From Acidimicrobiia bacterium (GTDB lineage: Bacteria; Actinomycetota; Acidimicrobiia; IMCC26256; JAMXLJ01), in the NCBI GenBank assembly GCA_024281095.1, contig JAMXLJ010000041.1:1-47057 (forward strand): a stretch of 47,057 nucleotides of DNA, in the 5' to 3' direction. Below the pieces are notes generated by a model. It saw nothing but the letters and a program-made list of their open reading frames with translations. It was not told where the DNA came from and did not search any database. Position 1 is the first letter of the stretch; each line of letters starts with the position of its first letter. A program made the position numbers and the translations under genes. This document shows, one piece after another, positions 1 to 47,057 of the stretch.

Positions 1-64
1 CGCGGCCCACCGGTCCTGTTCCGAGCGCCGTCGTGGCACTCAACTTCTCCACGACTCCGCCCAT
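1..64 (-). CDS. Possible 5' end of a gene running off the left edge
   Basis: An open frame starts with ATG at 64 on the minus strand and stays open for 21 codons to the window edge (begins MGGVVEKLSATTALG). A GAAGGGA sequence lies about 9 nt upstream and could serve as ribosome binding site. It lies on the same strand as the substrate-binding lipoprotein and 131 bp beyond its stop, so it could be the next gene of that transcript, for example a transporter component. The fragment is too short to recognise a family, and the open frame alone is weak evidence in such GC-rich DNA. Confidence 0.35.
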   Translation of the reverse strand, partial: MGGVVEKLSATTALGTGPVGR

Positions 65-195
65 GACGCGGTCCCTTCGCTGATGCGTGTGCGACTCGCA
101 TCGGCACCCGTCAGGGGGGTACTGAGCCAAACCCGGGGCCTCTGGCTAGACGGAATGTCACTTCATGGCGGGCGCGCTGTCCTCGTCCGGGCGGA

Positions 196-1542
196 CTATC
201 GCGGGAAGCCGGCCAGGCGCGTCGCATTCGCCGGTGAGCAATTGAACACGTCGGAATTGGGCTTCGTCACCCGTCGGTCGAGCATGAAGCCGGTCGGCGA
301 CGCCTGCACCATCGCGAAGCACTCGCCGGCGGGCGCGGTGGCGTCGCCGGGTTGCGACGGCGCATGCATTCCGCCGGCCGTCCAGCCGTGACGGGACCGA
401 GCCTGGTCGAGCAGACACGTACGGGTGAGCTGCGATCCACACTCCTTGACCGACTCGGCGAAGAGCAGCCAGGCCGACCACGCCTGCGCGCCGAGGGCCT
501 TGGGCTTCGCGCCCGCATACTTCGCGACCGCGTCGATGTACTGCTTCGTCGCCCGGTGGGTCGCTCCGAGCTCGAACGGCACGAAGGAATTCACGACGTA
601 CACCGTTGTCGACTGGAGCGCGGGGCCGGCGTTGGCGAGGAACGTCGGGTCGTACACGTTCGTGTTGAAGATCGCGTACTTCGGGTGGTAGTCGATGTCG
701 CTCAACGCCTTGAACAACGCCGCGATCATCTGCGCGCTGCTTTCCATCGTGAAGACCTGAACACCTTTGTTCTGAAGGTTCTGGGCGTAGGGTCGCCAGT
801 TGTCGACGACGAGAGGCAGTTCGTCGTAGTACGCGGTCGTGAGCCCCGCGGCTTCGGCTGCCGCGCGGTCTTTGATCCCCTGTTCCTGCACGGACTGGAA
901 CTGCAGGCTCAGCATCCCGTAGTGGCGGGCCGCTTCGGGATCGACGTCTCGCAGATTCCTGTACGGACCGAACAAGCCACTCGCATAGTCGACGTTCGGG
1001 AGCGGCTCCACCGAAAGCGGCGCGGTGCTCGCCTCCTTCGACACGTCGTACGCGGGGATCTCGGGAAGCTTGCACTTCAATCGCTGCGCGACACCGGTCG
1101 CGTCGAGCGCCTCGCCGTTGCCCACCAGCGCGAAGTCTGTTTGACATGCGTCGATCATCCGCGGTGCAACCTCGGTGAGCTTCGCGTCCCACTTGTGCAG
1201 GACCAGTTTGCGTCCGAGGATTCCGCCGGCCGCGTTGCACCAGCCGGTGAACGCGTCGGCGCTGTCGAACAGCTCCTGGTCGAGGCCGGGCTGCACACTC
1301 GAGCCGGGGTCGGCCATCGTGCCGACCGTGATCGACGTGTCGGTGACACCCTGGTCGGTCGTGCCCTTGGCGGCACCCGGCCCGCACACCGCCTTGAGGC
1401 TGCCGAAGTCGCCCGAGACCGCGGCGCCGGCCGATGCCGGCGAGCCCGACGTCGGCGAGCTCTGACGGTTCCCCGAACGGCTGCACGCGGCCGCGACGAG
1501 CACGACGATCACCAGTGCCAGCGCGCGCGTCCGTATCCTCAC
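196..1542 (-). CDS. ABC-type substrate-binding lipoprotein (branched-chain amino acid/amide-type, periplasmic-binding fold I)
   Basis: Predicted exported solute-binding lipoprotein of 448 aa that would capture a small polar ligand for an ABC importer. The N-terminus has basic residues, a hydrophobic stretch (LALVIVVLV) and a VAAAC lipobox with Cys20 as the lipidation site, followed by a Ser/Gly/Pro-rich linker. The body has the ITVGTMAD and ...GGILGRKL pattern typical of LivJ/amide-type binding proteins, and later YYDELPLVVDNW and paired Cys residues. I chose GTG at 1542 because it follows a GGGGGG run by 4 nt and places the signal peptide at the terminus; ATG at 1572 would add ten residues without a ribosome binding site. 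No permease or ATPase gene is visible, unless the frame at 1-64 begins one. It is divergent from the GH38 gene. The ligand is unknown. Confidence 0.85.
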   Translation of the reverse strand: MRIRTRALALVIVVLVAAACSRSGNRQSSPTSGSPASAGAAVSGDFGSLKAVCGPGAAKGTTDQGVTDTSITVGTMADPGSSVQPGLDQELFDSADAFTGWCNAAGGILGRKLVLHKWDAKLTEVAPRMIDACQTDFALVGNGEALDATGVAQRLKCKLPEIPAYDVSKEASTAPLSVEPLPNVDYASGLFGPYRNLRDVDPEAARHYGMLSLQFQSVQEQGIKDRAAAEAAGLTTAYYDELPLVVDNWRPYAQNLQNKGVQVFTMESSAQMIAALFKALSDIDYHPKYAIFNTNVYDPTFLANAGPALQSTTVYVVNSFVPFELGATHRATKQYIDAVAKYAGAKPKALGAQAWSAWLLFAESVKECGSQLTRTCLLDQARSRHGWTAGGMHAPSQPGDATAPAGECFAMVQASPTGFMLDRRVTKPNSDVFNCSPANATRLAGFPR

Positions 1543-1585
1543 GATTCCCCCCGGCGTCGTTGTACCCCCCATGGCATCCAGTCGG

Positions 1586-1617
1586 GACGATTTTCATCTC
1601 ACACGCGTGAAATCGTC
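1586..1617. promoter_or_regulatory. Imperfect inverted repeat in the divergent lipoprotein/GH38 promoter region
   Basis: GACGATTT-T-CA (1586-1596) is complementary to TGAAATCGTC (1608-1617): 10 pairs with one bulged T and an 11-nt spacer. The site is AT-rich compared with its surroundings and sits between two divergent genes, 44 bp from the lipoprotein start and 49 bp from the mannosidase start. It is a candidate operator for a regulator shared by both genes. No regulator gene lies next to it. Confidence 0.45.
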
Positions 1618-1666
1618 GCAACTCGCGGGGTGCGGTGCCCGCCCGTCGACACCTAGTGTCCGTCGG

Positions 1667-4600
1667 GTGCGGGAGGAGGACGCCGTCGTCGACGGCCGCA
1701 TCCGGCGGGTGCTGTTCGAGTTCGTCCGACCCGCGCTCCGCGGACCGGTGCACCCCCTTTCCGAGATCGCCGCGTTCCACGTGCACGGCGAGCCGGTGGA
1801 GCCCTCGGTCGCGCTCGCGGCCGCGTACGAACCCTTCCGGGTCGGCGACGCGTTCGGCGCCGCGTGGGACACGACCTGGTTCCGGCTGCGCGGCACGGTG
1901 CCGGTGGAGTGGCGCGACACCGAGGTGGCCCTCGCGTTCGAGATCGGCAACGCAGGGAACACCGGCTTCGGCGCCGAGGCGCTCGTGTGGCGCGACGGGC
2001 GGCCGGTGCAAGGACTGTCGCCGAACCATCGGGAGCACGTGATCGCGCCGAAAGCGCGCGGTGGCGAGCCGGTCGAGCTGTTCGTCGAGGCGGCGGCCAA
2101 CCCGCCGTCACCGTTCGGCGCGAACCCGTGGCCGCTGCTGATGCCAGACCCCGGCGGCGCGCCGATGTTCACGCTGGCGCGGGCCGAGCTCGCGGTACGC
2201 GACCGAGACTTCGCGGGGTTCTGGCACGACTTCCGGGTACTGGTCGAACTGCTCGGCGAGCTGCCTCCGGGCGACCCGCACGCGCAGCGCCTCCGCGCCG
2301 CCTTGTCCCGCGCGTGCGATGCGCTCGATCTCGAAGACGTCAGGGGCACGCACCACCGGGCTCGCCCGATCCTCGCCGAGGAGCTCGCGCAGCGGGCCGC
2401 GCCGGGTGTGCACCACACGAGCATCGCCGGCCACGCGCACCTCGACAGCGCGTGGTTGTGGCCGCTTCGGGAGACCGTACGCAAGTGCGCGCGCACGTTC
2501 AGCACCGCGCTCGCCTTGATGGACGAGTACCCGGAGTACCGGTTCGTGGTCTCGCAGGCGCAGCACCTCGCGTGGATGCGCGACCGCTATCCCGACCTCT
2601 GGGACCGGATGAAGGAGAAGATCGCGGAGGGCAGGCTCGAGCCGGTCGGCAGCATGTGGGTCGAAGCGGACTGCAACATCCCGTCGGGTGAGTCGCTCGT
2701 GCGCCAGATCGTGCACGGCAAACGCTTCTACCGCGAGGAGCTCGGCATCGACACGGAGGATGTCTGGCTCCCCGACGTGTTCGGGTACTCCGCAGCGCTC
2801 CCCCAGATCATGTGCCGCGCCGGCGTTCGCTTCTTCCTCACCCAGAAGCTCTCGTGGAACCAGTACAACGTGCTGCCCCATCACACCTTCCTGTGGGAAG
2901 GGATCGACGGGTCACGCGTGCTCACCCACTTCCCGCCGTCAGACACCTACGGCGGGCAGATGAGCGCGCGCGAGCTGCGCTTCGGCGTGTCCAACTTCAA
3001 GGACCACGATCGTGCGACGCGCTCGCTCTATCTCTTCGGCTGGGGCGACGGCGGAGGCGGCCCGACCGCGTCGATGCTCGAGTCGGCCCGCCGCTTCGCC
3101 GACCTCGACGGACTCCCTCGTCTCACGATGGAAGGGGCACGGGCGTTCTTCACCGCGGCGGAAGCCGACGTGCGCGACCCGGCGGTCTGGGTCGGCGAGC
3201 TCTATCTCGAGCTCCACCGCGGCACGTACACCAGCCAGGCCGCGGTCAAGCGCGGCAACCGTCGCGGCGAGCTCGCGCTGCGCGACGCCGAGCTGTGGGG
3301 CGCGCTCTCCCCCGCCGGCTACGAGCCGGCCGAGATGGATCAGGCCTGGAAACGCCTGCTGCTGCAGCAGTTCCACGACATCATCCCCGGGTCGGGCATC
3401 CACTGGGTGTACGAGGATTCGGCGCGCGCCCATGCAGAGGTCGCGCGCACCACGGCGAGCATTGTGGAGCGCGCCGCCGGCGAAATCGCACGCGACGTCG
3501 ACACTGACGGCTGCCGGCGTCCTGTCGTCGTCTTCAATTCGTTGTCACACGAACGAGTGGGCATCGTCACCGTCGACGCGCCGGCAGACGTCACGGCGGC
3601 CGCGGCACCGGACGGCTCACGTTCACCCGTGCAGCGCACCACCGACGGACGGGCGATGTTCGCGGCGCGTGTGCCCCCGTGCGGCTTTGCTGCGTACGAC
3701 CTCGTCGACGGCGGCGCGCCGGCCCACGACGACGAGCTGCGAGTCGACGACCGGCACCTCGTCAATGCACGGCTGCACGTGGAGCTCGACGACCACGGCC
3801 GCATCACGTCGCTGTTCGACCGGGAAGCCGATCGCGAGGTCCTGTGCGGCCCCGGCAACGTCTTCCAGCTGCATCCCGACTACCCGAACTTCTACGACGC
3901 CTGGGACGTCGACCGGTTCTACCTGAACCAGGTGGAGGACCTCACCGAGGTGGAGTCGGTCAGGGTGGTCGAAGACGGGCCGGTGCGCGTCGCGTTGCAG
4001 GTGGCGCGGTCGTTCGGTCGTTCGCGGATCGTCCAGACCATCTCACTCGCGGCCAACGAGCGGACGGTGCAGTTCGACACCGAAGTCGACTGGAACGAGA
4101 CGAACAAGTTCCTGAAGGTCGCGTTCCCGGTCGCCGTACGATCACCGCGCGCCACGTACGAGATCCAGTTCGGCCATGTCGAGCGGCCGACGCACGCCAA
4201 CACGAGCTGGGACGTCGCCCGCTTCGAGGTGTGCGCGCACAAGTGGGCCGATCTGTCCGAGCCCGGATACGGCGTCGCGTTGCTCAACGACTGCAAGTAC
4301 GGATACGACATCCGCGGCAACGTGATGCGCCTGTCGCTGCTGCGCGCACCCACGTGGCCTGATCCGGTCGCCGACCGCGGCCATCACCGCTTCACGTACC
4401 AACTGCTGCCCCACGCGGGCGACCTGCGCGAAGCCGGTGTGGTCGACGCGGGCTACGACCTGAACGTCGCGTTGCACCCCGTGCCCGTCGGTGCCGGACC
4501 CGGCCCGCGCCCCCGCTCGGCCGCGCTGCTGTCCGTCGACGCGCCGAACGTCGTCGTCGAGGCGGTCAAGCAGGGCGACGACGAGAGCGAGCCCGGTGCG

Positions 4601-4804
4601 TTGGTGGTGCGCCTCTACGAAGCATGGGGTCGCCGGAGCCGGGTCACGGTGCGCGCACCCTGGCCGCTTGCGGCCGCGGCGCTCACCGACCTGCTCGAAC
4701 GCGAAGAGGCCGCCCTCCCCGTCGACGACGATCGCGTGGAGATGCACGTGACGCCGTTCGAGATCGTCACGCTGCTCCTGCGGCCGCGGCACGGCGCCTC
4801 GTAG
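1667..4804 (+). CDS. Alpha-mannosidase, glycoside hydrolase family 38
   Basis: Retaining, metal-dependent alpha-mannosidase of about 1045 aa, the usual length for bacterial GH38. The N-terminal beta domain (about 20-230) is followed by the catalytic barrel with the zinc motif HAHLDSAWLWP near residue 255, the nucleophile motif LPDVFGYS with Asp near 369, and QQFHDIIPGSG near 565. A C-terminal beta-sandwich has DREADREVL and HPDYPNFYDAWD. No signal peptide is visible, so it probably acts in the cytoplasm on imported mannosyl oligosaccharides. The frame is open back to ATG 1571, but that start would place 32 unusual residues before the family's N-terminal pattern and would overlap the divergent promoter; GTG 1667 is preferred, with GTG 1709 also possible. 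The neighbouring binding lipoprotein could supply substrate, which is inference. Confidence 0.93.
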   Translation: MREEDAVVDGRIRRVLFEFVRPALRGPVHPLSEIAAFHVHGEPVEPSVALAAAYEPFRVGDAFGAAWDTTWFRLRGTVPVEWRDTEVALAFEIGNAGNTGFGAEALVWRDGRPVQGLSPNHREHVIAPKARGGEPVELFVEAAANPPSPFGANPWPLLMPDPGGAPMFTLARAELAVRDRDFAGFWHDFRVLVELLGELPPGDPHAQRLRAALSRACDALDLEDVRGTHHRARPILAEELAQRAAPGVHHTSIAGHAHLDSAWLWPLRETVRKCARTFSTALALMDEYPEYRFVVSQAQHLAWMRDRYPDLWDRMKEKIAEGRLEPVGSMWVEADCNIPSGESLVRQIVHGKRFYREELGIDTEDVWLPDVFGYSAALPQIMCRAGVRFFLTQKLSWNQYNVLPHHTFLWEGIDGSRVLTHFPPSDTYGGQMSARELRFGVSNFKDHDRATRSLYLFGWGDGGGGPTASMLESARRFADLDGLPRLTMEGARAFFTAAEADVRDPAVWVGELYLELHRGTYTSQAAVKRGNRRGELALRDAELWGALSPAGYEPAEMDQAWKRLLLQQFHDIIPGSGIHWVYEDSARAHAEVARTTASIVERAAGEIARDVDTDGCRRPVVVFNSLSHERVGIVTVDAPADVTAAAAPDGSRSPVQRTTDGRAMFAARVPPCGFAAYDLVDGGAPAHDDELRVDDRHLVNARLHVELDDHGRITSLFDREADREVLCGPGNVFQLHPDYPNFYDAWDVDRFYLNQVEDLTEVESVRVVEDGPVRVALQVARSFGRSRIVQTISLAANERTVQFDTEVDWNETNKFLKVAFPVAVRSPRATYEIQFGHVERPTHANTSWDVARFEVCAHKWADLSEPGYGVALLNDCKYGYDIRGNVMRLSLLRAPTWPDPVADRGHHRFTYQLLPHAGDLREAGVVDAGYDLNVALHPVPVGAGPGPRPRSAALLSVDAPNVVVEAVKQGDDESEPGALVVRLYEAWGRRSRVTVRAPWPLAAAALTDLLEREEAALPVDDDRVEMHVTPFEIVTLLLRPRHGAS

Positions 4805-4856
4805 TCGCGCGAGAGTGAGCGACTGCAATCGAGGGCTCGTCACGAACGGGGGGAAC

Positions 4857-5636
4857 ATGGGGTCAAGGGTCCGACTCGACGTCGACGGACCGGTCGCCAC
4901 GATCACGAACGACAACCCCGACAAGCACAACGCCTTCGACGACGAGATGGACGTCGAGCTGTTCGAGATCCTCGCGGAGCTCGCGCTGCGCCGCGACATC
5001 CGCGCGGTGATCTGGCGCGGTGAGGGCAAGTCGTTCTCGTCCGGACGCGACGTCGGCTCGATCGGGAACCTGAAGGTCGACCTGTCGCATCACGAGCTCA
5101 TGCGGCGCGGTCATCGCGGCATCCAGAAGATCTGGGAGATCGACGCGCCCGTCATCGTCGCCTGCAAGGGCTGGGTCATGGGCGGCTCGTTCCAGCGCGC
5201 GTTGCTCTGCGACATCCGCGTCGCCGCCGACGACGCGCGGTTCCGCCTGCCCGAGGTGACCTACGGCGTCATCCCCGACACCGGCGGCGTCGCCGTGCTC
5301 TACGAGATGGCCGGGCACGGCGTCGTGAGCGACATGGTGCTCACCGGGCGCATCCTCCCGGCGGCCGAGGCCCTCGCCCTCGGGATCGTCAGCCGGGTCG
5401 TGCCGGCCGCCGACCTCGACGGTGTGGTGCGCGAGATGGCTGAGCAGATCGCGGCGGCCCCGGCCGTCACGGTGAAGATGGCACGCGAGGTGATCCGCCA
5501 CCTGGCCGTCCCGCAGATCCGAGCCTCGATGGCCGACGAGATGATCTACCAGACGTTCATCAACAAGAGCGACGACTTTGCCGAGCTGCGCGCCGCACGG
5601 GCCGAGGACCGCGCGCCGCGTTTCACCGGCAGCTGA
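4857..5636 (+). CDS. Enoyl-CoA hydratase/isomerase (crotonase) family protein
   Basis: Crotonase-fold protein of 259 aa acting on CoA thioesters. The oxyanion-hole segments are GKSFSSGRDV and WVMGGSFQRALLCD, and the second acid region is RLPEVTYGVIPDTGG. Compared with rat enoyl-CoA hydratase (Glu144 and Glu164), the first catalytic Glu is replaced by Gln113, while the second is kept as Glu133 with the same 20-residue spacing. Classical hydratase activity is therefore uncertain; isomerase or another crotonase reaction is possible. ATG 4857 is chosen because a GGGGGGAAC ribosome binding site precedes it directly; GTG 4815 is less likely. It lies 17 bp before the dienoyl-CoA-reductase-type SDR, consistent with a joint role in unsaturated acyl-CoA breakdown. 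Confidence 0.9.
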   Translation: MGSRVRLDVDGPVATITNDNPDKHNAFDDEMDVELFEILAELALRRDIRAVIWRGEGKSFSSGRDVGSIGNLKVDLSHHELMRRGHRGIQKIWEIDAPVIVACKGWVMGGSFQRALLCDIRVAADDARFRLPEVTYGVIPDTGGVAVLYEMAGHGVVSDMVLTGRILPAAEALALGIVSRVVPAADLDGVVREMAEQIAAAPAVTVKMAREVIRHLAVPQIRASMADEMIYQTFINKSDDFAELRAARAEDRAPRFTGS

Positions 5637-5653
5637 CCAAGAGGAGGAACGGC

Positions 5654-6538
5654 GTGAGCGACCTCATCGGTTTGCCCGCACCGCCGCCTGCGGGCGACAC
5701 CGCGCTGAAGCCGGGCACGTTCGACGACGTCGCCGTGTTCGTCACAGGGGGTGGAACGGGCCTCGGCAAGGCGATCGCATCGGAGTTCGCCCGCCTCGGC
5801 GCGTCGATCGTGATTGCGAGCCGCAAGGACGATCATCTGGACGCGGGGCGCGAGACGATCGCGGCGCTCGGAGCGCCGGTACGCGTGGTCCGCTGCGACA
5901 TCCGCGAGCCCGAGGACATCGCACGCGCCTTCGACGAGGCCACCGACGCGTTCGCGCTGCCGGGCGTGCTCGTGAACAACGCGGCCGCGAACTTCCCCGT
6001 CCCGGCCGAGGACATGTCGCCGAACGCGTGGCGCACCGTCGTCGACATCACGCTCAACGGCACGTTCTTCTGCGCGCGTGAGTTCGCCCGCCGGCATATC
6101 GTCGCCGGCACACCGGGATCGATCATCAACGTCGGCGCGACGTACGCGTGGACCGGAGGACCGGGCTTCGCCCACTCGGCCGCGGCGAAGGCCGGGGTCA
6201 AGAACCTCACGGAATCGCTCGCGGTGGAATGGGGCCCGTACGGCATCCAGGTGAACGGGCTCGTCCCGGGGCTGTTCCCCCACGAGGACATGACGAGCGA
6301 CATCCGCGGCAACCTCGACCGCACGAGCGACAAGGACGTGTGCCAGCCCGCGATGCGGGTGGGCCAGCGCCAGGAGCTCGGCTGGGCGGCGACGTTCCTG
6401 GCGTCGCCCTACGGGCGGTTCATCTCCGGCCACACGCTCGTGGTCGACGGCGCGAACTGGCAACGCCGCAGCCTCACCAACCCGCCCGTCGTGACGGTTC
6501 GGGAGCAGATGGGCCGGGGGCCGTTCCAACCCGGCTGA
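5654..6538 (+). CDS. SDR-family oxidoreductase of the 2,4-dienoyl-CoA reductase type
   Basis: NAD(P)-dependent short-chain dehydrogenase of 294 aa. The cofactor motif TGGGTGLG is at 31-38 and NNAAAN at 108-113. The classical YxxxK is absent at the expected place; instead Tyr164 (TYAWTG), Ser175 and Lys179 (HSAAAK) reproduce the Tyr199/Ser210/Lys214 spacing of mitochondrial 2,4-dienoyl-CoA reductase, and AVEWGPYGIQVN follows. It probably reduces 2,4-dienoyl-CoA or a similar unsaturated CoA ester, alongside the preceding crotonase. GTG 5654 has a strong AGGAGG ribosome binding site. Substrate assignment is inferred from active-site geometry. Confidence 0.88.
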   Translation: MSDLIGLPAPPPAGDTALKPGTFDDVAVFVTGGGTGLGKAIASEFARLGASIVIASRKDDHLDAGRETIAALGAPVRVVRCDIREPEDIARAFDEATDAFALPGVLVNNAAANFPVPAEDMSPNAWRTVVDITLNGTFFCAREFARRHIVAGTPGSIINVGATYAWTGGPGFAHSAAAKAGVKNLTESLAVEWGPYGIQVNGLVPGLFPHEDMTSDIRGNLDRTSDKDVCQPAMRVGQRQELGWAATFLASPYGRFISGHTLVVDGANWQRRSLTNPPVVTVREQMGRGPFQPG

Positions 6539-6561
6539 GATAGCTCTGTCACCGAGCTATC
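6539..6561. promoter_or_regulatory. Perfect 8-7-8 inverted repeat overlapping a -10-like element, candidate MarR operator
   Basis: GATAGCTC (6539-6546) and GAGCTATC (6554-6561) form a perfect inverted repeat with spacer TGTCACC. The right arm contains TATCCT (6558-6563), which fits a -10 element 6 nt before the MarR start codon at 6570, so the transcript may be leaderless. Its size and position suit autorepression by the adjacent MarR protein. There is no T-tract, so a terminator for the preceding operon is less likely. Confidence 0.6.
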
Positions 6562-6569
6562 CTCGGTCG

Positions 6570-7049
6570 ATGCTCACCCGCTCCCCCGAGGGTCCCGAGG
6601 CCGCTCCCGCGTCCGCTGCCGCACTCTTCCGGGTCGTCAGCGACCTGAGGCGGGTGCTGCGGCGCCGGATCCTTCGCGGGCTGCCCGTGACCCCGCTGTC
6701 GCCGAGCCAGGCCGAGCTCCTGCATCTCGTCGCCGGCGAGCCGGGCATCGGCGTGCGCGAGGCGGCCGAGATCCTGCGCCTGGCACCGAACACCGTCAGC
6801 ACGCTCGTCGGCAATCTCACGGACGCCGGCCTCCTCGCACGCGAGCGGGACCCCGATGACGCGCGCGCGGTCTGTCTCCATGTCACGAGCAAGGCGCACC
6901 GGCGCATCGCGGCCTTCCAGGACTCGAGCGCGCGGGTGCTCGACGCGGCCCTGTCCGAGCTCCACCCCGACGAGCGCAGGCGCATCATCGCGGCGCTTCC
7001 CGCGCTCGAACGCCTCGGCGCCGTGCTCGAGGAGAGTCCGCGTCCATGA
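6570..7049 (+). CDS. MarR-family transcriptional regulator
   Basis: Winged-helix regulator of 159 aa. The recognition region is GVREAAEILRLAPNTVSTLV, followed by the wing with DPDDARAVCLHVTSKA, the typical MarR D-x-R wing motif. Flanking N- and C-terminal helices would form the dimer. Its stop overlaps the start of the exporter gene (ATGA at 7046-7049), the common arrangement of MarR repressors that control a cotranscribed efflux pump. A perfect inverted repeat lies directly upstream and may be its operator. The inducing ligand is unknown; a substrate or intermediate of nearby catabolic genes is a reasonable guess. Confidence 0.9.
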   Translation: MLTRSPEGPEAAPASAAALFRVVSDLRRVLRRRILRGLPVTPLSPSQAELLHLVAGEPGIGVREAAEILRLAPNTVSTLVGNLTDAGLLARERDPDDARAVCLHVTSKAHRRIAAFQDSSARVLDAALSELHPDERRRIIAALPALERLGAVLEESPRP

Positions 7050-8767
7050 CGGCCATCGACGCCGAGACGAACGAAACCGGCTCCGACGATCCGCGGCGGT
7101 GGATCCTGCTGGCGATCGTCATCATGTCGGCGTTTATCGTCGTGCTCGACAACTCGGTGCTGAACGTCGCGATCCCGACGATCCTGCGCGAGTTCCACAC
7201 GACCCTTCCGAGCCTCCAATGGGTCGTCACTGGCTACGCGCTCACGTTCGCGACATTGCTCATCATCGGCGGCCGCCTCGGAGATCTCTATGGCCACCGG
7301 CGCGTGTTCACGATCGGGGCCGCGCTGTTCGGCGCGGGGTCGCTGCTCGCGTCGCTCTCGTGGTCGGTGCCGAGCCTCATCCTCGGCGAGGCGATCATCG
7401 AAGGTATTGGCGCGTCGCTCATGCTTCCGACGACCCTCGCGATCCTCTCCACGAGCTTTCGAGGCCGCGAGCGCGCCAGCGCGTTCGCGGCGTGGGGCGC
7501 GACGGCCGGGGCCGCGGCGGCGTTCGGCCCCGTGGTGGGCGGCTTTCTCACCACGAATTACTCGTGGCGGTGGTCCTTCAGGATCAACGTGATCATCGCT
7601 CCGATCGCGATCATCGGCGCGCTGCTCGTGATGCGGCCGGGTACACGCACGGGGCGACGGGTGCCGATCGACCTGCCGGGCGCAGCCATGATCGCCTCGG
7701 GGATGTTCCTGTTGGTGTTCGCCTTGAGCGAAGGGGCGACCTACGGCTGGTGGCGGCCGCTGAAGCAGTTCACGATCGCAGGCCACCGCTTCTGGCCCGC
7801 GGACGCAACGGTGTCGATCATGCCGCTCATCTTCGTGGTGGCCGGTTCGATCCTCGCGACGTTCGTCGTCGTCGAACGGGCGAAGGAACGCCGCGACAAG
7901 GGCCCGCTGTTCGAGTTCGGCCAGCTCCGTCACCGCAGCTTCCGCTACGGGCTGCTGACGACGGCCGTGCTGGCGATGGGCCAGTTCGGCCTGATCTTCG
8001 TGCTCCCCGTGTTCCTGCAGGACGCGAAGCACCTGTCGGCCGAGGCCAACGGGTTCTGGATGCTGCCCACCGGCGTGTTCGTCGTGGCGGGCGCGCAGCT
8101 CGGCGGCCGGCTCACGCGTCGCATCGGCACGACGCGTGTCGTGCAGCTCGGTCTGGCCTCGGAGACGCTCGGCCTCCTGCTCGTCGCGCTCGCAGTGCGT
8201 CCCGGGCTCACATTCGTCGAGCTCCTGCCCGGATTCCTCTTCTACGGCTTCGGGATCGGCTTCGCGACGTCGCAGCTGACCAACGTGATCCTCTCCGAGA
8301 TCTCGCGGGAGAAGTCAGGCGTCGCGAGTGGCGCGAACACGACGGTCCGTCAGGTCGGGAGCGCACTCGGCGTCGCGGTCATCGGGTCGCTGCTCAGCAC
8401 ACAGACGATCAGCCGCACCAGCGAGAAGATCGCTTCCGCACGCCAGCTGAGCGCCGCGTTCAAGGCCGACGCGATCGCGCACATCCACAGCGCGGGAGCG
8501 GGGTTCAACGTCCCCCCGGGCAGCGCGACGCCGCAACAGCTCGCGATCCTGCGCCGGGCGCTGACCGACGGTGTCGCCGCGGCGACGAAGCCCGCATTGT
8601 TCTTCACCGTCGCGGTCGTGCTCGCGGGGTCGTTGTTGTCGTTGTTGCTCCCGCCGTCCGGCACGATTCCCGTCGCCGATCCGGATCTCGCCGCAGCCGA
8701 GACGTTCGAGGCCCTCGAGCCTCTTGACCCGACCACAACGATCGACGCGCGGATGACGGGAACGTGA
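7046..8767 (+). CDS. MFS drug exporter, DHA2 (EmrB/QacA, 14-TM) family
   Basis: Integral membrane proton-driven exporter of 573 aa. TM1 carries the DHA2 signature IVVLDNSVLNVAIPTIL, loop 2-3 has motif A GGRLGDLYGHRR (near 75-86), and TM5 has the antiporter-type motif C region ending GPVVGGFLTTNYSWRW. Alternating hydrophobic segments fit 14 TM helices with the extra central pair. It is coupled to the MarR gene by a 4-nt overlap and followed by a second, related exporter, so the three probably form one efflux unit. Substrates cannot be inferred beyond hydrophobic or toxic small molecules. Confidence 0.92.
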   Translation: MTAIDAETNETGSDDPRRWILLAIVIMSAFIVVLDNSVLNVAIPTILREFHTTLPSLQWVVTGYALTFATLLIIGGRLGDLYGHRRVFTIGAALFGAGSLLASLSWSVPSLILGEAIIEGIGASLMLPTTLAILSTSFRGRERASAFAAWGATAGAAAAFGPVVGGFLTTNYSWRWSFRINVIIAPIAIIGALLVMRPGTRTGRRVPIDLPGAAMIASGMFLLVFALSEGATYGWWRPLKQFTIAGHRFWPADATVSIMPLIFVVAGSILATFVVVERAKERRDKGPLFEFGQLRHRSFRYGLLTTAVLAMGQFGLIFVLPVFLQDAKHLSAEANGFWMLPTGVFVVAGAQLGGRLTRRIGTTRVVQLGLASETLGLLLVALAVRPGLTFVELLPGFLFYGFGIGFATSQLTNVILSEISREKSGVASGANTTVRQVGSALGVAVIGSLLSTQTISRTSEKIASARQLSAAFKADAIAHIHSAGAGFNVPPGSATPQQLAILRRALTDGVAAATKPALFFTVAVVLAGSLLSLLLPPSGTIPVADPDLAAAETFEALEPLDPTTTIDARMTGT

Positions 8768-8857
8768 CGAAGACGCTGGGCAGCTTTTCCGTTGACCGGG
8801 CATGCAGAAGATGGATCGTGCGTTGATCCCGGGCATACCCCTGAGGCAGGAGCGTGC

Positions 8858-10573
8858 ATGACGACGTCAGCGACCGAGAGGCGCCCCGACACCGAGCGAC
8901 GCCCGACACTGTCGGAACGGGTGCAGTCCCGCGCGTTCGAGCGGCGGTGGTGGATCCTCACCGTGCTGTGCGTGAGCCTGCTCGTCATCGTGCTCGACAA
9001 CTCGATCCTCAACGTCGCGATCCCGACGATCGTGCGCGACCTCGGCGCCAGCGAGGGTCAAATCCAATGGATCGTCGACGCCTACACCCTCGTGTTCGCC
9101 GGGCTGCTCCTGACGATGGGCAGCCTCGGTGACCGCTTCGGCCGGCGGGGCGCGCTGCAGGCCGGGTTCGTCATCTTCGGCATCGGTTCGCTCGCCTCGG
9201 CGCTCGCGGGAAGCGCGAACCAACTCATCGCGACGCGCGCGTTCATGGGCATCGGCGGTGCGCTGATCATGCCGGCGACGCTGTCGATCATCACCAACGT
9301 GTTCCCACGCGAGGAGCGGGGACGCGCGATCGGGGTGTGGGCGGGCTTCGCCGGTGTGGGTGGCGCGCTCGGCCCGCTCACGGGTGGCTTCCTCGTCGAG
9401 CACTTCTACTGGGGCTCGGTGTTCCTGGTGAACCTCCCGATCGTCGCGTTCGGTCTGCTCGCCGGGATGTTCCTCATTCCCACGTCGAGGGACCCGTCGG
9501 CGCCGCGGCTCGACCCGCCGGGCGCGGTCCTCTCCATCACGGGCCTGTGCGCGCTCCTGTACGGCATCATCGAGGCGCCGATCAAGGGATGGAGCTCGCC
9601 GCTGATCGTGAGCGGCTTCGCCGCGGGCGCCGTGTTGCTCGGTGCCTTCGTGTGGTGGGAGCGGACCACCGACCATCCGATGCTCGACGTGCGCTTCTTC
9701 AAGAACCCGCGTTTCACCGCGGCGAGCGGCAGCATCGCGCTCGTGTTCTTCGCGCTCTTCGGCTCGATCTTCCTGCTCACGCAGTACTTGCAGTTCACGC
9801 TGGGCTACGCGCCGCTGTCGACCGGCATCCGGCTGTTGCCGTTCGCGTTGGCGATGATGATCACGGCGCCGCTGAGCGCGCGGATCGTCGAGCGCATCGG
9901 TACGAAGGCGACCGTCGCGACCGGTCTGGGCCTCGTGACCAGCGGCCTCTTGCTGAGCACCGCGTTGAGCACGTCGAGCCCGTACGGCGACATCGTCTGG
10001 CGACTCATGCTCATGTCGGGCGGCATGGGCATGGTGATGGCGCCGGCCACGGAGTCGGTGATGGGCTCGCTCCCGCTCGCGAAGGCGGGGGTCGGCTCGG
10101 CCGTCAACGACACGACCCGGCAGGTCGGCGGCGCGCTCGGCGTGGCCATCCTCGGGAGCGTGCTGTCGTCGCGTTACGGCCCGAAGATCGCCGCCTGGTT
10201 CACCGGCAAGCCGCTGCCCGCGAGCGCGAAGCACGTCGCCCGCCAGGGCATCGGCAACGCCTTCGCGGTGGCCCAGCAGATCCGCAGGTCCGCGGCTCCG
10301 AACGCCAACGCGCTCGCCAACTCGCTCGTCCATACCGCGAACCAGGCCTTCGTGACCGCATTCCATTCGGCGCTCCTCGTCGGCGCCGCCGCGACCATCA
10401 CCGGCTTCGTCGTGGTCCTCAAGTGGCTGCCGGCCCGGGCGCGTCCGGTCGACGAGGCGCTGCAGCAGGCCGAGTACGTCGAGGAGCACCTCCACGACGC
10501 CGACCTCGTGGAAGGCGACCTCGTCGAAGGCAACCTCGTGGAAGGCAATCTGGCGGCTCCGCTCGACGGGTGA
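8858..10573 (+). CDS. Second DHA2-family MFS exporter with a repeated acidic C-terminal tail
   Basis: A 571-aa 14-TM exporter with the same signatures as its neighbour: VIVLDNSILNVAIPTIV in TM1, GSLGDRFGRRGAL in loop 2-3 and LGPLTGGFLVEHFYWGSVF after TM5. ATG 8858 is preferred to 8792 because an AGGAG box lies just upstream. The two exporters look like an old tandem duplication. The last 30 residues are hydrophilic and contain three LVEG units (DLVEG, DLVEG, NLVEG) plus a final NL, resembling pentapeptide repeats. The 90-bp gap from the first exporter contains TTGACC at 8792, so a separate promoter is possible. Confidence 0.9.
   Translation: MTTSATERRPDTERRPTLSERVQSRAFERRWWILTVLCVSLLVIVLDNSILNVAIPTIVRDLGASEGQIQWIVDAYTLVFAGLLLTMGSLGDRFGRRGALQAGFVIFGIGSLASALAGSANQLIATRAFMGIGGALIMPATLSIITNVFPREERGRAIGVWAGFAGVGGALGPLTGGFLVEHFYWGSVFLVNLPIVAFGLLAGMFLIPTSRDPSAPRLDPPGAVLSITGLCALLYGIIEAPIKGWSSPLIVSGFAAGAVLLGAFVWWERTTDHPMLDVRFFKNPRFTAASGSIALVFFALFGSIFLLTQYLQFTLGYAPLSTGIRLLPFALAMMITAPLSARIVERIGTKATVATGLGLVTSGLLLSTALSTSSPYGDIVWRLMLMSGGMGMVMAPATESVMGSLPLAKAGVGSAVNDTTRQVGGALGVAILGSVLSSRYGPKIAAWFTGKPLPASAKHVARQGIGNAFAVAQQIRRSAAPNANALANSLVHTANQAFVTAFHSALLVGAAATITGFVVVLKWLPARARPVDEALQQAEYVEEHLHDADLVEGDLVEGNLVEGNLAAPLDG
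10502..10546 (+). repeat. 15-bp tandem repeat encoding [DN]LVEG units
   Basis: Three consecutive 15-bp units (10502-10516, 10517-10531, 10532-10546) differ by only one or two bases each and encode DLVEG, DLVEG and NLVEG at the end of the exporter. An NL start of a fourth unit follows. The copies are similar enough to suggest recent slippage or unit duplication. Confidence 0.8.
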
Positions 10574-10585
10574 CACGCTGGCGCC

Positions 10586-11710
10586 ATGGCGCTGTACTCG
10601 ATCTCGGCCGATTCCCATGTGACCGAGCCGGGCGACTGCTACCTGCCCCGCATCGACCCACGGTTTCGCGACCGGGCACCTGTCGCCGTCACCCACGACA
10701 CGATGGGCGCGGTCATGGACGTCGACAACGGCCGCAGCCTGATCCCGTACGGCATGGTCGCGGCCGCGGGGCGACCGGCCGAGAAGATCGGCCCGTTCGA
10801 GCACGTCGGTTGGGAAGAGCTGCATCAGGGCGGTTGGGACCCCGTGGCCCGTGTCGCGGAACAGGAGCGCGATGGGGTCGCGGTCGAGGTCCTGTACCCG
10901 TCGGTCGGGATGCTGCTGTGCAACCATCCCGACGCGGATTACAAGAAGGCCTGCTTCGACGCGTACAACCTGTGGATCGCGGAGTTCCAGGCCCATGCCC
11001 CGGAGCGACTCGTCGGCATCGGTCAGACCGCGCTGCGCAGCGTCGCGGAGGGCGTCGGAGACCTGCAGCGGATGAAGGATCTCGGGCTGCGCGGCGCGAT
11101 GCTGCCGGGCTTCGCCGCGTGCAACGAAGAGGGCGACTACGACGACGCGCGCTGGGATCCGTTCTGGCATGCCGCGGTCGAGCTCGACATCCCGCTGTCG
11201 TTCCACATCCTCACGGGTGCCGAGCAGCTCGGCGGCAAGGGTTACCGCGGTCCGAAGATGAACAGCTTCCTTGGCATTATCCGCGGCTGTCAGGACGTGA
11301 TCGGCACGTTGATCTTCGGCGGCGTCTTCGACCGCGTGCCCGAACTGCGCGTGGTGTGCGTCGAAGCCGACGCCGGGTGGGTGCCTCACTGGATGTACCG
11401 CGCCGATCACGCGGTCGAACGCCATCGCAACTGGTTGACGGCGAACGCCATGGTGCGCAAGCCGAGCGAGCTGTTCCGCGAGAACGTCTACGTGACCTTC
11501 CAAGACGACTGGGTCGCGTTCCAAGTGACACACCTTCTGAATCACGAGCGGCTCATGTGGGCGAGCGACCACCCGCACTCCGACTCGACGTTCCCGCGGT
11601 CGCAACAGGTGCTGGCGGAGCAGACCGCGCACCTCGAGTCGGACGTGCGCGACGACATCGTGTGGCGGAACTGCGCCCGCCTCTACGGCCTGAACGGGAA
11701 AGGTGAGTGA
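10586..11710 (+). CDS. Amidohydrolase-2 (PF04909-type) metal-dependent hydrolase
   Basis: TIM-barrel enzyme of 374 aa of the ACMSD/resorcylate-decarboxylase-like amidohydrolase-2 family, whose members hydrolyse or decarboxylate small organic acids. The N-terminal strand-1 motif is SADSHVTEP (Asp9, His11, Glu14), a barrel His lies in SFHILTG near 206, and the last-strand acid is Asp328 in ASDHPHSD. It begins 12 bp after the exporter gene and ends at the D-aminoacylase-type gene, so it sits in the same transcription unit. The substrate is unknown; this is one of six family members in the window. Confidence 0.88.
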   Translation: MALYSISADSHVTEPGDCYLPRIDPRFRDRAPVAVTHDTMGAVMDVDNGRSLIPYGMVAAAGRPAEKIGPFEHVGWEELHQGGWDPVARVAEQERDGVAVEVLYPSVGMLLCNHPDADYKKACFDAYNLWIAEFQAHAPERLVGIGQTALRSVAEGVGDLQRMKDLGLRGAMLPGFAACNEEGDYDDARWDPFWHAAVELDIPLSFHILTGAEQLGGKGYRGPKMNSFLGIIRGCQDVIGTLIFGGVFDRVPELRVVCVEADAGWVPHWMYRADHAVERHRNWLTANAMVRKPSELFRENVYVTFQDDWVAFQVTHLLNHERLMWASDHPHSDSTFPRSQQVLAEQTAHLESDVRDDIVWRNCARLYGLNGKGE

Positions 11711-11712
11711 GC

Positions 11713-13383
11713 ATGACTGCAGAGCTCGTCATCCGGGGCGGAACGGTCATCGACGGAACGGGCGCACCGGGCGTCCGCGCTGACGTCGCCATCAGCGGCG
11801 GACGCATCAATGGGATCGGTGAGGGGCTCGACGGCGACGAGGTGCTCGACGCCGGCGACCACGTCGTCGCGCCCGGCTTCATCGACATTCACACGCACTA
11901 CGACGCGCAGGTGTTCTGGGATCCCGCGCTCACGCCGTCGTGTTTCCACGGCGTGACGACCGTGGTCGCGGGGAACTGCGGGTTTTCGATCGCGCCGACC
12001 CGGGCCGAGCATCGTGACCTCATCGCCCGCACGCTCGAGAACGTCGAGGACATGGACGTCGCCGCGCTGGAAGCCGGTATCCCGTGGGACTTCGTCACGT
12101 TCGAGGAGTATCTCGGCTCGGTCGAGCGCCGGGGCATCGGGCTGAACTACGCCGCGTACATCGGGCACACCGCGCTGCGCCTGTTCGTGATGGGCGACGA
12201 CGCGTACGAGCGCGAAGCGAAGCCCGACGAGCTCATCCGCATGCAGGACGTGCTTCGCGACGCGATGCTCGCGGGAGCCGCCGGCTTCGCGACCAGCTTC
12301 GCCCCGACACACCGTGGCGTCGACGGAAAGCCGGTGCCGAGCCGGTTCGCCTCGCCGGCGGAGTTCGAGGCGCTGCTGGAGGTGATGGGCGACGTGCGGC
12401 GCGGCATCGTCGCCGTCGCTCCGGGCGAGAACGTCGGCATCGCCGCGCTCTACGACCTCCAGCCCCGCACCGGGGTGCCGTTCACGTACGGCGCATTGTT
12501 GACGTCGCCCACGGGTGCGCACCGCAAGATGCTCGAGATCAACGACGCCGGGTGGGCCAGGGGTGCGCAGGTGTGGCCGCAAGTCTCGCCGCGACCGCTG
12601 ATGTTCGCGATGACGCTCGCGGAGCCGTTCACCTTGAACCCGAATCCCGCGTTCGGCGCGCTCATGGCCGGATCACTGGATGCTCGCCGCGACGCCTACG
12701 CCGACCGCGACTGGCGCGCGGGCGCGGCGGAGCACTGGAAGGGACGGTCGGGGTTCGGCGTGCCCCGCTGGGACACGTTCGAGGTCGTCGAGAGCCGGGC
12801 CCATCCCGAGCTCGTCGACCGGCGGATCGCCGACATCGCGCAGGAGCGCGGCGAGACACCGTTCGACACCCTGCTCGACCTCGCGCTCGACGAGCCCGAC
12901 CTCGCGCTGCGGGTGCGCGTCGTGCTGCTCAACGACGACGCCGACGAGGTCGCGCTCCTCCTCGCGCAGGAGCACTGCACGCTCGGGCTGTCCGACGCGG
13001 GCGCGCACGTGGGCCAGCTCTGCGACGCACCTGAGCCCACCGACTTCCTCGGCAACTGGGTGCGCGACCGGGGCGTCGTGCCGATCGAAGCGGCGGTGCG
13101 CAAGCTCACCGGTGTGCAGGCCGACCTTCTCGGTCTGCACGACCGCGGCTACTTGCGCGAGGGTGCGTGGGCCGACGTCGTGGTGTTCGACCCGTCCACG
13201 GTTGCACCTGGTCCGCTGCGACGGGTGCGCGACTTCCCTGCCGGCTCCGAGCGCCTGACTGCGGATCAACCGAGCGGGATGCGCCACCTCGTCGTCAACG
13301 GCACACCGGTGCAGGTCGACGGCGACCGTCGCGATCAGGCCCGTCCCGGTCGGGTCGTGCGCCCACCGGTGCGCGTGCCGTGA
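11713..13383 (+). CDS. N-acyl-D-amino-acid deacylase / D-aminoacylase-type amidohydrolase
   Basis: A 556-aa amidohydrolase of the D-aminoacylase/amidohydrolase-3 type. The N-terminal beta domain (LVIRGGTVIDGTG) leads into HTHYD with His60 and His62, then GNCGF with Cys89, the zinc-bridging Cys position in D-aminoacylases. Near the C-terminus come SDAGAHVGQLCD and the closing beta strands DRGYLREGAWADVVVFD. It would cleave N-acyl or carbamoyl groups, though many actinobacterial homologues have no tested substrate. ATG 11713 is placed after AGGTGAG; GTG 11707, overlapping the upstream stop, is an alternative. A paralogue lies at 16996-18738. Confidence 0.88.
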   Translation: MTAELVIRGGTVIDGTGAPGVRADVAISGGRINGIGEGLDGDEVLDAGDHVVAPGFIDIHTHYDAQVFWDPALTPSCFHGVTTVVAGNCGFSIAPTRAEHRDLIARTLENVEDMDVAALEAGIPWDFVTFEEYLGSVERRGIGLNYAAYIGHTALRLFVMGDDAYEREAKPDELIRMQDVLRDAMLAGAAGFATSFAPTHRGVDGKPVPSRFASPAEFEALLEVMGDVRRGIVAVAPGENVGIAALYDLQPRTGVPFTYGALLTSPTGAHRKMLEINDAGWARGAQVWPQVSPRPLMFAMTLAEPFTLNPNPAFGALMAGSLDARRDAYADRDWRAGAAEHWKGRSGFGVPRWDTFEVVESRAHPELVDRRIADIAQERGETPFDTLLDLALDEPDLALRVRVVLLNDDADEVALLLAQEHCTLGLSDAGAHVGQLCDAPEPTDFLGNWVRDRGVVPIEAAVRKLTGVQADLLGLHDRGYLREGAWADVVVFDPSTVAPGPLRRVRDFPAGSERLTADQPSGMRHLVVNGTPVQVDGDRRDQARPGRVVRPPVRVP

Positions 13384-13688
13384 CGGCGCCGGGCGACCCG
13401 GGCGAGCATGCGGGCCCCGACCCGTTGGAGGCCGCCAGTGCGGCCTGGCCCGTCTCGCTCATCGTGCAGTACCGCGGCGACGCGAGCCAACAGGCGATCG
13501 CGGACTTCCTCGACGTGCTGCAACTCGAAGAGCTGCCGGGCGACGCGCGTGTGACCACGGACCTGGACGCCGGCCGCAGCTCGGTCGCGTTCGCGCCCTG
13601 GACCCGGCGGACCGAACGGGCGACGTGGGAGCGACGCCTCAGCTCCGATCATCTCGTCGACGAAGTCCGTCCGGTTCGGCTCGGATAG
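13380..13688 (+). CDS. Small protein of unknown function (102 aa)
   Basis: Starts at GTG 13380, which overlaps the stop of the deacylase gene (GTGA), the same coupling seen throughout the window, and ends 9 bp before the split-barrel gene. The frame is open further upstream, but that part is a shadow of the deacylase. The protein has an acidic, Pro/Gly-rich N-terminus, then WPVSLIVQYRGDASQQAIADF, and a C-terminal half rich in Arg and Trp (FAPWTRRTERATWERR). The alternation suggests a compact alpha/beta fold. I recognise no family. Tight placement suggests a partner or accessory role for the deacylase or the following redox proteins. Confidence 0.65.
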   Translation: MTAPGDPGEHAGPDPLEAASAAWPVSLIVQYRGDASQQAIADFLDVLQLEELPGDARVTTDLDAGRSSVAFAPWTRRTERATWERRLSSDHLVDEVRPVRLG

Positions 13689-13697
13689 CTTCGCGAC

Positions 13698-14135
13698 ATG
13701 GCCGGCCTCGAAGACGTCCGGCGACTCGCCGCCGCGGAGCACGGTCTCGCGGTCGTCGCCACGCCGCGGCCCGACGGCACCGTGCAGGCATCCGTCGTCA
13801 ACGCGGGCGTGCTCCGGATGGACGGTCGCGACGTCGTCGCCTTCGTGGCCCGTGGCGACGCGGTGAAGCTCGCGAACATCCGACGGAACCCCGAGGTCAC
13901 CGTGGTGTTCCGTTCCGGGTGGCAATGGGCCGCGGTCGAGGGCACTGCGGAGATCGCGGGCCCCGACGACCCGAGCTCCGCGGTTCCGCCCGACCGCCTT
14001 CCGGCGTTGCTGCGCGACGTCTTCACCGCGGCGGGCGGGACCCACGACGACTGGAACGAGTACGACCGCGTCATGGCCGACGAACGCCGGGCCGCGGTCC
14101 TCGTCACGCCGGCCCGCATCTACGGCATTGCCTGA
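13698..14135 (+). CDS. Pyridoxamine-5'-phosphate-oxidase-like split-barrel flavin/F420 protein
   Basis: A 145-aa protein of the PPOX-like split-barrel fold. The N-terminus LAAAEHGLAVVATPRPDGTVQAS is the typical first two strands, followed by VAFVARGDAVKLANIRRNPEVTVVF, which resembles the phosphate-binding region of actinobacterial F420- or flavin-binding members, and WAAVEGTAEIAG. It may reduce an unsaturated substrate with F420H2 or bind the cofactor. TAGCTT (13686-13691) sits 6 nt before ATG 13698, so a leaderless internal start is possible. The next gene is an LLM enzyme, supporting F420-linked chemistry by context. Confidence 0.82.
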   Translation: MAGLEDVRRLAAAEHGLAVVATPRPDGTVQASVVNAGVLRMDGRDVVAFVARGDAVKLANIRRNPEVTVVFRSGWQWAAVEGTAEIAGPDDPSSAVPPDRLPALLRDVFTAAGGTHDDWNEYDRVMADERRAAVLVTPARIYGIA

Positions 14136-14162
14136 GTCCGACTCGAACCCGAAGGAGCGCAC

Positions 14163-15068
14163 GTGCGGATAGGAATCTTCGGAGGGCCCGTGGCGAACGG
14201 CCCCATCGACACGTTCGTCGACGACGTCCGCGCCGCGGCCGACGAGGGATTCCCGTCGTACTGGCTGCCGCAGATCTTCGGCTTCGAGGCGCTCGCCGCG
14301 CTCGCAGTGGCGGGGCGCGAGGTGCCGGGCATCGAGCTCGCCACCGGGGTCGTGCCGACGTATCCCCGCCACCCGGTCACGCTCGCGCAGGAGGCGCTGA
14401 CCACCCAGGCCGCGAGCGGCAACCGGCTCGTGCTCGGCATCGGCCTCTCCCACCAGCCGGTGATCGAGGGGATGTTCGGCCACTCGTTCGAGAAGCCGCT
14501 GCGGCACATGCGGGAGTACCTGTCGGTGCTCGTACCGCTCACGCGCGGGGAGCCGGTGTCGTTCCAGGGCGAGGTGTTCCGTGTGAACGCGTCGCTCGAC
14601 GTCAAGGGCGCGGGCCCGGTACCGATCCTGCTCGCCGCGCTCGGTCCGAAGATGCTGGAACTGGCCGGCACGACGGTCGACGGCACGGTCACGTGGATGA
14701 CCGGCCCGAAGACGATCGAGTCGCACGTGGTGCCGGCGATCACCGCGGCCGCATCGAAGGCGGGGCGGCCGGTTCCGCGCGTCGCCGTCGGCCTTCCCAT
14801 CTGTGTGAGCGACGATCCCGATGCGGCACGCGAGCGCGCGGCCCGCACGTTCCAGATCTACGGCACGCTGCCGTCGTACCGCGCGATGCTCGACCGGGAA
14901 GGCGCGGAGGGCCCCGCCGACGTCGCCATCATCGGCGACGAGAAGTCCGTCGGCGCCGCGCTGGACCATCTTGCGGCGATCGGCACCACGGACTTCGTCG
15001 CGAGCATCGTCGGCGGCGCGGAGGACCGAGCCCGCACGCGCGCGTTCCTGAAGACGCGCGCGTCGTGA
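14163..15068 (+). CDS. LLM-class flavin- or F420-dependent oxidoreductase
   Basis: Luciferase-like TIM-barrel oxidoreductase of 301 aa. It begins MRIGIFGG, contains FPSYWLPQIFGFEAL, the strand GIELATGVVPTYPRHPVTLA and GNRLVLGIGLSHQP, the normal order for this superfamily, and GPVPILLAALGPKMLELAG in the cofactor region. Its pattern is close to actinobacterial F420-dependent members, but F420 and FMN users cannot be separated by eye. GTG 14163 follows GAAGGAG. It is the last gene of the plus-strand unit, 38 bp from the stop of the convergent amidohydrolase gene. Confidence 0.88.
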   Translation: MRIGIFGGPVANGPIDTFVDDVRAAADEGFPSYWLPQIFGFEALAALAVAGREVPGIELATGVVPTYPRHPVTLAQEALTTQAASGNRLVLGIGLSHQPVIEGMFGHSFEKPLRHMREYLSVLVPLTRGEPVSFQGEVFRVNASLDVKGAGPVPILLAALGPKMLELAGTTVDGTVTWMTGPKTIESHVVPAITAAASKAGRPVPRVAVGLPICVSDDPDAARERAARTFQIYGTLPSYRAMLDREGAEGPADVAIIGDEKSVGAALDHLAAIGTTDFVASIVGGAEDRARTRAFLKTRAS

Positions 15069-15087
15069 CTGCATGACGCGGTCGTCG

Positions 15088-15104
15088 CCGGCGCAACTTG
15101 CCGG
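15088..15104. terminator. Short stem-loop between convergent operons
   Basis: CCGGC (15088-15092) pairs with GCCGG (15100-15104) around a 7-nt loop in the 38-bp gap between two convergent operons. The stem is short and has no T-run, so a terminator role rests mainly on position. Confidence 0.3.
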
Positions 15105-15106
15105 GC

Positions 15107-16306
15107 TTACGGCGTGAGGTCGAGGTCGAAGAGCTCGATGGTGTTGCTTCGGCAGATCTTGCGGGTCGGCGCGTCGTCGAGATCGGCGAACAGCTTCGCG
15201 GCAACTTCGCGGGTGTGCGGCCACGTACCGTCCGCGTGCGGGTAGTCGGTCTCGAACGTCACCTGGTCGACGCCGATCGCGTCCAGGTTCGCGAGGCCGG
15301 CCGGGTCGTCGAAGAAGCACCCGTACACGCGGCCCCGGTAGTACGTGCTCGGAGGTTCGGGGACGCGGTCCCGCACGTCGGTCCACCCGCGGTTGTGCTC
15401 CCACACGCGGTCGGCTCTCGCCAGGATGTACGGGATCCAGCCGATCTGGCCTTCCGAGTACGTGATCCTCACGTCCGGGTATCGGGCGAGGAGACCCGAG
15501 AACAGCCAGTCGGCCAGCGACGCCTCCGCGAGCTCGTGCGTCAGTGTCGACGTGACCGCGGGCGGCGCGTCGGGCGACGTCGACGGCATCTTCGATCCGG
15601 AGCCGCTGTGCATGCAGATCACGGTGCCCGTCTCGTCACACGCGGCCACGAACGGGTCCCAGAAGCGGCCGGCGTCGTGCACCGACGGGAGGCCGAGATT
15701 TCCCGGCAGCTCCGAGAAGCACACCGCCCGCACGCCGCGGGCCGCGTTGCGGCGCACCTCGGCCGCGGCCGCGGCCGGGTCCCACAGCGGGATGAGGCAC
15801 AACGGGACGAGACGCCCACCGGAGCCCGCGCACCACTCGTCGACCATCCAGTCGTTGTACGCGCGCACGCACAGGAGGGCGAGCTCTTTGTCCGACGCCT
15901 CGAGGAACTGCTGACCGCAGAAACGCGGAAACGTCGGGAAGCACAGCGATGCCTCTACGCCGTTCACATCCATGTCGGCAAGGCGTGGATCGCGTTCGTA
16001 GCAGCCCGGTCGCATCTCGTCGTACGTCACGGGTACCACCTGGACGTCGTCGGGCTCGAAGCTGGCCGCGACGCTCAGACGCGTGTGCGGGATCGCAAGC
16101 CGCTCGTAGACCCACCAGTCACCCGCCGGGCCGTCGTCGCCCATGCGGAAGTCGTACTTGCCGCCGAGGAAGGTCATCTCGGCCACAGGCGCCCGCACGA
16201 CGTGCGGGCCGACGTCGCGGTACTTGCGTGGGAGGCGCGTGGTCCACACGTCGGGCGGCTCGATGACGTGGTCGTCGGCCGAGACGATCGGCGGGATCGC
16301 CGTCAT
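15107..16306 (-). CDS. Amidohydrolase-2 (PF04909-type) metal-dependent hydrolase
   Basis: TIM-barrel hydrolase/decarboxylase-type protein of 399 aa. The N-terminal motif is SADDHVIEP (Asp11, His13, Glu16), a barrel His lies in CMHSGSGS, and Asp354 is in FETDYPHADGTWP, the typical final-strand acid. The frame is open well upstream, but ATG 16306 starts at the family motif and overlaps the nitroreductase stop by 4 nt (ATGA), showing translational coupling. It is the last gene of the minus-strand unit. It differs from the 10586 paralogue in loops (long YERDPRLADMDVNGVEASL segment), so the two may not share a substrate. Confidence 0.88.
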   Translation of the reverse strand: MTAIPPIVSADDHVIEPPDVWTTRLPRKYRDVGPHVVRAPVAEMTFLGGKYDFRMGDDGPAGDWWVYERLAIPHTRLSVAASFEPDDVQVVPVTYDEMRPGCYERDPRLADMDVNGVEASLCFPTFPRFCGQQFLEASDKELALLCVRAYNDWMVDEWCAGSGGRLVPLCLIPLWDPAAAAAEVRRNAARGVRAVCFSELPGNLGLPSVHDAGRFWDPFVAACDETGTVICMHSGSGSKMPSTSPDAPPAVTSTLTHELAEASLADWLFSGLLARYPDVRITYSEGQIGWIPYILARADRVWEHNRGWTDVRDRVPEPPSTYYRGRVYGCFFDDPAGLANLDAIGVDQVTFETDYPHADGTWPHTREVAAKLFADLDDAPTRKICRSNTIELFDLDLTP

Positions 16307-16995
16307 CGCGACGACACCCGTGCCGGGTCGGGCACGTACGGGGTGGCCCAGTCGTCGAGGTGCGCGACCTCTGCGAGCGGGCGGCGCCGCGGCTTGCCCA
16401 GGGGCTCGTTTCCGTACCCGAGGAACACGGCCGCTTCGAGGAACATGCGGGGCGGAACGTGCAGCATTTCTTTCACGTCCCGTTCGACGAGGCCGAAGAA
16501 CGTGGTGAACAGCGACGACACGCCGAGCGCGTGCGCGGCGAGCATCATGTTCTGACACGCGGGAAACAAGCTCGAGCCCCGTCCCCCTGGCACGTGCCGA
16601 ACCGGCCGCAGCGTCCCGTCGGCGTTGCGCGCGTACTCGCCCTGCATTCGCACCCCGCGGTCGGGGTTCCAGAACACGAACACGATCGCGCCGACCACGT
16701 CGACATGTTCCACTGCCGCGTGACCCGTCACCGCGCGCCCGGTCCCATCGACGAGCTGGTTCGGAGACTGGGCCCGCTGCTCGTCGACGATCGCGAACGC
16801 GCCCGCCAGCACCGCCTTCAATCCATTCTTCCGGGCGCGGTCGGTGACGACCACAAACTCCCACGGCTGGGTGTTGCCCGAGCTGCACGCACGCGTGGCC
16901 GCGGTGAGGATGCGGTCGAGCAGCTCACGCGGGACGGGCCGGTCCTCGTAGATCCTCGTGGCCCGAAGCCCGGAGATCGCTTCGAACACTTCCAT
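16303..16995 (-). CDS. Nitroreductase-family flavoprotein
   Basis: FMN-dependent nitroreductase-fold protein of 230 aa. The N-terminal half has EAISGLRATRIYEDRPVP and RACSSGNTQPWEFVVVTD, the FMN-binding pattern of the family (R-x-x-R and S-x-N-x-Q-P-W), and the C-terminal half has CQNMMLAAHALG and FLGYGNEPLGKPRRRPL. It may reduce nitro groups, quinones or enones, or act in flavin chemistry. Its ATG lies directly after the stop of the deacylase gene and its stop overlaps the amidohydrolase start, so it is centrally placed in the operon. The electron donor is not evident. Confidence 0.9.
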   Translation of the reverse strand: MEVFEAISGLRATRIYEDRPVPRELLDRILTAATRACSSGNTQPWEFVVVTDRARKNGLKAVLAGAFAIVDEQRAQSPNQLVDGTGRAVTGHAAVEHVDVVGAIVFVFWNPDRGVRMQGEYARNADGTLRPVRHVPGGRGSSLFPACQNMMLAAHALGVSSLFTTFFGLVERDVKEMLHVPPRMFLEAAVFLGYGNEPLGKPRRRPLAEVAHLDDWATPYVPDPARVSSR

Positions 16996-18738
16996 CTATC
17001 TTTGGCTCCCTCCGCCGGGACGGACGACCTGGCCGGGGAGGCGACCGGTCAGCTCGCCGCGCAGGACGATCGGCTCGCCGTTCACGATCGTCGCCTGCAC
17101 ACCCCGACCCCAGGCCTTGAACCGGCCCACCCCGCCCGGCAGGTCGTGCACGAACTCCTTCTTCCATGGGCCGATCTCGTCGGGATCGAACACCATCAGG
17201 TCGGCGAAGGCGCCGGGACGGATGACACCGCGGTCGCTCAGCCCGGCCACCGCGGCCGGCACCGCGGTGATCTGGCGAACGCCGTCCTCCAACGTCCAGA
17301 CCTTGCGATCGCGCACCCAGGCGCCGAGGAAGTACGAGCTCCAGTCGGCGCCGTCGTCGCGCGCGAGGTGGGCGCCACCGTCGGACGTGCCGACGATCAT
17401 GCGCGTGTCGAGCTGTGCTTCACGCACGGCCGCGGCCCATTCCGGGCTCTCCGTGCGCCAGCGGAAGCGTGTCGCAAGATCCTCGTGGAGCGCGAGGTCC
17501 AGCATCGCGTCGGCGGGTGCGACGCCGAGCTCTCCCGCGATGTCGCGGATGGACCGGGCCTGGAACTTCTGGTGCTCAGGGCTCGTCACCTCGTCGACGA
17601 ACACCGCGTCCCAGAGCGGCGGGGGCACGGTGGTGCCCTTCGACGGGTCGCGGTTGTAGTGCTCGACCGCGTCGCGCAGCTCGGCCCGGGCCGACGGGTC
17701 GCGCAGGAGCGCGACGCGCTCGCGGTGCGGCAGCTTGAGCATCCGGTCCCACGCAGGGACCGCCATGTAGTGGAAGTTGGTCTCGTCGAGCACGACGGGA
17801 CGGTCGAACGGCCGGGCGATGAGCATCGAGAACACCGGCGCGCCCTGCTCGGTGGCCCGGTCGAGGAATCGTTGGGCGGCATCCCATGTCGCGGTGGGCG
17901 CGTCGACCTTGTTGCGGCCGCCGAGCCCCTGGATCACGACGGGAAGGCCGCTGACGCGCGACAGCTCGATGAGCAGGTTCTCGTCGTCGTGGTCGAGGCC
18001 GCCGATCGCGCTGGCCGGGAGGTACGCGATGGATCCCGCGCCCGCCCGTCCGGCTTCTTCGGCGAGCGCGGTCAGCTCGTCACGAGCGGCGAGGCGCGAC
18101 GGCACCGGACGGTCGTCGAGGTCGAGATGCGTGGGCGCGGCCGACGACGACAACCCGGCTGCCCCGGCTGCCATCGCTTCGGCGACGAGCGAACACATCG
18201 CGGTGATCTCCGCGTCGGTCGCGGCCCGGGTCGACGCGTCGTCGCCCATGACCCAACGCCTGAGGTTGGAGTGACCGACGTAGCACGCGAAGTTCACACC
18301 GAGCCGGTCCTCGCGACTGCGGAGGAACTCGGGGAAGGTTTCGAATTCGTCCCATGTGATTGCGCTCATGGCGATCGGGTCCATGTTCTCGACCCGGGCG
18401 AAGATCCCGGTGAGGAACGCGCGGTCCTCGGCCTTGCACGGCGCCACCGAGAATCCGCAGTTGCCCGCGACAACCGTCGTGACGCCGTGGAAGCACGACA
18501 CGGTCGCGTACGGATCGAACGTGATCTGGGGGTCGTAGTGCGTGTGCACGTCGACGATGCCGGGAGCGACGATCATCCCCGACGCGTCGATCTCCTCACG
18601 CGCGGTCGCGCCGGCGAGGCGCGCGAGTGCCACCACGCGACCGTCACGTACTCCCACGTCGACGCGACGACGCGACAGCCCCGTCCCGTCGACCACATCG
18701 CCACCGCGAACGATGAGGTCGTAGTGGTCGACCTTCAT
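16996..18738 (-). CDS. N-acyl-D-amino-acid deacylase / D-aminoacylase-type amidohydrolase (second copy)
   Basis: A 580-aa amidohydrolase paralogous to the one at 11713-13383. It starts with MKVDHYDLIVRGGDVVDGTG, has VDVHTHYD (His65, His67), and GNCGF with Cys94, then GTSDGGAHLARDDGADW and RPGAFADLMVFDPDEIG in the C-terminal part. ATG 18738 follows a GGAGGGAG ribosome binding site; the longer open frame to 19209 overlaps the cupin gene and is not real. It probably hydrolyses an N-acyl or related amide bond. The short reading frame just upstream copies its first codons (see the relic entry). Confidence 0.88.
   Translation of the reverse strand: MKVDHYDLIVRGGDVVDGTGLSRRRVDVGVRDGRVVALARLAGATAREEIDASGMIVAPGIVDVHTHYDPQITFDPYATVSCFHGVTTVVAGNCGFSVAPCKAEDRAFLTGIFARVENMDPIAMSAITWDEFETFPEFLRSREDRLGVNFACYVGHSNLRRWVMGDDASTRAATDAEITAMCSLVAEAMAAGAAGLSSSAAPTHLDLDDRPVPSRLAARDELTALAEEAGRAGAGSIAYLPASAIGGLDHDDENLLIELSRVSGLPVVIQGLGGRNKVDAPTATWDAAQRFLDRATEQGAPVFSMLIARPFDRPVVLDETNFHYMAVPAWDRMLKLPHRERVALLRDPSARAELRDAVEHYNRDPSKGTTVPPPLWDAVFVDEVTSPEHQKFQARSIRDIAGELGVAPADAMLDLALHEDLATRFRWRTESPEWAAAVREAQLDTRMIVGTSDGGAHLARDDGADWSSYFLGAWVRDRKVWTLEDGVRQITAVPAAVAGLSDRGVIRPGAFADLMVFDPDEIGPWKKEFVHDLPGGVGRFKAWGRGVQATIVNGEPIVLRGELTGRLPGQVVRPGGGSQR
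18676..18724 (-). repeat. Direct-repeat copy A (inside the deacylase gene)
   Basis: This 49-bp stretch encodes YDLIVRGGDVVDGTGL of the deacylase. It matches 42 of 49 positions with copy B at 18780-18828, in the same orientation, about 100 bp apart. Confidence 0.75.
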
Positions 18739-18839
18739 GGCTCCCTCCGCTGCGCCCTCCCGGGCATCCGCCCAGGGCGCAGCTCCGTCCGCACGACCAC
18801 ATCGCCACCACGAACGATCAGGTCGTACGGCGCGCTCAC
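18735..18839 (-). pseudogene. 34-codon reading frame, apparent relic of a duplicated amidohydrolase 5' end
   Basis: Reading frame from GTG 18839 to TGA 18735 (34 aa). The GTG overlaps the stop of the cupin gene by 4 nt, and the stop overlaps the ATG of the deacylase gene by 4 nt, so ribosomes could pass through all three frames. The first 15 residues (APYDLIVRGGDVVV) copy the first strand of the deacylase; the rest is Arg-rich and unlike it. The DNA match to the deacylase 5' end is 42 of 49 bases. I read it as a remnant of a second amidohydrolase gene, or a partial duplication, possibly kept as a translational-coupling leader. Confidence 0.6.
18780..18828 (-). repeat. Direct-repeat copy B (inside the relic frame)
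   Basis: Second copy of the 49-bp direct repeat; it encodes YDLIVRGGDVVV in the relic frame. The identical core GGTGGCGATGTGGTCG (on the minus strand) is 16 bp long. Confidence 0.75.
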
Positions 18840-19204
18840 GAACCGGTCTCGGTGTACGCGGCGGGCGCGCGCCGCACGACGAGGAACAGGAGCCCGTCGG
18901 AGCCGGCGGTGAAGCCGTAGGGCTCGTTCGCCTCGACGACGGTCGAGTCGAACCGGCCCATCGGCCGGCCCGAGAACGTGCAGCTGCCCTCGAGAACCAT
19001 GAAGACCTCGGCGTGGTCGTGACGGTGCTCCGGCGCCTCGAAACCGGGTGGTATCCGCACCGCCTGCGTGTAGAAGCCGCCGTCACCCTGGGCGAGCAGC
19101 TTGCGCCCCGCACCCTGCCAGGCGGCCTCCACCGCGCGTTGCGGGTCGGTGCCCTTCGCGGTCGCGACGTGCCAGCCGGAATCGTCGACGTGGTAGATCT
19201 CCAT
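18836..19204 (-). CDS. Cupin-domain protein
   Basis: Small single-domain cupin of 122 aa. Metal-binding motif 1 is PEHRHDHAEVFMVLEG, with His residues and a Glu, followed by FSGRPMGRFDSTVVEANEPYGF and a C-terminal strand LLFLVVRRAP. ATG 19204 follows GGAGGTGAG; the upstream ATG would add eight residues and overlap the LLM stop. It could be a small dioxygenase, isomerase or metal-binding sensor; the fold alone does not decide. It is one nucleotide from the LLM gene and coupled downstream to the relic frame, so it belongs to the operon. Confidence 0.85.
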   Translation of the reverse strand: MEIYHVDDSGWHVATAKGTDPQRAVEAAWQGAGRKLLAQGDGGFYTQAVRIPPGFEAPEHRHDHAEVFMVLEGSCTFSGRPMGRFDSTVVEANEPYGFTAGSDGLLFLVVRRAPAAYTETGS

Positions 19205-19205
19205 C

Positions 19206-20177
19206 TCACCTCCTCGCCGCGGCACCAAGTGCGGCGCGCAGTCGCGGCACCACCTCGTTGCCGAGCTTCTCGATCTGGTCGCGTGCCTCGCCGGGAGAGA
19301 CGCCCGGCACGTGCACGCGCAGGTTCACGCTGTCGGCACCCGCGGCGAGCACGGCGTCCGCGAGCGCATCCGCGACCGCGGAGGCGTCGGTGTCGCCCGC
19401 GAGCTGATCACCCTGCCAGTGCGCCTGGGCTGCGTTGGAGGAGTACCCCCGGTACACGTCGAGCTGTTGCTCGATGCGATCGCGCGGCGGCTCGCCCACC
19501 CACGCACGCCGGATGACGACGCACGGCTGCGCGCCACCCGCGTCGCGGTACGCGTCCGCGAGCTCACGCGCTCGCGAAGGAGCCGACAACGAGTCGAACA
19601 CGAGCCCGACCTCATTGCGCGCGGCCCGTCGCACCGCGGTGAAACCCATCGCCGCGCTGAGCACGGGGACCGGATGATCCTTGCACCGACGGATCGCGGG
19701 GTCATCGGCAAGCCGTCCGGGGTCGCGACCGCTCAGCATCCCGGCTACGACCTCGAGCCCCGCGGCGAAGCGGTTCGCGAGATCGTCGAGGGTCGAATCC
19801 ATGATCTCGAAGTCGTCACGCAATGCGCCGGCGGCGACGCCCAGACCGACGCGGTCGGGGAACCGCGCCGCCAACCACGCGATCTCCTCGGCCACGAGCG
19901 CCGCGGGTCGCAACGGGAGCAGCATCGGGCACGGCGCCGCCCATCCGTGCGGCATCGCCTCGAGCAGCCAACCGGCGGTCTGCAGCGGGTTCGGCAGGTA
20001 GCCGGCGAAGCCACCGTGGTGCTCGGCCGTCATCATGCCGTCGAAGCCGTGCGCCGCGCCCAGCGCGGCCTGCGCGCGCAGTTCCTCGACCACCTTGGGC
20101 GCGGGCAGGTCGTTGTGCGGATACAGGCGCAGCGACACCGTGCCGGGCGCGAACGGCTGCGTGGTGCGACCGCTCAA
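19206..20177 (-). CDS. LLM-class flavin- or F420-dependent oxidoreductase
   Basis: Luciferase-like oxidoreductase of 323 aa. It contains FDGMMTAEHHGGFAGYLPNP in the early barrel, PAALVAEEIAWLAARFPDRVGLGVAAG in the middle and HPVPVLSAAMGFTAVRRAA near the cofactor-binding region, the usual order of LLM proteins. The annotated start is TTG 20177, which overlaps the stop of the upstream cupin (TTGA); GTG at codon 14 is the alternative and would start at VSLRLYPHNDLP. It is flanked by two cupin genes, suggesting an oxidation step followed by further conversion of the product. Confidence 0.86.
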   Translation of the reverse strand: MSGRTTQPFAPGTVSLRLYPHNDLPAPKVVEELRAQAALGAAHGFDGMMTAEHHGGFAGYLPNPLQTAGWLLEAMPHGWAAPCPMLLPLRPAALVAEEIAWLAARFPDRVGLGVAAGALRDDFEIMDSTLDDLANRFAAGLEVVAGMLSGRDPGRLADDPAIRRCKDHPVPVLSAAMGFTAVRRAARNEVGLVFDSLSAPSRARELADAYRDAGGAQPCVVIRRAWVGEPPRDRIEQQLDVYRGYSSNAAQAHWQGDQLAGDTDASAVADALADAVLAAGADSVNLRVHVPGVSPGEARDQIEKLGNEVVPRLRAALGAAARR

Positions 20178-20629
20178 CTTCGGGTGTCCTGCAACCAGGC
20201 CGGCATGTCGATCGGCGGGTTCGGCAGTTGTTCCACTCCCCGCTCTGCGAGCAACGCGGCGTAGCCGGCGGGATCGGCGGGGAACGAGCGGGGGTCGCCC
20301 ATCATCACCTCGAACAGCACGACGCCCTCGGGCCCGGCGATGAACGGGCCGAACGGGTCGCCCCGATCGAGGGCGATGTGGGTTCCGGGCGTGCAGCGCA
20401 CGTCGCCACAGGTCATCTCACCTTCGATGACGAACACGACATGGTCGCTGTTGTGGCCGTGCGCGTGCACGATCATGCCGGGGTCCCACCGGGCGTACAG
20501 CGAGAGGTAGCGGGGCGAGAACTCGAGCCACTTCTCGCGCACCGACGCGGTGCGCTCGTCGTGCTGCTGTCGGCGCACCTCCTGCCACGGCACGTCGTCG
20601 AGGTGCGTGAACCGCGGGCTGCCGGCCAT
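20174..20629 (-). CDS. Cupin-domain protein
   Basis: A 151-aa cupin, first gene of the minus-strand operon. The motif HAHGHNSDHVVFVIEGEM (three early His and a Glu) is the metal-binding core; CTPGTHIALDRGDPFGPFIAGPEGVVLFEVMMGD forms motif 2 and the closing strands. ATG 20629 follows GGGGGAGG. It is not closely similar to the cupin at 18836-19204, so a tandem duplicate is unlikely. Possible roles are an isomerase or a ring-cleavage-type dioxygenase; the substrate is unknown. Confidence 0.85.
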   Translation of the reverse strand: MAGSPRFTHLDDVPWQEVRRQQHDERTASVREKWLEFSPRYLSLYARWDPGMIVHAHGHNSDHVVFVIEGEMTCGDVRCTPGTHIALDRGDPFGPFIAGPEGVVLFEVMMGDPRSFPADPAGYAALLAERGVEQLPNPPIDMPAWLQDTRS

Positions 20630-20667
20630 GGGCGCCTCCCCCTTCGGCCCGAGCGGGCCCGAGGCCC

Positions 20668-20696
20668 TTCAAGCGAGTTTCTCTTGGGCCTAAGAT
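20668..20696 (+). promoter_or_regulatory. Candidate promoter with overlapping palindrome in the cupin/TauD divergent region
   Basis: In the 144-bp divergent gap, TTCAAG (20668-20673) and TAAGAT (20691-20696) are spaced by 17 bp and could be -35 and -10 elements for the dioxygenase operon. The 14-bp palindrome TCTTGGGCCTAAGA (20682-20695), with only its two central G/T-type positions off symmetry, overlaps the -10. It is the only AT-rich patch in the gap and a candidate operator for the MarR protein encoded two genes downstream. Confidence 0.4.
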
Positions 20697-20773
20697 TCTT
20701 GTGCCCGAGACAGTAGCGGCGCACAGGCGCCGGTGCACGGGCCGGCGCGAAGAACCGAGGGGGGGCGTCGAGG

Positions 20774-21595
20774 ATGAACGCCATCGAGATCGTCCCGTTG
20801 ACGGCGGCCATCGGCGCCGAGATCCGCGGCGTCGACTTGCGCGAGGGCCTGCCCGACGACGTGGTCGCGACGATCCGCCAGGCGTTGCTCGAACACCTGG
20901 TGCTGTTCTTCCGAGACCAGCCCGTCAGCGACGACGAGCACCTCGCGTTCGCGTTGCGGTTCGGCCCGCTCCACATCTCGCCGCTCGCGACGCGCTACCA
21001 GGACTCACCCGCGGTGACGGTGCTCAACCAGATCGGGCCCCGTGGTGAAGGCGCGGACCAATGGCACAGCGACAACACCTTCCTCGCCGAGCCGCCGGTC
21101 GCATCGATCCTTCGCGCGGTGAAACTTCCTTCGATCGGCGGCGACACCTGCTTCGCGAGCATGTACGCCGCGTACGACGCGCTCTCGCCGGCGATGTGCT
21201 CGTTCGTCGACGGCCTGCACGCAGTGCACGACATCACCAAGGTCATGCGCAAGGCGATCGACGCGGGGCACACGACCCTCGATCTCGCGGAAATGCAACG
21301 ACGGTGCCCACCGGTTGAGCACCCCGTCGCGAAGATCCATCCGGAGACGGGCCGCAAGGCGCTCTTCGTGAACCGCAACTCCACGAGTCATCTCGTCGGC
21401 CTGAGCGAGCGCGAGAACGAGTTGATGCTCGCGTTCCTTTGCGATCACGTTCGCTCGCCCGACTTCCAATGTCGATTCCATTGGGAGCCCGACTCCGTCG
21501 CGTTCTGGGACAACCGCAGCGTGCAGCACTTCGCAGTGCCCGACTACGACGAGCCTCGTGTCATGCACCGGGTCACGATCGGCGGCCCCACGTGA
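20774..21595 (+). CDS. TauD/TfdA-family Fe(II)/2-oxoglutarate dioxygenase
   Basis: Dioxygenase of 273 aa that would hydroxylate a small acid while converting 2-oxoglutarate to succinate. The facial triad is His98 and Asp100 (WHSDNTF) with His252 (QHFAVPDYDEP), and Arg266 (MHRVT) is the 2-oxoglutarate carboxylate ligand, in the same order as TauD. HPETGRKALFVN is the conserved middle motif. TfdA-type members start degradation of aryloxy acids, TauD of sulfonates; the substrate here cannot be told. It heads a coupled operon with MarR and SDR, suggesting ligand-controlled catabolism. Confidence 0.93.
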   Translation: MNAIEIVPLTAAIGAEIRGVDLREGLPDDVVATIRQALLEHLVLFFRDQPVSDDEHLAFALRFGPLHISPLATRYQDSPAVTVLNQIGPRGEGADQWHSDNTFLAEPPVASILRAVKLPSIGGDTCFASMYAAYDALSPAMCSFVDGLHAVHDITKVMRKAIDAGHTTLDLAEMQRRCPPVEHPVAKIHPETGRKALFVNRNSTSHLVGLSERENELMLAFLCDHVRSPDFQCRFHWEPDSVAFWDNRSVQHFAVPDYDEPRVMHRVTIGGPT

Positions 21596-22089
21596 GCGTC
21601 GACCACGTCGACGTGTCCACGCGCTACCTGTCGGAGCCCGGCGCGATCGGCCTGTTCACGCGGCTGACCCGGGTCGGTCTACTCGTAGACGCGTTCCAGC
21701 ACCGGGTGTTCGATCCGTTCGGCCTGCTCTTCGTCGACTACTCCGTGCTGCGGGTGCTCCAACTCGCGGGCCCGCCGTACCGCATGTCGCCGACCGAGCT
21801 GAGCGAGATCGTCGTGCGGTCGAGCGGGGGCATGACCCAGATCGTCGACCGGCTCGAGCGGGCCGACCTCGTCGAGCGGACGGCGGATTCCTCCGATCGC
21901 CGGCGCGTCGTCGTCGGCCTGACCCGCAAGGGCCTGCGCACCGCGGAGCACGCCAACGAGCGGTACGCGCGCGAGCGTGAGCGGCTGCTCGGCGGGCTGG
22001 AACCGGACGAGGTCGACGAGATCGACACCGCGGTGCGCCGGTTGCTCGACGTCCTGAGTGCGGCCGACGTCGCACCGGCGCAGCCATGA
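21592..22089 (+). CDS. MarR-family transcriptional regulator
   Basis: Winged-helix regulator of 165 aa starting at GTG 21592, which overlaps the dioxygenase stop (GTGA). The DNA-binding part reads YRMSPTELSEIVVRSSGGMTQIVDRLERADLV, then the wing SSDRRRVVVGLTRKG with the typical D-R-R. Long helices at both ends fit dimerisation. Its stop overlaps the start of the SDR gene (ATGA). It likely controls this operon and perhaps the divergent cupin operon in response to a substrate; the palindrome at 20682-20695 is a candidate site. Confidence 0.9.
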   Translation: MSVDHVDVSTRYLSEPGAIGLFTRLTRVGLLVDAFQHRVFDPFGLLFVDYSVLRVLQLAGPPYRMSPTELSEIVVRSSGGMTQIVDRLERADLVERTADSSDRRRVVVGLTRKGLRTAEHANERYARERERLLGGLEPDEVDEIDTAVRRLLDVLSAADVAPAQP

Positions 22090-22958
22090 CCCCCTCCTCT
22101 TCCATCGACCTGTCCGGGCGGGTCGTGATGGTCGCGGGCGCAGGCGGCGGCGGGATCGGCACCGCGGTCTGCGCGGAGCTGGCGGGCGCGGGCGCGGCCG
22201 TGCTCGCGCTCGACATCGACCCGAGCCGTCTGGCAGTCGTCGAGAAGGTCCTCGCCGAGGGCGGCGGCCGCTACCGGGCCGTCGTCGCCGACGTGCGCGA
22301 GCCCGCGGCGATCGAGGCTGCGCTCGACCGGGGCACGGCCGAGCTCGGACGCGTCGACGGGCTGGTGCACGTCGCCGGCGGCCTCGGCTACGACCAGTGG
22401 GCCCCGCTCCTCGACCTCGAGCCCGCCACGTTCGACGCGGTGCTCGATCTCAATCTCACGTCCGCGTTCCACACGTCGCGCGCGGTCGCTCGACGGCTCG
22501 TCGCCGCGCGGGCACCGGGAAGCATCGTGCACATCGCGTCCGTCGCCGCGCTCACGGGCATGCCGTTCGGTGCGCCCTATCCGGTTGCGAAGGCGGGTCT
22601 GCTCGCGCTCACCCGCACGGCCGCGCTCGAATGGGGCCGCTACGGGATTCGCGTGAACGCAGTCGCGGCCGGCACCATCCGCACACCGAAGAACGAGTCG
22701 ACGAGCCCCGTCGAGGACACACCCGAAGAACGTGTTGCGCTGCCGCTCGGCAGACGCGGACGTGCTGACGAGATCGCGGGCCCGGTGGTGTTCCTGCTCT
22801 CCGAGCTCGCGTCGTTCGTCACCGGGCAGGTGCTCGCCGCCGACGGTGGCTCGTCGATCCGCCCGTCGTTCCTCGACGCCGATGACCTTCCCGTTTTCGT
22901 GCACAACGAGGATCTCCGGAGCCGCCTCCAGGTGCGGCAGGGGGCGGCGTTCGATTGA
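22086..22958 (+). CDS. Short-chain dehydrogenase/reductase (classical SDR)
   Basis: Classical SDR of 290 aa. The cofactor loop is AGAGGGGIG (18-26), Asp in LALDIDPS favours NAD, and the catalytic residues are Ser152, Tyr165 and Lys169 (YPVAK) with normal spacing. AAGTIRTPKN and VTGQVLAADGGSS are the usual late motifs. The tail after residue 265 is longer than usual (FVHNEDLRSRL). It is coupled to the MarR gene by ATGA. It probably oxidises an alcohol made by the dioxygenase or one downstream; the substrate is not evident. Confidence 0.9.
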   Translation: MTPSSSIDLSGRVVMVAGAGGGGIGTAVCAELAGAGAAVLALDIDPSRLAVVEKVLAEGGGRYRAVVADVREPAAIEAALDRGTAELGRVDGLVHVAGGLGYDQWAPLLDLEPATFDAVLDLNLTSAFHTSRAVARRLVAARAPGSIVHIASVAALTGMPFGAPYPVAKAGLLALTRTAALEWGRYGIRVNAVAAGTIRTPKNESTSPVEDTPEERVALPLGRRGRADEIAGPVVFLLSELASFVTGQVLAADGGSSIRPSFLDADDLPVFVHNEDLRSRLQVRQGAAFD

Positions 22959-23007
22959 GGGTGACCCATCACACCGGTACTGTCGCAGCCGATCTCCAGG
23001 AGGAGCG

Positions 23008-24141
23008 ATGCGCAACGGCCTGAGGATCTTCGACGCGGACGCGCATGTGATCTACCCGGCCGACCTGTGGCCGCGCTTCCTCGACAAGCGCTTCCGCGAT
23101 CGTGTCGGCCGGAAGAGCCCGCCGGGATTCGACCACTACAACCCGGTCACCGTCGACGGCCGGTGGACGCAGCACCCGACGTCGATCTACGGCAACTTCC
23201 AGAAGGCGATCAACTGGACCACCGACGACATGATCGCCAAGTACGGCGAAGAGCTCGTGCTGAAGGGCTTCACCGGTGACCGGGTCGCGCAGGCGCTCGA
23301 GATCGAGGGCGTCGACGTCATGGTGATCTACGGACCCGAGTACGACATGTGGCTCGAAGGCATCGACCCGGACCTGCAGGCCGCGATGGCGCGGGCGTAC
23401 AACCGGTGGGGTCAGGAGATGCGGGAGACGTCGGGCGGCACGGTGCTCGCATCGGGCCCGGTACCACTCAACGATGTGTCGCGTGCCGTGCAGGAGATCC
23501 AGTACGCGCACGACGAGTTGGGGGTCCGTTGCTTCTGGGCCCGCCCCGATCAGTTCAACCACCGCAATCTCGGCGATCGTTACTACGACCCGGTCTACGA
23601 GCTCTTGCAGGACCTCGACTGTGCATTCGCGACGCACGAGTACATGGGCCTGAACGCACCGACGGCGGGATCCGACCGCTTTGCAACCTTCACCGAGTGG
23701 CACACTGTCGTGCACCCGCACGAGGCGCAGGCCGCGATGCTGTCGATGATCGTGCAGGGGGTCTTCGAGCGGTTTCCGCGCCTGCGGTGCGCGTACATGG
23801 AGGCCGGCTGCGGCTGGCTGCCGTCGTGGCTGCACCGCATCGACGAGCATCTCGAGCTCGCCGGCGCGGTCGAGGCGCCCGAGCTGACCATGACGGCAAC
23901 CGAGTACTTCAAGCGCAACTGTTGGATCTCCACGGAGTGCGAGGACCGCTTCGTGGCCGACGTGATCCGCTGGATGGGCGACGACCACATCGTGTTCGAG
24001 ACCGACTTCCCCCACCCCGACTCGAAGTATCCGCACGCCACCGAGCACTTCCTCGGCCTCGGACCCGAGATCGTCTCCGACGACTCGAAGCGCAAGGTCC
24101 TCTGGGACAACGCGGTCGACCTCTACCGCTTCTCCGCATGA
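23008..24141 (+). CDS. Amidohydrolase-2 (PF04909-type) metal-dependent hydrolase
   Basis: TIM-barrel protein of 377 aa. The N-terminal motif is FDADAHVIYP (Asp11, His13), with Tyr16 where several relatives have Glu; the barrel His is in FATHEYMG and the final acid is Asp333 in FETDFPHPDSKYP. ATG 23008 has a strong AGGAGGAG site; the longer open frame overlaps the SDR and is not used. It follows the SDR by 49 bp and is separated from the ligase operon by a strong stem-loop, so it most likely closes the dioxygenase operon. Confidence 0.88.
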   Translation: MRNGLRIFDADAHVIYPADLWPRFLDKRFRDRVGRKSPPGFDHYNPVTVDGRWTQHPTSIYGNFQKAINWTTDDMIAKYGEELVLKGFTGDRVAQALEIEGVDVMVIYGPEYDMWLEGIDPDLQAAMARAYNRWGQEMRETSGGTVLASGPVPLNDVSRAVQEIQYAHDELGVRCFWARPDQFNHRNLGDRYYDPVYELLQDLDCAFATHEYMGLNAPTAGSDRFATFTEWHTVVHPHEAQAAMLSMIVQGVFERFPRLRCAYMEAGCGWLPSWLHRIDEHLELAGAVEAPELTMTATEYFKRNCWISTECEDRFVADVIRWMGDDHIVFETDFPHPDSKYPHATEHFLGLGPEIVSDDSKRKVLWDNAVDLYRFSA

Positions 24142-24160
24142 GGGTCCACCCGGCGACCTC

Positions 24161-24197
24161 GTGTGGATTCCGCGCGTCTAGCGCGGCGAATCCACAC
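24161..24197. terminator. Strong stem-loop between amidohydrolase and ligase genes
   Basis: GTGTGGATTC (24161-24170) pairs perfectly with GAATCCACAC (24188-24197), and the inner CGCGC and GCGCG (24171-24175, 24181-24185) add five pairs around a GTCTA loop, with GC bulged on the 3' side. There is no T-tract. It ends 8 nt before ATG 24206, so it may end the upstream transcript or affect initiation of the ligase gene. Confidence 0.5.
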
Positions 24198-24205
24198 AGG
24201 CTGCG

Positions 24206-25585
24206 ATGAGCTCGTTCCGGCGGCCCTGGCAGGCGGTCGACTACGACGCGCTCGTGCGCGCGTACCCGCCCCCTCCCGAGTACTTCGAGAGCGCGTGGTA
24301 CGCCTCGCCCGAGCAGATCGAGCGGACGCAGCTCACGCGCCTGCGCGAGCGGGCGATCGCGGCGGAGCGGGTGCCGTTCTTCGAGCGCCGGTGGCGCGCC
24401 GCCGGCTTCGACCCACGCTCCATCGAGACGCTCGACGACCTCTGGCGGGCGCCCGCCTACACCGTGGAAGACATCCGCAAGAGCATCGACGCCAACCCGC
24501 CGTGGGGCGACTACCAGGCCGTGGTGCCCCACGAGGCGCTCGCCGAGCCGCTGCGCGTCTACATGTCGGGCGGCACCACGGGGAAGTCGCGGCCGACCTT
24601 CTACACGCAGTGGGACCGTGAGGTGGGTGCCGTCCTCACCGCCCGGGCGCTGTACATGCAGGGAATCCGCCCCGGCGACGTCGTGCTCAACTCGTGGGCG
24701 TACGGCACTCACAACGGCGCGTTCGCGTTCGACGAGGCGCTCCATCGCTGGCTGAACTGCGTGGTGCTCACGACGAGCACCGGCAACGTCACGAGCACGC
24801 AGCGCCAAGTCGAGCTCGCGATCCAGTACGGCGCGAGCGCGATCCTGACGACGGGCGACTACTTGCTGCGACTCGCGGACGCGGCGCGCGAGTTGGGCTA
24901 CGACCCCGCCACGGACCTGAAGATCCGGGCGTTGCCCAACATCGGCGATCGGCGACTGCTCGAGTCGACGTTCGGGGTCGAGTGCTTCAACTCCTACGGG
25001 TTTCACGAGGTGCAGTGGGTATCGGTCGAATGCCCTGCGCACGACGGCCTGCACATCTTCGAGGACGCGTTCGTGGTGCAGATCGTCGATCCGGAGACCG
25101 GTGAGCGTCTGCCCGACGGCGAGCTCGGCTCGATCTGCATCACCGAGCTGTACAAGACCGGCAGTCCGCAGTTCCGGTACAACATCATGGACCTCTCGTA
25201 CCTGTATCCGCGCGAGCGGTGCGCGTGCGGCAGCTGGCTGCGCAAGATGGCGCCGTTCGCCGGCCGCGGCGACAACATGGTGAAGCTGCGCGGTGTGAAC
25301 GTGTGGCCGGAGGCGGTCGGCGAGATCGCGATGTCGGTCCCCGGCGTGGATCCCGACTGGTTCGTGCGCGTCGTGCGCGAGGGCAACCGCGACGAGCTCA
25401 TCGTGTCGGTCGTGAGCTCACGTGCGCCGGCCGAGTGGGCGGCAATCGCGACCGCCGTCGAGGTGCGACTGAAGGAACAGCTCGGCGTCAAGATCGGCGT
25501 CGACGTCGTGGCGCCCGGCGCGCTCGACGCGCTCACCGAAGCGGACGTGGCACCGAAGCTCAAGAGGTTCCGTGATGAGCGCTGA
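24206..25585 (+). CDS. Phenylacetate-CoA-ligase-like adenylate-forming enzyme
   Basis: AMP-binding enzyme of 459 aa in the PaaK-like branch, which activates a carboxylic acid with ATP and joins it to CoA. The phosphate loop is YMSGGTTGKSRPT from Tyr119, the A5 region YGFHEVQ starts at Tyr264, Cys339 and Cys341 form the small Cys pair seen in this branch (CACGSW), and GRGDNMVKLRGVNVWPEAV is the hinge region before the small C-terminal domain. Length fits PaaK. The substrate acid is unknown. It overlaps the next gene by 11 nt and opens the HyuA/HyuB operon, which suggests it activates an acid made or used by that module. Confidence 0.9.
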   Translation: MSSFRRPWQAVDYDALVRAYPPPPEYFESAWYASPEQIERTQLTRLRERAIAAERVPFFERRWRAAGFDPRSIETLDDLWRAPAYTVEDIRKSIDANPPWGDYQAVVPHEALAEPLRVYMSGGTTGKSRPTFYTQWDREVGAVLTARALYMQGIRPGDVVLNSWAYGTHNGAFAFDEALHRWLNCVVLTTSTGNVTSTQRQVELAIQYGASAILTTGDYLLRLADAARELGYDPATDLKIRALPNIGDRRLLESTFGVECFNSYGFHEVQWVSVECPAHDGLHIFEDAFVVQIVDPETGERLPDGELGSICITELYKTGSPQFRYNIMDLSYLYPRERCACGSWLRKMAPFAGRGDNMVKLRGVNVWPEAVGEIAMSVPGVDPDWFVRVVREGNRDELIVSVVSSRAPAEWAAIATAVEVRLKEQLGVKIGVDVVAPGALDALTEADVAPKLKRFRDER

Positions 25586-26462
25586 CGGACGCGTCGTCGA
25601 CTACCTGTGCAACGCGTTCACGCCCGACCGGCAGGCGGTGTGGGACGGCGCCATCGCGAAGGCCGGAATTCCGGTGAAGGTGCGCCGCGACGGGGCCGAC
25701 AGCTTCGCCGAGCCGTCGGCGATGGTGGACCGCATGGACGAGCTCGCGATCGCGACGCTCGTCCTGCCGACGGCGGATCTCAGCCGGCACGGCCTGCTCG
25801 ACCCCGTGGAGGTGGACCACATCTTCTGCCGTTGGGACGAAGCGGAGAAGCTCGCAACCGGCTGGCCGGGACGCTTCGTCGCGGCCGCGGTGATCGATCC
25901 CGAGCGCGGCATGGCCGGCGTGCGGGAGATGCGAAGCCGGCTCACGGAACCGTGGGTTGCCGGCTTCTACGTCCACACGCACAGCTGGGACCGCCGGCTC
26001 GATCACGCCGACTACTACCCGTACTACGCGCTGTGCTCCGAGCTCGACGTGCCGGTCGCGATGCAGACCGGAACCTCGGGCGGCCTGATGGCGAGCGAGT
26101 GTGGGCAGCCGATCACGATCGATCGCGCCGCGCTCTACTTCCCCGAGACACGGTTCGTGTTGTCGCACACGGGCTGGCCCTGGGTCGACGAAGCGGTGTC
26201 GATGGCCTTGAAGTTCCCGAACGTCTATCTGGGCACGGCCGCGTACCCGCCGCGCCACTGGGCCCAGCCGGTGAAGGACTTCGTCCGCGGGCCGGGACGG
26301 ACGAAGGTTCTGTTCGGCACCAACTTCCCCACGGTCGGACACCGTCATGCGCTCGCGCAGATCGACGAGCTCGAGCTCGAGCCCGCGATCCGTGCCGCGC
26401 TGCTCGGCGGGACGGCCCGATCGGTGTACACGCGGCTTGCATCCGAAGGAGAGCCTGCATGA
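25575..26462 (+). CDS. Amidohydrolase-2-like protein lacking the usual metal ligands
   Basis: A 295-aa TIM-barrel protein of the amidohydrolase-2 type: VAGFYVHTHSWDRRLDHADYYPYY, RFVLSHTGWPWVDEAV and KVLFGTNFPTVGHRHAL give the fold. The N-terminal D-x-H-x-H is replaced by Asp9-Tyr-Leu11-Cys-Asn13, and the final-strand Asp is Asn250. Two of the main metal or catalytic positions are therefore gone, while HTHSW and LSHTG histidines remain. It may be a metal-poor enzyme, bind metal differently, or act as a structural partner. ATG 25575 is used; GTG 25572 is one codon longer. It is coupled to the next gene by ATGA. Confidence 0.82.
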   Translation: MSADGRVVDYLCNAFTPDRQAVWDGAIAKAGIPVKVRRDGADSFAEPSAMVDRMDELAIATLVLPTADLSRHGLLDPVEVDHIFCRWDEAEKLATGWPGRFVAAAVIDPERGMAGVREMRSRLTEPWVAGFYVHTHSWDRRLDHADYYPYYALCSELDVPVAMQTGTSGGLMASECGQPITIDRAALYFPETRFVLSHTGWPWVDEAVSMALKFPNVYLGTAAYPPRHWAQPVKDFVRGPGRTKVLFGTNFPTVGHRHALAQIDELELEPAIRAALLGGTARSVYTRLASEGEPA

Positions 26463-26986
26463 TCGGCAAGGTGTACAACATCCCGCCGCAGCCGCCGGTC
26501 GCAGAGAACACGCGCTACCTGCGCGCGGGCGCGGTCACGTTCGGTGTGGAGTATCGAGAGCTGGATCCCGCGTCGCTCGAGGCGACCTACCAAGGCAATG
26601 CGGCCCAGCTCGCGGAGCTCCGCGAGCGCTCTCCCGAGGGCGGCTTCTCCGACGAAGGCGTGTCGATCCACGTGTGCGCAACCGACGACGGTCGCGAGTA
26701 CGTCCGCTTCGACGTGTTCGACGACGAGCCGCACTACCACTACGTGCACCACGACGGCGAAGACATCGTCAACAACGTGATCGACTTCGACCGCGCGGCC
26801 CACGGCGAGATGCTCCCGTGGGCGATCGACAGGCTGCGCACGCGTCTCGCGGCGATGCTCACGGAGGCGGGCGGCGCGCACCTGGTGCCGAGGCTCGAAC
26901 CCGCGCTCATCGGCCCCGTCATCGACGAGGTGGAGCAGCTCGCCGCCCGCGCCCAGCAGGCGCACCGGGCCGCGGCGCGCAAGTGA
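26459..26986 (+). CDS. His-rich protein of unknown function (175 aa) in the Hyu operon
   Basis: Unrecognised 175-aa protein starting at ATG 26459, overlapping the amidohydrolase stop (ATGA), and ending in GTGA overlap with HyuB. It begins MIGKVYNIPPQPPVAENTRY and has a central His cluster EPHYHYVHHDGE (His92, 94, 97, 98), followed by an acidic stretch and a long C-terminal helical region ending QLAARAQQAHRAAARK. The cluster could bind a metal. Its size and place before HyuB recall the small gamma subunit of acetone carboxylase, but the sequence has a single Cys and lacks the Cys pairs of that family, so I do not assign it. Confidence 0.78.
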   Translation: MIGKVYNIPPQPPVAENTRYLRAGAVTFGVEYRELDPASLEATYQGNAAQLAELRERSPEGGFSDEGVSIHVCATDDGREYVRFDVFDDEPHYHYVHHDGEDIVNNVIDFDRAAHGEMLPWAIDRLRTRLAAMLTEAGGAHLVPRLEPALIGPVIDEVEQLAARAQQAHRAAARK

Positions 26987-28719
26987 CGGCCGCACGCGAC
27001 GCGATCACCGCCGAGGTCCTCCGGGCTGCGTTCGCGCTCGCGGCCGAGGAGGCGGGCATCGTCGTCGTGCGCGCCGCGCACTCCACCTTCATCCAGGAGG
27101 GTGCTGACGCGTGCGCGGCGGTGCTCGACACGACCGGCCAACTCGTCGCGCAGTCGGCCGCGACCACGCTGATGCACGGCGCCAGCCTGCGCGCGACGCT
27201 GCCCGCGCTGCTCGCCGACATCCCGCTCGAGCTGATGGAACCGGGCGACGTCTACGTCACCAACGACCCGTATCGCGGCGGCATCCACGCCAACGACCTG
27301 CTCGTGTTCCGGCCCGTGTTCGCCAACGACGAACCACGGTGGTTCGCGGGGACGCTCGTTCACGTCGCCGACGTCGGCGGTGTCGCCGCGGCCGGCCTCG
27401 CCGCCCTCGCCACCGACGTCTTCGCCGAAGGCCTCCTGCTGCCGCCGGTGTCGCTGGTGCGACGGGGCGAGCCGGTGGAGGAGGTGTGGCGCATCCTCGG
27501 ACGCAACAGTCGCAGTCCTGAACGTGTCCTCGGCGACGTGCGGGCGCTGGTCGCGGGCGTCAACGTGATGGCCGCCCGCATCGAAGAGCTCGTCGACCGC
27601 TACGGCGCGACGGCCGTGCGGGCCGAGATCGACGCCGACATCGACTACGTGGCCACTCGCATGCGCGACGAGCTTCGCCGGCTTGCGCGCGGTCGTTACG
27701 AGGGAACCTTCGCGATCGAGAGCGACGGCGTCGATCCCGAGCGAACCTTCGAGGTACGGGTCGCGGTCGAGGTGGGCGACGGCGACGTGACCGTCGACTT
27801 CGACGGCACGTCGGCACAGGCTCGCGGTTCCATCAACAGCTCGCCGTCGCAGACGCTGTCCGCTGTCGTCTACGCGGTCCGCTGCTTCGTGGACCCCACG
27901 ATCCCGATGAACGAAGGGTGCTTCCGCCACGTCGCCGTGCGGGTACCGCGCGGATGCCTCGTGAACCCCGATCCCCCGGCGGCGTGCGGGGGCCGCATCG
28001 TCACGATGTGCGCGGCCATCGAGGCGATCATCGCCGCGCTGTCCGAGGCGAGACCCGACCGGGCGGTGGCGGCAAGTGCGCTGATCCACGTGTACGCACT
28101 GGCCGGCTCAGGAGAGGGCGCTCCGCCGTGGCTGACGCTCGGCTACGAGTTCGGCGGCGTCGGCGCGCGCAACGGGGCCGACGGGCCCGACGCAACGGGC
28201 CCGTACGTGCTCGGCGGCCGCTCGGTGATCACACAGGTCGAGCCGTTCGAAGCGGCGCTGCCGGTGCTCGTCCGCGAGTACCGGCTCCGGGCCGATTCGG
28301 GCGGCGCGGGCACGTTCCGCGGCGGCCTCGGTGTCGAGACGGCCATCGAGGTCCTGTCGGACGCGACGCTCACGTCGCGGGGCGACCGGATCGCGATGCC
28401 TCCGCCGGGCAGCCGCGGGGGCGCCCAGGGCGAGCCGGGGCGGTCGTCGGTGCGGCGGCCCGACGGCCGCGAGGAAGTGCTGGACGCGCGCGCCGCGGGA
28501 GTCGTCCTACGCGCCGGCGATCGCTTCGTGCTGCGAACCTCGGGCGGCGGCGGCTTCGGTCCGCCGCGTCAGCGCGACCCGGCATCGGTGCTCGCCGACG
28601 TGGTGGAGGGCCGCTGCACCCGCGCCCACGCGGAAGAGGTCTACGGCGTGGTGCTCGACGAGGCCGGTACCGCGATCGACGACGACGCAACCAGAATGCT
28701 CCGGGAAACGCCGTCGTGA
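26983..28719 (+). CDS. Hydantoinase B / acetone-carboxylase-alpha-like subunit
   Basis: HyuB-family protein of 578 aa, partner of HyuA in ATP-dependent hydantoinases, 5-oxoprolinases and related carboxylases. Characteristic motifs are YVTNDPYRGGIHANDLLVF (Thr93 to about 110, including His102 and Asp105), DFDGTSAQARGSINS, and PMNEGCFRHVAVRVPRGC; near the C-terminus TSGGGGFGPPRQRDP is the usual HyuB ending. GTG 26983 overlaps the upstream stop and its own stop overlaps HyuA (GTGA). The subunit probably holds the substrate-binding or catalytic metal site of the complex. The reaction, hydrolysis or carboxylation, cannot be set from motifs alone. Confidence 0.92.
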   Translation: MTAARDAITAEVLRAAFALAAEEAGIVVVRAAHSTFIQEGADACAAVLDTTGQLVAQSAATTLMHGASLRATLPALLADIPLELMEPGDVYVTNDPYRGGIHANDLLVFRPVFANDEPRWFAGTLVHVADVGGVAAAGLAALATDVFAEGLLLPPVSLVRRGEPVEEVWRILGRNSRSPERVLGDVRALVAGVNVMAARIEELVDRYGATAVRAEIDADIDYVATRMRDELRRLARGRYEGTFAIESDGVDPERTFEVRVAVEVGDGDVTVDFDGTSAQARGSINSSPSQTLSAVVYAVRCFVDPTIPMNEGCFRHVAVRVPRGCLVNPDPPAACGGRIVTMCAAIEAIIAALSEARPDRAVAASALIHVYALAGSGEGAPPWLTLGYEFGGVGARNGADGPDATGPYVLGGRSVITQVEPFEAALPVLVREYRLRADSGGAGTFRGGLGVETAIEVLSDATLTSRGDRIAMPPPGSRGGAQGEPGRSSVRRPDGREEVLDARAAGVVLRAGDRFVLRTSGGGGFGPPRQRDPASVLADVVEGRCTRAHAEEVYGVVLDEAGTAIDDDATRMLRETPS

Positions 28720-30866
28720 GCAAGTGCTTTCTCGGGGTCGACGTGGGTGGCACGTTCACCGATGTCGTGCTGGCCACGACCGAGGGCGACGTGCACACCC
28801 ACAAGGTGGTGACAACGGCCGGAGATCCGTTGGCGGCCGTGACGCGCGGTGTGCAGGAACTGCTGGCGGCGACCGGCCGCCACGCGGACGAAGTCACCCG
28901 GCTCGTGCACGGCACCACGCTGGCGACGAACATCGTGCTCGAACGGCGGGGCTGCCGGGTCGCGCTCGTCACCACGGAGGGATTCGGCGACCTGTTGCGC
29001 CTCGGCCGCGAAGCCCGGGTGGAGGACGACCGTTACGACCTCTTCTTCTCCGTTCCCGATCCTCCGGTCGAACGGCGCCTCACGTTCGAAGCGCCGGAAC
29101 GGGTGAAGTTCGACGGATCGGTGTTGCGAGCGCTCACGCCTGACGCGGCGCGCACCGTTGCCGCCCGTGTTGCGGCCGAATCGCCCGACGCGGTGGCGGT
29201 GTGCCTCCTCCACTCGTATGCGCAGCCCGCGCACGAGCACCTGCTCGGCGCCGCGCTACGCGACGCGTTGCCGTCGTCGTTCGTCACCGTGTCGTCCGAC
29301 GTGTGGCCGGAGCTTCGCGAATACGACCGTGCGATGACGACGACGCTGTGCGCGTACGTCGGCCCGGTAATGGCTGCCTACCTCCACCGGTTCCAGGCTG
29401 CGGTGCGCGCCCTCGGCGTGCCCTGCGCGGTCGAGGTCATGGACTCGAGCGGCGGAGTCATGCCGGCGTCGCGCGCTGCAGTCGTCCCCGTCGCCACGAT
29501 CGAGTCGGGTGGTGCGGCGGGCGTGCTCGCGGCCGCGCTGACCGGGCGTTGGCTCCACGAAGATCGGGTCGTGTCGTTCGACATGGGCGGCACGACCGCG
29601 AAGACCGGCGTGGTACGGGCCGGGCGACCGGACGTCACCTACGACTTCCAGGTCGGCGGGCGCGGGAGCTTCGGCTCGCGGCGTGTCGGTTCCGGGCTGC
29701 CGGTGAAGCTGCCGGTCGTCGATCTCGCGGAGGTCGGCGCGGGCGGCGGGAGCATCGCGTGGGTCGACCGCGGCGGCGCCGTGCGGGTCGGCCCTCGATC
29801 GGCCGGCTCGTCGCCCGGGCCGGCGTGCTACGGCTGGGGCGGCACCGACGCCACGGTCACGGACGCCGACCTCGTGCTCGGCTATCTGGCTGCGGATCGT
29901 CTCGGACGTCCTTCGACGGCGCCCTCCGCCCCCGATCCGGACGGCATCGCCCCGCGCTTCGCTCCGTCCCCGGGCGGCGTGGACCTGCAGATCGACCTGG
30001 CCGCCAAGGCGCTCGAGCAATCGGTCGCCGAGCCGCTCGGGATCGACGTCGCGACCGCGGCCGGTCTCGTGCACGAGGTCGTGAACGTGAACATGGCCGC
30101 CGCGATCCGCGTCGTCACCGTGCAGCGGGGCATCGATCCGCGCGAGTTCACCTTCGTCGGGTTCGGCGGCGCGGGGCCGGTGCACGTCGCCCGACTCGCG
30201 CAGATGTTCGGCGTGCGACGGGTCGCGGTGCCGTGGGCGGCCGGTGTCGGCTCGGCACTCGGCCTGCTCGCGACCGACATGATCGTCGAACGCGCCCGCA
30301 CATGCGTCATGGACCTCACCGCGGTTGCGGCACGCATGATCGAGGATCTGTTCACCACGCTCGAGCGCGACGCGTGCATCGCGCTCGGCGTCGGCGAAGG
30401 CGGCGAACGCCTCGTCGAACGGTCGGCTGACCTCCGGTGGGCGGGCCAGAGTCATCAGCTCACGGTGCCGTTGCCGCGCTCGACGTTCGACGCCGCGCAG
30501 CTCGCCGCCCTGCCGGGCGAGCTGGCGCGTGCGTACCGCGCCGCGTACGGCGTCGACGGCACCGGTGACGCGCAATTCGTGACCGCGAGGGTGCGCGTGA
30601 CCCGTTCCGTCTCCAAGATCACGGTGCCGCCTCGCGGGCGCCCTGCCGCGCCGTCCTGGCCGGAACCGGCGACGGTGCGCGACGTCTGGTTCGCCGACGA
30701 CGGCGGCTTCCGGCCCGTGCCCGTGCACCACTGGCGCGCCCTCCGACCGGGGGACCAGCTCACCGGGCCCGCGCTGGTCGAAGGGCCCGACACCACGATC
30801 GTGGTTCCACCCGGGTTCACGGCGTCGGTCGATCAGTGGCGCACCGTCGTGCTGGAGACGGGCTGA
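28716..30866 (+). CDS. Hydantoinase A / acetone-carboxylase-beta-like ATPase subunit
   Basis: HyuA-family protein of 716 aa with the actin/Hsp70-like ATPase fold. The phosphate loops are DVGGTFTD (9-16) and DMGGTTAK (289-296), the adenosine region is GFGGAGPVHVARLAQMFG, and HGTTLATN and RLGREARVEDDRYDLFF are family motifs. It would phosphorylate or otherwise activate a carbonyl or lactam for the HyuB partner. GTG 28716 overlaps the HyuB stop by 4 nt. It ends the five-gene operon and is followed by a strong bidirectional stem-loop. Confidence 0.92.
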   Translation: MSKCFLGVDVGGTFTDVVLATTEGDVHTHKVVTTAGDPLAAVTRGVQELLAATGRHADEVTRLVHGTTLATNIVLERRGCRVALVTTEGFGDLLRLGREARVEDDRYDLFFSVPDPPVERRLTFEAPERVKFDGSVLRALTPDAARTVAARVAAESPDAVAVCLLHSYAQPAHEHLLGAALRDALPSSFVTVSSDVWPELREYDRAMTTTLCAYVGPVMAAYLHRFQAAVRALGVPCAVEVMDSSGGVMPASRAAVVPVATIESGGAAGVLAAALTGRWLHEDRVVSFDMGGTTAKTGVVRAGRPDVTYDFQVGGRGSFGSRRVGSGLPVKLPVVDLAEVGAGGGSIAWVDRGGAVRVGPRSAGSSPGPACYGWGGTDATVTDADLVLGYLAADRLGRPSTAPSAPDPDGIAPRFAPSPGGVDLQIDLAAKALEQSVAEPLGIDVATAAGLVHEVVNVNMAAAIRVVTVQRGIDPREFTFVGFGGAGPVHVARLAQMFGVRRVAVPWAAGVGSALGLLATDMIVERARTCVMDLTAVAARMIEDLFTTLERDACIALGVGEGGERLVERSADLRWAGQSHQLTVPLPRSTFDAAQLAALPGELARAYRAAYGVDGTGDAQFVTARVRVTRSVSKITVPPRGRPAAPSWPEPATVRDVWFADDGGFRPVPVHHWRALRPGDQLTGPALVEGPDTTIVVPPGFTASVDQWRTVVLETG

Positions 30867-30884
30867 ACCGCCGGCCACCGCCAA

Positions 30885-30927
30885 CTGGCGTCACTTCACC
30901 CGCGCAGAGGGGGTGAAGTGACGCCAG
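30885..30927. terminator. Perfect 17-bp stem, bidirectional terminator between convergent genes
   Basis: CTGGCGTCACTTCACCC (30885-30901) pairs with GGGTGAAGTGACGCCAG (30911-30927), 17 pairs without mismatch around a 9-nt loop. It lies between the ends of HyuA and the convergent peroxiredoxin gene. No T-tract is present, as is common for such hairpins in high-GC actinobacteria. Confidence 0.75.
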
Positions 30928-30948
30928 AAGGGTTGTGGGGCCGTGCGG

Positions 30949-31605
30949 CTACCTGGGTTGGGGAACGATGCGGATGTAGGGCTTCGGCTCCTTCCAGCTG
31001 CCGAAGACCTCCTTGGCCTCGTCGTTCGAGACCGACCCCGCGATGATGACGTCGTCACCCTGCTTCCAGTTGACCGGCGTCGCCACGCGGTGCTTCGCGG
31101 TGAGCTGCAACGAGTCGATCACCCGCAACACCTCGTCGAAGTTGCGGCCCGTCGTCATCGGGTACACGAGGATCAACTTGACCTTCTTGTCCGGCCCGAT
31201 GACGAACACGTTGCGCACCGTCTGATTGTCCGCCGGCGTGCGCTGCTTCGGGTCCCCCGACGTGCTCGCCGGCAACATCCCGTACAGCTTCGACACGTTG
31301 AAATCCGCGTCACCGATGATCGGATAGGCCGGCCGCGCTCCCTGGGTCTCCTCGATGTCGTCGGCCCAACCCTTGTGATCATTGGTCGAGTCAACCGACA
31401 GGCCGATGATCTTCACGCCGCGACGCTCGAACTCGGGCTGCAGCTTCGCCATGTAGCCCAGCTCCGTGGTGCACACGGGCGTGAAGTCCTTCGGATGCGA
31501 GAAAAGGACCGCCCACGAGTCCCCGATCCAGTCGTGGAACTTGATCCGGCCCTGCGTAGTGTCGGCCTCGAAGTCGGGTGCGGTATCGCCAATCTGCAGT
31601 CCCAT
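30949..31605 (-). CDS. 1-Cys peroxiredoxin (Prx6 type)
   Basis: Thiol peroxidase of 218 aa that reduces hydrogen peroxide or organic hydroperoxides in the cytoplasm. The peroxidatic Cys45 is in HPKDFTPVCTTELG, and it is the only Cys in the protein, as expected for the 1-Cys Prx6 group; the C-terminal extension with ATPVNWKQGDDVII is also typical. ATG 31605 follows GAGGAGGAAC. Its own promoter probably lies in the 120-bp gap to the next gene. Function in relation to the oxygenase and LLM genes is plausible but not shown. Confidence 0.95.
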   Translation of the reverse strand: MGLQIGDTAPDFEADTTQGRIKFHDWIGDSWAVLFSHPKDFTPVCTTELGYMAKLQPEFERRGVKIIGLSVDSTNDHKGWADDIEETQGARPAYPIIGDADFNVSKLYGMLPASTSGDPKQRTPADNQTVRNVFVIGPDKKVKLILVYPMTTGRNFDEVLRVIDSLQLTAKHRVATPVNWKQGDDVIIAGSVSNDEAKEVFGSWKEPKPYIRIVPQPR

Positions 31606-31725
31606 GCCGTTCCTCCTCTGTGGCGTGTCGCTGATCCTGTCGGGTTCGGCAGCGAAACGTGCGACCCTGTCTCCCGGGACGATACGCCTTGACCCGACAG
31701 CGTGCCGAGGGGCTCGGCGCGGCTG

Positions 31726-32538
31726 TCAGCCGGCGAGCCAGGCCAGGGCGGCGCGGTGCGCGCGCCGGGCGAACTCGTCGACGGGCCGGGCCCGGTCGAC
31801 CGCCGACAGCACCTCGACGCTGATCGCGCCTTGGTAGCCCGACGCGTGCAGCCACCGTGCGACGGCATCGAGGTCGAAATCGCCTTCCCCCGGCAGACGC
31901 CGGCCGTGCAGTGCAGCGGAAGCGGCGTCCGCCCCGGTGTGGAGGAGATGGGGACCGTCCGCGAGTTGCACCAGCGCGACATCGGACGCCGCGAGCGCCT
32001 CGAGCTGCGGCCACGGCGCACCTGTACGGAAGAAGTGCCATGTGTCGACGATGACGCCGACGCGTGCGGTGGTGCGCAGTGGTTGCAACAGGGCGCTCGC
32101 CTCGTCGATCGAACGCACCTCCGTCGCAGGCGAGAACTCGACGCCGAGGCCGATGCCGGCCGAGGTGTACAGCTCGGCGCACCACTCGAAGAGATCGCGA
32201 GAGGCATCGTCGACCGGCGCCACCACCCTCACCTGCATCCACTCGGCACCGATGGCGTGCGCGGTCTCGAGGAGTTGCTCGGCACTGCGCCGGGTGCGAT
32301 CGGCATCGCCCTCGATGTTGAGCCCGGCGATGTCGCTGCACGTCATGTCGCGTGACGCGAGCGCATCGGTGATCTGGGCCCACGTGCCGCCGGCGGATGC
32401 ATGCGCGCGAAGCGAGAAGACGTCCGGGCTCATGGCGTCGAACCCCGCCGCGCCTGCGGCTGCGATCTGCACCAAGAGGGGCACGTCACAGCCGACGACG
32501 GGGCTGTGGTTCAGGGTCGCGAACGCCAGAGGGTTCAC
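31726..32538 (-). CDS. Sugar-phosphate isomerase/epimerase-like TIM-barrel protein
   Basis: AP-endonuclease-2/xylose-isomerase-like barrel protein of 270 aa. It has IEGDADRTRRSAEQLLETAHAIGAEWMQVR early, LGVEFSPATEV and VGVIVDTWHFFRTG as the metal-site strands (Glu, Asp and His), and a late strand AISVEVLSAVDRARP with Glu. Such proteins isomerise sugars, inositols or shikimate-type compounds. The start is GTG 32538; no clear ribosome binding site precedes it. It is followed by the peroxiredoxin 120 bp away, and is divergent from the membrane gene at 32665. The substrate is unknown. Confidence 0.85.
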   Translation of the reverse strand: MNPLAFATLNHSPVVGCDVPLLVQIAAAGAAGFDAMSPDVFSLRAHASAGGTWAQITDALASRDMTCSDIAGLNIEGDADRTRRSAEQLLETAHAIGAEWMQVRVVAPVDDASRDLFEWCAELYTSAGIGLGVEFSPATEVRSIDEASALLQPLRTTARVGVIVDTWHFFRTGAPWPQLEALAASDVALVQLADGPHLLHTGADAASAALHGRRLPGEGDFDLDAVARWLHASGYQGAISVEVLSAVDRARPVDEFARRAHRAALAWLAG

Positions 32539-32602
32539 GGTGCGGCCTCGGAAAACCGCATGTCGTGGGCGCGCTGCTTCCCGCCGTGAGCCATGGCCGG
32601 TC

Positions 32603-32608
32603 TATTCT
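32603..32608 (+). promoter_or_regulatory. Candidate -10 element for the membrane-protein gene
   Basis: TATTCT lies 56 bp before ATG 32665 and after the alternative ATG 32593. If used, transcription starts near 32615 and excludes the upstream start. No good -35 is seen. Confidence 0.35.
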
Positions 32609-32664
32609 CCCCCTCCACCAGCGCCGGTCCGTGGATCGTCCCCAACACGCCCGTGAGAGAGGTC

Positions 32665-34674
32665 ATGAACGATCGCCTTCGCCTGGTCCTCCTCAGCTTC
32701 CTCATGCTGTTCCTGGAGCTGGCGCTGATCCGATGGGCCGGGTCGAACGTCCTCTATCTCTCCTACTTCTCCAATTTCGTGCTGTTGGGGAGCTTCCTCG
32801 GGATCGGCATCGGGTTCCTCCGCGCCCAGAAGGAGCGCCGGCTGTTCCCGTACGCACCCCTCGCGCTCGCCGCGCTCGTTGCCTTCGTGCGCTTCTTCCC
32901 GGTGAAGATCCGCAGCACGGGGAGCGACATCATCTTCTTCGGCGGCCTGCAGCGCAGCGGCCCGCCGCGCTACGTCGTCCTCACGGTGGTCTTCATCGTG
33001 GTGACCGCGGCGATGGCGTTCATCGGTGAAGGCGTCGCGCGGGCGTTCGCGAAGTTCCAGCCGCTCCAGGCGTACCGGCTCGACCTGATCGGAAGCGTGC
33101 TGGGCATCGCCGGCTTCACACTGTTGTCGTTCCTCGGCGCGCGTCCGGTCGTCTGGGGTGCGGTGGTCGCGGCGGTGCTGCTCGCTCTGTACTGGCCGCG
33201 CGTCACGCTGCTGCAAGTGGCCGGTCTCGCTGTGTTCGTCGCGATCCTCGCCGCGGAGTCGTTCGCGAGCGGCACCTACTGGTCGCCGTATTACAAGATC
33301 GAGGTCAAGCAGAACAGCAACATCGGCGCGCGCCTCGTGTACGTGAACGGAGTTCCGCACCAGGCGATCCAACCGCCGACCGGCGGCAGCCGCCTGGTCT
33401 ACGAAACCGTCTACGAGCGCGTCGCGGTGCAGAACCCCGATCGCGTGCTCATCGTCGGGGCCGGCACGGGCAACGACGTCGCGCTGGCGCTCTCGCGCGG
33501 CGCCCGTCACGTCGACGCGGTCGAGATCGACCCGAAGCTGTACAAGCTCGGCAAGAAGCTCCACCCGAACCATCCGTACTCGGATCCGCGGGTGAAGGTG
33601 CACATCGACGACGGCCGCGCGTTCCTCCAGCGCACACACCGCAAGTACGACCTCATCCTCTTCGCGCTGCCCGACTCGATCACGCTCGTGTCGGGTCAGT
33701 CGAGCCTTCGTCTCGAGAGCTACCTCTTCACGAAGCAGGCGATGGAGGCGGCGCGCGACCATCTGAAGCCGCAGGGCGCCTTCGGCATGTACAACTACTA
33801 CCGCGAGTCGTGGCTCGTCGATCGGCTCGCCGGCACGCTCGCGGAGGTCTACAGCCGCGCGCCGTGCATCGACGACCAGGGCAGCGCGGCGAGCCACCTC
33901 GCGTTCCTCGAGGCGGCGCGGAGCGACTCCGCGCTGCGATGCCAGGCGGTGTGGAAGCCGACGACGAAGCACATCTCGGTGTCGACCGACGACCACCCGT
34001 TCCCCTACCTCCGCACGCGCACCCTTCCCGGGTTCTATCTCGCGACCATCGGCCTGATCCTGCTCGCGTCGCTGCTGATGATCAGAGTGGCGGCGGGGCC
34101 ATTGCGCCAGATGCGCAGCTACACCGACCTCTTCTTCATGGGCGCGGCATTCCTGCTTCTCGAAACCATGAACGTGGTGCGGTTCGCGCTCTTCTTCGGC
34201 ACCACATGGCTCGTCAACGCGCTCGTGTTCGCGGGCGTGTTGATCAGCGTGCTGCTCGCCGTCGAGGTGTCGAACCACGTCACGTTCCGAAAGCCGACGC
34301 GGCTCTATGCCGTGCTCCTCGCGTTCCTCGTGCTCGCGTTCTTCGTGCCGGCCAGCTGGGTGCTGTCGCTGTCGGTGCCGTTGCGTTTCCTCGTCGCGGT
34401 CGGGATCGCGTTCGCCCCCATCTTCATGGCGAACCTCGTGTTCACACAGCGCTTCAAGGACGTCGGCTCGTCGACGGTCGCGTTCGGCTCCAACCTGCTC
34501 GGCGCCATGGTCGGCGGGCTCCTCGAGTACACCTCGCTCATCATCGGTTACCGGGCCCTGCTCATCGTCGTGGCGGTGCTGTACGGCCTCGCGTTCGCGT
34601 TCGGGCGCCGGTACCTCGAGGGCGCATCGGAGCCGGAGGCGATCAGCGTCGCAGAAGGTGTCCCGGTCGGCTGA
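32665..34674 (+). CDS. Multi-TM protein with internal spermidine-synthase-like domain
   Basis: A 669-aa protein with about six N-terminal TM segments, a soluble Rossmann domain (about 210-450) and a C-terminal group of TM segments. The soluble part has GAGTGND (265-271), VEIDP (Glu287, Asp289) and VHIDDGRAFL, as in spermidine synthases. The aminopropyltransferase D-[ST]-D-P region is replaced by DLILFALPDS (329-338), so the acid that activates the amine is not in place and polyamine synthesis is doubtful. ATG 32665 has GAGAGG upstream. It may be a membrane methyl- or aminopropyl-transferase-like enzyme. The following GT-C gene is 17 bp away. Confidence 0.88.
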   Translation: MNDRLRLVLLSFLMLFLELALIRWAGSNVLYLSYFSNFVLLGSFLGIGIGFLRAQKERRLFPYAPLALAALVAFVRFFPVKIRSTGSDIIFFGGLQRSGPPRYVVLTVVFIVVTAAMAFIGEGVARAFAKFQPLQAYRLDLIGSVLGIAGFTLLSFLGARPVVWGAVVAAVLLALYWPRVTLLQVAGLAVFVAILAAESFASGTYWSPYYKIEVKQNSNIGARLVYVNGVPHQAIQPPTGGSRLVYETVYERVAVQNPDRVLIVGAGTGNDVALALSRGARHVDAVEIDPKLYKLGKKLHPNHPYSDPRVKVHIDDGRAFLQRTHRKYDLILFALPDSITLVSGQSSLRLESYLFTKQAMEAARDHLKPQGAFGMYNYYRESWLVDRLAGTLAEVYSRAPCIDDQGSAASHLAFLEAARSDSALRCQAVWKPTTKHISVSTDDHPFPYLRTRTLPGFYLATIGLILLASLLMIRVAAGPLRQMRSYTDLFFMGAAFLLLETMNVVRFALFFGTTWLVNALVFAGVLISVLLAVEVSNHVTFRKPTRLYAVLLAFLVLAFFVPASWVLSLSVPLRFLVAVGIAFAPIFMANLVFTQRFKDVGSSTVAFGSNLLGAMVGGLLEYTSLIIGYRALLIVVAVLYGLAFAFGRRYLEGASEPEAISVAEGVPVG

Positions 34675-34691
34675 TCTGCTGGTAGCGCCCG

Positions 34692-36464
34692 GTGGCCCCC
34701 GACGACGCGAGCACCCCGCAATCCACATTGGAAGACGATCGTCATGCGGTCACGGCAAGCGGCCCCGGCGGCCGGGGGCCGGCCACCGATTCCGCACCTG
34801 CGAACGATCTCGAGCCCGTCGCGACGAGCAGAGGGGTCTGGGTCACCATCGCGTTGGTCACCGCGGCGGCGTTCCTGCTCCCGTTGCGGGCGATGCTGCA
34901 CACGGCCGGGCCCGCGATGGAAGAGGGCTTCATGCTCGTCTTCCCGGAGCGAGTACTGCACGGCGCCATCCCGAACAAGGACTTCCTGAACCTCTACGGG
35001 CCGGGCAGCGTGTGGTTGCTCGCCGGCGTCTACAAGGTGTTCGGCGTCGGCATCATGGTCGAGCGCACCGTCGGCCTGATACAGCTCGCCGGCGCGGCAG
35101 TGGGTACCGCCCTGCTGGTGCGGTGGTGGGGCCACGCGACGGCCGCCACCGCCGTGGTCCTGTCGGCGATGTTCCTCGCGCCCACGATGCAGCTGACTGC
35201 GATCCCGTGGATGGGCGCGATGGCGCTCGGGCTTCTCGCGGCGGCGGCGCTCGTGCAGGCGCGGCACGACAGCGGTCTCGGCCGCGACCATACGGCGGCG
35301 CGGTGGGCCGTCGTCGGCGGCGTGCTCGCCGGCCTGGCGATCCTCTACCGGATCGACCTCGGGCTGGCAGTCGTGCTGGCGGGCACCGCCGCGCTGTGGG
35401 GTCTGCCCCGCAGACCGGTGCGCGCCGCGCTGCTCGGGCTCGCGTGCGGGCTCGCACCGTACGCGGTGCACGTGGCGCTCGCCGGGCCCGGCACCGTCGT
35501 GCGCGGGCTGATCGTCGATCCCGTCTTCCATCTCCGTTCCGCTCGACGGCTCCCCGTTCCGCCCGACTTCTCGCACCTGCACGGCGTCGAGCGCGTGATC
35601 GGCCTCGTCGACCGCTGGTGGCCGCTCCCACGCCTCACGCCGCCGCACCAGCTCTTCGTCTGGTTCGTCCTGCTCGCGGCGATCACGCCCGCCGTGATCG
35701 TCATCGCGCTCCTGGCGACCCGCCGCGAGCCGCGCGCGTTGCGGCCGCGTGTGCTCCTCGTCGGCTCGTTGTTCGCGCTCGGCGTCTTCCCTCAGGCGGT
35801 GCAACGCGCCGACGGGATCCATTTCGCGTGGGTGAGCTCGGTGCTCGTGGCGCTCGTTCCCGCGGCAGCCGTCGAGCTGGCCCGGATGCTGCACCCACGT
35901 TGGCGACCATCGCATGTGGCAATCGCGGCGTCGGCGCTCGTCATTGCGGCGTGCACGGTGACGCTCCCGACCTATACGGCGCGTCGCTACATCGCATTGG
36001 TACAGGACTCGACGCATCGGGCACACACGGTCGCGATCGTGAACGAGGGCCGCACGTTCTACAGCGGCGACCGGCAGTTTGCCCACAGCATCGAGGCGTT
36101 GCTGCACACCGTCGAGCAATCGGCCAAGCCCGGAAGCCGGATCATCGTCGGCAACACCGACATGCGTCGCGTGCCGTACAACGACAGCTTCCTGTACTAC
36201 TTGCTGCCGCAATACCAACCGGGCACGCGCTTCATCGAGTTCGAGCCCGGCATCACCAACCGACGCGGAACGGTGCTCACGCGGGAGATGCAACGGGCCG
36301 ACGTGTTCATCGCCAGCGACCGTTGGCTGACCTGGGACGAGCCCAATTCGTCGATGAAGCCCGGCGATCCGGGCCCGCGTCGGGTCCTGCTCGAGGAGTT
36401 CTGCCCGCGCGACGACTTCGGCAACGGCTACAAGCTGTTCCTTCGCTGCGCACCCAAACCGTGA
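34692..36464 (+). CDS. GT-C-type membrane glycosyltransferase-like protein (GT39/ArnT-like)
   Basis: A 590-aa protein with a hydrophilic N-terminal 45 residues, about ten TM segments and a soluble C-terminal part. The first extracytoplasmic loop has PAMEEGFMLVFPERVLHG with acidic Glu77 and Glu78, then NKDFLNLYGPGSVW, the pattern of polyprenyl-phosphate-sugar-dependent GT39-like proteins. It probably transfers a sugar from a lipid carrier to an envelope acceptor. The start is GTG 34692. It is cotranscribed with the spermidine-synthase-like gene and convergent with the next membrane gene, with only 8 bp between the stops. Confidence 0.8.
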   Translation: MAPDDASTPQSTLEDDRHAVTASGPGGRGPATDSAPANDLEPVATSRGVWVTIALVTAAAFLLPLRAMLHTAGPAMEEGFMLVFPERVLHGAIPNKDFLNLYGPGSVWLLAGVYKVFGVGIMVERTVGLIQLAGAAVGTALLVRWWGHATAATAVVLSAMFLAPTMQLTAIPWMGAMALGLLAAAALVQARHDSGLGRDHTAARWAVVGGVLAGLAILYRIDLGLAVVLAGTAALWGLPRRPVRAALLGLACGLAPYAVHVALAGPGTVVRGLIVDPVFHLRSARRLPVPPDFSHLHGVERVIGLVDRWWPLPRLTPPHQLFVWFVLLAAITPAVIVIALLATRREPRALRPRVLLVGSLFALGVFPQAVQRADGIHFAWVSSVLVALVPAAAVELARMLHPRWRPSHVAIAASALVIAACTVTLPTYTARRYIALVQDSTHRAHTVAIVNEGRTFYSGDRQFAHSIEALLHTVEQSAKPGSRIIVGNTDMRRVPYNDSFLYYLLPQYQPGTRFIEFEPGITNRRGTVLTREMQRADVFIASDRWLTWDEPNSSMKPGDPGPRRVLLEEFCPRDDFGNGYKLFLRCAPKP

Positions 36465-36472
36465 GCGCTGAC

Positions 36473-38299
36473 TCAGTGCAGGTCGAGGACCTCGAATCGC
36501 CTGTCGCCGCCGAGTGAGCGGTACTGCTGCTGCATGAATGCGACGGCCGCGGTCACAGAAGCGCACGTGAGTTGTTTGCGATCCACGACGACGAACCGCA
36601 CGTGGAAGTCGCTTCGCAGTGCCGCGACGTCAGCACCGTCGAACGGGCTCAGGGGACGCGGCCGGGTCGTGAGCCTGCCGTAGGCCTTCTGGTCGCAGCG
36701 CAGCTTCGTGAACGCCGTCGAACGGGTGTACGCGACGAGCTTCGTGTGCCAAGGGTTCGCGGCAAAGGATCCTGCGCACCCGACAATGGCGGTGCGATGG
36801 AAGATCTGATAGCTCTCGAGCGCGGGATCGCAGTCTGCGGGAACGTCGAGCACCGTGTCGCCGGGCCGGGCGAGCTGCGCGACGCGCGCGAAGGCGCGCT
36901 TGCTGGCGGGAGTGGTGTTCGTGCTCACGGTCGGAAGCGGGATCAGCAGGTTCGTGACGAGCAAGCCGGCGCACACGGCACCGACGACGACGAGCCTCGC
37001 GCCGGAGCCCGCGGCGCGCACGACCCGGTCGAGCGCGACGGCCGACGCGGCCGCAAGGAGGCCGGTGAGCACGTAGCCGGCCCGGGCCGGTGCACGAAGC
37101 GCACCGAGACCGGGTACCGAGAGCACGATCCGGAACGGGAGGAACGACACCGGCCCGTGCGCGCCGGTCCACACGAAATCTCCCCCGAACTTCAAGGACG
37201 GACCGAGGCTGAAGAGCCAGAGGACCCCTGCCGCGACCGCGAGCGGCAATCGGAAGGGCGACGGCAACACCAGGAACAGGACGAACCCGATCAGGAGCAG
37301 GAGTCCGGGAAAGATCGTGAACTCGAGCGCATGCGTGGTGTCGGGCAACCGGAACAGCGCGCGGTCGACCGCGTGGGGCCGTGGGATGCGGACGGTTGCC
37401 CGGGTCGGCTGAGCGAGGACCTGCAGCGCGTCGGCCGAGTAGAGCGTGCTGTCGGCGAGTAGCTCCGTCTTCGCCCCGTGTCGCTTCTCGGCGCGGTCGA
37501 AGCGGATCCGCGGCGCGACGAACGGCAGCAGGAGCACGAAGGCCACGCCGGCTGCCGCGATCGCAGCCAGGGGCATCTTGAACTCGCGCCGCCGCACCGC
37601 CGCGACCGCAATGATCGCGCCGTACGCGAGGCCGCCGAACACGAGGAAGTAGATGCTGCAGAGGAACGCGAGCGTCAGCAGCACGGTGAGGCGCACGGGC
37701 CTGATGCCGCGCGTTCCGGCAGCCACGTCGAGCGCGTCGGCGATCAGCAGCGGCACGGTGAAGGCCCAGAAGAGCGGCAACAGGCTGACCTGCACGCTCA
37801 GGCCGATCGACGGCGCGGTCAGGAACGCGACCGCGATCAGGCAGTGCACGAGCCGGCGGTCGCTGAGGCGGCGCGCCAGCGCCCGCGCGCTGAAGACGTT
37901 GAGGAACGCCCCGGTCACCATCGCGAGGTTGAACGCGAGCACCGGGCCGACCACGAGGTTGTAGACGCCCGAGACGTAGGAAGGGAGGTACCCGTCGATG
38001 AGCCGGAGGTCGTACCCGAACGGGCTGATGACGTCGGGGACGTGCAGCGGGACGATGTGGCCGGCGGCGATGAGGCGCCCCATGCGCCAGCCGAGCCAGG
38101 TGTAATAGCGGCCGTCGTCGCTCCCACCGAGGATCGCGTGACGCGCGTGCAGGATCGCGGGCCACACCACACAGGCGACGGCGACGACGTACACGGCGAG
38201 CTCGGCCACGCCCGGAAGCGTCAGCCGCGGGACGCGGCGGTCCGGAGCTGTCGAGAGTGCGACGGACGTCGTGTCGGTTCCGTCGAGTTGCTGGGTCAC
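36473..38299 (-). CDS. Polytopic membrane protein, probable GT-C-type glycosyltransferase
   Basis: A 608-aa protein with about eleven TM segments and a soluble C-terminal domain (about 460-608). After TM1 comes GGSDDGRYYTWLGWRMGRL with paired Asp61 and Asp62, the kind of acidic first-loop motif used by GT-C enzymes, then ISPFGYDLRLIDGYLPSYV. The C-terminal domain contains several Cys residues (CDPALESYQIFHRTAIVGC, LRCDQ, LTCAS), unusual for this window, which could form extracytoplasmic disulfides. Specific donor and acceptor are unknown. It lies downstream of the acyltransferase on the same strand. Confidence 0.75.
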   Translation of the reverse strand: MTQQLDGTDTTSVALSTAPDRRVPRLTLPGVAELAVYVVAVACVVWPAILHARHAILGGSDDGRYYTWLGWRMGRLIAAGHIVPLHVPDVISPFGYDLRLIDGYLPSYVSGVYNLVVGPVLAFNLAMVTGAFLNVFSARALARRLSDRRLVHCLIAVAFLTAPSIGLSVQVSLLPLFWAFTVPLLIADALDVAAGTRGIRPVRLTVLLTLAFLCSIYFLVFGGLAYGAIIAVAAVRRREFKMPLAAIAAAGVAFVLLLPFVAPRIRFDRAEKRHGAKTELLADSTLYSADALQVLAQPTRATVRIPRPHAVDRALFRLPDTTHALEFTIFPGLLLLIGFVLFLVLPSPFRLPLAVAAGVLWLFSLGPSLKFGGDFVWTGAHGPVSFLPFRIVLSVPGLGALRAPARAGYVLTGLLAAASAVALDRVVRAAGSGARLVVVGAVCAGLLVTNLLIPLPTVSTNTTPASKRAFARVAQLARPGDTVLDVPADCDPALESYQIFHRTAIVGCAGSFAANPWHTKLVAYTRSTAFTKLRCDQKAYGRLTTRPRPLSPFDGADVAALRSDFHVRFVVVDRKQLTCASVTAAVAFMQQQYRSLGGDRRFEVLDLH

Positions 38300-38375
38300 G
38301 CGTGCCCTCGGCGTCTCGTGCGGTCGTCGAGCGGTGCCGGCGACCGTACCCGACGAGGCCTCATCGTCCGGGCTC

Positions 38376-38393
38376 GGCCGCGAAGGCGCGGCC
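38376..38393. terminator. Stem-loop downstream of the acyltransferase gene
   Basis: GGCCGCG (38376-38382) and CGCGGCC (38387-38393) pair perfectly around AAGG, just beyond the acyltransferase stop on the minus strand. It may separate the acyltransferase from the following membrane gene. No T-run is present. Confidence 0.4.
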
Positions 38394-38398
38394 CGGAG

Positions 38399-39589
38399 TC
38401 ATGCGGCCCTTCGGGAGACCAGATGATGAGCAGCCCATCTCGCGCGCCGCAGGATCGGGCGCTCGAGGAGGTACCAGCTCGCAGTGGCCGCGGCCAGCAC
38501 GACGGGGAAGGCCACGAGGAGCAACACGATGGGATTGCCCTTCTGGAGCGGCCAACCGAGCCACTCGCCGAGCACGATCTGCAGCACGAACCAGTGCCAG
38601 AGGTACAGCCCGTAGCTGACGAGGCCGAGGAACGTCAGCACCTTTGTGCTGAGCAGGCGCCGTATGAGGCCGTGATCCTGCGGGCCCAGCACCGCCGGCA
38701 CGACGACCAGGGCGCCGAGGATCGTGTTGAGCACGTTCAGGCTCACGTCCTGCAACGTGCTCGTCGGCTGGAAGGGCCGGACGCCCACGACGACCGGGAT
38801 GGCGACGAAGACGAGCGCCGCGAGCGTCCACCAGATCCATGACGCACGGCCGGCCCGGTCGATGGCCGCCGCCGTGCGTTCACTCCACGGCGCGACGGCG
38901 AGGACCGCGAGCAGCATGCCGAGCGCGAACGCGGCGAGATGCTGCGGGAGCACGGCGAGCCACGGCTGCTGCACGCCGGAGGCGATGGCGACGATCGCGG
39001 CCACGCCGATCGCGCAGAGCGCCGCAATGCCTGCCAGCTCGGTCGAGCGCGCGTTCCACCGGCGGGCGACAGCCGCGATGAACACGGCGTACAACGGCAG
39101 GAAGGCGTAGAACGTCACCTCGACGACCAGGCTCCACGCCGGCGGGATCCCTTCGTAGAAGGGGTTCTTGAGGTGCACGTACGTGAGCGTGAGGGTTGCG
39201 TTCGTGAAGAAGCCCTTCAGGCCTTCGACGTGGGCGCGTGGGACCACGAGCGTGAAGAACGCGAGCACGGCCCAATACGCCGGGTAGATGCGGGCGAACC
39301 GCCGGATGGCGTACCCGCGGAGGTCGACCGGACGGCCCTCCCTCAGATGGGCGATCGCGAACGGCCGGTACAGCAGGAATCCCGAAGTCGCGAAGAAGAT
39401 CCAGACACCTGCGTTCAGGTTCCACCAGAACGACCCGCCCGGCGTACGGAACCACGTCGAGAAGAACACCGCGTGGTAGCCGATCACCATCACGGCCGCG
39501 ATCGCCCGGATGCCGTCGAAGCACGGGAAATGGTCGTTCGACGTGGGCGTGCCGTGCCGCGCCCCCGAGGCAGAGACTTCCGCAACCAC
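38399..39589 (-). CDS. Acyltransferase-3-family membrane protein
   Basis: A 396-aa, roughly ten-TM O-acyltransferase of the family that acetylates or acylates cell-surface sugars. The family motif is FDGIRAIAAVMVIGYH with Arg28 and His39, followed by FFATSGFLLYRPF and RRFARIYPAYWAVL. Late motifs are GLVSYGLYLWHWFV and YLLERPILRRAR. The start is GTG 39589. Together with the two GT-C-type proteins and the synthase-like gene it makes an envelope-modification group. The acceptor is unknown. Confidence 0.9.
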   Translation of the reverse strand: MVAEVSASGARHGTPTSNDHFPCFDGIRAIAAVMVIGYHAVFFSTWFRTPGGSFWWNLNAGVWIFFATSGFLLYRPFAIAHLREGRPVDLRGYAIRRFARIYPAYWAVLAFFTLVVPRAHVEGLKGFFTNATLTLTYVHLKNPFYEGIPPAWSLVVEVTFYAFLPLYAVFIAAVARRWNARSTELAGIAALCAIGVAAIVAIASGVQQPWLAVLPQHLAAFALGMLLAVLAVAPWSERTAAAIDRAGRASWIWWTLAALVFVAIPVVVGVRPFQPTSTLQDVSLNVLNTILGALVVVPAVLGPQDHGLIRRLLSTKVLTFLGLVSYGLYLWHWFVLQIVLGEWLGWPLQKGNPIVLLLVAFPVVLAAATASWYLLERPILRRARWAAHHLVSRRAA

Positions 39590-39645
39590 GAAGGCCGCAG
39601 GCTACCTCGGCCTGCCATTCCATCCCGGCACGCTGCCCCGAAGGA

Positions 39646-40590
39646 TCAGCGGCCGGCCAGATTCTCGACGACGGGTGCGAACGGCTCCATCGCGTCGTCG
39701 GGCACGACCCAGTAGCTGATCCCGTAGCGCCGGCGACGCTCCTCCAATGCCGCGCAGAGCTCGTCGACGGTACCGATGAGCGTGATCGGCACGTCGAGGG
39801 CCTCGTCGGGATCGAGGCCGAACGCAGGGCCGAGCTGCGCTGCGATCTCGGACCGGTTCGGCACGATCATCACGACGGCGCAATGGCACTGCAGCTCGAT
39901 GTCGTCGATGCGTTCACCGGCGGCATCGCGCACCCACCGGACCTTCTCGTCGAACGCCGAAGGGGTGACGCTCGCGGCCGCCTCCTTGCCGAGCTCGCCG
40001 GCGCGCAGCGTTGCGTTGATACCGACGATGTCGGCCTCGCGCGCCCCGATCGACAGCACCCGACGGCCGCCCCCGCCGATGCACACCTTCGGATGAGGCT
40101 TCCGGTGCGGCGCCGGAGTGCCCACGGCACCGGCAATCGTGTAGTGACGCCCCTCGAACTGCACCGGCTCGTCGGACGACCAGAGCGCCTTCATGACGGC
40201 GAGCGACTCGGCCATGCGGTCGATGCGAAGGCCGGGCGCGTCGTAGGTCAGGCCGGCGCCGTCGTAGTCGCTGCGACGCCACCCCGCGCCGATGCCGAAC
40301 TCCACCCGCCCTTCGGTCGCGAGATCGAGGGTCGCGATCTCCTTGGCGAGCACCACGGGGTGCCGGTAGTCGTTGGCGAACACGAGCGACCCGACGTTGA
40401 GCCGCTCGGTGGCCTCCGCAGCGATCGTGAGACCGACGATCGGCGCCCACTGTTCCTGGAAGTGGTCGGGCATGAAGAGCGTCGAGTACCCGAGGGCTTC
40501 CGCCCGTCGGGCCCGCGCCCGCCAGGTGTCGCCATCGGGCGCGTTCGACGTGATGACGCCGAATCGAAACGGCCGAGCCCGGTTGCTCAC
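39646..40590 (-). CDS. LLM-class F420-dependent oxidoreductase
   Basis: A 314-aa luciferase-like protein. FGVITSNAPDGDTWRARARR, STLFMPDHFQEQWAP, LNVGSLVFANDYRHPVVLAKE and GRVEFGIGAGWRRSDYDGAG are in the order and form of actinobacterial F420-dependent LLM enzymes; CIGGGGRRVLSIGAREADIVGIN is the cofactor-phosphate region. The GTG start at 40590 overlaps the stop of the amidohydrolase (GTGA), so the two are coupled. The reaction is probably an oxidation or reduction of an alcohol, aldehyde or enone; the substrate is unknown. Confidence 0.9.
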   Translation of the reverse strand: MSNRARPFRFGVITSNAPDGDTWRARARRAEALGYSTLFMPDHFQEQWAPIVGLTIAAEATERLNVGSLVFANDYRHPVVLAKEIATLDLATEGRVEFGIGAGWRRSDYDGAGLTYDAPGLRIDRMAESLAVMKALWSSDEPVQFEGRHYTIAGAVGTPAPHRKPHPKVCIGGGGRRVLSIGAREADIVGINATLRAGELGKEAAASVTPSAFDEKVRWVRDAAGERIDDIELQCHCAVVMIVPNRSEIAAQLGPAFGLDPDEALDVPITLIGTVDELCAALEERRRRYGISYWVVPDDAMEPFAPVVENLAGR

Positions 40591-41450
40591 CGGTCGATCC
40601 CGGCGTGCGAGTCGTGCGCAGGCATATTGAGAAGGCGACGCGCATTCCCCCCGAGTATCGCCACCTTGTCGTCATGGGTGAGCGACGACTCGATGATCTG
40701 CGGCAGCAGGTGGCTGATGCGGCGCCCGACGGGATACGAGTACAGGTCGGTGCCGAAGACCACCCGTGACACGCCGAAGCGGCGTGCGAAGTCCTCGATC
40801 ACGTCGAAGTTGTAGCTCAGGCTCGTATCGAACACGATGTTCGGTGCGACGTCGGCAACGTGGAAGCACTGTCTCGACGCCTCGAAGCCGCTGAACGCGT
40901 CCAGCGCGAGGATCGTCAGTTCGGGGAGACGGCGCGCGATCGACGCGAGCTTCCACAACGACTCCTCGGGCGTGTCGTCCATCGCGTGGATGATCGGAAG
41001 CAGGCCGCGCTCCGCCATCCGCTCCAGGTAGCGCAGCACCCACCCGCTGTCCATCGACACGCCCTGGAAGCGGGTGTGGAAGCTGATGGCCGCGAGGCCG
41101 AGCGCGTCGTGCACCCGGTCGATCTCGGCGAACGCGGCCGCGCCATCGCGTGGTTCGACGATGCCGCACGCGACCGGGAAGCGTTCGGGTGTGCGGTCGC
41201 GGTAGGCCGCGATGGCGTCGTTGATGCGCCGCGTGTCCGTGATCCCGTTGGGCCGCAGGTACCCGTGGCCGGGAATGACGAGGGCTTGACGCACACCGCC
41301 CGCGTCCATGATCGAGAGACGTGACGCGAGCTCCAACCGCGCGAAGTCCTCGGAATCCTCGCTCCCGTCGTCGAGCTCGCCGCCGAGCGCATCGAACGCC
41401 CGACCCACGTGATGGTGGACGTCGAACACATCGAAGTCGGGCATCTTCAT
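40587..41450 (-). CDS. Amidohydrolase-2 (PF04909-type) metal-dependent hydrolase
   Basis: A 287-aa TIM-barrel protein, shorter than the other family members here. It starts MKMPDFDVFDVHHHVG with Asp10 and three His (12-14), so the metal pair is present; a barrel His is in IIHAMDDTPEE and the final acid is Asp235 in FGTDLYSYP. ATG 41450 starts close to the family N-terminus; the longer open frame upstream is not conserved-looking. It is coupled to the LLM gene by a 4-nt overlap, giving a hydrolase-redox pair. Confidence 0.88.
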   Translation of the reverse strand: MKMPDFDVFDVHHHVGRAFDALGGELDDGSEDSEDFARLELASRLSIMDAGGVRQALVIPGHGYLRPNGITDTRRINDAIAAYRDRTPERFPVACGIVEPRDGAAAFAEIDRVHDALGLAAISFHTRFQGVSMDSGWVLRYLERMAERGLLPIIHAMDDTPEESLWKLASIARRLPELTILALDAFSGFEASRQCFHVADVAPNIVFDTSLSYNFDVIEDFARRFGVSRVVFGTDLYSYPVGRRISHLLPQIIESSLTHDDKVAILGGNARRLLNMPAHDSHAGIDR

Positions 41451-41476
41451 GTGGAGGCGACCTGCCCGATGCCACA

Positions 41477-41499
41477 GGCGCCGGGGTCGCCCCGGCGCC
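41477..41499. terminator. Perfect 10-bp stem with 3-nt loop in the hydrolase/dehydrogenase gap
   Basis: GGCGCCGGGG (41477-41486) and CCCCGGCGCC (41490-41499) pair perfectly around TCG in the 106-bp gap after the D-2-hydroxyacid dehydrogenase stop. It may end that transcript. No T-run follows. Confidence 0.45.
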
Positions 41500-41556
41500 G
41501 GGCCACGCCGTTGGCGCGAGGAGCGGCGAGCTTGCGAGCGCGACCAGAAGACACGG

Positions 41557-42465
41557 TTAGTAGCCGGCGCCGACGTCGACCGTGCCCTGGAGGGGTTCGC
41601 CCGAACGCCAACGCCGCAAGTTCTCGGCGAAGAGCTCGACAGTACGGCGGGTCGTCTCGGGCGAGCTCCACGACACGTGCGGACTGAGCCGCACGCTCGG
41701 GTGCGTGTAGAGCGGGTGGCCGGTCGGGAGTGGCTCGGGGTCCACGACATCGAGTGATGCCCGCGCGACGCGTCCGTCGTCGAGCGCGGCGACGAGCGCG
41801 TCCTGGTCGACGAGCGGGCCGCGCGCGACGTTGACGAGATGCGCCCCAGGTTTCATCGCCGCGAAGGCGCCCGGGCCGAGCAGGTGCCGCGTGTCCGGTG
41901 TCGACGCCGCGGTGACGACGATGTGATCCGACTGGGCGAGCAGGTCGTCGAGCGACACGAGCTGCACACCGGCCAACGGTGACGGCGCGTCGCGGCGGCG
42001 AACGGCGAGCACCGTCATGTCGAAGGCGAGCGCACGACGGGCCACCTCGACGCCGATCGAACCGAGCCCGATGATGCCCGCCACGCCGCCACGGAGGCCG
42101 CCGAGGGATGCCGCGTTCCAGCGGGGCGGCGGCTCGTGGATCCACACGCCCGGAAGGTCCTTCTCGAAGGCGAGCATCGTCGCGAGCACGAACTCCGCGA
42201 TCGCCGGCGCGCTCGCACCGCGAGAGCAGGTGAGGAAACGCTCACCGAGCTGGTCGAGCGGGAAGCCGTCGACCCCCGCGCCGAGCACGTGCACCCACCG
42301 CGCGCCGTCGAGCATCGGTGCCACGTCGGGACGGTCGTGGAGCAGCATCAGGAGGATCTCGGCTCGCGCCGGCGCCTTGACGAACTCGGCGTCGGGTGCG
42401 ACCTCGTGCAGCATCGGCAGCATGACGTCGTCGAAACCGCCGAAGTGCGTGGCGATCATGCTCAC
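41557..42465 (-). CDS. D-2-hydroxyacid dehydrogenase family protein
   Basis: NAD(P)-dependent dehydrogenase of 302 aa that would interconvert a 2-oxo acid and a D-2-hydroxy acid. The nucleotide motif is GLGSIG (133-138), and the catalytic residues are Arg215 (VARGPLVDQDAL), Glu244 (DPEPLP) and His263 (SPHVSW), all present. The N-terminal substrate domain is short, as in the smaller family members. GTG 42465 overlaps the stop of the upstream amidohydrolase (GTGA); ATG 42459 is an alternative. Context suggests it handles a keto or hydroxy acid from the neighbouring hydrolases. Confidence 0.9.
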   Translation of the reverse strand: MSMIATHFGGFDDVMLPMLHEVAPDAEFVKAPARAEILLMLLHDRPDVAPMLDGARWVHVLGAGVDGFPLDQLGERFLTCSRGASAPAIAEFVLATMLAFEKDLPGVWIHEPPPRWNAASLGGLRGGVAGIIGLGSIGVEVARRALAFDMTVLAVRRRDAPSPLAGVQLVSLDDLLAQSDHIVVTAASTPDTRHLLGPGAFAAMKPGAHLVNVARGPLVDQDALVAALDDGRVARASLDVVDPEPLPTGHPLYTHPSVRLSPHVSWSSPETTRRTVELFAENLRRWRSGEPLQGTVDVGAGY

Positions 42466-43598
42466 GACACGCGCGCCGGGTACGGGAGCGAGTACAGCCG
42501 GGCCGCGTTCGCGCCGAGGAGCGCGGCTTTTCGATCGTCGTCAAGGTCGGCGCGTGCGGCCACGATGCTCACCGTGTCGGGGAACGCGCAGTCCCAGTGG
42601 CAGTAGTCCGACGCGTAACAGATGATGCCGTCGCCGACGGTGTCCGCGACGTACGGGATCATGCGCTCGTCGGGCTCGGCAGTGAGGAAGCAGTTGCCCT
42701 CCCGGAAGTACTCCGACGGCCGGCGGTCGATCGCCGGTGCCTGGTCGGGCACGTGCTCCCAATGTTCGTCGAGGCGTTCGAGCCAGAACGGTGCCCATCC
42801 GACACCGGCCTCCATGAAGCCGACGCGAAGGTCGGGGAAGCGGGCGAGGACGCCGCCCACCGTGAAGCACGAGACCGCGAGCATGGCACCGAACGGATGC
42901 GTGAACGCGTGCACGGTGAGCACGGAGTCGAGCCGGTCGATGACCCACGGCACCTGCCCGGGTGCCTGACCGCCGCCGTGAACGCACACCGCGACGCCAA
43001 GACGTTGCGCGGTGCTCCACACCACGTCGAAGCTCGGATGGTCGAGGTTCTTGTCGAGCACGTGTTGCGCAGTGACGAGACCGACCATGCCGTGGTCGCG
43101 CACGCACCGGTCCAACTCGGCCGCGGCTGCATCCGGGTCGATCATCGGGAGCTTCGCGACGAGCTTCAGACGGTCGGATGCGTGCGCGGCGTACTCCGCG
43201 CGCGCGTCGTTCAATGTGGCGCACAGTGCGGCCGCGAACTCGGCGTCGTGGAGCGCGAACTCCTCACCCGATCCCGGCGGGAACAGCACCGCAACGTCGA
43301 TGCCCTCGAGGTCCATGTCGTCGAGGCGAGCGACCGGGTCGTACATCCCCGGGCGCATCGCCGCGGCCGGCGTCAGCTCCCACTCGTCGTCGGACCACCG
43401 GGTGTCGCGCGGGTTGCGGTCGTTCACCTGCATCCCGCCACCGATCCCACCGCGGCCTCCCGACGCGTACTGCTCCTTGCACTCGCGTACGTACCGCAGC
43501 ATGTGGTCGCGGAAGCGGCCGGGAATGCGCCGCCTCCAGTCGAGGGGCTCGCCGCCGTGGCCGTCGGCGTCGATGACGAAGGATCCGTGTCGTCCCAC
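42462..43598 (-). CDS. Amidohydrolase-2 (PF04909-type) metal-dependent hydrolase
   Basis: A 378-aa TIM-barrel protein. The N-terminal motif is IDADGHGGEP (Asp12, His14, Glu17), a barrel His is in CVHGGGQ, and the final acid is Asp331 in CYASDYCHWD. A Gly-rich insertion (GGRGGIGGG) follows the first helix. It starts at GTG 43598 and is coupled to the dehydrogenase by a 4-nt overlap; the CoA-transferase gene ends 24 bp upstream. ASDYCHWDC is close to the sequence style of actinobacterial aromatic-acid decarboxylase-like proteins, but no substrate can be set. Confidence 0.88.
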   Translation of the reverse strand: MGRHGSFVIDADGHGGEPLDWRRRIPGRFRDHMLRYVRECKEQYASGGRGGIGGGMQVNDRNPRDTRWSDDEWELTPAAAMRPGMYDPVARLDDMDLEGIDVAVLFPPGSGEEFALHDAEFAAALCATLNDARAEYAAHASDRLKLVAKLPMIDPDAAAAELDRCVRDHGMVGLVTAQHVLDKNLDHPSFDVVWSTAQRLGVAVCVHGGGQAPGQVPWVIDRLDSVLTVHAFTHPFGAMLAVSCFTVGGVLARFPDLRVGFMEAGVGWAPFWLERLDEHWEHVPDQAPAIDRRPSEYFREGNCFLTAEPDERMIPYVADTVGDGIICYASDYCHWDCAFPDTVSIVAARADLDDDRKAALLGANAARLYSLPYPARVS

Positions 43599-43622
43599 GG
43601 GCGGATCGTATGTGGCCGGCCG

Positions 43623-44816
43623 CTACACCGCACCCGCGTCGCGGAGCCGGTCCAGCTCGGTCGGGTCGAGGCCGAGCAGCTGCGAGTACACCTCCGCGTT
43701 GTGCGCTCCGAGTGCGGGGCCCGCACTGCGGATCTCACCCGGCGTCGCGCCCAGCCGTGGCGCGGGCGCCACCATCGTCAGCGGCCCGAGCACCTCGTCG
43801 GCCACGGTCACGACGTCGCCGCGGGCGATCACATGTGGATCCGCGACGATGGCGTCGAGATCGTTCACCGGCGCCGCGGGCACACGCGCCTCGAGCAGCG
43901 CCTGCAGGACCTCGTCGCGGCCGTGGGCCCCGATCCACGCGGCCACGAGCGCGTCGAGCTCGTCGGCAACCGGCAGCCGGGCCGCCGAGGTTCCGAACCG
44001 TTCACGCGCTTCGGGTGTGTCCTCGCCGATCACGCGCAGCACCCGTGCCACCTGCGCGTCGGTGGTTCCCGACACGACGAGCCAGTGCCCGTCGGCGCTC
44101 CGGTACACGTTGCGCGGAACGCCGTTCGGCACGCGGCTCCCCGTGCGCGCCGGAGGCGGCGAGCCGGGTGATCGGCTCGCGACGGTGCTGCCGAGAAGCT
44201 GCAGCACCGGCTCGTACATGCTGACGTCGACGAGCTGTCCCTCCCCGCTGCGCGCGCGCTGATGACACGCGACGACCGCGCCGAGCGCGCCCACGATTCC
44301 GGCGAGCGTGTCGCCGAGCGGGATCGACGGCAACATCGGCGGCCCGTCCGCCTCACCGGTCATGTGCGTGAGGCCGCCGAACGCCTCCGCGAGCGTGCCC
44401 GCGCCCGGCCGGGACGCATAGGGCCCCGTGACCCCGTAGCAGCTGACGCTCACGACCACGAGTCCGGGATGCAGCGCGGCGAGCTCCGGGTAGGTGCAGT
44501 GCCGGCGGGCCCGCAGCTCGGGGGTGAAGTTCTCGACGAGCACGTCGAACAGGGGTACGAGCCGGCGGAACAGATCCTGGCCCTCGGGCCGATCGAGGTC
44601 GAGCGTGACGCCGCGCTTGTTGCGGTTCACGAAGGCCGACATGAGTGATCGCCCGTCACGCAGCGCGCCCATCCACCGGATGGGGTCGCCGTCGGGCGGC
44701 TCGGCCTTCACGACGTCGGCGCCGAAGTCCGCCAGGATCGCGGACACGAGCGGCACCGCGAAGAGGTTCGAGAGGTCGAGCACGCGCAGGTCGTCGAGAG
44801 CAGCGATGGCGGGCAA
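43623..44816 (-). CDS. Class III (CaiB/BaiF-type) CoA-transferase
   Basis: A 397-aa family III CoA-transferase that moves CoA between carboxylic acids. The N-terminus (LRVLDLSNLFAVPLVSAILADFGADVVKAEPP) and the NRNKRGVTLDL segment are the family pattern, and the catalytic Asp is Asp169 (PLGDTLAG), the same number as in formyl-CoA transferase. ARVPAAPVNDLDAIVADPHV is the usual late motif. The start is TTG 44816, with no better start nearby. It heads the minus-strand operon and could activate the acid used by the hydrolase, dehydrogenase and LLM enzymes. Confidence 0.92.
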   Translation of the reverse strand: MPAIAALDDLRVLDLSNLFAVPLVSAILADFGADVVKAEPPDGDPIRWMGALRDGRSLMSAFVNRNKRGVTLDLDRPEGQDLFRRLVPLFDVLVENFTPELRARRHCTYPELAALHPGLVVVSVSCYGVTGPYASRPGAGTLAEAFGGLTHMTGEADGPPMLPSIPLGDTLAGIVGALGAVVACHQRARSGEGQLVDVSMYEPVLQLLGSTVASRSPGSPPPARTGSRVPNGVPRNVYRSADGHWLVVSGTTDAQVARVLRVIGEDTPEARERFGTSAARLPVADELDALVAAWIGAHGRDEVLQALLEARVPAAPVNDLDAIVADPHVIARGDVVTVADEVLGPLTMVAPAPRLGATPGEIRSAGPALGAHNAEVYSQLLGLDPTELDRLRDAGAV

Positions 44817-44867
44817 GCTAGCCCGCTCGGTCGCGGCCCGCGAGACGGCTCGCTACCGTGGACGTCG

Positions 44868-45818
44868 ATGACCGCTGACAACGACGCACGCGCAGGCGTG
44901 TCGTTCACGCATCTCGACGAGCCGCTCTTCGACGGAGCGGGCGCGACGAAGCGCGACCTCGTCGACTACCTCGACGGCGTGTGCGACCGCATCCTGCCCG
45001 TGTTGGAGGACCGCCCGCTCTCGGTGATCAGGGTGCACCGGGGTCAGGAGCCCTTCATGCAGAAGAACGTCCCGTCGTACACGCCATCATGGGTGCGTAC
45101 CGTACGGATGTGGGCGGAGACGTCGAAGCGCGACGTGGCGTACGCCCTGTGCAACGACCGACGCACGTTGTTGTGGTTCGCGAACCAGCGCGCTGTCGAG
45201 TACCACCCCGCCCTGGTAACAGTCGACCGACCCGATCGCATCACGCACCTGGTGCTCGACCTCGACCCGGAGGAGGGCGGGTTCGCCATGGCCGTGCGGG
45301 CCGCCCGCTTGGTGCGCGAAGTGCTGTCCGATCTGGGGCTCGAAGGCGCGGTCAAGACCAGTGGCGCGAAGGGTGTGCACGTGTTCGTCCCCGTCGACGA
45401 GGCAGCACCGCCGCACGACTCCGCCGCGGCGACTCGCGCGATCGCCGCCCGCGCCGAGCGCCTCGATCCTTCCATCGCGACGACCGCGTTCATCAAGGAG
45501 GACCGCGGCGGTCGCGTGTTCGTCGACCCCACGCGCGTCGGCGGCGCAACAGTCGTCGCGGCATACAGTCCGCGCGTCCGTCCCGGCGTGCCCGTTTCGT
45601 TCCCGGTGCAGTGGGCCGACCTCGACGACGTCACACCGTCCGACTTCACCATCCACACCGCGCTTCGAGCGCTCGGCGACCGTGACCCGTGGGTCGCGCA
45701 GATGCCGGCTCCGCAACATCTGCCGGCCGAGCTCATCGAGGAGGGACAGGAGATCGCGGTGCCGCGGGTGCAAGCGATGCACGAAGGCAAGCGCCGGGCC
45801 CGTGCCCGCAGGCGGTGA
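44868..45818 (+). CDS. Stand-alone LigD-type primase-polymerase (PolDom)
   Basis: A 316-aa archaeo-eukaryotic-primase-like polymerase, as in the polymerase domain of bacterial NHEJ ligase D. Catalytic metal ligands are Asp131 and Asp133 (LDLDPEE) and Asp220 (VFVDPTR); SGAKGVHV (165-172) is the nucleotide-binding motif. It would fill in or add nucleotides at DNA ends or act as a primase-polymerase. No ligase, nuclease or Ku gene is in view, so its partners must lie elsewhere. TACCGT (44854-44859) is 8 nt before ATG, so a leaderless transcript is possible. The C-terminus is strongly basic. Confidence 0.92.
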   Translation: MTADNDARAGVSFTHLDEPLFDGAGATKRDLVDYLDGVCDRILPVLEDRPLSVIRVHRGQEPFMQKNVPSYTPSWVRTVRMWAETSKRDVAYALCNDRRTLLWFANQRAVEYHPALVTVDRPDRITHLVLDLDPEEGGFAMAVRAARLVREVLSDLGLEGAVKTSGAKGVHVFVPVDEAAPPHDSAAATRAIAARAERLDPSIATTAFIKEDRGGRVFVDPTRVGGATVVAAYSPRVRPGVPVSFPVQWADLDDVTPSDFTIHTALRALGDRDPWVAQMPAPQHLPAELIEEGQEIAVPRVQAMHEGKRRARARRR

Positions 45819-46061
45819 GGCGCTCATGAACGGGCGCTCGCTGTCTCCTCGCGTGTCGAGCTGACGGACGCGGACCACGGCGCCGCACCGTGATCGACGC
45901 CGGACGGGCAGTCCCAACACCAACCGATCACTACGGGTCGGCGCTTCCGGCGACCAAGGGCCAAGGCCGCGGGTGCGCTGTCGAAACTCGCCAGTGCCGA
46001 TGCTTGGAACGCGGTCATCACTCGGCGGGTGACTGTCACACCCCTCGTTCATACTGAGGGT
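45819..46061. other. 243-bp gap between the polymerase and HNH genes
   Basis: I see no convincing reading frame here. The 3' end holds the palindromic region described next and a CATACT -10-like element at 46050-46055. The rest shows nothing I can name. Confidence 0.5.
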
Positions 46062-46065
46062 GTGA
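46036..46065. promoter_or_regulatory. Inverted repeat covering the ribosome binding site and start codon of the HNH gene
   Basis: TCACACCCCTC (46036-46046) pairs with GAGGGTGTGA (46056-46065), ten pairs with one bulged C and a 9-nt loop. The right arm holds the GAGGG site and the GTG start codon (46062-46064). As RNA it could hide the start; as DNA it surrounds the CATACT -10-like element and could be an operator. A second small palindrome, GTGACTGTCAC, overlaps its left edge (46029-46039). Confidence 0.5.
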
Positions 46066-47057
46066 TCGGGTTGCGGGAGGCGCGTGAGTTCGAGACGGCG
46101 GCGAGCGCGATGCTCGCCGCGCTCGAGCCTGACGCCATTCCTTTTACCGATGCGGTGTCGGTGTGGGAAGCGTTCGACGCCGCCGCCCGCAAGGTCAACG
46201 CGATGGCGACGCTCATGGCGCGCCGGGTCGAGGAGTCACGCGCGTGGGCGCGTAGCGGGGATCGCAGCGCCGCGGAGTTCATGGCGAAGCGGTCAGGTAA
46301 TTCGGTGGCGGCAGCGCGTACGCAACTCGACGTATCGCGCAAGGCCGACGAGCTGCCCGCGATCGAGCAGCTGTTGCGCGGTGGGCGCCTCTCCGGTCCG
46401 CAGGCCGCGCTCGTGGTCGAGGGTGCGAGCGTGAACCCCGACGCAACCGACCGGCTGTTGGAACAAGCCGAACAGGGGTCGCTCAAGGACCTGCGCGAGG
46501 AAGTGCTGCGGATCCGGGCCGCCGCGGACCCCGATCCCGACACCACCGAGCGCCGCATCCATTCGCGGCGCGGGTATCGCAGCTGGCGCGACGCCGAAGG
46601 TGCGTGGCACGCGGCCCTGTACGGCACCGCGCTCGCGGGTGCCCGCTTCGAAGCACGATTGAAGCCCCTCATCGACCACGAGTTCGCCAAAGCCCGCGCC
46701 GACGGCCGCCACGAACCCCGCGACGCCTACGCCTTCGACGCGGTCATGGCCCTCGCCGACCAACCCGCCGGCGACGACGCGAAGAAGCCGACCCCCCGGT
46801 TCACGACCATCGTGCGCGTCGAGTTCGACGCCCTGCGTCGCGGCACGCTCGCAGACGGCGACACCTGCGACATCCCCGGCCTCGGCGCCATCTCGGTGAG
46901 CACTGCACGGGAGTTGCTCGGCGAGAGCATCCTCAAACTGGTGATCACCAAAGGGACCGACGTGGTGAACGTCACCCACCTCGGTCGGGGCCCGACGACA
47001 GCCCAGAAGATCGCCCTGTTGTGGTCGTCACCCCTGTGCTCGGTCGCGGGCTGCGGC
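46062..47057 (+). CDS. DUF222-domain HNH-endonuclease-type protein (cut by the window end)
   Basis: Open to the window edge, 332 codons. It has the DUF222 region (EFETAASAMLAALEPDAIPF to about residue 240) and the joining segment IPGLGAISVSTARELLGESI, followed by NVTHLGRGPTTAQKIALLW and SSPLCSVAGCG, where the zinc-type Cys pair that starts the HNH domain appears. The catalytic HNH part lies beyond the window. Such proteins occur in many copies in actinobacterial genomes, often near mobile DNA, and their role is not settled. GTG 46062 is chosen because GAGGG precedes it; GTG 46029 in frame is an alternative. Confidence 0.88.
   Translation, partial: MIGLREAREFETAASAMLAALEPDAIPFTDAVSVWEAFDAAARKVNAMATLMARRVEESRAWARSGDRSAAEFMAKRSGNSVAAARTQLDVSRKADELPAIEQLLRGGRLSGPQAALVVEGASVNPDATDRLLEQAEQGSLKDLREEVLRIRAAADPDPDTTERRIHSRRGYRSWRDAEGAWHAALYGTALAGARFEARLKPLIDHEFAKARADGRHEPRDAYAFDAVMALADQPAGDDAKKPTPRFTTIVRVEFDALRRGTLADGDTCDIPGLGAISVSTARELLGESILKLVITKGTDVVNVTHLGRGPTTAQKIALLWSSPLCSVAGCG

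Follow-up and report, generated by a model that had tools for sequence, protein, structure and literature searches.

The window, by which we mean the whole 47,057-nucleotide stretch of Acidimicrobiia DNA analysed here, carries five forward-strand genes between positions 24206 and 30866. Each of the first four runs into its successor, by 11, 4, 4 and 4 nt in turn; an earlier note on this DNA had stated this, and starts and stops confirm it. All five give a strong profile match (PF14535, PF04909, PF24777, PF02538 and PF01968). The same-strand run reaches further left, through genes for a TauD-family dioxygenase, a MarR regulator, a short-chain dehydrogenase (SDR) and an amidohydrolase-fold protein, AH2, whose start is preceded by a Shine-Dalgarno-like AGGAGG. 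AH2, upstream of the five genes, had been missed in the earlier note. The cluster is therefore longer than five genes and reads TauD-MarR-SDR-AH2-ligase-AHd-DUF7700-HyuB-HyuA, from 20774 to 30866 (Table 1).

Table 1. Genes and hairpins of the cluster, in window positions.
Feature	Position	Strand	Basis or remark
TauD/TfdA-family 2-oxoglutarate dioxygenase	20774..21595	+	PF02668 3.9e-70; recurrent member
MarR-family regulator	21613..22089	+	PF12802 1.5e-10; GTG start likely at 21613
Short-chain dehydrogenase (SDR)	22086..22958	+	PF13561 1.8e-58
AH2, amidohydrolase-fold candidate dinuclear oxygenase	23008..24141	+	metal-ligand signature and model fold
Left hairpin	24161..24197	none	16-nt arms, 88% complementary; within cluster
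PaaK-like AMP-forming acyl-CoA ligase	24206..25585	+	PF14535 2e-11; PDB PaaK 9.8e-68
AHd, degenerate PF04909 protein	25575..26462	+	PF04909 2e-31
DUF7700 protein	26459..26986	+	PF24777 6.5e-33
HyuB	26983..28719	+	PF02538 1e-147; 578 aa, Hyd-branch length
HyuA, ATP-binding (ASKHA) subunit	28716..30866	+	PF01968 1.5e-76
Right hairpin	30885..30927	none	17-nt arms, 100% complementary; between convergent genes

Strong stem-loops had been proposed to bound the five genes. Both hairpins are real: the regions containing them, 24142-24205 and 30867-30940, fold with z-scores of -4.95 and -6.23, and in neither case did any of 200 shuffles fold equally well. The left one, however, sits inside the longer cluster and cannot be its edge, because the gene to its left, AH2, is among the best conserved members. 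In a relative (L033), the AH2 and ligase genes are about 15 nt apart, too close for this hairpin. Searched for as a repeated element within the window, the left hairpin matched exactly its own two arms only. The right hairpin lies between HyuA and a convergent, reverse-strand peroxiredoxin gene (30949-31605), and is plausibly a two-way terminator.

The ligase retains intact motifs (P-loop SGGTTGK, YGFHE, GRGDNMVKLRG and the C-terminal Lys region), in agreement with the CoA-activation step suggested previously. It has the fold and adenylation motifs of the phenylacetate-CoA ligase PaaK, but scores only 205-218 bits against NCBIfam PaaK models, far under their cut-offs of 646-700 (204.7 versus 646.3 for the PaaK equivalog). 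By sequence it is thus a member of the phenylacetate-CoA-ligase family without PaaK equivalog status and, unlike PaaK, it belongs to an ortholog group of its own (62-83% identity, with one outlier at 49%). In a plasmid collection, ligase matches did not exceed 37% identity and AH2 matches 32%, and DUF7700 had none, so that no characterised degradative plasmid could serve as a guide to the substrate.

Gene neighbourhoods were compared around the ligase at 59 loci, from Acidimicrobiia, Streptomycetaceae, Myxococcota and other groups. AHd was the most constant partner (52 of 59), followed by AH2 (35), DUF7700 (30), TauD relatives (18) and HyuBA (4). Where at least 4 kb was available on both flanks (35 loci), the corresponding counts were 32, 23, 16, 9 and 2, an AH2 ortholog being absent at about one third of these loci. 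An independent survey of 247 genomes of the class found the ligase in 8, DUF7700 in 13 and both in 7 (p = 1.3×10−9); in those 7 the two genes were never more than about 1.1 kb apart. Among 396 genomes of the phylum, DUF7700 was present in 7, but in 3 out of 3 having a close ligase ortholog (p = 3.4×10−6). The ligase-centred cluster recurs in at least two phyla of bacteria, and cultured Yinghuangia strains carry its core (L040, L042). Its conserved heart consists of AH2, the PaaK-like ligase, AHd and DUF7700, often with a TauD dioxygenase, and we have little doubt about the unit drawn in this way.

One locus, L033, unites TauD, MarR (73.5% identity to the homologue here), SDR, HyuBA, AH2, ligase, AHd and DUF7700. 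The SDR orthologue turned up at HyuBA loci only, L033 (58% identity) and L032 (truncated by the contig end), where it scores 328 and 164 bits against a background of at most 120. The TauD gene reaches 271 bits with the NCBIfam taurine dioxygenase model, under the cut-off of 313.

AH2 is the member for which an activity can best be proposed. Its predicted metal ligands are D23, H25, H222, E277, D345 and H348 (codons 23038, 23044, 23635, 23800, 24004 and 24013; residues numbered from codon 22972), and a second-shell acid, D350 (codon 24019), stands two residues after the beta-8 His in TDFPHPD. Aligned to AibH2 and PtmU3, the six ligands (D-x-H, H, E, D, H) and D350 are invariant in 34 of 34 orthologs; the AibH2 counterparts are D25, H27, H211, E265, D337, H340 and D342 (PMC7782822). 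The site also matches that of LynB7, a further amidohydrolase-related oxygenase (PMC10127204). The closest structures to the AH2 model (mean pLDDT 81.9) were PtmU3 (Z 35.8), DitZ (34.7), SfbO (34.6) and AibH2 (34.1), and the top 13 matches, which include other ARO candidates and 4dzi, are all known or likely members. The margin over the best mononuclear decarboxylase, ACMSD (Z 32.2), is modest, and identity to characterised oxygenases is 20-24%.

In fold, and at each of the seven metal-site residues, AH2 thus agrees with PtmU3, AibH2, SfbO and LynB7. PtmU3, the platensimycin diiron hydroxylase, hydroxylates CoA-bound diterpenoids, which fits the position of AH2 next to a CoA ligase. AH2 differs from these four enzymes, with its activity a prediction, by its catabolic setting, by the company of AHd and DUF7700, and by the lack of an adjacent Rieske protein. 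A small Rieske ferredoxin adjoins about 90% of AibH2-like genes, whereas near AH2 no Rieske-motif gene recurred within about 10 kb across loci (single cases at L035 and L052), and no reductase gene recurs beside it. A Rieske neighbour is a usual companion rather than a catalytic feature, and for other members a reductase encoded elsewhere may do the work. Judging from residues and modelled fold, we lean towards AH2 being a dinuclear oxygenase.

AHd was rightly described as a degenerate amidohydrolase: all six canonical metal ligands are missing, the beta-8 Asp being replaced by Asn or Gly. A comparable pairing exists in the AibH1H2 heterotetramer, where of the two amidohydrolase-fold proteins encoded per cluster one has the full dinuclear site and the other has not. 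However, AibH1 retains five ligands and one Zn while AHd retains none, AHd is shorter and nearer to 3irs and LigW-type chains, and its link to AH2 is one of synteny alone.

The DUF7700 protein scores 113.4 bits (PF24777 gathering threshold, 25), has an invariant core E..RFD.F....HYHY in the alignment, and is modelled with high confidence (pLDDT 96.7). No clear match to its fold was found among PDB and viral models with Foldseek and VIA-align (best E 0.018, best Z 4.3); the weak rows, at Z 4.3, are lipid-transfer and PTB-like chains, and no function is therefore inferred from the fold. A literature search on DUF7700 returned nothing. The suggestion that this small protein is part of HyuAB did not hold: 27 loci have it with the ligase but lack HyuBA, and HyuBA occurs at so few ligase loci, codirectionally only here, that DUF7700 is not a HyuAB subunit. 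It was also considered, and rejected, as the gamma subunit of an acetone or acetophenone carboxylase: besides being kept without HyuBA, it has no profile match and one Cys, against the four-Cys metal site of the Acx/Apc subunit.

HyuB has an intact metal site, D42, H102, D105 and H127 (codons 27106, 27286, 27295 and 27361), in the alignment with CapB, and HyuA has the ATP motifs DVGGTFTD, DMGGT and PGP; both sets are common also to carboxylases. HyuB scores 257 bits with the NCBIfam CapB model versus 131 with ApcD, and over the pair CapA/CapB scores are about double those of Apc. Two subunits and a Hyd-length beta subunit characterise lactamases and hydantoinases (PMC5214803); the cluster has HyuB and HyuA only, with a beta subunit in the range of about 570-580 aa (CapB, 581), and a profile search found no gamma, alpha' or epsilon carboxylase subunit gene in it. 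The pair resembles CapAB and N-methylhydantoinase in two-subunit make-up, lengths, ATP motifs and the Asp-His-Asp-His site, although N-methylhydantoinase lacks the fourth ligand, which HyuB keeps. It differs from CapAB by its distant sequence, by lacking the vicinal Cys pair of CapB, by a Lys (Lys296, codon 29601) in place of CapA Asp302, and by gene order, HyuB preceding HyuA at this locus and at L032, L033 and L043, the usual lactamase/hydantoinase order being A then B. HyuBA is probably a hydrolase rather than a carboxylase, and the lactam- or hydantoin-type hydrolase, formerly the alternative, becomes the favoured reading. At ligase loci it is an occasional add-on, more likely ring-cleaving than CO2-fixing.

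From gene content, conservation and residue signatures we infer a catabolic operon for a carboxylic acid, with CoA activation, hydroxylation and lineage-specific ring opening, an outline that we believe about as readily as we doubt it. The ligase would form the CoA thioester of the acid, and AH2, PtmU3-like with Fe/Fe or Mn/Fe, would hydroxylate the CoA-bound acid with O2. AHd, as a pseudo-amidohydrolase, and DUF7700 may be partner or accessory proteins of the ligase-AH2 pair. In this lineage, the hydroxyl so introduced, as an alcohol or hemiaminal, would be oxidised by the SDR to the carbonyl level; the ring, now resembling a lactam or imide, would be opened by HyuBA with ATP, by phosphorylation on HyuA and metal-assisted hydrolysis on HyuB. 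By description, this last step can be likened to the 2-oxoindoleacetyl-CoA gamma-lactamase of Aromatoleum indoleacetate degradation (IaaCE), a HyuAB-type enzyme acting on a CoA-bound lactam, in an anaerobic pathway unlike the O2-using one proposed here. We know of no AH2, AHd or DUF7700 associated with IaaCE. The complete chain of steps is tentative. Decarboxylases close behind in Z, the low identity to characterised oxygenases, the absent Rieske partner, the loci that lack AH2, Lys296 and the B-A order speak against the operon reading as a whole, and the role of AHd is left unexplained despite its highly conserved polar residues.

The PF04909 family includes hydratases and hydrolases, and AH2 could be a mononuclear hydrolase, hydratase or decarboxylase acting on a CoA ester or ring-cleavage product in an ordinary ring-opening pathway. 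Most characterised PF04909 enzymes are of such kinds, the genome has 47 matches to the family, ACMSD and LigW are structurally close (Z 30-32), and a redox partner gene was not found nearby. We nevertheless consider this reading rather unlikely: all six dinuclear ligands are invariant, as is the acid after the beta-8 His, reported for binuclear members only (AibH2 D342, PtmU3 E313; PMC7782822), and oxygenase structures head the match list. Alternatively, since ligase and AHd form the most constant pair, the decisive reaction that follows CoA activation may fall to AHd itself, which might be, for example, a thioesterase or a hydrolase needing no metal, with AH2, DUF7700, TauD and HyuBA tailoring different substrates. 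More than 50 AHd residues, including H134, H136, D139, H198 and H256, are conserved in over 93% of orthologs, which speaks for this reading; but with no metal ligand left, and a closest structure, 3irs, without known function, this seems doubtful.

On the HyuBA side, the earlier note favoured a ketone-carboxylase route, in which HyuBA would be an ATP-dependent acetone/acetophenone-type carboxylase, DUF7700 an extra subunit, and the ligase would then activate what had been carboxylated, in the manner of benzoylacetate-CoA ligase after acetophenone carboxylase. The core subunits are indeed homologous, a CoA ligase gene follows Apc in Aromatoleum (PMC5214803), HyuB keeps a metal tetrad that carboxylases have in common with lactamases, and HyuA Lys296 aligns with Apc alpha' Lys281, presumed, tentatively in the source paper, to bind bicarbonate. 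Yet those carboxylases have three to five subunits including gamma and a longer beta subunit (684 aa in Apc, 776 in Acx), and DUF7700 and ligase are kept without HyuBA at most loci. In a 12-row tree, with four reference sequences copied out of alignments and without Apc alpha' and 5-oxoprolinase, HyuA was split from ApcC and AcxA (98/99 support), its placement relative to CapA and N-methylhydantoinase being unsettled. Lys296 as proof of carboxylation was rejected, all 11 of the nearest HyuA proteins examined sharing it; by sequence, HyuA belongs to a broad, uncharacterised lysine-type branch, and for this reason carboxylation is kept as a possibility, albeit an improbable one. Nor do the five genes behave as one unit, as had been claimed: in relatives the ligase half stays together and the HyuAB half does not, being elsewhere divergent or inverted, or on a separate contig of a draft (G119). 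This would suit a chance or transient juxtaposition with no common pathway, which we judge very improbable. The same HyuA subfamily, a 100/100 clade, recurs as a neighbour of the ligase in both Actinomycetota and Myxococcota, and the ligase occurs in 4 of 5 genomes with a HyuA of at least 50% identity, compared with 8 of 247 overall (p = 2×10−6). The pathway link between HyuA subfamily and ligase is real, and hydrolytic ring opening by HyuBA remains the preferred reading.

Amidohydrolase-fold dinuclear oxygenases were recognised recently, with few characterised members, found mostly through a neighbouring Rieske gene. If AH2 is one of them, the class would be widened by a conserved Rieske-less cluster that places such an enzyme next to a CoA ligase. 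It is conceivable, though unlikely, that AH2, AHd and DUF7700 make up a multicomponent amidohydrolase-related oxygenase of a new type, AH2 being the dinuclear catalytic subunit, AHd an amidohydrolase-fold partner with no metal at all, and DUF7700 a new fold in an accessory or effector role. Such an enzyme would work without cognate Rieske protein on ligase-made CoA thioesters, and a lysine-type HyuBA would open the oxidised ring. For DUF7700 and for a metal-free relative of the amidohydrolases, this uncharacterised cluster offers a context in which function can be tested. The cluster also calls for caution in annotation, as HyuA and HyuB next to a CoA ligase do not necessarily mean ketone carboxylation.

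The window is a single 47,057-base contig (C41) of a 4.39 Mb draft genome in 177 contigs. Five genes joined by overlaps of 11, 4, 4 and 4 nt, and a hairpin on each side, were found where the earlier note had placed them. The left hairpin is present but does not bound a unit, as had been proposed, because the same-strand TauD, MarR and SDR genes and a further Amidohydro_2 gene, AH2, reach directly to it. The gene cluster is thus real, but its limits had been wrongly drawn.

Features of the cluster and its surroundings in the window
Feature	Position	Strand	Pfam assignment
Second Amidohydro_2 protein	15107-16888	-	Amidohydro_2
Small cupin-like protein	20174-20629	-	
TauD	20774-21595	+	
MarR	about 21613-22089	+	
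SDR	22086-22958	+	
AH2	23008-24141	+	Amidohydro_2
Left hairpin	24161-24197		
CoA ligase	24206-25585	+	AMP-binding C-terminal domain (PaaK type)
AHd	25575-26462	+	Amidohydro_2
DUF7700	26459-26986	+	DUF7700
HyuB	26983-28719	+	Hydantoinase_B
HyuA	28716-30866	+	Hydantoinase_A
Right hairpin	30885-30927		

Searching GTDB-representative contigs with the ligase alignment gave 59 loci, mostly from Acidimicrobiia and other Actinomycetota (two cultured Yinghuangia included) and Myxococcota/Deltaproteobacteria, with one distant match in Rhodocyclaceae. Partners were counted by profile searches of six-frame ORFs at the window and 58 search loci with a usable ligase match (n = 59). The supposed five-gene module recurs as ligase with AHd (52 loci) and DUF7700 (30), whereas the HyuB-HyuA pair (HyuBA) is present at only four, the window, L032, L033 and L043; AH2 is found at 35 and TauD at 18. 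At the 35 loci with at least 4 kb on both flanks, the counts were AHd 32, AH2 23, DUF7700 16, TauD 9 and HyuBA 2. AHd is absent from seven of the 59, in three because the contig ends near the ligase. Of 247 whole genomes from the class that were surveyed independently, eight had the ligase, 13 DUF7700 and seven both, always close together (hypergeometric p 1.3e-9, a guide only, as the genomes share descent). Phyla are intermixed in the ligase tree and partner genes persist across it. The cluster spans multiple phyla, and its likely centre is the ligase with AH2, a candidate dinuclear oxygenase.

Other neighbours recur. At 15 loci (L066, L070, L073-L077, L079-L081, L085, L090, also L040, L049 and L078) the ligase is followed downstream by an ADP-forming (NDP-forming) acyl-CoA synthetase-like protein, assigned by eye, and the cupin-like protein adjoins the cluster in the window and at 17 other loci. 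The cluster is also carried by locus L041 (CAMAYJ010000019.1), a record with the title Bifidobacterium breve. In the ligase tree it is placed among sequences of environmental actinobacterial MAGs, and it is probably a mislabelled MAG.

AH2 is 63-86% identical among relatives, and its profile matches in the PDB are PtmU3, AibH2 and related chains. AibH2 holds its two metals with six residues (PMC7782822); these and a second-shell acid are invariant in 34/34 AH2 orthologs. The first 13 entries of the structural comparison comprise PtmU3, DitZ, SfbO, AibH2, other oxygenase candidates and 4dzi; below these rank ACMSD and LigW-type decarboxylases. The adjacent CoA ligase is meaningful here, since PtmU3 acts on CoA-bound diterpenoids (PMC10127204). 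However, a Rieske gene accompanies about 90% of AibH2-like genes (PMC10401708), whereas none recurs near AH2 at the loci, which counts against the oxygenase reading. The genome holds 47 PF04909 (Amidohydro_2) matches in 4.4 Mb, several within the window, a large family expansion. The second Amidohydro_2 protein of the window, with D-x-H..EP and ETDYPHAD motifs, is another candidate dinuclear oxygenase, neighboured by an Amidohydro_3 protein, a luciferase-like monooxygenase and a cupin-like gene.

AHd retains none of the canonical metal ligands. It is not decaying, because across 52 orthologs more than 50 positions show conservation above 93%; by analogy with AibH1 for AibH2 it may be a noncatalytic partner, or else a metal-free enzyme. 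No function has been assigned to 3irs, the closest PDB relative of AHd. DUF7700 has a very high-confidence model (pLDDT 96.7), a beta-sheet protein whose C terminus forms a long helix, and no solved structure matches this fold convincingly. A second DUF7700 group (MAIDR(E/Q)ESPYRRGNRY...) occurs away from the ligase at L029, L030 and L031, with weak Amidohydro_2 relatives nearby at L029 and L031.

HyuBA is accessory and probably hydrolytic. NCBIfam caprolactamase models scored 443 and 258 bits and those of acetophenone carboxylase 244 and 131, all below cut-off. HyuB matches hydantoinase beta subunits in length and carries an Asp-His-Asp-His metal site, and HyuBA has no gamma subunit, a feature among the criteria for telling HyuAB-type enzymes apart (PMC5214803). 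The tree separates HyuA from ApcC and AcxA, of acetophenone and acetone carboxylases, at 98/99, without resolving its order relative to CapA (caprolactamase) and N-methylhydantoinase. HyuA Lys296, equivalent to Apc alpha' Lys281, replaces CapA Asp302; it is common to all 11 nearest HyuA proteins examined and marks a branch with no characterised member among the proteins compared. At L001-L003 and L100-L110, HyuA is of a lysine (DMGGTTAK) or an aspartate (DMGGT-x-x-D) type; of the proteins compared, no stand-alone one of the lysine type appears to have been characterised.

HyuA of the four HyuBA loci forms one clade (100/100). On the ligase tree HyuBA requires two to three changes, the Myxococcales locus being far from the other three; the association therefore reflects more than one origin or transfer, or else repeated loss. 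HyuBA is nevertheless tied to the ligase pathway, though optional, since four of the five genomes (of 247) with HyuA at 50% identity or more also hold the ligase (p 2e-6); in the draft assembly of one of these four, G119, the two lie on different contigs. The SDR orthologue is restricted to HyuBA loci.

We propose that the ligase would convert an acid to its CoA thioester, which AH2, aided by AHd and DUF7700, would hydroxylate with O2. In the window's lineage, SDR oxidation and ATP-dependent ring opening by HyuBA would follow, for which the opening of a CoA-bound lactam by a HyuAB-type enzyme in indoleacetate degradation is a precedent (PMC5214803). The cluster is a new combination of families that, DUF7700 excepted, are known, and we infer that its role is catabolic.
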